A DNA stretch of 32,774 nt from Candidatus Zhuqueibacterota bacterium (lineage in GTDB: Bacteria > Zhuqueibacterota > Zhuqueibacteria > Residuimicrobiales > Residuimicrobiaceae), in NCBI GenBank assembly GCA_963169875.1, contig CAUJEL010000199.1, positions 1-32,774 on the forward strand. Direction: 5' to 3'. The position numbers and the translations under genes are program-made. Under the pieces are notes generated by a model, which was given only the letters and a program-made list of their open reading frames with translations, did not search any database and was not told the origin of the DNA. Each line of letters opens with the position of its first letter. The stretch's first letter is position 1. Below are positions 1 through 32,774 of this stretch, piece after piece.

Positions 1-220
1 TTTTTCCTTGCAGAACTGATCATCAAGCCAACCTGTCGGCATACGCATCCATGTCGCCTGCACGCTTCAAAGCGTCAGCGGTCCGGTGGCTTGTCAACTC
101 TTACAGTGTCCGCGATAGCCATGCGCAGATTTCAAGGCACCCTTATGGTGAACATACTTGACCGGGAAGGTCGAGCTAACAAATAATGCTGGGTAAATAG
201 AGGTTTAACGGTCTATAATG
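1..220. other. Left-edge non-coding stretch, nothing recognised
   Basis: I see no convincing coding frame, RNA gene or repeat here. A TATAAT hexamer occurs at 214-219 but no matching -35 box stands 16-18 bases before it, so I do not call a promoter. A gene lying mostly outside the window cannot be excluded. Confidence 0.4.
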
Positions 221-248
221 AAAAAGGCTGCCTGTGGGGGCAGCCTTT
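221..248 (-). terminator. Rho-independent terminator of the acyl-CoA synthetase gene
   Basis: A perfect 10-bp inverted repeat (AAAGGCTGCC / GGCAGCCTTT) with a 6-nt loop lies 22 bases beyond the stop codon of the minus-strand acyl-CoA synthetase. Read on the minus strand the stem is followed by five T residues, the classical intrinsic terminator layout. The plus strand has no comparable T tract, so the signal is directional. Confidence 0.8.
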
Positions 249-269
249 ATGTTTGCAGCCTGTCGGATT

Positions 270-2183
270 TTATTCGCTGAACCTGGATATGATGGTCATG
301 TTTTGTTTGTTGCAGATATCCTTGGCTTCAGCCGTAAAGAGATAATCCAGCCGCGGTTTGTAGTGCTCGGTGATGCGGCCGCGCACCATCTTCAGGGTGC
401 TGTTGAGGAAACGGTTCTGTTCGGTGAATCCCTCCCCCAGCACGGCAATGGCCGCGGGCAGCCATTTGCCCGGAAAAAGGCCCGCGTGTTCGCCGCCTTC
501 CCGGTATTGGCCGATTTCACCTTCGAGCAGTTTGAGCGCTTCGCGCTGCCCCGCTTCCGATTGCGCTGAAAGATTTTTACTTTTCAAAAAGCGCAGCAAG
601 GCTTCCTTGTTGGGCACCAGAAGCGTCACCGTATAGGGCGACTGATTGTTGTACAGCATCATCTGATCGATATACTCCGAGTTGGAGACGATCATCTCTT
701 CGATGCCTTCGGGGCTGTATTTCTCGCCGTCGTTGGAGATGAGCAGGCTCTTTTCGCGGCCCAGTACATAGAGAAAACCATCCTTATCCATATACCCGAG
801 ATCGCCGGTGTAGAGCCAACCATCGCGCAGCGTCTCCGCTGTCGCCTTGTCATTGCGCCAATAGCCGGCCATGACGTTTTCGCCGCAGACCACAATCTCG
901 CCCTTTTCGCCTTGCGGCACCTCATTGCCCTTGTCGTCGCATATTTTCAGGTCCAGACCGGCGACGAGGCTGCCGGAGGAACCCAGTTTATGCGATTTGG
1001 GTACATTGGCCGAGATGATGGGGGCGGCTTCTGTGAGTCCATAACCCTGATACATCGGGATGCCGATGGCGTAGAAGAAACGCTGCAGCTCGATATCGAG
1101 GAGCGCGCCACCGCCGATGAAAAACTGCAGCCGGCCGCCAAAGTTTTCGCGAATTTTGCTGAACAGGATTTTATCGTACAGCATGAGCAGCGGCTTGTAG
1201 ACCTTGCGCCAGCCCTTTCCCTTGTCAAAGCCGTTGCCATTGTATTTATACGCGGTTTGCATCGCCTTGTTGAAAAGTGCCTCCACCTTGGGGCCTTTTT
1301 GCCGGATGCCTTTCTCGATGTTCTTGCGAAAGTTGGTCGCCAGGGCGGGCACGCTGAGCAGAAACACCGGACGCGTTTCCTTGATGTTGATGGGCACATT
1401 TTTCAATGTTTCCAGGGCTGTTTTTCCGACCTGTACCGAGGACATGGAAGCGCCGTTTTTCATCAGGGTATAGATGCCGGCGGTGTGGGCAAAGGAGTGA
1501 TCCCATGGCAGAATCAGCAGAGAGGTATACCACTCGGGAATGGGCAGCAGCGAACTGGCCTGCTCGACATTGGCGGTGTAATTACGGTGCGTCAATATGA
1601 TGCCTTTGGGATCGGCCGTGGTGCCCGAGGTATAGCAGATGTTGGCGGGATCGGATTCTTCGACGGCCTGCCAGGTCTCCGCAAACAGGCTGGCGTGGTG
1701 TTCGAGATAATCCTTGCCTTTTTGCAGGAGATTTTGTAAAGTAACTTCGTCCGGGTCGGGCGTCGCCGATTCATCAAAAATGATCACTTTTTCCAGTTCG
1801 GGCAGGTCGTTTTTAATGGCTTTGATCTTGTGCGCGTGGCCGCCGGAGACTATCGCCATGCGGCACCCCGAATGGCTGAGTCTGAATTTCAGGTCGGATA
1901 GCTCATCGACTTTTACCGAAATGGGCACATTGATGGCGCCGCAATAGAGGATGCCCAGCTCGGCGATCACCCAGGCGTTGCGGCCCTCGGAAATCAGGGC
2001 GATACGGTCGCCTTTTTGAATGCCCAGACTCGATAATCCAGCGGCAAATAGATGAACCTGTTCCCGGACTTGGCGGTAAGTTGAACCTTGATACTGATCC
2101 CCTATTTTTTCCCAGAGCAAAATATTTTCCGGAAAGCGCTCTGCGCTCTGCTCGAGGAGATAAGGCAGTGTCCGTTTTGCCAC
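270..2183 (-). CDS. Long-chain fatty acid--CoA ligase (AMP-forming)
   Basis: A 637-residue member of the adenylate-forming ANL superfamily that activates fatty acids with ATP and CoA, probably at the inner face of the membrane. Visible motifs in order: the phosphate-binding loop CYTSGTTADPKGIILTHRNY (about residues 183-202), the adenine motif YGLTEAAP, the core motif GWLYTGDLGYMDKDGFLYVLGREK-type segment containing the Asp that binds the ribose, and the C-terminal lysine region GEKYSPEGIEEMI. Length and the insert between the P-loop and the YGLTE motif fit the long-chain (FACS/FadD15-like) class rather than short-chain acetyl-CoA synthetases. The start is GTG, with AGGAG nine bases upstream on the minus strand. 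It stands alone between its own promoter and terminator and is divergent from dnaG. Exact chain-length preference cannot be read from sequence. Confidence 0.93.
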   Translation of the reverse strand: MAKRTLPYLLEQSAERFPENILLWEKIGDQYQGSTYRQVREQVHLFAAGLSSLGIQKGDRIALISEGRNAWVIAELGILYCGAINVPISVKVDELSDLKFRLSHSGCRMAIVSGGHAHKIKAIKNDLPELEKVIIFDESATPDPDEVTLQNLLQKGKDYLEHHASLFAETWQAVEESDPANICYTSGTTADPKGIILTHRNYTANVEQASSLLPIPEWYTSLLILPWDHSFAHTAGIYTLMKNGASMSSVQVGKTALETLKNVPINIKETRPVFLLSVPALATNFRKNIEKGIRQKGPKVEALFNKAMQTAYKYNGNGFDKGKGWRKVYKPLLMLYDKILFSKIRENFGGRLQFFIGGGALLDIELQRFFYAIGIPMYQGYGLTEAAPIISANVPKSHKLGSSGSLVAGLDLKICDDKGNEVPQGEKGEIVVCGENVMAGYWRNDKATAETLRDGWLYTGDLGYMDKDGFLYVLGREKSLLISNDGEKYSPEGIEEMIVSNSEYIDQMMLYNNQSPYTVTLLVPNKEALLRFLKSKNLSAQSEAGQREALKLLEGEIGQYREGGEHAGLFPGKWLPAAIAVLGEGFTEQNRFLNSTLKMVRGRITEHYKPRLDYLFTAEAKDICNKQNMTIISRFSE

Positions 2184-2268
2184 GATGATTCACTCCTTTT
2201 TAAGTGATAAATTGGGGTTGGCAGGTGAAATATATGGACGTGTGAAACAGCTCAATTCTCCATGCTTC

Positions 2269-2297
2269 ATCATATTAACAAAACCCCAGAAAGTCAA
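2269..2297 (-). promoter_or_regulatory. Sigma-70-like promoter for the acyl-CoA synthetase gene
   Basis: On the minus strand TTGACT (2297-2292) is followed after exactly 17 bases by TATGAT (2274-2269). This is close to the bacterial housekeeping consensus with ideal spacing. It would give a transcript starting near 2262, about 80 bases before the GTG start at 2183. The promoter of the divergent dnaG must lie in the same 138-bp gap, but I see no equally good plus-strand pair. Confidence 0.65.
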
Positions 2298-2321
2298 GAT
2301 GTTTTTTACGGATGAAATGCT

Positions 2322-4115
2322 GTGAAGATTCCCCAGGATAAAATTGAACAGGTGCGCATGGCCAGCGATGTCGCCGATATCGTCTCCGGCTATGTCACTC
2401 TGGTGAAGCGCGGCAAAAATTATTTCGGCCTCTGTCCCTTTCATCCGGAAAAGACACCCTCCTTCAGTGTTAATCCTGAACTGCAGATTTTTCATTGTTT
2501 TGGTTGCGGCGCCGGCGGCAATGTTTTCACCTTTGTGATGCGGATCGAACGCCTCACCTTCCCGGAAAGTGTGCGTCTGCTGGCCAAGGCCGCGGGGATC
2601 GTGCTGCCGGAAGAAGAGGAAGACATCTCGCAGCTGCAGGAAAAAGAGGCCCTCTTTTTCGCCAACAACATGGCCAACGATTTTTTTGTCGATAATCTGC
2701 TGCACGCCGCCGAAGCCGAACCGGCGCGCAATTATCTGCGCAAACGCGGACTCGACGAGGCGCTCTACACCCGATTTGGCATCGGCTACAGCCTGGATCG
2801 CTGGGACGGCCTGCTGCAGTACGCCGCCAAAAAATCGGTGAATCCGGAATTGTTGATCCGCGCCGGCCTGGTGCTGCGCAAGGAGGGCGGAGGCACCTAC
2901 GACCGCTTTCGCGGCCGCATCACTTTTGCCATACACAATCTCAGCACGCAGGTGGTGGCGTTTGGCGCGCGGCGCATCGTCAACGATGAATCGCCCAAGT
3001 ACATCAACTCGCCCGAGACCGATGTCTATCAGAAACGCTACATCCTCTACGGCCTGCATCTCGCTCGCGAGGCGGTGCGGCGCGAAAATGGCGTGGTCAT
3101 CGTCGAAGGCTATACCGATCTCATCAGCCTGCATCGCGCCGGGATCAGCCAGGTCGTGGCCACTTCGGGCACCGCGCTGACCGATGAACATGCGCGCCTG
3201 CTGCGCCGTTATACCGCCAACGCGTTCATCCTCTATGACGGCGACTCGGCGGGTGCAGCCGCTTCACTGCGCGGCGCCGACATCCTGCTCAGCAACGGCT
3301 TTGACGTGCGCATCTGTCTGTTGCCCTCCGGTCAGGATCCGGACGAGTTCGTGCGCGAAAAGGGCGTTGCCGCCGTGCAGACGCAGCTCAGCCAGGCCAT
3401 GCCGCTGATGGATTACAAGCTGCGCCTGATGGAACAGAAGGGCATGCTGAAGACGCCGAGCCAGAAGGCGGAATCGGCGCGGGATCTGCTGAGTTCGGTC
3501 GCCAAAATGGCGGATCCGATCCAGAAATCGTTCATCATTCGCGATCTCGGCGAGAAACTGCACGTCGAAGAGGCGGTTCTGTGGAGCGAGGTGCGCAAGA
3601 TGGAGCAGCGGTTGCGCCTGCAGCTGCGTCCCGACGCGCCCAGGACAGAGGAGCGCAAAGGCGACCGTTTCTTCGCCGGCAAACGCGGCGCCGCGGAGAT
3701 GGGACTGTTGGAGATCGTCTTCACCCATCCGGAATTGTTGCCGCGCATGCTCGGCGTGATTCCGGCGGCGGATTTCCTGCACCCCGATATCCGCCTGATT
3801 TTTGAACATCTCGAGCTGGACCGGCTCGAAGGAATCGCCTTTGAGATGCAGCGTTATCTGAGTCTGATCCAGGATCCGGTGATCGCCAGCAATATCTCGC
3901 GCGTCCTGCAATCGCCCGCGCATCAAGCCCATCCGGAACGCTTCGCCTTCGATTGCATGAATGCCATTCGCATCGCCAAACTGGATTTGCGCATCGAGCA
4001 ATTGCGCGCGGAGATGAAGAGCGGCGAAAAAGTACGCGACGAAGTGCTGCAGGAGTACCGCGAAATCGTGGAAGAGCGCAAACGGCTGGAACAGATCGAT
4101 TTTGCGTTTGAATGA
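2322..4115 (+). CDS. dnaG: DNA primase DnaG
   Basis: A 597-residue replicative primase that makes RNA primers on single-stranded DNA and works with the DnaB helicase. The N-terminal CHC2 zinc-binding domain shows ligands C38, H41, C59 and C62 within CPFHPEKTPSF and HCFGCGAGGN. The catalytic core follows, with the TOPRIM motifs VVIVEGYTDLISL (conserved Glu) and ILYDGDSAG (the acidic DGD pair) near residues 260-312. The C-terminal third is less conserved, as expected for the helicase-interaction domain. The start is GTG, chosen because it gives the usual (M)xIPxxKIExVR beginning. In many bacteria dnaG is followed by rpoD, but here the next gene is a Lon-type protease. Identification is secure. 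Confidence 0.97.
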   Translation: MKIPQDKIEQVRMASDVADIVSGYVTLVKRGKNYFGLCPFHPEKTPSFSVNPELQIFHCFGCGAGGNVFTFVMRIERLTFPESVRLLAKAAGIVLPEEEEDISQLQEKEALFFANNMANDFFVDNLLHAAEAEPARNYLRKRGLDEALYTRFGIGYSLDRWDGLLQYAAKKSVNPELLIRAGLVLRKEGGGTYDRFRGRITFAIHNLSTQVVAFGARRIVNDESPKYINSPETDVYQKRYILYGLHLAREAVRRENGVVIVEGYTDLISLHRAGISQVVATSGTALTDEHARLLRRYTANAFILYDGDSAGAAASLRGADILLSNGFDVRICLLPSGQDPDEFVREKGVAAVQTQLSQAMPLMDYKLRLMEQKGMLKTPSQKAESARDLLSSVAKMADPIQKSFIIRDLGEKLHVEEAVLWSEVRKMEQRLRLQLRPDAPRTEERKGDRFFAGKRGAAEMGLLEIVFTHPELLPRMLGVIPAADFLHPDIRLIFEHLELDRLEGIAFEMQRYLSLIQDPVIASNISRVLQSPAHQAHPERFAFDCMNAIRIAKLDLRIEQLRAEMKSGEKVRDEVLQEYREIVEERKRLEQIDFAFE

Positions 4116-4146
4116 TTCATATCGTTTAGCCTGATCTATTCATAAA

Positions 4147-4293
4147 CCGCCGAGCGCGCCGAGACCGCCGAGCTATTTTTATTATAATTATCGAAATTTA
4201 TGTGATTTTGATCTCAGTTATCAAAGTTGTTATTAATGCCATCTTTATGTTTTTCTTTTCTTTGCGTACCTCTGCGTCTTTGGCTGTGAATTA
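4147..4293. repeat. Intergenic low-complexity words between dnaG and the Lon-like gene
   Basis: The 210-base gap holds three near copies of CCGCCGAG-type words at 4147-4172, an AT-rich middle, and at about 4254-4288 a run built from variations of 'tttgcgt/cctctgcgtcttt'. The last part resembles the CTCTGTGTCT/CCGTGG word elements seen at 6931-7034 and 10191-10330. No coding frame is credible. These look like copies of a genome-wide degenerate repeat rather than gene control sites. Confidence 0.45.
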
Positions 4294-4325
4294 ATCAGGT
4301 CAGTTTGTTTTTTCAGGAGCAGGTC

Positions 4326-6770
4326 ATGAATAAACACTATGAAATAGTCCCGGTCGAAAAACTGCGCTGGCAGTGCGATGAGTTCGTCAAAGCCTTTCAA
4401 TCCACCGATGACCTCGATACCTTCCGTCAAATTGTGGGGCAGGAACGCGCCGTGGAAGCGCTCAAGGCGGGATTTGAACTGGATTACGCCGGGTATAATA
4501 TTTTTGTCGCCGGCGCGGCGGGCACGGGCCGCACCACCACCGTGCGCTTTCTGTTGAAGGACGACCGTTTCAAGCGGGAAGTGCCGCCGGACATCTGTTA
4601 TGTCAATAATTTTCGCACGCCGGACATGCCGCTGGCCATCGTCCTGCCGGCCGGACAGGGCAGCCGCCTGAAAAAAGGAATGGACGACCTGATTCTGCAT
4701 CTGCGCGCTGGCGTGCCGCAGCTCATGGAGAGCGAACGCGCCCGTGAACAACGCGAAAAACTGGCGGAAACTTTCACCCGGCAGCAGAATGAAAACCTGC
4801 AGAAATTCGAAGCGATGGCGCGAAAAGAGCAGTTCACCCTGGTGCAGGTTCAGGTGGGCCCCTACTCCAAACCGGACGTCCTGCCCATCATCGATAATGA
4901 GCCGGTTCCCCTGGAAAGTCTCGGCGAACTGCTGGCCGCGAAAAAAATCACCGAAAAACAGGTCCAGCATATCCAGAACGTCTATGTCGAGTTGACCCGG
5001 GAACTGGCCAAGCTCTATAAAGCCAACCAGAAACTGCAGCGTGAGAAAAAAGCCAAGCTGGCGGAGTTGGACCAGTCCATCATCCGGCCCTTCATCGAAG
5101 AGGCTTTGAGCGAACTGCGCGGCAAATTTCCGGACGCCAAGCTCGGCGCGCATTTCGATTCCGTGCGCGACAATCTGCTCGAGAATCTCGATCTGTTCCG
5201 GCACCATGCCGCTAGCGAGGAGGGCGAACCCCGGCCCGAAAAACCCTATACCGGTTCGGATTCATTCCTCGAGTATCGCGTAAATGTTCTGGTCGACAAT
5301 GGCGGCCGCGACCGCGCCCCGGTCATCTTTGAGAATTCGCCCACCGCAGCCAAACTCTTCGGCACCATCGAACGGCTCATGGATGGTGAGGGGCAATGGC
5401 GCACCGATTTCACGCGCATCCGCGCCGGTTCGCTGCTGCATGCCAACGGCGGATACCTGGTTCTCTATGCCATGGACGTCCTGCAGGAACCCGGCGTCTG
5501 GCACACCCTCAAACGGGTCCTGAAAAACCGTGCCACGGAAATCAGCGGTCATGATCAGATGACCCTTTTCTCCATCACCGCACTCAAGCCCGAATCGATC
5601 GAGATCCAGGTCAAGGTCATCATGATCGGCGACCCCTATCTCTACCAGCTGCTCTATCAGGCGGACGATGATTTTCAAAAGATCTTTAAAATCAAGGCCG
5701 AGTTTGATTCGGCCATGAAGAATGATCCGGTCAATCTCAAACGCTATGCGGAATTCATCAAGCGGATTTGCGACGATCAGGAACTGCTGCCCTTCGATGC
5801 CGGTGCGGTTTCCGAGGTGGCCGAATATGGCGTCCGTCTGACCGGCCGGCAAAACAAGCTGACCACGCGATTCACGCACATCGCCGATCTGCTCCGGGAA
5901 GCCCATTATCAAGCCATCGCGGACAAATCCGATATTGTCGAAAAAGAACATGTGGAAAAGGCGCTCCTGGAAGCGCGGCGCCGCCTTAATCTGGTGGAAG
6001 AGAAAATTCTCGAGCAGACCATCGAAGGCACGGTCATGATCGATACCGATGGCGGCAAAGTCGGTCAAGTCAATGGATTATCGGTGCTGAGCATGGGGGA
6101 TTACCGTTTTGGACAGGCTTCGCGCATCACCGCACAAACCTCGATGGGCAAAAATGGCATTGTCAATATCGAACGGGAGGTCGCGCTGAGCGGTCCCACC
6201 CACGACAAGGGCGTGCTCATCCTCTCCAGCTATTTGCAGAGCCGCTTTGCGCAGGACAAACCGCTCTCGGTGAACGCCAGCATCTGTTTCGAACAGTCCT
6301 ATGGCGGCGTCGACGGCGACAGCGCTTCGTCCACGGAGATTTATGCGCTGCTCTCGCGCCTCGCGGAGGTGCCCATCCGCCAGGATCTGGCCGTGACCGG
6401 ATCGATGAACCAGAACGGCGAGGTTCAGCCCATCGGCGGCGTCAACGAAAAGATCGAGGGATTTTTCCGGCTCTGCAAGGCGCGCGGATTGACCGGCAGC
6501 CAGGGCGTGCTGATCCCGCGCCTCAATGTGCCCGACCTGATGCTGGATAACGAGGTGGTCGATGCGGCCAGCCGCGGGCTGTTCACCATCTACGCCGTTG
6601 ACACGGTGGAAGGCGGCATCGAGATCCTGACCGGCATGCCGGCCGGCGAACGGGATGCCGACGGCTGTTGGCCGGAGCAATCGGTCTATGGCCGCGTTGA
6701 CAAGCGCTTGAGCGAATACGCCGAGGGTTTGCGGCGGTTTTACGGATTTGATGCGGCCTTGAATATCTAG
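4326..6770 (+). CDS. Lon-family (LonB-like, AAA_32 type) ATP-dependent protease
   Basis: A cytosolic ATP-driven serine protease of 814 residues from the ATG start. Near the N-terminus is a Walker A-like loop, VAGAAGTGRTTTV. A long charged helical insert follows (about residues 120-260), then an AAA core with YLVLYAMDVLQEPGVW and a C-terminal Lon proteolytic domain. In that domain DGDSASSTEIYALLS carries the catalytic Ser and GGVNEKIEGFF the catalytic Lys of the Ser-Lys dyad. The N-terminal LAN substrate domain of classical LonA is missing, which points to the LonB/AAA_32 branch. I chose ATG 4326 over an upstream TTG at 4305 because AGGAG sits six bases before it. It lies 210 bases after dnaG. 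The substrate is unknown; this class is usually taken as a stress or quality-control protease. Confidence 0.9.
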   Translation: MNKHYEIVPVEKLRWQCDEFVKAFQSTDDLDTFRQIVGQERAVEALKAGFELDYAGYNIFVAGAAGTGRTTTVRFLLKDDRFKREVPPDICYVNNFRTPDMPLAIVLPAGQGSRLKKGMDDLILHLRAGVPQLMESERAREQREKLAETFTRQQNENLQKFEAMARKEQFTLVQVQVGPYSKPDVLPIIDNEPVPLESLGELLAAKKITEKQVQHIQNVYVELTRELAKLYKANQKLQREKKAKLAELDQSIIRPFIEEALSELRGKFPDAKLGAHFDSVRDNLLENLDLFRHHAASEEGEPRPEKPYTGSDSFLEYRVNVLVDNGGRDRAPVIFENSPTAAKLFGTIERLMDGEGQWRTDFTRIRAGSLLHANGGYLVLYAMDVLQEPGVWHTLKRVLKNRATEISGHDQMTLFSITALKPESIEIQVKVIMIGDPYLYQLLYQADDDFQKIFKIKAEFDSAMKNDPVNLKRYAEFIKRICDDQELLPFDAGAVSEVAEYGVRLTGRQNKLTTRFTHIADLLREAHYQAIADKSDIVEKEHVEKALLEARRRLNLVEEKILEQTIEGTVMIDTDGGKVGQVNGLSVLSMGDYRFGQASRITAQTSMGKNGIVNIEREVALSGPTHDKGVLILSSYLQSRFAQDKPLSVNASICFEQSYGGVDGDSASSTEIYALLSRLAEVPIRQDLAVTGSMNQNGEVQPIGGVNEKIEGFFRLCKARGLTGSQGVLIPRLNVPDLMLDNEVVDAASRGLFTIYAVDTVEGGIEILTGMPAGERDADGCWPEQSVYGRVDKRLSEYAEGLRRFYGFDAALNI

Positions 6771-6780
6771 TCTCTGCTGG

Positions 6781-6830
6781 CCCCCCTGATCGTCCCATGG
6801 TCCAACCATGGGACGTGTCTCTCCAGGGGG
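6781..6830 (+). other. Two-tier hairpin downstream of the Lon-like gene
   Basis: A perfect 11-bp inverted repeat (CGTCCCATGGT, three-base loop CCA, ACCATGGGACG; 6791-6815) is enclosed by a second 7-bp pairing, CCCCCTG (6782-6788) with CAGGGGG (6824-6830). It begins 11 bases after the protease stop. It is stable enough to act as a 3'-end or mRNA-protecting structure, but no T tract follows, so a Rho-independent terminator is not clear. It could also be a mobile palindromic element. Confidence 0.5.
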
Positions 6831-6930
6831 TTCAACCTCCGGGTGGTTTTCAAAAAGATGGAACTTTCGGCAGATTCCGACACAAATGGAAAAAAACATC
6901 CAACCGACCGCTTCTGCGCCAAATCTTGCC

Positions 6931-7034
6931 TGGTTTTCTCCGTGTCTCTGTGTCCCTGTGGTTGATTTTTTGATACCCCGGCGATCAGGGCTGTCCAAAA
7001 AATAAATAGAGACGCCACGGCGCGGAGAAACACC
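6931..7034. repeat. Degenerate CTCCGTGTCTCTGTG word element
   Basis: The 331-base gap between the protease and the isomerase-like gene carries 'tctccgtgtctctgtgtccctgtgg' type words at about 6937-6962. About 45 bases later, at 7009-7033, is a related word in opposite orientation (gagacgccacgg...ggagaaacacc). Both share vocabulary with the elements at 4254-4288 and 10191-10330. Together with the hairpin at 6781-6830 it accounts for most of this gap; nothing in it looks coding. Confidence 0.5.
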
Positions 7035-7101
7035 AGCCTTTGCCCGCCCCTGCCATCTATTCCTGTTGATTATCCCGAAAATTATTTCTACATTTCAAGA
7101 T

Positions 7102-8040
7102 ATGAAACCAAAGCTAAATGAACATTTCGGCATTTCCACGGCCTGGTATTCCGGCCGATTGCAGGACGGCCATGAACTGCTGGACCGCATGGCCGAGTCC
7201 GGTCTCAACACCCTGGAAATAGACTATCGCGTCTCCGAAGCCATGCTCCTGCAGATGTGGCCGCGTTTGCGGCGCGGGGAATTCTCGGCGTTGACCGTTC
7301 ACAACTACAGTCCCATACCGCCCGGTTACGAAGGCAGCGACAACATCGCCAGTCTCTTCAATCCAGCTTCACTGGATGAAGAGGAACGGGCGCTGGCGGT
7401 CAAATACAGTTTGAAATCCATTCAGGTGGCCGCTGAATTGGGGGCTCGCCTCGTGGTTTTTCATCTTGGCGCCGTGGATATGTCCTGTGAAATGCGCCGT
7501 TTTTTCCGTCATTATGAACAAGAGAAACTCGACAGCCCCGATTTCCATTCCTATCTGCAGGAGGTGCTGCGCACCCGCAGCCAATTGATCGAACGCCACT
7601 GGCCGCAGTTGATGCGCACGCTCGATCTGCTGCATCAGGAAGCCTTTCAATGGGGCATACTCATCGGCGTCGAGAACCGTTACCGGCTGTCGCAGATCCC
7701 TTTTGGCGATGAATTCGCCGCCATTTTTTCTGAATTCAAGGGCGGGCAATTCCGCTACTGGCATGACGTCGGACACGCAGAAATCTATCACCGCCTCGGC
7801 ATTTATGATCACGAACGCGACTATCTGCAGCGTTATCAGGATCATCTCGCCGGCATGCACATTCACGACATCTCCGGCATCAAGGATCATCTCGCCCCCG
7901 GCATGGGGGATTTTGACTTTGCCATGCTGAAGAAATATCTCAAACCCGATTCGCTGCGCATCCTCGAAGTGCATCACCACGCCGGAACCACGGACGTGGT
8001 GCACGGCATCGACGTGCTGCGCCACACCGGACTGATCTGA
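7102..8040 (+). CDS. Sugar phosphate isomerase/epimerase-like TIM-barrel protein
   Basis: A 312-residue protein of the xylose-isomerase-like / AP-endonuclease-2 TIM-barrel superfamily, whose members isomerise or epimerise sugars or cleave DNA with bound divalent metals. Candidate metal or substrate residues sit at the ends of strands: the E of LEIDYRVSE, the H of VVFHLGAVD, the E of IGVENRYR, D and H of YWHDVGHAEIY, and H residues of AGMHIHDISG, followed by E in LRILEVHHHAG. The order E...H...E...D/H...H...E is typical of the family. A TTG start at 7066 is possible, but ATG 7102 gives a more normal N-terminus. A radical SAM gene follows after 23 bases and is probably co-transcribed. The substrate is not predictable. 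Confidence 0.8.
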   Translation: MKPKLNEHFGISTAWYSGRLQDGHELLDRMAESGLNTLEIDYRVSEAMLLQMWPRLRRGEFSALTVHNYSPIPPGYEGSDNIASLFNPASLDEEERALAVKYSLKSIQVAAELGARLVVFHLGAVDMSCEMRRFFRHYEQEKLDSPDFHSYLQEVLRTRSQLIERHWPQLMRTLDLLHQEAFQWGILIGVENRYRLSQIPFGDEFAAIFSEFKGGQFRYWHDVGHAEIYHRLGIYDHERDYLQRYQDHLAGMHIHDISGIKDHLAPGMGDFDFAMLKKYLKPDSLRILEVHHHAGTTDVVHGIDVLRHTGLI

Positions 8041-8063
8041 TCCGACTGGAGCCGAGACACTGG

Positions 8064-8831
8064 ATGTATAGCAATTATCTCAACCGCGATATCATTTACG
8101 GTCCTGTCCATTCCCGCCGCCTGGGCATGTCCCTCGGCGTCAATCTCTGGCCCAACTCGCACAAAGTCTGTTCTTTCGATTGCCTCTATTGCGAGTGCGG
8201 CGCCTATCGGCCCTCAAGGGTAGATGACCCGCGCCTGCAGGGCGGTTTTGTCTCGCCCGCACAGGTCGCTGAAGCGCTGCGCCATGCCTTTGACAACGGC
8301 TTGACCTGCGAGCATATCACCTTTTCCGGCAGCGGCGAGGCCACCATGCATCCGCAGTTCGCAGAGATCATTGAAGCCGTGCGTGCGGTTCGAGACGAGG
8401 TTGCCCCCGGAGTGGCCATAACCCTGTTATCCAATTCCACCCGGGTGCATGAAGCCCGGGTTCGCGCCGCCATCGACCGCGTCGACCTGCCCATCATGAA
8501 GCTGGACGCCGGGAATGAACATCTGTTTCATAAAATCAATCATCCCGCCGCGGATGTCCGTTTCGCGGATGTGCTGTCCGGCCTCAAATTGCTGCGGCAG
8601 TTTCATATGCAGACCATGATCCTCGACGGCGACATCAGCAACTGCGGGGATGCGGAGGTGGCCGCGTGGATCGAACAGGTGGGAGTGCTAAAGCCCGTGG
8701 AAGTGCAGCTCTACACGCTGGACCGTCCGGCGCCTTACAAGGGCATTCACAAGGTGGGCGTCGAGCGCCTGCAGGCGATTGCGCAAAGGTGCACATCTGA
8801 AACGGGCGTTCCGGTGGAGGTGTTTCCGTGA
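8064..8831 (+). CDS. Radical SAM protein (COG0731-like)
   Basis: A 255-residue radical S-adenosylmethionine enzyme. The [4Fe-4S] cluster motif CSFDCLYC gives C36, C40 and C43 in CX3CX2C spacing. Before it stands GPVHSRRLGMSLGVNL, characteristic of a family of small stand-alone radical SAM proteins related to COG0731. After it come FSGSGEATMHP (the SAM-binding GE motif) and LLSNSTRV. There is no SPASM extension, unlike the two radical SAM proteins at 14.7-17.1 kb. It follows the TIM-barrel gene closely and its TGA overlaps a GTG that could start the next small frame. The reaction is unknown. Confidence 0.85.
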   Translation: MYSNYLNRDIIYGPVHSRRLGMSLGVNLWPNSHKVCSFDCLYCECGAYRPSRVDDPRLQGGFVSPAQVAEALRHAFDNGLTCEHITFSGSGEATMHPQFAEIIEAVRAVRDEVAPGVAITLLSNSTRVHEARVRAAIDRVDLPIMKLDAGNEHLFHKINHPAADVRFADVLSGLKLLRQFHMQTMILDGDISNCGDAEVAAWIEQVGVLKPVEVQLYTLDRPAPYKGIHKVGVERLQAIAQRCTSETGVPVEVFP

Positions 8832-9043
8832 AGATGGCGGATGATCTCTCGAAAAGATTGTTTGAGCTTAGCGATGGTTTTGCCAGCCGCTTCATGTACC
8901 CTGTGCTGCGGCCCTATGTAGGCGCGCTCTGTCAAACTATCGAACGCAGCCGCACGCTGGATGCCAGCAAGGGCGCGCCGAAAAACATCGCGATCAGATG
9001 GGCCTGTTCGAAGATGAAGAATAAAGTATCATACGGGTGGTGA
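8828..9043 (+). CDS. Small hypothetical protein, doubtful
   Basis: A 71-codon frame that begins with GTG overlapping the stop of the radical SAM gene. The product is basic, with no membrane segment and no motif I recognise. The N-terminal part (MADDLSKRLFELSDGFA) looks helical and plausible; the second half is rich in K, R and W and less protein-like. A different frame over the same bases ends with a plausible acidic tail (...QMGLFEDEE, stop near 9021), so the stretch could be the decayed end of another gene. I cannot assign a function and am unsure it is translated. Confidence 0.3.
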   Translation: MKMADDLSKRLFELSDGFASRFMYPVLRPYVGALCQTIERSRTLDASKGAPKNIAIRWACSKMKNKVSYGW

Positions 9044-9122
9044 TGGGCGTCCCTGCAGCACTAGGCACTTTTGTTTAAGGTCAGTTGATTCTTCGCGTAG
9101 CAAAAGGGGCTATGAAACGAAA

Positions 9123-10103
9123 ATGAAACCCTTGATCGGAATTACCCTGGGGGATCCGGCCGGCATCGGTCCGGAGATCACCCTCAAAGCCCTGGCGGAT
9201 GCGCGCGTTGCAGACGCATTGGACGCCGTCCTCTTTGGCGACCGCAGTGTGCTGGCGCAGGCCATGCAGCAGACCGGCCTGCACGGTGAGATCGTGGAGA
9301 TCGATCGCGTCGAAAACTTGCGTCCTGCGCCGCAGATATTCTATCTTTGCGATCCGCATCAACTTGGCGGAGCGGTGGAGATGGGGCAGGTGAGCGGCGC
9401 ATGTGGCGCGGCCGCGTACGCCGCCATCAAAACCGCTGTGCACTGGGCGGTGGAGAAAAAAATCGCCGCACTGTGCACGGCGCCCATCAATAAAGCATCC
9501 CTGCAGGCCGGCCAGGTCCCTTTTATCGACCATACGGACATGCTTGCGCACTTGACTCGAACCCCTTCACCGCTGACCCTGTTCGTCGTCGACAAGTTGC
9601 GCATTGCGTTCCTGACCAAGCACATCCCCTTGCGGAAAGTGGCGGACGCACTGAACATCGAGCGTGTGGTGCAGGGCGTGAGGGACACGGACCAGGGGTT
9701 GCGGCAGCTGGGTCTGACGCAGCGCCGCATCGCCGTGGCGGCCCTGAATCCCCACGCCGGGGATGGCGGCCTCTTTGGCGATGAAGAAGAAAAAATCCTG
9801 GCGCCCGCAGTCGCCCGCGCTGCGGAATTGGGACTTGACGTTTGCGGCCCCGTCCCTGCTGATGCCGTATTTCACCATGGCGCCCAGGGCCGCTACGATG
9901 CCATCCTGTCGCTCTATCATGATCAGGGCCATATTGCCGCCAAGACCTATGATTTTCATCGCACGGTTTCTTTCACATTGGGCTTGCCTTTTTTGCGCAC
10001 CACGCCTGATCATGGCACCGCCTTTGAGATAGCCGGCCAGAACCGCGCCAATCCCCTCAGCATGATCGAGGCCTTGCTGGCCGCGGCGCAGTACGGAAGA
10101 TAG
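9123..10103 (+). CDS. pdxA: 4-hydroxythreonine-4-phosphate dehydrogenase PdxA
   Basis: A 326-residue NAD-dependent, metal-binding dehydrogenase that oxidises and decarboxylates 4-phosphohydroxy-L-threonine in the DXP-dependent pathway to pyridoxal phosphate. Family signatures are clear: GITLGDPAGIGPEI at the N-terminus, FIDHTDMLAHLT with a metal-binding His, ALNPHAGDGGLFGDEE, the metal site LYHDQGH, and TTPDHGTAFEIAG at the C-terminus. Length is normal. The ATG is preceded by AAGGGG at a somewhat long distance. Paralogues of PdxA act on other hydroxyacid phosphates (for example in erythronate use), but nothing nearby argues for that. Confidence 0.95.
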   Translation: MKPLIGITLGDPAGIGPEITLKALADARVADALDAVLFGDRSVLAQAMQQTGLHGEIVEIDRVENLRPAPQIFYLCDPHQLGGAVEMGQVSGACGAAAYAAIKTAVHWAVEKKIAALCTAPINKASLQAGQVPFIDHTDMLAHLTRTPSPLTLFVVDKLRIAFLTKHIPLRKVADALNIERVVQGVRDTDQGLRQLGLTQRRIAVAALNPHAGDGGLFGDEEEKILAPAVARAAELGLDVCGPVPADAVFHHGAQGRYDAILSLYHDQGHIAAKTYDFHRTVSFTLGLPFLRTTPDHGTAFEIAGQNRANPLSMIEALLAAAQYGR

Positions 10104-10116
10104 ACCACGGGCGGCG

Positions 10117-10345
10117 GGGGATAGAGGACAGAGAGCAGAGGACAGAGATCAGTAGGCAGAAGGCAGTGGGTAGTTTGAGCAGGCGCATGTCCGTGTTTTC
10201 TGTGTTTTCGGTGGTTCATTTCTTTGTTTGTGATTTGTGTTCCGTGTCTTCCGTGGTTAATTTCTTTATTCACGATTTGTGTTCCGTGTTTTCTGTGTAT
10301 TCCGTGGTTTATTTCTTGTCGTCCATGGTCTATTTTCCGTTCCCT
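10117..10345. repeat. Degenerate word-repeat block upstream of wlbA
   Basis: The 317-base gap contains two kinds of word repeats. From 10117 to 10167 there are shuffled 'gaggacagag/agcagaggacagagatcag' words; the reverse complement recurs after the coiled-coil gene near 22540. From 10191 to about 10345 there are three degenerate units starting at 10191, 10242 and 10283, each built on CCGTGTTTTCTGTGT...CCGTGGTT...ATTTC. The reading frame stays open across the units and runs into wlbA, producing a Val/Ser/Phe-rich false extension of 85 codons. Confidence 0.65.
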
Positions 10346-10420
10346 GTTTTTTCCTTTTATTTTACCCAAAAATGGTTTAAATTTGCCCAAAGAAAACCAG
10401 GCATTCCGGAGAAATTCCCC

Positions 10421-11365
10421 ATGAATTTTGCACTCATCGGCGCCGCCGGTTACATCGCGCCGCGGCATCTTCAAGCCATCCGCGATACCGGCAACCATCT
10501 GGTCGCTGCCTGCGACAAGAGCGATTCGGTCGGCATCCTCGACCGTTATTTCTATGATGTGGATTTTTTCACGGAGTTCGAGCGTTTCGACCGTCATGCG
10601 GAAAAATTGCGCCGTCTCGGCGAAGAAGAGCGCATTCAATATGTCAGCATCTGCACACCCAATTATCTGCACGACGCCCACATTCGCTTTGCGCTGCGCC
10701 TGAATGCCGATGCCATCTGCGAGAAACCGCTGGTGCTGAATCCCTGGAACCTCGATGTGTTGTCGGAGCTGGAGCGCGAGAGCGGCCGCCGCGTTTACAC
10801 CATTTTGCAGCTGCGCGTCCATCCAGCGCTGCAGGCGCTGCGCGAGAAAATCGCCGCAGAACCCGCGGATCGCGTCCATGATGTGGATCTCACTTATATA
10901 ACTTCCCGCGGCAAGTGGTATCTCTTTTCATGGAAAGGCGAGGTGCACAAATCGGGGGGGGTGAGCACCAACATCGGCATCCACTTTTTTGATTTGCTCA
11001 CCTGGATTTTCGGACCTTTGCAAAGCGTTGAAGTGCACAGCAGCACCGACCGCCAGGCGGCGGGGTATCTGGAGCTGCAGCGCGCGCGCGTGCGCTGGTT
11101 TCTCTCCCTGGACCGCAAGGATTTGCCCGCGCAAACCGCTCAGGCGGTCAAGTCCACCTATCGTTCCATCACCGTGGATGGGGAGGAGGTCGAATTCTCG
11201 GAAGGATTCACCGATCTGCACACGCGCGTCTATGAGGAAATACTCGCCGGCCGCGGCCATGGCATCGAGGAGGCGCGCGAATCGGTCGAGATCGCCTATC
11301 AGATCCGCCATGCGCAGACCATCGTGCCGGATGCGGAGAAACGGCATCCTTTTCTTAAAACCTGA
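10421..11365 (+). CDS. wlbA: UDP-N-acetylglucosaminuronate 3-dehydrogenase (WlbA/WbpB type, Gfo/Idh/MocA)
   Basis: A 314-residue NAD-dependent oxidoreductase. WlbA/WbpB enzymes oxidise C3 of UDP-GlcNAcA, the step before the WbpE/WlbC aminotransferase in making 2,3-diacetamido uronic acids for O-antigens. The assignment rests on a very characteristic N-terminus, ALIGAAGYIAPRHLQAI, then DKSDSVGILDRYF, TEFERFDRH and VSICTPNYLHDAHIRF. These are followed by the Gfo/Idh EKP lysine motif in CEKPLVLNPWN and by LQLRVHPAL. The sugar-binding half includes GVSTNIGIHFFDLLTWIFG. ATG 10421 is chosen over upstream starts because the upstream frame is only repeat sequence. No partner aminotransferase or acetyltransferase is adjacent, so the pathway must be completed elsewhere. 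Confidence 0.88.
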   Translation: MNFALIGAAGYIAPRHLQAIRDTGNHLVAACDKSDSVGILDRYFYDVDFFTEFERFDRHAEKLRRLGEEERIQYVSICTPNYLHDAHIRFALRLNADAICEKPLVLNPWNLDVLSELERESGRRVYTILQLRVHPALQALREKIAAEPADRVHDVDLTYITSRGKWYLFSWKGEVHKSGGVSTNIGIHFFDLLTWIFGPLQSVEVHSSTDRQAAGYLELQRARVRWFLSLDRKDLPAQTAQAVKSTYRSITVDGEEVEFSEGFTDLHTRVYEEILAGRGHGIEEARESVEIAYQIRHAQTIVPDAEKRHPFLKT

Positions 11366-11390
11366 ATTGAGTGATTGATGTACGCAAGGC

Positions 11391-11423
11391 AACCCTGCGA
11401 AGGTTGGGAACCTTCGCAAGGTT
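11391..11423. repeat. 15-bp palindrome after wlbA
   Basis: AACCCTGCGAAGGTT, a three-base GGG loop, then AACCTTCGCAAGGTT form a 15-bp stem with one mismatch, 25 bases after the wlbA stop. There is no T tract, so it is a hairpin of the extragenic palindrome type rather than an obvious intrinsic terminator. Confidence 0.6.
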
Positions 11424-11430
11424 AAGAGGC

Positions 11431-11526
11431 GGCCGCAAAAAATCAAGCCCGTGTGCAGCCAGTGAATGCATCAGACCTGGCCGCAAATAATCAAGCCAGG
11501 GTGCAGCCCGTGCATTCAGCAAAGCC
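11431..11526. repeat. Two-copy 48-bp degenerate tandem repeat before rmlA
   Basis: Two units of 48 bases start with GGCCGCAAAAAATCAAGCC (11431) and GGCCGCAAATAATCAAGCC (11479). Each continues with a GTGCAGCC(C/A)GTG-type segment and a GCAT(T)CAG word. Identity between the units decays toward their ends. The frame is open through them and would add a spurious 35-residue extension to RmlA. Confidence 0.6.
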
Positions 11527-11570
11527 GGCGGCTGCGGCCCGATTTGAAACATCAGCAGAAGGAACACCCC

Positions 11571-12452
11571 GTGAAAGGCATTATTCTCGCCGGCGGCGCC
11601 GGCACGCGTCTCTATCCCATCACCCGGGCGGTCAGCAAACAACTGCTGCCCATTTACGACAAACCCATGGTATATTACCCGCTCTCGGCTCTTATGCTGG
11701 CTGGACTGCGCGATATCCTCCTGATATCGACCCCGGAAGATCTGCCACGCTTCCAACAGCTGCTCGGTGACGGCAGTCAATTTGGCGTGTGCATCTCCTA
11801 TAAAGAGCAACTGGCGCCCAACGGACTGGCCGAAGCGTTCATCCTCGGGGAGGAGTTTCTCGCCGGCGACAGCGCCTGCCTCATCCTCGGCGACAATATT
11901 TTCTACGGACACAACTTCAGCAATTTGCTCGAAGGATCGGTGCGTCAGATCGAAAAAAGCGGCGGCGGCGTGGTTTTCGGCTATTACGTCCGCGATCCGG
12001 AGCGCTACGGCGTGGTCGAATTTGATGCCAACGGCCAGGCGCTCAGCATCGAAGAAAAGCCGGCGCATCCCAAGAGCAATTATGCGGTGGTGGGACTCTA
12101 TTTTTACGACAACCAGGTGGTGAAGGTGGCCAGGAGCATCAAACCTTCCGCGCGGGGTGAGCTGGAGATCACCGATGTCAACCGCGTCTACCTTGATCAA
12201 AAGCGCCTCAATGTGCAGATCATCGGACGCGGTTACGCCTGGCTCGATACCGGCACGTATGAGAGTCTCCTGGACGCCTCCGCGTTTGTGAAAACCATTC
12301 AGGAGCGGCAGGGATTTCGCATCGCCTGTCTCGAAGAGATCGCTTATCATAAGGGATGGATCAACGCCGAGCAGTTGCTGGAACAGGCGAAGAAGAATCG
12401 CAAGAATGAATATGGGCAGTACCTGATGGCGCTGCATAAAGAGGGCCGCTGA
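11571..12452 (+). CDS. rmlA: Glucose-1-phosphate thymidylyltransferase RmlA
   Basis: A 293-residue nucleotidyltransferase that makes dTDP-glucose from glucose-1-phosphate and dTTP, the first step toward dTDP-rhamnose and other dTDP-sugars. The nucleotide loop [19 protein letters not shown] and [16 protein letters not shown] are textbook. [30 protein letters not shown] and [13 protein letters not shown] complete the set. The GTG at 11571 is chosen because it has AGAAGGA upstream and gives the normal (M)KGIILAGG start. rmlB, rmlC and rmlD are absent from the window, so RmlA stands alone between repeat-rich gaps. Confidence 0.95.
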
Positions 12453-12736
12453 GGTTGGAATCCGGCAGCATCCGGGGCCTGGGCGAGAACCACGGATTCA
12501 AGCGGGTGGTGCTGTCAGGACAAGCTGTTGGCTATGCGAAGACGGAGTTGAGGGAGCCCTGGGGCGGGTGTCGTCCTGGGCATTGACTGAAGTGAGTGGG
12601 ACAGGCAAGCCAAGTCTGATGAGGGGGCCCTGTGAATGGAGCAGAACCGCGCGATGATCTTTGCTGTTTTCGCCGCCGGAACGGGATGCCGGTTACAGCG
12701 CGTTGCCGATTTTCATGACATTTTTAAATAAATTAT

Positions 12737-12766
12737 TTGAATAATAGCTGAAAACGATTATATTAT
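12737..12766 (+). promoter_or_regulatory. Possible promoter in the long leader region
   Basis: TTGAAT (12737-12742), 18 bases, then TATTAT (12761-12766), in the AT-rich part of the gap. If used it would give an untranslated leader of about 490 bases before the Wza-like gene. In an AT-rich stretch such pairs arise by chance, so support is modest. Confidence 0.3.
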
Positions 12767-13179
12767 ACAAATTGTTTTCAATCTGTCCAGTACTCGAGCC
12801 ATGCATGAAATACTCTGGACGCTGGTGGGACAATTAAGAAAATCATTGGGGATTTGTCCACGTTTCGGATCTCTCCACGCCTCCCATCGGCAAATCGAAC
12901 ACAATTAGGAATTCATCCCCTTGCGCTGGAGATGGGGAGGGAAGAACCGTTTTGCAGCGATCAGGCACTTTCCTGCTGGTATGAAATTTGCTCATTTCTG
13001 ATTATTGTCAGATTCTGCGATTGAATCGACTATTTTTAGTCATAATTGTACTGTTTTGATACAACTCGCCCGGGTTACAACGGGGCGGGTCGGGATTCCC
13101 GTTTAATGCACGCTCATGAAGCTGTGATGGCTGCATCCGCAGCTGCACGAAGAACGGGAGTGCCGGCTTAAAAACATCA

Positions 13180-13212
13180 GTCACTCCTCTGGAGTGACAA
13201 GGCGAAGCTGTG
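13180..13212 (+). repeat. Hairpin plus dispersed word, copy 1
   Basis: GTCACTCC, a TCT loop and GGAGTGAC form a perfect 8-bp hairpin (13180-13198). Its right arm is the start of a 22-base word (GGAGTGACA then GGCGAAGCTGTG) that recurs with a single mismatch at 25036-25057. This copy lies 53 bases before the Wza-like gene; the other lies after the Wzc-like gene. Confidence 0.6.
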
Positions 13213-13265
13213 CCAATTTCGCGACTCCATCGTACATTGCATCACCTCTCATAAGGGAAGAATCC

Positions 13266-14171
13266 ATGAAAAAAAATCTGTTGCTCCTGTTTCTTTGCAT
13301 ACTGCTCGTCAGCAGCCTGCACGCCCAGGAACGCAAAATCAAAGCCGGCGACGTCATCGAGATCGTGGTCTATGGCCACACGGAACTGTCCCGCGTCGTC
13401 ACCGTCAATCCCCAGGGAGCCATTGATTTTCCTTTCATGCAGAGCGTGCCGGTCGACGGCCTCTCGCTCGACAAGCTGCGCGAGATTATCGTCGCCACGC
13501 TGTCGCGCTATCTCAATACCTATCCCGTGGTGACGGTCAGTTTCGCCAAGAGCAACACCATAAACGTCAGCGTTCTCGGCATGGTGAAGCGGCCCGGACT
13601 GGTGGCGGTGCCGCTCAACTCATCGCTGCAGGGCGCTTTGGCCATCGCAGAGGGGGTTACGCCCGGCGCACGCATCAATGAAATTACCCTCATCCGCAAC
13701 ATCGACGGCCGGATGATCAGCAGCACCTATGACATGGAAAAGTTTCTGCTTGACAGCGATTTCAAGCAGAACCCCACGGTCACTGAAGGCGATATCATCA
13801 TGGTCTCGGGCAATCCTGTGCTCGCGTCGATCAAGGTGCTCGGCGCGGTGCGCAGTCCTGGCATCTTTGACAATTACATGGGCGCCACGGTGCTTGATAT
13901 GATTATGCGCGCCGGCGGTCCGCTGGAGGACGCCAAACTGGATCAAATCCGCTATATTTCACCCTCGCGGAAAAAGAACGTCGAATACACAATCAATTTG
14001 AAGCAATTCCTCGAAACCCAGGAGTTCAGCCAGGTCCCGCCGGTCAAGGCCGGCGATATCATCTATATCCCCAAGAAGAAAAATTACTGGAAAGGCGTGC
14101 TCAGCGTGGCGCGCGACATCAGCACCCTGGCCATCGCGGCCTGGTATATTGTTCGAATTAATAAAGAATGA
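13266..14171 (+). CDS. Wza-like polysaccharide export outer-membrane protein
   Basis: A 301-residue protein with an N-terminal signal peptide (KKNLLLLFLCILLVSSLHA, cleavage probably before QERK). No proper lipobox is seen, so it is not clearly a lipoprotein. Mature residues 25-100 form a Poly_export domain (IKAGDVIEIVVYGHTEL, DFPFMQSVPVDGLSL). Two SLBB-type segments follow (VSVLGMVKRPGLVAVP and IKVLGAVRSPGIFDNY). The chain ends in a hydrophobic helix (about 281-297), matching the C-terminal helix through which Wza octamers cross the outer membrane. ATG 13266, behind AAGGGA, is preferred to an upstream ATG at 13194 because it starts the signal peptide. The Wzc-like partner is 8.4 kb downstream, with the RiPP cassette in between. 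Confidence 0.9.
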   Translation: MKKNLLLLFLCILLVSSLHAQERKIKAGDVIEIVVYGHTELSRVVTVNPQGAIDFPFMQSVPVDGLSLDKLREIIVATLSRYLNTYPVVTVSFAKSNTINVSVLGMVKRPGLVAVPLNSSLQGALAIAEGVTPGARINEITLIRNIDGRMISSTYDMEKFLLDSDFKQNPTVTEGDIIMVSGNPVLASIKVLGAVRSPGIFDNYMGATVLDMIMRAGGPLEDAKLDQIRYISPSRKKNVEYTINLKQFLETQEFSQVPPVKAGDIIYIPKKKNYWKGVLSVARDISTLAIAAWYIVRINKE

Positions 14172-14308
14172 GTCCACTCTCCTAATCCCTTAATTTAAAA
14201 ATTTTACCAATGACTACGATTCCAGGCTTATAAAAAACAATTCATGTAATTCGTGGTTGAAGCTTTTTGGAATAAACGCAAGAGTAGTATCTGAAAAAAG
14301 GCATTCCT

Positions 14309-14599
14309 ATGACAAGTGATACCAATAACAAACCCATGGCCAATCCGCTCATCGTTCTGCGCGAAGAATTCGACGATTGGGCCATTCTTTTTGACCCCGA
14401 TACCGGGGACGCCTCGGCCATCAATCCGGTGAGCGTCTTCATCTACAAGCATCTCGATGGCAAACATACGGTTCCTGACATTGTCGCCAAGTTGAGAAAA
14501 GAGTGCGAGGATGTGCCGGAAAACGCCGAAGCCGAGGTGCAGGAATTCATCCAGCAGTTGCTGGACAAGGGATACGCGGGGTATGAAAAGCAATTCTGA
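14309..14599 (+). CDS. PqqD-like peptide chaperone (ScmD-like)
   Basis: A 96-residue protein of the PqqD / RiPP recognition element fold, a small winged helix that binds the leader of a precursor peptide and delivers it to the modifying radical SAM enzyme. Features: EEFDDWAILFDPDTGDASAINPVSVFIYKHLDGKHTV-like pattern (residues 16-52, described here by its hallmarks: a Trp-containing strand, the DPDTG turn, INP, then a helix with hydrophobic spacing). IVAKLRKECEDVP and a final helix ending LLDKGYAGY complete it. This is the usual domain length. It precedes two radical SAM/SPASM genes and the likely precursor, which makes the role persuasive. It resembles ScmD of the cassette I know as SynChlorMet; that match is from memory. 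Confidence 0.85.
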   Translation: MTSDTNNKPMANPLIVLREEFDDWAILFDPDTGDASAINPVSVFIYKHLDGKHTVPDIVAKLRKECEDVPENAEAEVQEFIQQLLDKGYAGYEKQF

Positions 14600-14733
14600 A
14601 TTTTGAATGCTGGATTACGAGTCAACAGCCGGAAATTATGGCTTACCATCAGACAATCGACCTTCATCATTCAGCATTCAATCTTTATTATTCAGTATTC
14701 ATAATATAGCATTTTCCCGTAGAGTTTGCCCTT
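14600..14733. repeat. ATTCAGCATTCAA-type word repeat between PqqD-like and radical SAM genes
   Basis: The 134-base gap carries 'gaattttgaatgctggatta' at its start and 'attcagcattcaatctttattattcagtattcata' words at 14669-14703. These are two related degenerate words in opposite orientation. It is another member of the intergenic word-repeat population. No second precursor peptide is visible here. Confidence 0.5.
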
Positions 14734-15837
14734 ATGCCAAATGTGATAAAATCACCCCGTTCGCTCGACATTGATATCACCAGCCGCTGCAATTTGCGCT
14801 GCAAGTACTGCTATCATTTCAGCGGCCCCGGCGATGTGGACACAGACCTGCCCAAAGAGGAGTGGCTGCGGTTCTTCGTCGAATGCGGCCACTATGGGAT
14901 CATGGGACTCTCCCTGGCTGGTGGCGAGCCATTTTTCCGTAAGGATCTGCCCGAGCTTCTCGAAGGCATCATCGCCAACCGCATGCGCTTTTCCCTGCTC
15001 AGCAACGGCACCCTTATCGATGACGCCTGGGCTAAATATATCAAAGAGACGCGGCGCTGCAACTATATTCAGGTTTCTTTGGATGGGTCCAGGGCTGAAG
15101 TACATGATCAGCTACGCGGCAAAGGGCAGTTCGACAAAGCAGTGGCCGGTTTGCAGCACCTGCAGCGCCATGGCGTGCCGGTGACCGTTCGGGTGACGCT
15201 CAATAAACTCAATTACCATGATCTGGAAAACATCGCCCGGTTTTTGCTGGAAGAACTGGGGCTACCCGCTTTTTCCACCAATGCCGCTTCGTATATGGGA
15301 TTGTGCAAGCTGAATGACCAGGAGATCGGCCTGGATGTTGCCGAGCGCAGCGCACTCATGGCGGTTTTTGCCGATCTCGTGAAGCGTTATCCCGGCCGCT
15401 TCAGCGCCAACGCCGGGCCGCAGGCCGATCTGCGCATGTGGAGCGAGATGGAGCGGGCGCGTCTGGGCGGCTTGGCGCCGGCGCATCCAACCGGCGCCCT
15501 GACGGCCTGTGGCTGCGTCTTTGACCGCATGGCGGTCCGCGCAGACGGTATTATGACGCCCTGCACCATGCTCAGTCACATGGAGATGGGCCGTATCAAT
15601 CATGACGATCTGCGAGAAGTGTGGCAGAACCATCCCCTGATGCAAAGTATGCGAGCACGTAACGAAATATCGTTAAAATTGTTTGACTTTTGTAGCAGTT
15701 GTAATTATATTAACTATTGTACAGGTAACTGTCCCGGGGTGGCTTACGAACTAACAGGCGAAGTGGACCATCCCAGTCCGGATGCCTGCTTCAAACGCTT
15801 CCTTGGTGCGGGCGGCGTTTTACCCGAAATAAATTGA
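14734..15837 (+). CDS. Radical SAM/SPASM peptide-modifying enzyme (ScmE-like)
   Basis: A 367-residue PqqE/AlbA-type enzyme. The N-terminal radical SAM motif CNLRCKYC uses C19, C23 and C26. LSLAGGEPFFRKDL is the SAM-binding GGEP segment and IQVSLDGS follows in the barrel. The C-terminal SPASM region carries auxiliary cluster cysteines in ACGCVFDRMAVR, MTPCTML, FCSSCNYINYC, TGNCPG and the last PDACF. Such enzymes abstract a hydrogen from a peptide residue and form carbon or thioether crosslinks, depositing electrons through the auxiliary Fe-S clusters. The gene ends in a TTGA overlap with the next radical SAM gene, so translation is coupled. It matches ScmE by size and context; exact chemistry cannot be deduced. 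Confidence 0.88.
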   Translation: MPNVIKSPRSLDIDITSRCNLRCKYCYHFSGPGDVDTDLPKEEWLRFFVECGHYGIMGLSLAGGEPFFRKDLPELLEGIIANRMRFSLLSNGTLIDDAWAKYIKETRRCNYIQVSLDGSRAEVHDQLRGKGQFDKAVAGLQHLQRHGVPVTVRVTLNKLNYHDLENIARFLLEELGLPAFSTNAASYMGLCKLNDQEIGLDVAERSALMAVFADLVKRYPGRFSANAGPQADLRMWSEMERARLGGLAPAHPTGALTACGCVFDRMAVRADGIMTPCTMLSHMEMGRINHDDLREVWQNHPLMQSMRARNEISLKLFDFCSSCNYINYCTGNCPGVAYELTGEVDHPSPDACFKRFLGAGGVLPEIN

Positions 15838-17051
15838 TAATCAGTATTGCCCTTATTTCCGGATTTCTGTTATCAGGCATACATACGTTGTTGAGAGTAA
15901 ACGTACTGAACCAGTCCATTGAAACATCATATCCCCTGCGGACCCTGTATTTTTATTTGACCGAGGGATGTAACCTGGCGTGCCGCCACTGCTGGATCGC
16001 ACCCAGGTTTCAGGATGAGAAGCACCAGTACGGCTATCTGGATTATCAGCTCTTTGAAAAGATCATCACCGAGGCCAAACCGCTGGGATTGACAGGCGTC
16101 AAGCTCACCGGCGGCGAGCCGCTGATGCACCCGCGGATCGATGAAATAGTGGATCATATCCGGGAGCAAGAGCTGGCATTGACGGTCGAGACCAACGGCG
16201 TGCTGTGCACGCCGGAGCTGGCGCACAAAATGGCCGCCTGCCAATCAGCCTCCGTCTCCGTCAGCCTCGACGGCGTCGACGCAAAGACCCACGAGTGGGT
16301 GCGCGGTGTCAAGGGATCGTTCGAGGCAGCGTTGCAGGGGATACGGCATCTGGTTCAGGCCGGGCTGAAACCGCAGATCATCATGAGCATCATGCGCATC
16401 AATGTGGACCAGGTCGAGCCCATGGTGCGGCTGGCGGAAGAGCTGGGATGCGGTTCTGTCAAGTTCAATCTCATCCAGCCGACGGAGCGCGGCGAGCGGA
16501 TTTACGAGGCGGATCAGGGATTGACGATCGAAGAGTATATCGATCTGGGCAAATTCGTCGAAAATGAGCTGTCGGGCCGGACGCAGATAAAATTGTACTA
16601 TGACCATCCCATGGCTTTCCGGCCGTTGAGCAGGCTTTTCGGGGCAGAGGGTGATGGCTGCAGCCGCTGCGGCATTCTCGGGGTTCTTGGTGTCCTTTAC
16701 GATGGTTCCTATGCCTTGTGCGGCATCGGAACCAGCGTGCCGGAGATGATCTTTGGCCGGGCGGGCGAAGATCCCCTGGATACGGTGTGGCGGGAGAACC
16801 GGGTACTGAATGAGCTGCGTGAGGGTTTGCCGCAGAATCTCAAAGGTGTATGCTCCGATTGTTTGATGAAAAATATTTGTCTCGGTTCATGCGTGGCACA
16901 GAATTACTACCGGACAAAGAATATACTCGCTGGATTTTGGTTTTGTGAACAAGCGCATCAATTAAATCAATTTAACTATTCACGTCAAAAATCATCAGTT
17001 AAAACTGATAGGGAGGATTCAAATGAAGTGGGAGAAACCGAGATTGCATGA
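15834..17051 (+). CDS. Second radical SAM/SPASM peptide-modifying enzyme (ScmF-like)
   Basis: A 405-residue protein from TTG 15834, overlapping the previous stop. The cluster motif CNLACRHC uses C45, C49 and C52 in this numbering. VKLTGGEPLMHPRI is the SAM segment and VSVSLDGVDAKTHEWVRG the barrel strand. The SPASM part has GCSRCGILGVLGV, YALCGIG, GVCSDCLMKNICLGSC and a last Cys in FWFCEQA. The first 20 residues are hydrophobic and may be an artefact; later TTG codons near 15888-15891 could be the true start. The last 25 residues after the SPASM fold are polar (SSVKTDREDSNEVGE), perhaps because the downstream precursor start with its ribosome binding site is embedded there. It probably acts on the same peptide as the preceding enzyme, at other residues or in sequence. 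Confidence 0.87.
   Translation: MIISIALISGFLLSGIHTLLRVNVLNQSIETSYPLRTLYFYLTEGCNLACRHCWIAPRFQDEKHQYGYLDYQLFEKIITEAKPLGLTGVKLTGGEPLMHPRIDEIVDHIREQELALTVETNGVLCTPELAHKMAACQSASVSVSLDGVDAKTHEWVRGVKGSFEAALQGIRHLVQAGLKPQIIMSIMRINVDQVEPMVRLAEELGCGSVKFNLIQPTERGERIYEADQGLTIEEYIDLGKFVENELSGRTQIKLYYDHPMAFRPLSRLFGAEGDGCSRCGILGVLGVLYDGSYALCGIGTSVPEMIFGRAGEDPLDTVWRENRVLNELREGLPQNLKGVCSDCLMKNICLGSCVAQNYYRTKNILAGFWFCEQAHQLNQFNYSRQKSSVKTDREDSNEVGETEIA
17011..17016 (+). promoter_or_regulatory. Strong ribosome binding site of the precursor gene
   Basis: GGGAGG stands six bases before ATG 17023, inside the coding end of the second radical SAM gene. It is one of the best Shine-Dalgarno matches in the window. It supports high-level translation of the precursor compared with the enzymes and decides the start of this short gene. 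Confidence 0.7.
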
Positions 17052-17274
17052 TATGCATGCACTAGACAATGCCTTCGGTGCAGATTGTGTTTCCGGCTCG
17101 GCACCAACAGGAGGAGGAACATGTACTTCTGGAACTGCTGCTTATTCATGTGGTTCAGGAGCAGGTGTAAATACATGTGCACAAGGCAACACGGTGTCTG
17201 GGGGCAGATGTACAAACGGAAATTCGAATAATAACGGTTTTTGCCAAAATGGCAACGGTGTTACACAGGTTTAG
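17023..17274 (+). CDS. Candidate six-cysteine RiPP precursor peptide
   Basis: An 83-residue product with an obvious leader/core layout. The leader (1-21) begins MKWEKPRLHDMHALDNAFGA and contains a W-x-K-P element. The rest is rich in Gly, Ser, Thr and Asn with cysteines at 22, 34, 43, 52, 63 and 74, at intervals of 12, 9, 9, 11 and 11. There is no signal peptide, no transmembrane segment, and Lys and acidic residues are absent after residue 21. This composition is typical of substrates for thioether-forming radical SAM maturases. The start overlaps the ScmF-like gene by 29 bases behind a strong ribosome binding site. Its place directly after two radical SAM/SPASM genes and a PqqD homologue makes the precursor role likely. 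Crosslink positions, mature length and activity are unknown. Confidence 0.82.
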   Translation: MKWEKPRLHDMHALDNAFGADCVSGSAPTGGGTCTSGTAAYSCGSGAGVNTCAQGNTVSGGRCTNGNSNNNGFCQNGNGVTQV

Positions 17275-17351
17275 GCACACTTGTTTATGTAATAATAATA
17301 AACAATAGGTTGAAACGATTTATTTTATGTTTCATCAGCAGGGTAACATCT

Positions 17352-18236
17352 GTGGGACAAAATCTAAAGGGTTATAAATTAGAGTTACGAGATGGGAAAA
17401 AATGGTTTTTTCTCGCAGCTAACAATTTACACAGATGGTTTGAAGATTATACAAAAATCATGTGTTTGCAACCTTGCCGATATCAACAGGAACAGAGAGC
17501 AATCTATTTTGAGAAAGATTTTTTTTTATTACCACATAGATCTGCTTATCATATTGGTATTCGGAGCCGTTCCTCATCAAAATTTGACCGAATTAATGAT
17601 TTACTCGAAGATAATTATATAAAGCTGAGTCTTAGAAATATTGATGTATCAATAAATAATTACTATATGACGATGTCAAAAGGGCTATTCCCAATCTATG
17701 TCAATAGTATATGGCATGGAGGCTTATGTCTACATACAGCTTTTATCGAGCATGCCGGAAAAGGATATGCAATTGTCGGCCAGGGAAATGCTGGCAAAAC
17801 TACATGCGCGCGCAGGATCCCCGATCATTGGCAAGCAATTGCTGATGATGAGGTACTGATCGTAAAGGATTTATCTGATGAATATTTGGTACATCCATTC
17901 CCAACTTGGAGTGATTATATTTGGAATAGAGAGTGCAAAAAAACTTGGGATTCATCTAGTTATTCACGGTTAACAGCATTTTTTTTTATAAATAAGCACC
18001 CAGTCGATGCTATAACCCCCATTAGCAAAACAGAAGCATGCCTGAAGATTTATAAATCCGCAAATGAGGCACTACGTCGATTTTATCCAATTTTTACACC
18101 ATCAGAAAGATTATTGATCCAAAATAAACTAATGGATAATGCAAGCACAATTCTAAAAAAAATTAGGGCATTTAATATCAATGTAAGCTTGAATGGAAAA
18201 TTCTGGGAAAAAATTCAGGAACTTCAACTTGTCTAA
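17352..18236 (+). CDS. HprK-like P-loop protein (ScmC-like)
   Basis: A 294-residue protein if begun at GTG 17352, which has AGGG eight bases upstream; the frame is open back to TTG 17241 inside the precursor gene. The Walker A loop is GQGNAGKTTCARR (about residues 139-151), followed by IADDEVLIV, where an acidic pair could bind Mg, and by the VHPFPTWSDY motif. This layout is that of HPr-kinase-like proteins found in RiPP clusters. One such kinase phosphorylates a lasso precursor in paeninodin-type clusters, so a peptide kinase role is plausible here. It matches the ScmC component as I remember it. The gene is far richer in A+T than the radical SAM genes before it, with many ATA and AAA codons, suggesting a different recent history. 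Confidence 0.75.
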   Translation: MGQNLKGYKLELRDGKKWFFLAANNLHRWFEDYTKIMCLQPCRYQQEQRAIYFEKDFFLLPHRSAYHIGIRSRSSSKFDRINDLLEDNYIKLSLRNIDVSINNYYMTMSKGLFPIYVNSIWHGGLCLHTAFIEHAGKGYAIVGQGNAGKTTCARRIPDHWQAIADDEVLIVKDLSDEYLVHPFPTWSDYIWNRECKKTWDSSSYSRLTAFFFINKHPVDAITPISKTEACLKIYKSANEALRRFYPIFTPSERLLIQNKLMDNASTILKKIRAFNINVSLNGKFWEKIQELQLV

Positions 18237-18423
18237 TATATTTTTCTTTCGCTCGCTCAGGCAGAACCTTATATCCGTATGGAGCAAATTCAACTGGATT
18301 TCTGATGAAATTGCGGAAATGCTGCGAGTTACTCTAATTTACATTTCCATTTAGGCTGGTATTTGCGACGATCTATCATTAATAACTATTCCCAATTTTT
18401 ATTATGAAGATTAGCTATGTCAT
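18237..18423. other. AT-rich non-coding stretch
   Basis: Stops interrupt every frame. I recognise no gene, hairpin or repeat. Composition matches the flanking ScmC-like gene and the pseudogene that follows, so all three may have arrived together. Confidence 0.3.
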
Positions 18424-18615
18424 GAAGAAATCGAACGATCAGAGCACGAGATTAAAAAACTAACTCCAGGTGACTTCGGTTCCTTATGCGACTGGCTTAT
18501 ATACTAAAATGCAGATGTGTGGGATATACAAATCAAAGAAGATGTTTGTGCCTGGCGATTGGCAAAAATTGCCGGCATAGCACTATTAGGCTATCATAAA
18601 GGCAAAAGTTATTAA
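18424..18615 (+). pseudogene. Decayed antitoxin-like gene
   Basis: Translation in one frame reads EEIERSEHEIKKLTPGDF..., CDWLIY, a TAA stop at 18505-18507, then NADVWDIQIKEDV...RLAKIAGIAL...HKGKSY and a terminal TAA (18613-18615). The pattern matches a family of about 65-75-residue antitoxin-like proteins of type II modules (eIE..I..L...E...L..W...fDAD.WD.QIE.D...GRL..LA..AL...R.GK). One in-frame stop breaks it, there is no start codon in frame because TAG stands at 18412, and no toxin gene follows. It is thus a remnant. The family assignment is from memory of the consensus. Confidence 0.65.
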
Positions 18616-18693
18616 TTCTGCACAACCGTGAATCCCTGCTATCGCCCAATATTCTGACTTTCCAAACCGGCAAATCCCCGTCTTTTTAGCCTC

Positions 18694-19326
18694 TTGAAAG
18701 CACAATCGTTTACATATATCGGCCCCAGCATGCATCCCACTTTCAAGGCGGGGGATGGGCTGATCACGATTCCCTGTACCGGCAGGCCTATTCGAATTGG
18801 CGATGTGGTCATTTTCAAATCGCCGCAAGACAAAGCGCAGATTGTACACCGCGTAATTAAAATCACACCCCGGGGCATAAAAACCCGCGGAGACAACAAC
18901 CGCCTCGAAGATCCCTGGCTGCTACAGCCTCAAGACATCCTCGGCCGCGTCGTCGAAATCCAGCGCGGCAGCCGCCGCCTGAAAACCTGGAACGGCCTGG
19001 CCGGGCATCAATACGCAGAACTGCAGCGCACCAGGCGCCGCCTTCTCGATCGCCTGGCCGCCCTGTGGCCGCGATGGTTGCCGCGGCGCCTCCCGATCAT
19101 CCGTGCGCGCCATCTCAAAATAGCGATTTTTAAAAAACCTGGCGGAGATGAAAACGTGCTCCTGCTCGGCCGCCGCGCCATCGGCCGCCGTCGCGATGCC
19201 TCAACGCCCTGGATGATCCGGTCGCCCTACCGATTTTTTATCTCCACCGCAACATTGGCCGGGATTGATCGGCACGACCGAACGCCGAAAGACAAAAAAA
19301 ATGCGACTTGCCATAGACAAAAATGA
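18694..19326 (+). CDS. S24/S26 (signal peptidase I-like) Ser/His peptidase
   Basis: A 210-residue protein with the catalytic Ser in YIGPSMHPTFKAGD and, instead of the usual Lys, a His in QIVHRVIKI, as in the Ser/His archaeal/SipW branch of S26. RIGDVVIFKSP and KTRGDNN complete the domain. The C-terminal half is Arg-rich and ends WMIRSPYRFFI, a tail I associate with S26-like peptidases found beside RiPP maturation genes. The only start in frame after an upstream stop is TTG 18694, without a good ribosome binding site, so the N-terminus is uncertain. Placed after the precursor and HprK-like genes and before the ABC exporter, it is a candidate leader or maturation peptidase, since the exporter has no C39 domain. 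The remaining C-terminus after the RSPYRFF segment is unusually basic. Confidence 0.72.
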   Translation: MKAQSFTYIGPSMHPTFKAGDGLITIPCTGRPIRIGDVVIFKSPQDKAQIVHRVIKITPRGIKTRGDNNRLEDPWLLQPQDILGRVVEIQRGSRRLKTWNGLAGHQYAELQRTRRRLLDRLAALWPRWLPRRLPIIRARHLKIAIFKKPGGDENVLLLGRRAIGRRRDASTPWMIRSPYRFFISTATLAGIDRHDRTPKDKKNATCHRQK

Positions 19327-19537
19327 TCAGCAGCGCTGGATGCAGCAGTGGCGTCAGGCCGCTGTTGCCATGGCGGAGCAGCGGCAAAGCGAGCTGGCCG
19401 GAAAAAGCGAAGAGGAAATTTTGGCTGCCATTGATGCTCTGCTGAGCCTGCCGCATGACATGCCTGACGTCCCGGATCAAGAAGTGACTTCCGGTTTGGT
19501 TGAACAGCAAAAAATATTCCATAAAAATCGCAAATGA
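19301..19537 (+). CDS. Small partner protein of a nucleotidyltransferase (possible antitoxin)
   Basis: A 78-residue protein starting at ATG 19301, within the end of the S26 peptidase gene and overlapping the next gene by ATGA. It is charged and helical in the first half (QQRWMQQWRQAA, KSEEEILAAIDALLSLP) and ends with TSGLVEQQKIF. That conserved-looking TSGLVEQQ tail I have seen in small proteins encoded just before AbiEii-like nucleotidyltransferases. The tight overlap argues for a two-gene unit, possibly a toxin-antitoxin pair with this as antitoxin. The function has not been shown in this sequence. Confidence 0.6.
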   Translation: MRLAIDKNDQQRWMQQWRQAAVAMAEQRQSELAGKSEEEILAAIDALLSLPHDMPDVPDQEVTSGLVEQQKIFHKNRK

Positions 19538-20097
19538 ATCCCATTTTTCAAGCGGCCCAAAATTTGCAAAATTTCTGTGAACAAACAAGATGGAAATTTT
19601 GCTTTATCGGCGGTCTCGCTGTACAGCGCTGGGGCCAGCCTCGCATGACCATGGATGTTGATATGACACTGCTCACTGGTTTTGGCAACGAGCAGTATTA
19701 TATAAAAAAACTGTTGCAGCAATTCACGCCCCGGCGATCGGATGCTGCTGAGTTTGCCGTGAAAAATCGGGTCTTATTGATAAAAGACGAAAATCGCACC
19801 CCATTTGATATTGCTCTTGGCGCCATACCCTTTGAAGAAAATGCCATTCGCCGCTCTTCGATCTGGATTATTAATCAAGAATTCTCGTTGCGCACGTGTT
19901 CCGCTGAAGATTTGATCGTGCACAAGTCCTTCGCTAATCGTGGCATAGATTGGTTTGATATCGAATCCATTTTGCAGCGCCAGCAGGGCGTTTTAAATAT
20001 TCAACAAATACGCGATGATTTAAAACCATTGGCTGAGCTCAAAGAGGAACCTGAAATCCTCACCAAACTTGAAAGAATGATCACCGCGTACCGTTGA
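19534..20097 (+). CDS. AbiEii/AbiGii-like nucleotidyltransferase
   Basis: A 187-residue protein with the minimal nucleotidyltransferase signature: GGLAVQRWGQPRMTMDVDMTL, holding the GG loop and the D-x-D metal pair, then TPFDIALGAIPF with a third acidic residue. The C-terminal helices contain SAEDLIVHKSFANRGIDWFDIE, the (D)LI..K..A.R..D..D pattern of the family. Related proteins are toxins of type IV or MenT-type modules that modify tRNA or other targets. It overlaps the 78-residue partner by four bases. It may be unrelated to the peptide cassette and simply inserted in it, because it separates the S26 peptidase from the ABC exporter. Confidence 0.72.
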   Translation: MNPIFQAAQNLQNFCEQTRWKFCFIGGLAVQRWGQPRMTMDVDMTLLTGFGNEQYYIKKLLQQFTPRRSDAAEFAVKNRVLLIKDENRTPFDIALGAIPFEENAIRRSSIWIINQEFSLRTCSAEDLIVHKSFANRGIDWFDIESILQRQQGVLNIQQIRDDLKPLAELKEEPEILTKLERMITAYR

Positions 20098-20182
20098 ATC
20101 GGACGACGCGGCAGATCTCTGATCTATGATGTCGGATGTAAAATGGCCACAAAATCCGATTGCCAACTGCCAACTGTATTGA
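20098..20182. repeat. Short word element before the ABC exporter
   Basis: This 85-base gap includes 'cagatctctgatctatgatgtcgg' and 'attgccaactgccaactg', two more degenerate words of the intergenic repeat population. No ribosome binding site of quality is visible before ATG 20183. Confidence 0.35.
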
Positions 20183-21994
20183 ATGAAATCGATCATTAAA
20201 AAGATCCAAACCGGTCTTCCTGCGCTGCGTCAGGCCGCGGAACTGGTCTATAAAAGCTCCGGGAAATGGACCCTTCTCACCGCTTTCCTGGTATTACTGC
20301 AGGGACTGTTCCCGCTGGTTACGCTTTATCTGACCAAACTGGTTGTCGATACCGCGGCAACCGGAGTGACAGCGGCCGATAAAAGTGATGCGTTTCAAAA
20401 GCTATTCACTTTCATTATTCTGGCTGCGGCCGCGGGTGTCCTCGGCTCCCTGTTGAACAGCCTGGCGCAGATCGTTCAGGAGTACCGCGATCTGCGCGTC
20501 AATGAATATATTTTGAATCTGATCCACGCCAAATCGGTGCAGGTCGATCTGGCCTTCTATGAAAATCCGGCCTATTTCGACAATCTTCATATGGCGCAGA
20601 ACCAGGCCGCGTTCCGGCCGGTCTCCATGGTCAATAAATTGGTGCAGTTGGTGCAAAACGCCATCACCCTGGGCGCCATGGTGGCGGTGCTGCTCACTTT
20701 TAATGCGCTGGTCATCATACTGGCAGGAATAGCCGTTGTGCCGGCTGTCTGGGTGAAATACCGGTTCTCGCGCCGTCTCTATGAATGGCACAAGAAATGG
20801 ACGCATTCGGAGCGAAAATCCCAATATTACAGCTGGCTCATCACCTCTAAAGTCTATGCCAAAGAGCTGCGGCTTTTCGGCCTGGGCGAGCTATTTATCG
20901 ACCGGTTCAAGGAGCTGCGTTGGCGCGTCGCCATGGAACGGCTCAAGTTGAACCGCAGGCGCACCCTCGCCGAGCTGGCGGGACAGGTTTTCACGGTGGT
21001 CGTGGCCTTTGCGCTGCTCGCCTTCATCGCCCGCGATGCGGTCCGGGGCGCCATCACGCTCGGCGGACTGGTGATGTATTACCAGGCTTTTCAACGCGGA
21101 CAGACCTCGATGCAATCGACATTAAAAGGATTGGCGGAGCTATACGAGGATTCCCTTTTTCTTCGCTCGCTTTTTGACTTTCTCGAAGTTAAACCGGACA
21201 TTGCGGACCCGCCGGCACCGCGCCGATTGGTGCAAAAGGTGCAACACGGCCTTGCTTTTGAAAAGGTATGTTTTCAATATCCTGCAAGTGGCAAACCGGC
21301 GTTGCAGGACATCAGCTTTACTATTGCGCCCGGAGAGCATATTGCCCTGGTGGGCGAGAACGGCAGCGGCAAATCCACCCTCATCAAACTGATGTGCCGA
21401 CTCTACGACCCGGACACGGGCGTTATTACCCTGGATGGCCACGATATTCGTGAATATGCCGTAGCGGATATCCGCCAATCCATGAGTGTGCTGCTACAGG
21501 ACTTTTCCCAGTATCACACCACCGCGCGCGAAAACATCTGGTACGGAGATATCCAATCGAACGCAGGGGATGAACGCATCGAAGCGACTGCACGTCTGGC
21601 GGGCGCCAACCGGGTCATAGACAAACTGCCTCAAAAGATGGATACACCGTTGGGACGCTGGATAGAAGAGGGTAGCGAGCTTTCAACCGGTGAATGGCAG
21701 CGCATGGCCCTGGCGCGCACTTTTTTCCGCGAGGCGCCCATCGTCATCCTCGATGAGCCCACCAGCAGTCTGGATGCAGATGCGGAAACCCGCATTTATC
21801 AGTCATTCCTGCAGCTGGCAAAAGGTAAAACTGCACTGTTTATCAGTCATAAAATGTTTTCGGCGCGCATAGCCGATCGCATTCTGGTGCTGGAAAACGG
21901 ACATCTGGCCGAGAGTGGAAACCATACAGAGCTGATGCGGCGCAATGGCATCTACGCCCGGCTCTATTCGCTGCAGGCGCAGCGCTTTGCATGA
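20183..21994 (+). CDS. ABC exporter, fused permease and ATPase
   Basis: A 603-residue half-transporter of the MsbA/HlyB-like exporter class, acting as a homodimer in the inner membrane. The N-terminal 330 residues hold about six hydrophobic helices (for example LLTAFLVLLQGLFPLVTLYL and AITLGGLVMYY). The nucleotide domain shows Walker A GENGSGKST (about 391-399), Q-loop in VLLQDFSQYH, an altered signature ELSTGEWQRMALART where LSGGQ is usual, Walker B IVILDEPTSSLD and the H-loop FISHK. There is no N-terminal C39 peptidase domain, so leader removal must be done by another protein. By position it is the best candidate to export the modified peptide; a lipid or sugar substrate for the surrounding polysaccharide locus is also possible. 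Confidence 0.88.
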   Translation: MKSIIKKIQTGLPALRQAAELVYKSSGKWTLLTAFLVLLQGLFPLVTLYLTKLVVDTAATGVTAADKSDAFQKLFTFIILAAAAGVLGSLLNSLAQIVQEYRDLRVNEYILNLIHAKSVQVDLAFYENPAYFDNLHMAQNQAAFRPVSMVNKLVQLVQNAITLGAMVAVLLTFNALVIILAGIAVVPAVWVKYRFSRRLYEWHKKWTHSERKSQYYSWLITSKVYAKELRLFGLGELFIDRFKELRWRVAMERLKLNRRRTLAELAGQVFTVVVAFALLAFIARDAVRGAITLGGLVMYYQAFQRGQTSMQSTLKGLAELYEDSLFLRSLFDFLEVKPDIADPPAPRRLVQKVQHGLAFEKVCFQYPASGKPALQDISFTIAPGEHIALVGENGSGKSTLIKLMCRLYDPDTGVITLDGHDIREYAVADIRQSMSVLLQDFSQYHTTARENIWYGDIQSNAGDERIEATARLAGANRVIDKLPQKMDTPLGRWIEEGSELSTGEWQRMALARTFFREAPIVILDEPTSSLDADAETRIYQSFLQLAKGKTALFISHKMFSARIADRILVLENGHLAESGNHTELMRRNGIYARLYSLQAQRFA

Positions 21995-22005
21995 TGCTGC
22001 AAGTG

Positions 22006-22076
22006 TATTTCCCTATTTCTCTATTTCCTTATTCCCTTATTCCCTTATTCCCTTATTTCCCTATGTCCTTATGCTC
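22006..22076. repeat. Tandem TTCCCTTA-type repeat after the ABC exporter
   Basis: About 70 bases of nearly regular 9-base units (tttccctat, ttcccttat and variants) begin 12 bases after the exporter stop. Identical copies sit at about 22030-22056. It is a simple repeat, probably variable in copy number; no role is evident. Confidence 0.7.
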
Positions 22077-22144
22077 CTTTGTCCCTGGATGTACCACAAT
22101 GACAGCTCTTTGCCGTCTGATCTCTGTAAATTTTGGAGGCATTT

Positions 22145-22522
22145 ATGGCTGAGATAACCCTCGAAAAAACGTATGCGCTGCTCGAAAAGCTGGCTGAATA
22201 TGTAATGACCGAAATTCCGGCAATTAAGCAGGATATTGCAATCATCAAGCAAGACGTAGCCGGTCTGAAGCAAGACGTAAAAGAGCTGAAAATTAGCTAC
22301 TTTAACCTCAGCACGGATCATAATTCACTCGCGCAAAGGGTTACGCGCCTGGAAGAAAAAATGGATTATGTCATCAACGCTCTGGACGCCCAAACGAAAA
22401 AAATCGATGACATGCTGATTGAGCAGAAAGCTCAACTGTACACCCTGGACGTCTACAACCAACGCATCGGCGATCTGGAAGAAAAAGTCTTTGGCTATCG
22501 CGTCCGTGATAAAGAAGATTAA
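22145..22522 (+). CDS. Small coiled-coil protein of unknown function
   Basis: A 125-residue, soluble, highly charged protein. It is almost wholly heptad-patterned, with repeats of IKQDIAIIKQDVAGLKQDV type around residues 26-46 and further heptads in LAQRVTRLEEKMDYVINAL and DLEEKVFGYRV. ATG 22145 has GGAGG five bases upstream, the best Shine-Dalgarno site in this part of the window. It has no signal peptide or catalytic motif. Similar short coiled-coil proteins are common as lone hypothetical genes. It lies between two repeat blocks just before the Wzc-like kinase; any link is unproven. Confidence 0.65.
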   Translation: MAEITLEKTYALLEKLAEYVMTEIPAIKQDIAIIKQDVAGLKQDVKELKISYFNLSTDHNSLAQRVTRLEEKMDYVINALDAQTKKIDDMLIEQKAQLYTLDVYNQRIGDLEEKVFGYRVRDKED

Positions 22523-22527
22523 GCTTT

Positions 22528-22612
22528 CTCTGACTTCTGATCTCTGTCCTCTATCCTTATCTCTCGAAATCCGGCATCATTTTCCAAAATCCGCAATCAA
22601 AACAAGGGGCTT
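22528..22612. repeat. Word-repeat block between the coiled-coil gene and the Wzc-like gene
   Basis: It contains 'cttctgatctctgtcctctatccttatctc', whose reverse complement shares words with 10117-10160, then 'gaaatccggcatcattttccaaaatccgcaatc', which shares words with 25075-25142 and 25500-25580. It is a useful bridge showing that several word families belong to one population. Confidence 0.6.
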
Positions 22613-22620
22613 ATTAACGC

Positions 22621-24858
22621 ATGAACGAAGCAATCGACACCAACCAGGCCCACGAATGGACCCTGCAGGATTACATCAACATCGTGCAGCGGCGCCTATG
22701 GCTCATCGTGGTGGTATTCGCACTCGTACTATCAGCAACGCTGGTTTACGTGCTCAGCCGCGACAAAATCTACGAATCCGGAACCACCTTTGTCATCGAG
22801 AACTCGGACAGTGAGCTGCAGTCGCTGCTCGGCAACACCCGTTTTGGTTACTGGCAGGATCAGGAGCGCGCCCAGCAGATCGAATTCTTTCAGGCCGTCA
22901 TCGCCAGCCGCACCTATAATGAAATGGTGCAGGAGCGCGTGGCTGCGGACTCGGTGCTGCGGCGGCTGCGGGTGCCTGACAAGGAGATTGATCTGGCGCT
23001 GGCCAGCATCTCCCTGGTCTCCTCGGCAAAGACCGACCTGATGTTTCTGCGCGCCGAGGCCCTCAACCCGACCGTGGCCTATCGCATCGCCAGCATCGCC
23101 ATCGACTTGTTCAAAAGCCGCACGCGCCAGGTCAAACTGGAGCAGACGCGCAACATCGTTGATTATGTCGAGAAGCAAAAAGAGATCGCCTCGGATAAAC
23201 TCGAAGAGACCGAGCGCGCCCTGCAGGAGTACAACCGCAATACCCCGGCAATGCTCCCAGGCGACGAAAGCGGCTTGCTCAACAAATTCACCGCGCTGGA
23301 GATGCAGTTCGAGGAAGTGCGGACGCAGCGCGAGCTGGCCGAGGCCAATCTCGCCGCCTACGACCGCCGTTTGCGCGAGATGAAGGCGCCGGTGTCGCCG
23401 GCGCTGGACAAGACCTCCAGTCCGATGATCCAGCAGCTGCAGAGCGACCTTGAACGCCTCACGGTGGAAAAGGAACAGCTGCAAAACAGCACCGCCGATG
23501 CGATACAGCTGGCTGCCATCGATGCGCGCATCAACACGCTCAAGAACGAGCTCATCCAGCGCATCATCAATGAAAACGCCAACGCCATGCCCACCTCTTC
23601 CGTGGAAGAGAGCGTCTTGAAAGAAATTCAGGAAAACCGCATCAAGGAAGAATTGAATCTCTACATTCTCAAGAACAAGGAGCGCTATTTCCAGGGGCTG
23701 AAAAATCAGTACTCTTCGCAGCATCCGCAGTTGATGGACCGAGCCATCGAAGAGGCGAAGCTGAAACGCGGCAGGAGCGTGTACGAAAATCTCTATAATA
23801 TCCTCCTTGAAAAAGGCGAAGAGGCGCGCATCCGCGCCGCCACCGGCACTGGCGGCCTGCGCATCCTCGATGAACCGCGTCTGCCGGAAGAGCCCATGCC
23901 CAGCAACGCCCGGCGCAAGATCATGCTCGGCATCGTCCTCGGTCTCGGCCTTGGACTCGGACTGGCTCTGACCATGGAGTTCCTCGATCACTCCATTCGT
24001 ATGCAGGATGATGTCACGCAGAAACTGGGACTGCCCCTGCTCGGCGCCGTGCCGCTGATCGGCGGCAGTTCTCCTTTCCAGCAGGCCTCCAAATGGCCGA
24101 TCTGGGGCAAGAAAAAGAAATCTGCGCACAGATCGGTGCATCCCGGCAACGGCGAACACAAGGCCTTTCTCATCACCGCCCTGCGGCCGCGCGATCCGGT
24201 GGTGGACACCTATCGCAGCATGCGCACCAACTTGCAGTTCGCCAGCGTCGACAAGCCCATCAAATCGCTGGTCATCAGCAGTTCCATCCCCAGCGAGGGC
24301 AAGACGCTGACCGTCGCCAATCTCGCCATCTCCTACGCGGAGCTGGGCAAGCGTGTGGTCATCATCGACGGTGACATGCGCAAGCCCAAACAGCACGAAG
24401 TGTTCGGCCTCAAAAAGACGCCGGGCCTGTCGGATTGCCTGATCAAGGGATGTGATATAGACCAGGTCCTGTACAAGACCCATATCCCCAATCTCTTTCT
24501 CATCCCCTGCGGCACCAATCCGCCCAATCCGGCGGAGATGATCGCCAGTCAGCGCCTGAGCGATTTTCTTGCGCATGCTGAGAGCCTGTTCGATCTGGTC
24601 ATCATCGACACGCCGCCTGCCAATGTGGTGACCGACGCCATTCTTTTCTCGACCAAGGCCAGTCATACCATGCTGGTTATCAAGTTCGCATCCACCAACA
24701 TTCGCATGGTGGCCGATGCCATTGCCAATCTGCGGCGGGCGCGCGCCAACCTGGCCGGCGCGGTGCTCAACGGCGTCAAAGTCGGCCGCGGCTATGGGTA
24801 TTATAACAGCTACTATTCCTATTACTACTCGGATGCAGGAGAGAAGAGGAAACGCTGA
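22621..24858 (+). CDS. Wzc-like polysaccharide co-polymerase and tyrosine autokinase
   Basis: A 745-residue inner-membrane protein that controls capsule or exopolysaccharide chain length and export by cycles of tyrosine phosphorylation. TM1 is RLWLIVVVFALVLSATLVYV (about 22-41), followed by a Wzz domain and a long periplasmic coiled coil (about 170-370). TM2 is the Gly/Leu-rich IMLGIVLGLGLGLGLAL (about 435-452). The cytoplasmic BY-kinase domain has Walker A SSIPSEGKTLT (about 553-563), A' VVIIDGDMRKP and B LVIIDTPP. It ends in a Tyr cluster, YGYYNSYYSYYYS (about 723-736), the usual autophosphorylation site. It is the expected partner of the Wza-like gene upstream. The cluster has nine Tyr among 13 residues, unusually dense. 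Confidence 0.93.
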   Translation: MNEAIDTNQAHEWTLQDYINIVQRRLWLIVVVFALVLSATLVYVLSRDKIYESGTTFVIENSDSELQSLLGNTRFGYWQDQERAQQIEFFQAVIASRTYNEMVQERVAADSVLRRLRVPDKEIDLALASISLVSSAKTDLMFLRAEALNPTVAYRIASIAIDLFKSRTRQVKLEQTRNIVDYVEKQKEIASDKLEETERALQEYNRNTPAMLPGDESGLLNKFTALEMQFEEVRTQRELAEANLAAYDRRLREMKAPVSPALDKTSSPMIQQLQSDLERLTVEKEQLQNSTADAIQLAAIDARINTLKNELIQRIINENANAMPTSSVEESVLKEIQENRIKEELNLYILKNKERYFQGLKNQYSSQHPQLMDRAIEEAKLKRGRSVYENLYNILLEKGEEARIRAATGTGGLRILDEPRLPEEPMPSNARRKIMLGIVLGLGLGLGLALTMEFLDHSIRMQDDVTQKLGLPLLGAVPLIGGSSPFQQASKWPIWGKKKKSAHRSVHPGNGEHKAFLITALRPRDPVVDTYRSMRTNLQFASVDKPIKSLVISSSIPSEGKTLTVANLAISYAELGKRVVIIDGDMRKPKQHEVFGLKKTPGLSDCLIKGCDIDQVLYKTHIPNLFLIPCGTNPPNPAEMIASQRLSDFLAHAESLFDLVIIDTPPANVVTDAILFSTKASHTMLVIKFASTNIRMVADAIANLRRARANLAGAVLNGVKVGRGYGYYNSYYSYYYSDAGEKRKR

Positions 24859-24929
24859 CCGGTGGGCGCTACAAATTGTAATTATTTGTAAATATGGGTT
24901 TAATAATACAATAAAATCATATTTTTCCC

Positions 24930-24958
24930 TTGACATGATCCGTTCAAATTTTTATATT
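24930..24958 (+). promoter_or_regulatory. Near-consensus sigma-70-type promoter for the sugar operon
   Basis: A perfect TTGACA (24930-24935), exactly 17 bases, then TATATT (24953-24958). It is the best match to the bacterial housekeeping consensus in the window. Transcription would begin near 24965 and run into the DUF2442-like gene and the nonulosonic-type operon. Confidence 0.72.
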
Positions 24959-24976
24959 AAAAAATCGGGGATCTTC

Positions 24977-25042
24977 ATGTCAGCTTTTTCATTCCTCACC
25001 CAAATACTCATTTCAATATCTCTGTGTACGTTCATGGAGTGA
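24977..25042 (+). CDS. Possible 21-residue hydrophobic leader peptide
   Basis: ATG 24977, six bases after GGGG, opens a 21-codon frame (MSAFSFLTQILISISLCTFME). It lies about 12 bases after the likely transcription start. The product is hydrophobic and its stop lies inside the dispersed word repeat. It could be a translated leader, or simply chance; I recognise no family. Confidence 0.25.
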   Translation: MSAFSFLTQILISISLCTFME

Positions 25043-25057
25043 CATGGCGAAGCTGTG
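25036..25057 (+). repeat. Dispersed 22-base word, copy 2
   Basis: GGAGTGACA followed by TGGCGAAGCTGTG matches 13191-13212 in 21 of 22 positions and in the same orientation. Here the left hairpin arm seen in copy 1 is missing. Confidence 0.6.
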
Positions 25058-25065
25058 TAAGGAGA

Positions 25066-25142
25066 TTTCGAATTTGTGATTTCGGATTTCGGATGGTCTG
25101 TTCTCTTCCCTCTGTCCTCTTTCCCGAAATCCGAAATCCATT
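25066..25142. repeat. GAAATCCGAAATC word block before the DUF2442-like gene
   Basis: Words of the type 'tttgtgatttcggatttcggat' and its complement 'cccgaaatccgaaatccat' face each other around a 'tctcttccctctgtcctctttc' middle, so the two ends could pair as an imperfect hairpin. The vocabulary recurs at 22560-22612 and 25490-25590. Confidence 0.55.
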
Positions 25143-25187
25143 TGTCCGCTTTGATACTAATTATAAGAGCATTTAGCAGGCGAACCA

Positions 25188-25472
25188 ATGTTTCGTATTA
25201 AAGAATTTAAAACTTTGCCCAAATACCAAATTTTGATAAGATTTGAGGATGGCGTAGAAGGCACTGTTGATTTATCTCATCTGGCAGGACACGGCATTTT
25301 TGCTGAGTGGTTGGAGAAGGGGCGATTTGAAAGTGTCCAGATCGGTGCATCCGGAGAATTGAAATGGGGTGAGAACATCGATCTTTGTCCGGATTCTCTT
25401 TACTTGAAAATTACTGGTAAAAAACCGGGAGAGCTGTTTCCGTTGCCTATCCAGGAATCAGTCAGTGCATGA
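25188..25472 (+). CDS. DUF2442-like small protein
   Basis: A 94-residue protein with the DUF2442 pattern: an N-terminal strand pair (FKTLPKYQILIRFEDGVEGTVDLSHL), then GIFAEWLEKGRFESVQI, and the acidic-aromatic end LKWGENIDLCPDSLYLKI. Such proteins often sit beside DUF4160 proteins in small accessory or toxin-antitoxin-like units, but no DUF4160 gene is present here. It is the first full gene after the strong promoter at 24930. Function is unknown. Confidence 0.8.
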   Translation: MFRIKEFKTLPKYQILIRFEDGVEGTVDLSHLAGHGIFAEWLEKGRFESVQIGASGELKWGENIDLCPDSLYLKITGKKPGELFPLPIQESVSA

Positions 25473-25479
25473 AATTCCG

Positions 25480-25600
25480 GATTGATGAGATTTTGGATTT
25501 GTGATTTCAGAATTCGGAATTTAAGCCCCCACTTTCCGATATCCGAAATCATTTTCCGCAATCCGAAATCATTTGTTTCCAAATTCCGAAATGCCTTCCC
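25480..25600. repeat. Second GAAATCCGAAATC word block
   Basis: The gap of 164 bases before the NTP_transf_5-like gene is built mainly of 'tttgtgatttcagaattcggaattt' and 'gatatccgaaatcattttccgcaatccgaaatc' words. It repeats the vocabulary of 25066-25142 on the other side of the DUF2442-like gene, so that gene is bracketed by two copies. Confidence 0.55.
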
Positions 25601-25636
25601 CCTTTCCCAACAACACGAACCGTATACTATAAAACA

Positions 25637-26743
25637 ATGCTTAAAAATGCAGCACTTGAAACCCAATTCATCCTGCTCGGTTCGCGTAGAAACCTTGATA
25701 ATGAGAATAAAGAACGCTTTGCCGAAATCGCCCGGCAGAAGCTGGATTGGTCTAAGGTTTACTCTTCTGCTATTCTCTGGGGATTGCTGCCGCCATTATA
25801 CAGGAATCTGATCGAAGTAAAATCACTGGTACCATCGCAATTCCTCAAACCATTTTCACTAGCCTATCAGCAAAATCTGGTTAGAAATCTCCAGCTCTCC
25901 ACGGAACTTATCAGGTTATTGCACTTGCTGCAGCAGGAGGAAATTACAGCTGTTCCGTTCAAAGGACCGGCGCTTGCCTATTATCTGTACCAGGACATTG
26001 CATTACGCAGAGCTGCTTGTGATCTCGACATTTTTGTCACTAGAGAAAATGTTGCCAGAGTCCTGGAGATCGTTCAGGCGAACGGCTATACACTTTATCA
26101 GGATCATCAGGGACTTTCCCACGAGCATTATCTCCAATTCAAGTCACATTATATCCTTCTGGGCGCGGATCGAAAACCGGCTCTTGAAATTCATTGGGAC
26201 ATCGCCCCTGGATATTTTACTTCTCATTTCAATTTTCCGCAAAAAATCAAGAATATAACCACCATAAACTATCAACAAGAAACATTAGCTTATTTAAATC
26301 CAGCGGATCTGATGCAGTGCCTCTGCATCCATCTTGCTCGGCACCTGCAAAAATCATTAGTATGGATAAAAGACATCGCCGACCTGGCTGATCAGTTCGA
26401 CGCTGCGGATTGGTCTCCTTTTCTGCAAAGATGCAAAAAAGAACAGTGCCAGCGAGTTGTTTTACTGGGACTCGGATTGAGTGATCATTTTTTTGCGCCT
26501 CATTTGCCGGATAGTGTGCGCAAAGCTCTGAAAGCGGATAATCAAGTACAAAAATTAGTACAACGACATGCCAGGGGATTACTCGAAACCAACTCATCTC
26601 AAAAAATGAGTTCCTGGAAATATGCGCTCACCTACAGTCGCGAGATGTTCGCTCTTCAAGATTCTGTTAAAGCCAAAATAGACCTGGCAACCGGCCGATT
26701 GCTGGAAATGCTTACAACTTCAAGATTAATATCAACGCCCTAA
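25637..26743 (+). CDS. NTP_transf_5-like nucleotidyltransferase family protein
   Basis: A 368-residue protein with the signature of the uncharacterised nucleotidyltransferase family PF14907: VPFKGPALAYYLYQDIALRRAACDLDIFV (residues about 99-127; hallmarks are the KG loop, LY, the R, and the D-L-D pair). This is followed by a helical region with LEIHWDIAPGYF and LMQCLCIHLARHLQKSLVWIKDIADL, where H and W-x-K-D-x-x-D positions are typical. Such genes occur in lasso and other RiPP clusters together with HprK-like kinases, and also in polysaccharide clusters. Here it is separated from the peptide cassette by the Wzc-like gene and runs straight into wecB with a 2-base gap, so a role in either pathway is open. 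Confidence 0.78.
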   Translation: MLKNAALETQFILLGSRRNLDNENKERFAEIARQKLDWSKVYSSAILWGLLPPLYRNLIEVKSLVPSQFLKPFSLAYQQNLVRNLQLSTELIRLLHLLQQEEITAVPFKGPALAYYLYQDIALRRAACDLDIFVTRENVARVLEIVQANGYTLYQDHQGLSHEHYLQFKSHYILLGADRKPALEIHWDIAPGYFTSHFNFPQKIKNITTINYQQETLAYLNPADLMQCLCIHLARHLQKSLVWIKDIADLADQFDAADWSPFLQRCKKEQCQRVVLLGLGLSDHFFAPHLPDSVRKALKADNQVQKLVQRHARGLLETNSSQKMSSWKYALTYSREMFALQDSVKAKIDLATGRLLEMLTTSRLISTP

Positions 26744-26745
26744 AG

Positions 26746-27855
26746 ATGAAGAAGAAAATTCTCTGTGTTATCGGAACCAGACCGGAAGCCATAAAAATGG
26801 CTCCGGTGATCAAGGAATTGAAAAGTGATCCTGTCCAGTTCGAAACGATTGTGTGTTCCACAGGGCAGCACCGGCAAATGCTGGATCAGGTACTGCAAAT
26901 TTTTAATATTGTTCCAGACCTCGATCTGCAGATCATGACCGAAAACCAGAGCCTGTCTTTTCTTACCGCACAGCTATTTATAAAACTGGATCAGGTCATT
27001 GAGGCGCAAAAACCGGATTGGGTGTTGGCACAGGGCGACACGACCACCGTTTTTGTCGCCTCCATGGTTGCATTTTATCGCAACGTTCGTTTTGGACACG
27101 TGGAAGCAGGCCTGCGCACCCGCGATCGCCGTCGGCCCTTCCCGGAAGAAATTAACCGGCGCCTGGCTGATATCATGAGCACCGCCTGGTTCGCACCGAC
27201 CGAGCGGGCGCGGCAAGTTTTGTTGGAGGAGGGCGTTGACGATTCAGCAATTATGGTCACTGGTAATACCGTGGTTGACGCCCTTTTGGATATCTCTTCT
27301 CGTCCGTTTGACTGGCAGGCCAGTAATCTCAAAACTGTTTCTTTAGATCATAGAATTGTATTGATCACCGCGCACCGTCGCGAAAGTTTTGGCGAGCCGT
27401 TCAGGGAGTTATGCCTGGCCATTCGCGACCTGTCCCTGACTTTCCCGGATGTGCAGTTCATCTATCCTGTTCATCTCAATCCCAATGTCAGGCAACCTGT
27501 GTACGAATTATTGGGAAATCGCCCCAACATCCAGCTCATCGAGCCGCTGGATTATCTTTCACTGGTTCATCTCATGAAGCATGCCAGCCTCATCCTCACT
27601 GATTCCGGCGGTATTCAGGAAGAGGCACCCACCTTTGGCGTGCCGGTCTTGGTGATGCGCGATACCACCGAACGTCCGGAAGGCGTCGAGGCGGGATGTG
27701 CATCTTTGGTGGGGACCTCAAAAGAAAGAATAGTGACCCATGCACAGGAAGTACTAAAAAGCAACCATTCCGGTATGGACAGAAAAAATGTAGTTAATCC
27801 TTATGGTGATGGATTAGCGAGCAAAAGAATCAAGGATTTCATTTTAGAAAGATGA
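26746..27855 (+). CDS. wecB: UDP-N-acetylglucosamine 2-epimerase, non-hydrolysing
   Basis: A 369-residue cytosolic GT-B fold enzyme interconverting UDP-GlcNAc and UDP-ManNAc. Hallmarks: VIGTRPEAIKMAPVIKEL at the start, STGQHRQML, VLAQGDTTTVF, FGHVEAGLRT, ITAHRRESFGEP and LTDSGGIQEEAPTFGVPVLV followed by TERPEGVEAG. It begins two bases after the preceding stop. UDP-ManNAc may feed ManNAc-derived sugars; hydrolysing NeuC-type enzymes share the fold, so with a NeuB-like domain next door a NeuC-like role is a possible alternative. Confidence 0.92.
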   Translation: MKKKILCVIGTRPEAIKMAPVIKELKSDPVQFETIVCSTGQHRQMLDQVLQIFNIVPDLDLQIMTENQSLSFLTAQLFIKLDQVIEAQKPDWVLAQGDTTTVFVASMVAFYRNVRFGHVEAGLRTRDRRRPFPEEINRRLADIMSTAWFAPTERARQVLLEEGVDDSAIMVTGNTVVDALLDISSRPFDWQASNLKTVSLDHRIVLITAHRRESFGEPFRELCLAIRDLSLTFPDVQFIYPVHLNPNVRQPVYELLGNRPNIQLIEPLDYLSLVHLMKHASLILTDSGGIQEEAPTFGVPVLVMRDTTERPEGVEAGCASLVGTSKERIVTHAQEVLKSNHSGMDRKNVVNPYGDGLASKRIKDFILER

Positions 27856-27891
27856 TGTTTTTCACTTGATGTATTTTACCAGGAAATTTTT

Positions 27892-29655
27892 ATGAAGAGC
27901 AGAGCGATCATTCAAGCCAGATTAACCAGCTCACGATTCCGCGGCAAATCACTGATGCCGGTTGCCGGCAAACCTTTACTCGTCAGAGTCATAGAACGCG
28001 TACAGGCTATGTCTTTCATCGATCAGATAATGATTGCCACCAGCAACAATCCTGCCGATGAGCCCATCGAAGCCCTTGCTAAAAGCCGGGATTTACTCTA
28101 CTACCGCGGTGATGAGAATGATGTTTTACAGCGTTTTGTTCTCGCTTCATCTGATATGTCAGAAGATGATCTTATCGTAAGATTTACAGCAGATAATCCC
28201 GTTTATGACCCGGCAAGATCAGAACTTGCGTACAAGGCATTTATTGGGGAGAATGTAGAATATCTCTGCCTCGATGGACTCTCTCACGTGGTTCCGGAAT
28301 TTATAAAAGTGGCAGCCTTGCACAAATGCGCGCAATTGACGGATGATCCATTTGATCACGAACACGTCACACCATTTTTCCGAAAACAACAGCCAAAATT
28401 TTCTATAAAAATTTTGCCATCTGATTTTGCTGGATTAAAACCTGCCATGGACAAATATCTGACCATTGACACGGGCGAGGAACTGCGTCGCTTTGATAAA
28501 ATGCTGATGGAAATTGAGGGCACAGAGACAATACCCTCATTGGAATCCTGTTATCATTGGTTGGATAAAAATGTCTCTCAATTCCATGGCTATCTGAATG
28601 CGAAGCAGAATGATATTCGTATCAAGATGGCCGGCCGGGAAATAGGTGATGGTTTACCCACTTTCATTGTTGCAGAAATCGGCCAGAACCATAATGGAGA
28701 TATGGAAGCAGCCAAAAAACTCATCGAAATGGCGGCCAGGTGTGGAGCTGACGCCGTAAAATTCCAAAAGCGTGATATACATTGGGAATTAACAGACGAA
28801 CTCTACAACAAGCCTTACGATAGCCCGCATTCTTTTGGCAGGACCTATGGTGAACATCGCGAACATCTTGAATTGAATGAGAACCAGCACCATGAACTTA
28901 AAGAATATGCAGCGGCCAATGGACTTGTCTATTTCTGTACCGCGTGCGATGAGCCCTCTGTAGAAATGATGGAGAGAATTGGCAACCCAGTTTATAAAAT
29001 TGCGTCGCGCGATATTTCCAATATACCACTTTTAAAGACGATCGCCCAAACGAGAAAACCGGTGATTATCTCGACAGGCATGGCTGGAATTGCAGAAATA
29101 GATGAAGCGCTTGAAGCTTTTGGCGATCTACCGCCTGTTATTGTGCTTCTTCAATGTATATCACAATATCCGGCTGATTTGGAGCGCATCAATGTGCGTA
29201 CAATTCAGAGCATGCGGCAGAAATTTGGCATGTTGACGGGTTTGTCTGATCATACCGTGGGTATTATTCCATCGGTCGCATCGGTGGCACTGGGTGCTGC
29301 TGTCGTCGAAAAACACATCACGCTGTCCAGGGCGATGAAGGGAACTGATCAAGCTGGCTCCCTGGAAGAAGAAGGCTTGCGCCGCTTGGTAAAGTATATC
29401 CGTGAAGTAGAAATAGCCTTGGGTGATGGCATCAAGCAGTATGATCCCGCCGCGGATACGGCGCGAAAGAAACTGGCGCGCAGTTTGACCAGTAAAAGAG
29501 ATTTACGTAAAGGTGAAATTCTGACAGAAGAATTGATCGTCCTGAAAAGCCCTGGCGATGGCATCATCTGGCGCGAAAGAGAGGCTGTGATTGGAAAACG
29601 TCTTGTCAAGGATATAGCTGGAAATACAACTTTGCGCCTGGAAGATTTTGAATGA
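27892..29655 (+). CDS. Fused SpsF-like cytidylyltransferase and SpsE/NeuB-like sialic acid synthase
   Basis: A 587-residue bifunctional protein. Residues 1-235 are a SpsF-type cytidylyltransferase: IIQARLTSSRFRGKSLMPVAG nucleotide loop, then RFTADNPVYDP. Residues about 246-490 are a NeuB/SpsE TIM-barrel synthase that condenses phosphoenolpyruvate with an N-acyl-mannosamine-like sugar: FIVAEIGQNHNGDMEAAKKL, ADAVKFQKRDI, KIASRDISNIPLL, GLSDHTVG and VEKHITLSR. The C-terminal 70 residues are a SAF (antifreeze-like) domain, KKLARSLTSKRDLRKGEIL. In B. subtilis spsE and spsF are separate spore-coat sugar genes; fusing them couples sugar synthesis with nucleotide activation. A Met at residue 246 exactly at the domain border may be a relic of the separate start. 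AGGAA precedes ATG 27892. The ATGA overlap at 29652 couples it to the next gene. Confidence 0.88.
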   Translation: MKSRAIIQARLTSSRFRGKSLMPVAGKPLLVRVIERVQAMSFIDQIMIATSNNPADEPIEALAKSRDLLYYRGDENDVLQRFVLASSDMSEDDLIVRFTADNPVYDPARSELAYKAFIGENVEYLCLDGLSHVVPEFIKVAALHKCAQLTDDPFDHEHVTPFFRKQQPKFSIKILPSDFAGLKPAMDKYLTIDTGEELRRFDKMLMEIEGTETIPSLESCYHWLDKNVSQFHGYLNAKQNDIRIKMAGREIGDGLPTFIVAEIGQNHNGDMEAAKKLIEMAARCGADAVKFQKRDIHWELTDELYNKPYDSPHSFGRTYGEHREHLELNENQHHELKEYAAANGLVYFCTACDEPSVEMMERIGNPVYKIASRDISNIPLLKTIAQTRKPVIISTGMAGIAEIDEALEAFGDLPPVIVLLQCISQYPADLERINVRTIQSMRQKFGMLTGLSDHTVGIIPSVASVALGAAVVEKHITLSRAMKGTDQAGSLEEEGLRRLVKYIREVEIALGDGIKQYDPAADTARKKLARSLTSKRDLRKGEILTEELIVLKSPGDGIIWREREAVIGKRLVKDIAGNTTLRLEDFE

Positions 29656-30329
29656 CTTTAACCCATCATTATAATCTGGTCATTTTTGACATGGGTGATA
29701 TCCTTTATGACGCAACCGCATGGCGACGATGGCTGCACCATTATTTCCACGAGCGGGGCTTGCTCAAGATTCCCTATCACGTATTGTTTGACATCTGGGA
29801 CGAAAAATATCTGGCAGATATCCATAAAAATATTCTGGAATACAAAACAGGTTTCAAACAATTTTTGGATTATCTCGAGATACCTCAACCTGAGCAGCAA
29901 AAATTGCTGCAGATTAATTGGGAAATCAAAAAAAAACTGGAAAGCGAGACCAAGCCATTTTCCGATGTACCGCCTACCTTGCAGAAAATCAAACAGAACG
30001 GCATTAAAAATGCGGTGCTTTCAGATACGGAGCTCTCTGCGGTGCAGGTAAATGCAATCCTGGAGCGCTTTGCCATAGATTGCTATTTCGATTATATTTT
30101 TGTCTCCAGCGAGATGGGTCATCGCAAACCCGAAGTCGAAGCTTTTGAATATTGTCTGCAACACGCCGGATTTGGCAAGAAGGAAGCGGTTTTTGTCGCA
30201 CACGATCGCGATGAACTCCATGGCGCGAGTGCATTTGGACTGACCACCATCGCGTTTAACTATCGCGAGCCGGTGGAAGCAAATTATAAAATTAAAAGTT
30301 TTTCAAATATTTTGGAAATCATTCTATGA
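29652..30329 (+). CDS. HAD-superfamily phosphatase
   Basis: A 225-residue HAD-IA hydrolase. Motif I is VIFDMGDILYD, where the nucleophile Asp is followed at +2 by Gly rather than Asp, as in YihX-like phosphatases. Motif II is AVLSDTE, motif III the lysine of MGHRKPEVEAF and motif IV VFVAHDRDELHGASAFG. A helical cap fills residues 20-85. In sialic-acid-type operons such enzymes remove the 9-phosphate of the nonulosonate or of its precursor, so it probably dephosphorylates an intermediate made by the upstream NeuB-like domain. ATGA overlaps link it to genes on both sides. Confidence 0.82.
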   Translation: MTLTHHYNLVIFDMGDILYDATAWRRWLHHYFHERGLLKIPYHVLFDIWDEKYLADIHKNILEYKTGFKQFLDYLEIPQPEQQKLLQINWEIKKKLESETKPFSDVPPTLQKIKQNGIKNAVLSDTELSAVQVNAILERFAIDCYFDYIFVSSEMGHRKPEVEAFEYCLQHAGFGKKEAVFVAHDRDELHGASAFGLTTIAFNYREPVEANYKIKSFSNILEIIL

Positions 30330-31309
30330 GAATCCTGGTCATAGGTGGCGGCTCCATCGGCAAACGTCATATCCGAAACTTGCATACGCTGGGCTATGAC
30401 GATATCTATTGCCTGAAACGTCAAAGAGATGCAAAATTCGAACAGGATTTATACGTCAAGACCATCGATTCTTATGACGAAGCGAAACACATTCAAGCAG
30501 AAGCTGTTTTTATCTGTACGCCAACTTCGCTGCATAATGAGGGACTTGCCTTTGCCGTAGAGAATCAGACACATATTTTCATGGAAAAGCCCCTGATCCA
30601 TTCATGGGAGGGATTGCAGCAAGCCCGGGAAATCCTGCGGAACTGCCAGGGCCGCGTCTTTTACACAGGTTTTATGCTGCGTCAACACGAGATGATCCGC
30701 AGGATCAAGGAAGCGTTGACAGCCCATGATTTGGGGAGTATTTTTAGTGCCCGTTTTGAGTTTGGCAGCTATATGCCCAATTGGCATCCAGAAGAAGATT
30801 ACCGCGCCAGCTATGCCTCGCGGGCTGAACTGGGCGGCGGAGTGATTTTTACCATATCTCACGAAATTGATTTGATGCAATATTTGCTCGGTCTGCCAGA
30901 AGCGGTTTTTTGCGCCAGAAATTCCAAAAGCCGGTTGGATATGGATGTCGAAGAATTGGCCGAAGCCGTGTTCGTCTATCCTGATAAAATTGCCAGTTTG
31001 CATCTCGATTATCTGCAAAAGGATTATGAACGTACTTTAAAGATACTTTTCGATTCGGGAAAGTTGACCTGGAACTGGAGCGAAAATGTCATACGCCTGA
31101 AAAAGGCTGGAGAAGAGGATAAAGTATTCCAACCAGCGACAACTTTTGATGTCAATCAATTATACATCAATGAGTTGAAAGAGTTTTTCAGTCTGATTCA
31201 AAACGACCAGTATGAGCATGAACTGGATCAACAGCATGCGATTGCCAATATGCGTTTGTTGCTTAAAATGCATGATTCCATTCATAAACAAAAAGTGGAA
31301 AAACTATGA
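30326..31309 (+). CDS. Gfo/Idh/MocA-family sugar dehydrogenase
   Basis: A 327-residue NAD(P)-dependent oxidoreductase. The Rossmann loop is VIGGGSIGKRHIRNL and the catalytic Lys lies in IFMEKPLIHSW. ICTPTSLHNEGLAF and GGGVIFTISHEIDLMQYLLG are the usual second and third motifs. It is not the WlbA type seen at 10.4 kb, because the N-terminal signature differs. Similar genes accompany spsE/neuB-like genes in nonulosonate and spore-coat sugar operons, where they presumably oxidise or reduce an intermediate. The substrate is unknown. Confidence 0.85.
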   Translation: MRILVIGGGSIGKRHIRNLHTLGYDDIYCLKRQRDAKFEQDLYVKTIDSYDEAKHIQAEAVFICTPTSLHNEGLAFAVENQTHIFMEKPLIHSWEGLQQAREILRNCQGRVFYTGFMLRQHEMIRRIKEALTAHDLGSIFSARFEFGSYMPNWHPEEDYRASYASRAELGGGVIFTISHEIDLMQYLLGLPEAVFCARNSKSRLDMDVEELAEAVFVYPDKIASLHLDYLQKDYERTLKILFDSGKLTWNWSENVIRLKKAGEEDKVFQPATTFDVNQLYINELKEFFSLIQNDQYEHELDQQHAIANMRLLLKMHDSIHKQKVEKL

Positions 31310-32130
31310 TAGGTGAAAAATCGAGTGCGCTTTTTGATCTGAGCGGTAAAAACGTACTTGTTGCCGGGGGTGCCGGGCAGATTGGTTTTTCCTTTTGTGA
31401 GATCCTGGCAGATGCGGGTGCTCGCGTGGCTATTGCCGATATCGATACGCAAATGGCGCAGGATAAAACAGCACGACTACCCGATATGTTACGGAAGCGA
31501 ATCGGGATTTATCAGACCGATGTTACGGATGACCAATCCGTCAAAACAACACTTGCACAGGTCAGAAGTGATTTAGGCGTATTATACGGCCTGGTCAATT
31601 CTTTTCATTATAAAGGCAATACCCGCCGCCTGGATACCACTTCCAATTTTTTCGCTCCCTTTGAATCCTATCCTTTGGAAGCCTGGGAGCTGGTGCATGA
31701 CGTCAATCTCAAAGGAACCTTTTTGATGTGCCGCGAGGCGGTTCCCTACTTTAAAGAAAACAGCGGTGGCGTGATCGTCAACCTGTCGTCCACTTATGGC
31801 AATGTCAGTCCCAACAAGTCCATTTACGGCGATTCCGGCATCAATTCGCCGGTGGCTTATGCCTCCTCAAAAGCAGCCATCATAAATTTAACCCGGTATT
31901 TGGCAACGCATCTGTGCGAATATAACATTCGCGCCAATGTTCTCTCTCCAGGCGGTGTCTTTAATAATCAGAAAGAGGATTTCCTGCGCAACTACACGGC
32001 TTTGACGCCGTTGAAGCGTATGGCTACTGCAGGAGATTACCAGGGTGCTATTCTGTTTCTCCTCTCCGATGCCTCGCGCTACATGACCGGAGCCAATCTG
32101 GTGGTGGATGGGGGGTGGACGGCGTGGTGA
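31306..32130 (+). CDS. Short-chain dehydrogenase/reductase
   Basis: A 274-residue SDR. The cofactor loop is VLVAGGAGQIGFSF, the adenine-binding acidic ADIDTQ follows, then NLSSTYGNVSPN with the Ser, and SPVAYASSKAAIINLT with the Tyr and Lys of the catalytic YxxxK (Y-A-S-S-K). The C-terminus NLVVDGGWTAW is typical. A ten-residue insert around GDSGINSPV lies between the Ser and the Tyr. It resembles PtmA-type SDRs in legionaminic and related sugar operons. It overlaps the Gfo/Idh gene by ATGA. Confidence 0.87.
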   Translation: MIGEKSSALFDLSGKNVLVAGGAGQIGFSFCEILADAGARVAIADIDTQMAQDKTARLPDMLRKRIGIYQTDVTDDQSVKTTLAQVRSDLGVLYGLVNSFHYKGNTRRLDTTSNFFAPFESYPLEAWELVHDVNLKGTFLMCREAVPYFKENSGGVIVNLSSTYGNVSPNKSIYGDSGINSPVAYASSKAAIINLTRYLATHLCEYNIRANVLSPGGVFNNQKEDFLRNYTALTPLKRMATAGDYQGAILFLLSDASRYMTGANLVVDGGWTAW

Positions 32131-32220
32131 AATTTTTCAAAAATAACTAAAAGAAATTTATTTTATAATATAACAAATTATGGGAAATGCCAAGTTGGCT
32201 GGAATATTAAATTTAAGAAT

Positions 32221-32670
32221 TTGGGAAAAATTACGGTAACGAATATGTCTATTGGTAATATTGATAACTTGACAGTGACAATTATGAGTCGCAAAGAAAC
32301 AAGATTTATTAATCAAGGTATTATTGTTGGAGGACATAACGTTCGAATCCACAAAGGAGTTTGTGTCTTTAATCCTGGAGAGTTGTATATTGGAGACAAT
32401 TCCTATATAAACCCAAATTCATTAATAATATGTAAGCAGGATATAAGAATTGGCGAAGATTGTGCTATTAGCTGGAGTGTAACAATTATCGATGATGATT
32501 TTCATCAAATCAATGAGTTACCAACAGGCAAAGGTATAAAAATTGGTAATCATGTTTGGATTGGGTGTAACGCAGCAATTTTAAAAGGTGTAGTAATTGG
32601 AGATGGGGCAATCATAGCTGCCAATTCTGTTGTCACCAAAGATGTGCCACCAGGGGCATTAGTTGGCTGA
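32221..32670 (+). CDS. Hexapeptide-repeat acyltransferase, cut short by an in-frame TGA
   Basis: A left-handed beta-helix O- or N-acyltransferase (acetyl-CoA dependent), usually decorating a sugar. The isoleucine-patch turns are VNIG-type hexads such as [40 protein letters not shown] and [16 protein letters not shown]. The likely catalytic His is in IIDDDFHQI. The frame stops with TGA in PPGALVG-stop-NPARLI, exactly where the family has Gly-Asn-Pro-Ala, and remains open for 13 more sense codons to TAA 32710-32712. So a GGA-to-TGA change probably removed the tail. The N-terminus is also uncertain: TTG 32221 is the first normal start, but coding-like sequence ([20 protein letters not shown]) extends upstream in frame to the SDR stop with no standard start codon. 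The region is AT-rich. Confidence 0.72.
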
Positions 32671-32720
32671 AATCCGGCACGATTGATTTGTGAAAATGTC
32701 AGCTGGAAGTAATCCATATA

Positions 32721-32774
32721 ATGAGTAAGATAAAGTTATTGGCGGTTAATACCTTTTCAACTGTCATTATTACA
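32721..32774 (+). CDS. Start of a further gene, cut by the window edge
   Basis: ATG 32721 opens a frame reading MSKIKLLAVNTFSTVIIT to the window end. The hydrophobic, Asn-Thr containing beginning would fit a membrane protein, such as a Wzx-type polysaccharide flippase. Eighteen codons are too few to decide. Confidence 0.4.
   Translation, partial: MSKIKLLAVNTFSTVIIT

Follow-up and report, generated by a model that had tools for sequence, protein, structure and literature searches.

The cassette at positions 14309 to 18236 of the window (the whole 32,774-nucleotide stretch analysed here, from a Candidatus Zhuqueibacterota bacterium) is, judging from ScmC, ScmD, ScmE and ScmF at curated cut-offs, a SynChlorMet cassette, and the functional locus extends to at least position 21994, taking in a protease and an exporter. 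We are confident that this is a SynChlorMet-type RiPP pathway and that its precursor is correctly assigned, and we consider it probable that the pathway modifies the CxxG units of that precursor, whatever the exact bond. Sequence evidence establishes the component genes, the precursor with its repeat rule and the conservation of the catalytic residues. The features of the locus are as follows.

14309–14599, + strand: ScmD, PqqD-type RiPP recognition element (leader-binding chaperone), 96 aa; TIGR04248, PF05402
14734–15837, + strand: ScmE, radical SAM/SPASM peptide-modifying enzyme, 367 aa; TIGR04250
15834–17051, + strand: ScmF, second radical SAM/SPASM enzyme, 405 aa; TIGR04251, family match beginning at residue 33
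17023–17274, + strand: ScmA-like precursor peptide, 83 aa, six CxxG units; leave-genome-out profile
17029–17040, + strand: leader motif W-E-K-P ([WY]xxP), predicted ScmD-binding site; Pro invariant in 24 aligned precursors
17086–17253, + strand: core CVSG, CTSG, CGSG, CAQG, CTNG, CQNG; CxxG rule of the family
17241–18236, + strand: ScmC, HprK-like P-loop kinase, 331 aa; TIGR04249
18694–19326, + strand: archaeal/SipW-type signal peptidase (S26), SpI, predicted leader peptidase; PF10502 and catalytic residues
20183–21994, + strand: MsbA-like ABC exporter, predicted product export; PF00005, 117 bits
25637–26743, + strand: NTP_transf_5 nucleotidyltransferase, possible secondary modifier; PF14907, 166.9 bits, linkage loose here

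An earlier sequence-only reading had described five frames between 14309 and 18236 and had matched them to the SynChlorMet cassette. All five frames are present in the order and at the coordinates that it gave, and a search with the NCBIfam models confirmed the identity, since all four Scm proteins scored above the curated cut-offs: ScmD with 135.9 bits for TIGR04248 (cut-off 100), ScmE with 539.4 bits for TIGR04250 (cut-off 400), ScmF with 573.3 bits for TIGR04251 (cut-off 400) and ScmC with 193.2 bits for TIGR04249 (cut-off 125). The cassette genes form one operon by their layout, since there is a 4-base overlap between ScmE and ScmF and a 29-base overlap between ScmF and the precursor frame.

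The 83-residue precursor contains six Cys, each with Gly at +3, an arrangement that recurred in full in 18 of 200,000 shuffled versions of the core, and its ATG is preceded by a ribosome site, GGGAGG, at 17011–17016, six bases upstream. The peptide had no useful match in Pfam or NCBIfam. A profile trained on precursors of other genomes only nevertheless recovered it as the sole match in the window (E 1.6e-11; 3,116 ORFs), and with profile A1, whose training includes this peptide, it is the sole match in the whole genome. The Gly at +3 of all Cys, the ribosome site and the leave-genome-out recovery together argue that the frame is not due to chance. The frame at 17023–17274 is the SynChlorMet precursor; its leader (MKWEKPRLHDMHALDNAFGADC) is lasso-like, with a [WY]xxP motif, and is followed by six CxxG units.

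Precursors of the same design were present at nearly all SCM loci inspected in other genomes, and each of the SCM genomes examined had a homologous one. A tblastn search with the 83-residue peptide identified two copies next to the SCM genes in one genome (G009), and comparable loci in 18 genomes share a general design in which a [WY]xxP leader is followed by 2 to about 19 CxxG units, the extremes being two units in L061 and about nineteen in L073 (236 aa). When aligned, the precursors carry K-[WY]-x-x-P near the N-terminus, followed by C-x-x-G units that are mostly 9-14 residues apart and that usually lie in the context C-x-x-G-[ST]-x-A-x-G-x; Gly occupies +3 at 148 of 158 Cys (27 precursors). 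The WxKP leader of the sequence-only reading takes the form [WY]xxP in the family. That reading had also asked whether a small Cys/Gly-rich frame with this leader always lies between the second radical SAM gene and the ScmC-like gene; such frames do occur at equivalent loci, but not always in that position, lying 3' of ScmC in L033 and L067 and 5' of ScmD in L062 and, for one copy, in L038.

Since the first set of precursors had been picked by eye for CxxG or [WY]xKP, we carried out a leave-genome-out test in which the genome concerned and its near relatives were dropped from the profile. The precursor was recovered at every left-out locus (3,116 ORFs), and the search also exposed previously unseen frames, namely a second copy in L035 and a weak one in L067. 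Among 388 genomes drawn from many phyla, 17 have ScmF at E <= 1e-70, and the precursor profile, applied at E <= 1e-5 to 378 genomes of the same sampling, matched 16 of these 17 genomes and one other. The ScmF-positive genome missed by the profile (G159) has a nineteen-unit precursor directly 3' of ScmF. The sole match in a genome lacking ScmF (G131) was rejected as a tandem DNA repeat that is open in several frames. Therefore, a precursor-type frame is present in 17/17 ScmF-positive genomes among the 388 sampled, a count whose sensitivity, but not specificity, is partly circular because the profile was built from most of those genomes. Independent support for the co-occurrence comes from the leave-out test, from the absence of matches elsewhere and from a genome outside the training set (G269) that carries a ten-unit precursor on another contig. 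The locus found in that same genome (L072) was set aside as an SCM cassette, having a weak ScmF (288 bits), a partner only ~24% like ScmE and no adjoining precursor. No ScmF match was found in the plasmid collection, and a single-protein scan of genome contigs yielded one relative only.

An alternative is that the small frame encodes an unrelated Cys/Gly-rich secreted protein and that the true substrate lies elsewhere. Structural proteins too carry Cys/Gly/Thr-rich repeats, and the lack of a useful NCBIfam or Pfam match for the peptide would fit such an origin, but the leave-genome-out recovery, the 17/17 co-occurrence with ScmF, the RRE-type leader motif and the adjacent or overlapping genes make this alternative very improbable. 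The same profile and co-occurrence results bear out the proposal of the sequence-only reading that the 83-residue frame is the substrate of the cassette.

In contrast, two further proposals of that reading, that SynChlorMet had no assigned substrate and that the product is a new class of peptide, are not supported, since both the cassette and a precursor type are already catalogued. NCBIfam contains a precursor model of 49 positions, TIGR04252 (SCM_precur_ScmA), though it misses the peptide of the window, and none of the peptides considered here reached its 35-bit cut-off, the best being that of L062 with 29.2 bits. The window peptide is therefore named ScmA-like by context and shared design and is not filed in TIGR04252. 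The cassette and a precursor were already known to the authors of that model; the present analysis adds that the precursors obey a simple rule and form a family extending well beyond what the model captures. The sequence-only reading had overlooked TIGR04252, as well as the signal-peptidase-like protease, the exporter and the kinship with linear polyphosphorylated peptide (LPP) and paeninodin pathways.

The leader motif suggests how the precursor may be recognized. ScmD matches PF05402 in Pfam with 57.1 bits, and its best sequence match in the PDB is 9x8z_B (E 0.0014), which is LppB bound to a YxxP leader; lasso and LPP RREs bind the motif [WY]xxPx[L/V/I/F/A] (PMC13381572). At the ScmD column corresponding to D70 of LppB, read by eye, Glu is found in both loci with a Trp leader, of which there are only two, and Asp in many Tyr loci, but close relatives with a Tyr leader have His or Glu. 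ScmD is predicted to grip the WEKP leader and present the core to ScmE and ScmF.

The frame at 18694–19326, 457 bp from ScmC, encodes the signal-peptidase-like protein SpI, which scores 22.2 bits for PF10502, slightly below the cut-off of 22.9. Ser12, His52 and Asp67, in the motifs GPSMHPT, VHRV and TRGDNN, are invariant in nine aligned proteins. SpI is without a transmembrane segment (top 19-residue hydropathy of 1.16). Relatives occur in 14 further cassette loci, and most loci have such a protease next to the cassette; five of the relatives are fusions, either to ScmC (L033, L034, L062) or to a PqqD domain (L068, L070). In the LPP pathway, leader cleavage by LppS, a SipW-like peptidase, requires presentation of the leader by the RRE LppB (PMC13381572), and this precedent, together with LppB in complex with a YxxP leader being the best structure match of ScmD, suggests by analogy that SpI is likely the leader peptidase of the cassette and would remove the leader under the guidance of ScmD, although the gap between SpI and ScmC in the window counts against this. 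In several precursors the first Cys is preceded by an AxG that fits the -3/-1 rule of signal peptidases, but we do not claim it as the cleavage site because AxGxC also recurs within the repeats.

Reading of the sequences upheld the claim that both enzymes have intact radical SAM and SPASM cysteines. The radical SAM motif (CX3CX2C) is CNLRCKYC in ScmE and CNLACRHC in ScmF, and both proteins end in a full SPASM set consisting of C-x..G-x4-C, CX2CX5CX3C and a final C. We propose that ScmE and ScmF act along the CxxG units of the core presented by ScmD, and the likeliest single reaction would link each Cys sulphur to C-alpha of the Gly at +3, with a loss of 2 Da per ring and a chain of small unnested rings, streptosactin-like, as the outcome. 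This bond is our best single guess because no residues other than Cys and the Gly at +3 are fixed and because rings of this kind are known from streptosactin (Cys31-Gly34 and Cys25-Ser28; PMC8172795), and we regard a Cys-to-Gly alpha-carbon ring in each CxxG unit as plausible rather than probable. The chemistry cannot be read from kinship, since in NCBIfam searches ScmE and ScmF scored closer to the WgkB, NirJ and AhbD families than to most sactisynthases and were far under the cut-offs of the StsB, SkfB and AlbA sactisynthase models.

We see an even chance that the same pathway uses radical SAM chemistry other than Cys-Gly alpha-thioethers, such as beta or gamma thioethers to other positions (ranthipeptide-like), C-C bonds, epimerisation or a division of labour between ScmE and ScmF, in which case the Cys could hold a metal or form disulphides. 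Consistent with this, neither enzyme is close to any sactisynthase family, the two are only ~26% identical over the aligned part, making two different reactions possible, and TvgB provides a precedent for radical SAM modification of all units in a repeated core with no involvement of Cys (PMC9062424). Conversely, Cys and Gly at +3 are the sole fixed pair in 148 units and have the same spacing as the streptosactin ring. Also in favour of the main reading, the two radical SAM enzymes of thuricin CD, TrnC and TrnD, can work as one complex (PMC12093266).

ScmC has the hallmarks of an HPr kinase. H165, G185-K186, T188 and D202 are invariant in the alignment, and the His, the loop GxxxxGK[ST]T and the Asp together make up the HPr kinase pattern; the ScmC profile matches the HPr kinase structures 1jb1, 2qmh and 1ko7 in the PDB, and an AlphaFold model (mean pLDDT of 78) matches PEPCK/HPr kinase folds. 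The true start of ScmC is probably downstream of the TTG at 17241, since the family match begins at residue 45 of the frame that opens there. HprK-like enzymes of the paeninodin and LPP pathways phosphorylate a Ser of the peptide (PMC13381572), and the precursors are rich in Ser/Thr next to CxxG. ScmC is predicted to phosphorylate a Ser/Thr of the peptide, but it could instead phosphorylate something other than the peptide.

Relatives of the MsbA-like exporter occur in 9 other cassette loci, and the exporter is predicted to release the product at the cell surface; once there, the product may serve the polysaccharide locus that surrounds the cassette. Polysaccharide-export genes lie on both sides of the cassette (SLBB at 13194–14171 and Wzz-like at 22621–24858), and in G009 the gene order is SLBB, ScmD, ScmE, ScmF, two precursors, ScmC, SpI and exporter. 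NTP_transf_5 genes are near the cassette in L061, L065, L066, L067, L069 and L074; in the window the NTP-transferase is 3.6 kb beyond the exporter. LPP and paeninodin clusters are likewise found within capsule loci, and an NTP-transferase belongs to both (PMC13381572).

In the open literature searched, SynChlorMet so far consists of gene names only, with neither chemistry nor a leader protease; that search returned no paper on SynChlorMet, ScmE/ScmF, the TIGR accessions or radical SAM repeats of the CxxG type, although absence there is not absence everywhere. What is new here is a better defined precursor family with its repeat rule, a proposed leader protease and the wide spread of the system. 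The [WY]xxP leader and the CxxG rule give a defined substrate for work in vitro and predict the position of the modification, while the gene fusions point to a candidate leader protease and the cassette becomes connected with lasso and LPP peptides. Should the rings prove real, the product would be a thioether peptide in which the repeat count of the gene dictates how many rings are present. More tentatively, and with considerable doubt about the scheme as a whole, SynChlorMet systems over many phyla may make beads-on-a-string peptides, in which a radical SAM pair forms an array of four-residue Cys-Gly thioether rings, from 2 to about 19 in number, an HprK-like enzyme phosphorylates the peptide, an RRE-guided soluble signal peptidase releases it and export takes it to the envelope; such systems would be a branch of the lasso/LPP superfamily that uses radical SAM enzymes.

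The window locus was compared with several known systems. It shares ScmC, ScmD, ScmE and ScmF above the curated cut-offs with SynChlorMet (TIGR04248-TIGR04252) and differs in that its precursor misses the ScmA model TIGR04252 and that a signal peptidase and an exporter are part of the locus. Streptosactin (GggA/GggB) is like the CxxG peptides in having the acceptor three residues after Cys and unnested rings, but it is a 14-mer with two rings made by one radical SAM enzyme (PMC8172795). In the TVGG-repeat peptides (TvgA/TvgB), a radical SAM enzyme likewise acts along a repeated core, yet there valine is converted to cyclopropylglycine, Cys is absent and the accessory genes are different (PMC9062424).

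The LPPs (Popov et al. 2026, PMC13381572) share with the window a discrete RRE, an HprK-like kinase, a SipW-like peptidase, an MsbA-like exporter, an NTP-transferase, the [WY]xxP leader and a polysaccharide locus. Such a shared gene set, leader and position could mean that the product is first of all an LPP-like phosphopeptide, defined by its kinase, protease and exporter, in which the radical SAM change is minor. We think this unlikely, since the LPP consensus YxxPxVLxHQxIxFETxxS is absent from the window leader, the cassettes retain both SPASM enzymes whereas NTP_transf_5 and the exporter occur in fewer loci, and what is conserved in the core is Cys, a residue outside the LPP consensus. The core differs as well, and the LPP paper describes LPPs as Bacillota-restricted and includes no radical SAM enzyme. 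Paeninodin-like lasso peptides have in common with the window a WxxP leader, a discrete PqqD-type RRE, an HprK-like kinase and an NTP-transferase, but neither a lasso (macrolactam) cyclase nor a B2 protease was found in a scan of the frames between 13194 and 26743. Lacking both the LPP leader consensus and a lasso cyclase, the window pathway is a member of neither family; it resembles the LPP and paeninodin pathways in leader handling, with two radical SAM enzymes added.

A closely related genome from the genus of the window's source (G001) appears to be losing its SCM cassette: the HprK-like kinase gene ScmC is in pieces there (L037, 3269-3951, minus strand), beside a signal-peptidase-like protease gene (SpI) and an exporter gene that are apparently intact. 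The contig ends there, and any ScmE and ScmF genes of this locus would lie beyond its end. A decayed frame between ScmC and SpI in the window is similar to an intact antitoxin-like frame of L037:

window 18409-18618, plus strand: decayed frame with internal stops
L037, about 2479-3260, minus strand: intact antitoxin-like frame, then a ParE-like toxin

On the other side of SpI in the window, an AbiEii-like nucleotidyltransferase (19534-20097) separates it from the exporter.

Orphan precursors were found on three stretches in two sampled genomes:

L105, 482-913 (G269): orphan precursor, ten CxxG units
L107, 1991-2263 (G367): orphan precursor
L108, 2790-3035 (G367): orphan precursor

The G269 stretch is without SCM genes, and the ScmF-like gene of that genome is on a different contig. 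Genome G367 has three ScmF copies, and a single set of enzymes there may act on several unlinked precursors.

Finally, some long open frames are radical SAM proteins in one half and, at least in L032, HprK-like in the other half of the single chain. They lie near to or far from SCM cassettes, in L022, L026, L010 and the following:

L032, 2062-4017, minus strand: radical SAM half and HprK-like half
L067, 11868-13826, minus strand: radical SAM half

A weak precursor match (16812-16997) shares the L067 stretch with one such frame. These long frames perhaps represent a sister RiPP system.

Follow-up and report, generated by a model that had tools for sequence, protein, structure and literature searches.

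Which peptide is processed by the pair of radical SAM enzymes encoded in this locus, and what could they make of it? The window, that is, the whole 32,774-nt stretch of DNA analysed, holds adjoining genes for two such enzymes, and a small ORF with regularly recurring Cys residues begins inside the second one. The original prediction took this ORF for a precursor with six repeats of one modification unit. It is very likely that the gene indeed encodes the raw peptide for the two adjoining radical enzymes, with six Cys-x-x-Gly sites on which both would act, and that the precursor belongs to a natural-product family widespread in bacteria and archaea.

The Cys-rich ORF lies in an SCM cassette

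The ORF (17023-17274, + strand) runs from an ATG for 83 aa and is preceded by a GGGAGG ribosome-binding site (17011-17016, +) 6 nt upstream of the start codon. Its first 29 nt coincide, in a different frame, with the end of the ScmF ORF. Cys residues occupy positions 22, 34, 43, 52, 63, and 74, with gaps of 12, 9, 9, 11, and 11. The ORF, these positions, the GGGAGG, and a start within the ScmF-like gene had all been predicted and were confirmed from the sequence. The anticipated recurrence of Cys every 9-12 residues likewise applies to the window and to 166 of 199 gaps among homologues, and the ladder is real in that it is conserved in small ORFs beside ScmF of other genomes. Past Asp21, the window peptide contains no Lys, Asp, or Glu and a single Arg at position 62; the predicted shortage of Lys and acidic residues therefore holds here but is not a family trait, with only 4 of 56 distinct cores devoid of K, D, and E. 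A promoter and terminator scan yielded nothing useful.

The flanking genes, all on the + strand, form a SynChlorMet, or SCM, cassette, with ScmC, ScmD, ScmE, and ScmF scoring over their NCBIfam cut-offs within 14309-18236. ScmD (14309-14599) is a PqqD-like RiPP recognition element (RRE) and putative leader binder (TIGR04248, 135.9 bits, cut-off 100; Pfam PqqD, 2.3e-15). The radical SAM/SPASM maturases ScmE (14734-15837; TIGR04250, 539 bits, cut-off 400) and ScmF (15834-17051; TIGR04251, 573 bits, cut-off 400) follow; ScmF is listed from a TTG, and its true start is probably nearer 15930. ScmE of the window carries CxxxCxxC and the full 7-Cys SPASM signature, which is found in 61 of 61 ScmE and in 65 of 66 complete ScmF homologues, and the best PDB sequence matches of ScmE and ScmF include the sactionine synthase SkfB. 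A radical SAM/SPASM maturase adjoins a Cys-containing precursor, as in sactipeptide loci, whose thioether between Cys sulfur and an alpha carbon may be formed here too.

NCBIfam already describes the SCM cassette and includes a precursor model for it, ScmA (TIGR04252, 49 positions, cut-off 35 bits). The window peptide is unmatched by TIGR04252 at E 0.1, has no family match in NCBIfam or Pfam at that threshold, and is not among the five places that TIGR04252 finds in its own genome at E 10. This model weakly matches 10 of the 44 peptides in our precursor profile (best 4.2e-6) and reaches its cut-off in none of 50 ScmF genomes, where seven of its eight weak matches coincide with peptides found by the profile. 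Because the cassette genes exceed their cut-offs and TIGR04252 matches are weak or absent, the window peptide is, judged by sequence, a precursor of the SCM cassette outside the curated, narrow ScmA model. Literature searches with SynChlorMet, ScmA/ScmF, and the TIGR numbers found no paper naming the cassette, the titles listed for the combination of kinase, peptidase, and radical SAM included no obvious cassette paper, and none of the cassette names occurs in the main text of PMC9062424.

Homologous peptides accompany ScmF across phyla

Two genome sets were used. Among 99 related genomes (the window's own included) profiled for ScmF, seven scored >300 bits and four of these exceeded the cut-off. 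Named genome contigs were scanned with an alignment of seven ScmF proteins, and the best 80 loci were kept; by our own models, at least 74 loci among the matches listed hold ScmF, and they include loci from Aminicenantes, Desulfobacterales, Nitrospirae, Chloroflexi, Lentisphaeria, Fermentibacteria, and methanogens. In 46 of the 74 listed loci, a small ORF that combines a [Y/W]xxP leader with several CxxG units lies near ScmF, counting the window's own locus and, twice, one contig that appears as both L007 and L093. The filters used found no precursor near ScmF in the other 28, many of which are short contigs, and several of their genomes carry a profile-matching precursor elsewhere.

Since the first seed peptides had been required to hold at least three CxxG, a scan was also run for the leader only, with no Cys criterion. 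It retrieved 55 ORFs in 44 of the 74 listed loci: 44 with at least two CxxG, three with one, and eight with none, the last of which look like chance ORFs by eye. The same scan of 13 control radical SAM loci, a small set of which 11 reach 9 kb, returned two ORFs, neither with CxxG. Leader-bearing small ORFs beside ScmF thus retain their Cys, contrary to the loss of Cys in a preserved frame that would have spoken against the original prediction.

At the genome level, the profile built from 44 peptides matched all seven relatives with ScmF and one of the 92 without it (weakly, 9e-4). One of the seven, G078, was matched though it had supplied no profile row, and the window precursor, which is itself a row, was recovered from its own genome with E 1.7e-12. 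Of the 50 ScmF genomes reached through the named loci listed, 43 had profile matches, including 21 of the 28 that had supplied no row. Seven lacked a match, and in G105, G107, G118, and G120 no precursor was found by any route.

Gly sets the register of the repeat unit

The core (17086-17271, +) reads as six units beginning CVSGSAP, CTSGTAA, CGSGAGV, CAQGNTV, CTNGNSN, and CQNGNGV. Each Cys is followed by x-x-Gly, and A, P, or V stands three residues past Gly (Gly+3) in five of the six. With Cys fixed and the remaining core residues shuffled, only 6 of 20,000 shuffles of the window peptide alone reached six CxxG (mean 1.6). Across the homologous cores of 47 peptides, Gly lies at +3 for 217 of 246 Cys, where shuffling yields 56.5 on average (sd 6.1, max 78). 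This count is biased by the requirement for at least three CxxG in these seeds, from which the leader-only scan is free. After de-duplication, 284 Cys in 56 distinct cores had Gly at +3 in 244 cases, at +4 only in 24, and at neither in 16.

Alignment of the homologous peptides, the check proposed for Cys spacing and partner residues, revealed a shared repeated unit, C-x(2,3)-G-x-x-[A/P/V]. A/P/V stands at Gly+3 in 68% of CxxG and 92% (22/24) of CxxxG units, and at Cys+6 in only 7 (29%) of the 24 CxxxG units, versus a core background of 22%. As A/P/V tracks Gly+3 and not Cys+6 in the latter, Gly fixes the register while Cys may shift by one. The expected modification ladder stands as a precursor with repeated units, but Cys alone is not the conserved element, and the ladder is better described as a CxxG(xxA/P/V) ladder with Gly setting the register. 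At least one of the two positions that follow Gly is Ser or Thr in 174 of 268 units.

Cores of the homologues contain 2-9 Cys, except for 14 in two. The exceptions, L036:7345-7704 and L036:8938-9309, hold CC and CxC, unlike a simple ladder, and account by eye for 13 of the 16 Cys with Gly at neither +3 nor +4.

The leader and its putative cleavage site

The window leader, MKWEKPRLHDMHALDNAFGA (17023-17082, +), contains a WxxPxL motif and, by comparison with homologous leaders, would be cut after AFG or AFGA. In 47 leaders the first residue of the motif is Y (41), W (5), or F (1), the lone F being an artefact of an extended start in L065, whose true reading is W. A hydrophobic residue is mostly present at P+2 and always at P+5. 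In 27 of 47 leaders an [AGS]xG motif, AFG(A) in the window, ends one to three residues ahead of the first Cys, versus a shuffle mean of 4.8 and maximum of 12. A search of the ScmD alignment for a partner of the leader Y/W found no clear co-varying position, W leaders occurring in five loci only. An Asn is kept in 30 of 31 ScmD rows (counted by eye), and we infer that it is the equivalent of LppB N33.

Conserved leader, conserved unit, and genome co-occurrence together strongly support 17023-17274 as a precursor peptide with repeated modification units for ScmE and ScmF.

Predicted kinase, peptidase, exporter, and nucleotidyltransferase genes

Downstream of the precursor gene, ScmC (17352-18236, +; GTG start assumed, the listed ORF beginning at 17241) matches TIGR04249 with 193 bits (cut-off 125). 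H, GK, DD, and PTWS are invariant in its alignment (GK, H, and DD in 19). Its predicted structure (pLDDT 86) has a PEPCK-like fold (best Z 13.8, rmsd 5.0, 249 residues aligned), a class that also includes the HprK kinases. HprK chains are not among the 50 matches listed in this fold comparison, and phmmer found no match to ScmC in PDB sequences. With a P-loop, an acidic pair, and a modelled HprK/PEPCK fold, ScmC is a predicted HprK-like kinase.

Next lie an archaeal-type signal peptidase I-like protein and candidate leader peptidase (18694-19326, +; TIGR02228, 62.0 bits, cut-off 51.85) with GPSMHP, VHRV, and RGDN motifs, an MsbA-like ABC transporter and candidate exporter (20183-21994, +; ABC_tran 1.2e-33; MsbA family 288 bits, under the cut-off), and an NTP_transf_5 nucleotidyltransferase, a putative accessory (25637-26743, +; PF14907, 8e-49). 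Comparison of 49 other listed Scm loci that span 9 kb or more with 11 control loci revealed signal peptidase homologues in 25 versus none (Fisher p 0.0016), MsbA-like transporters in 30 versus three (p 0.05), and NTP transferases in 16 versus none (p 0.03). Altogether, 35 ORFs match the signal peptidase, and 19 carry all three motifs by strict patterns. ScmC and the archaeal-type peptidase are joined in one ORF six times in the listed loci (L049:4343-5953, L051:1305-2888, L084:3935-5551, L090:3714-5282, L083:9812-11617, and L008:2602-4062), with the peptidase first in two and the kinase first in four; the peptidase is fused to NTP_transf_5 in two more ORFs (L033:10838-12874 and L082:5364-6911, minus strand).

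Between peptidase and transporter (19265-20097) lie a small ORF and then an AbiEii-like nucleotidyltransferase (PF08843, 2.3e-6), neither with homologues in other listed Scm loci. A role in exopolysaccharide production was considered for the window locus, which has Wza, Wzz/kinase, NeuB, and epimerase genes, and rejected: close homologues of these occur in at most four other listed Scm loci, so the peptide is not tied to the polysaccharide locus. One window ORF (27892-29655) fuses a CMP-sugar cytidylyltransferase domain, a NeuB synthase, and a SAF domain.

A proposed pathway and its alternatives

To the following pathway for a radical SAM RiPP precursor we give about an even chance. ScmD would hold the W-x-x-P-x-L leader and offer the core to ScmE and ScmF, which would act repeatedly on the C-x(2,3)-G-x-x-[A/P/V] units. 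In each unit, one small thioether ring would link the sulfur of Cys to the alpha carbon of the Gly at +3 or, in some units, +4, so that the product would be a flexible chain of roughly six rings, each of four residues. Assisted by ScmD, the signal-peptidase-like protein would cut after A-x-G(A) just ahead of the first Cys; ScmC may phosphorylate Ser or Thr, by analogy with known kinases of this type; and the MsbA-like transporter would export a peptide that, as a guess, is secreted or surface-directed. Cys-to-Gly rings are proposed on account of the complete SPASM signatures, the relatedness to SkfB, and the precedent of the four-residue rings in streptosactin. The roles of RRE, peptidase, and kinase are carried over by analogy from passages on linear polyphosphorylated peptides (LPP; PMC13381572). 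The chain of thioether loops originally suggested would fit SPASM maturases and these precedents.

The ring acceptor could lie elsewhere in the unit. In a possible but doubtful alternative, Gly serves as a turn and the thioether is made to A/P/V three residues past it, to the Ser/Thr that follows it, or through beta or gamma links. The frequency of A/P/V at Gly+3 and of Ser/Thr after Gly speaks for such acceptors, as do the beta and gamma thioethers that other SPASM enzymes make in ranthipeptides, according to sections of PMC8326336. Against them, Gly far outdoes every other position, at +3 or +4 from nearly all Cys, and beta or gamma links are impossible with a Gly acceptor. Gly at +3 may be structural instead of the acceptor, and the L036 peptides do not fit simple i,i+3 rings. 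An unlikely variant has two radical changes per unit, with one enzyme forming the thioether at Gly and the other altering A/P/V, for example by epimerization. It would explain the joint retention of two different SPASM enzymes (all 74 listed loci contain ScmF, by which they were chosen, and 71 also contain ScmE) and the presence of two conserved positions in the unit. ScmE also weakly matches the epimerase YydG (5e-6), yet it matches SkfB better, the YydG match is limited to the radical SAM core, and Pro at the A/P/V position would be unusual for epimerization.

Readings without thioethers fare worse. Regular Cys amid small, polar residues would suit a peptide that binds metal or forms disulfides while ScmE and ScmF act on another substrate, but the lasso-like leader, the gene adjacency, the Gly register, and the co-occurrence with ScmF in relatives (7/7 versus 1/92) render this improbable. 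That the ORF is a chance reading frame, as its overlap with ScmF and the missing library match might hint, is virtually inconceivable: the same position is conserved in related genomes behind a good ribosome-binding site, and we regard this conservation as having refuted the idea already. For the family as a whole, we tentatively propose, at somewhat less than an even chance, a class of RiPPs present in methanogenic archaea as well as many bacterial phyla. Two SPASM enzymes would move along a Gly-anchored C-x(2,3)-G-x-x-[A/P/V] ladder and equip every unit with a ring and perhaps one further change. The RRE-kinase-signal peptidase chassis would be common to lasso peptides and LPP, and the products would be long, secreted, beads-on-a-string polythioether peptides that are possibly phosphorylated.

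Comparison with known systems

Ranthipeptides of the freyrasin type use an Asp acceptor four residues past Cys. Asp occupies Cys+4 in about 5% of 240 cases among homologues and in none of six in the window. The six window Cys span 53 residues, beyond the six in forty-five of SCIFF peptides, and the one NCBIfam match that the window peptide has at E 1 (E 0.48) is unrelated and not to the SCIFF family model. What SCM peptides would share with freyrasin, for which sections of PMC8326336 describe six Cys thioethers in a row with Asp acceptors, and with SCIFF is the succession of several Cys thioethers. By excerpts of PMC13361665, the radical SAM maturase of streptosactin installs a pair of non-overlapping four-residue sactionine rings in a 14-mer, just the ring size that CxxG would yield, and part of PMC12973295 implies a thioaminal in the B ring of streptosactin, the link expected of a Gly acceptor. 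SCM cores, however, hold 2-9 (twice 14) Cys in place of two rings, and the cassette differs from sactipeptide systems by its two maturases, RRE, kinase, and peptidase.

The accessory genes point to LPP, found mainly in Bacillota. In the passages of PMC13381572 on this system, the RRE binds a YxxP leader, the signal-peptidase-like LppS requires the RRE for leader cleavage, and an HprK-like kinase phosphorylates a Ser. The window contains the same RRE, HprK-like kinase, archaeal-type signal peptidase, NTP transferase, and MsbA-like exporter, and shares with LPP a [Y/W]xxP leader motif and a polysaccharide locus. In contrast, the term radical SAM is absent from the main text of PMC13381572 and the window has ScmE and ScmF; the LPP leader ends in FET and the SCM leader in A-x-G, ahead of a CxxG ladder. 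Only the WxxPxL part of the window leader fits the LPP pattern YxxPxVLxHQxIxFETxxS. Paeninodin-type lasso systems also have the [Y/W]xxP leader, HprK-like kinase, and NTP transferase (parts of PMC13381572), and a Pfam scan of 19 window ORFs found neither the asparagine-synthetase-like cyclase (macrolactam synthetase) nor the B2 protease of lasso loci.

With precursor, leader, and repeat unit known, four genes suffice to put SCM chemistry to the test. Should each unit carry a ring, the family would offer a programmable scaffold of polythioethers, with 2 to 14 Cys, and the variable spacing of Cys within a fixed Gly register would reveal how a SPASM enzyme chooses its target. The accessory set further suggests one leader/RRE/peptidase/kinase chassis serving very different core chemistries.

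Some genomes may hold more than one such gene. The profile found six precursor matches in G146 (the genome of L083) and four in G141 (the genome of L075), which suggests several precursors per genome.
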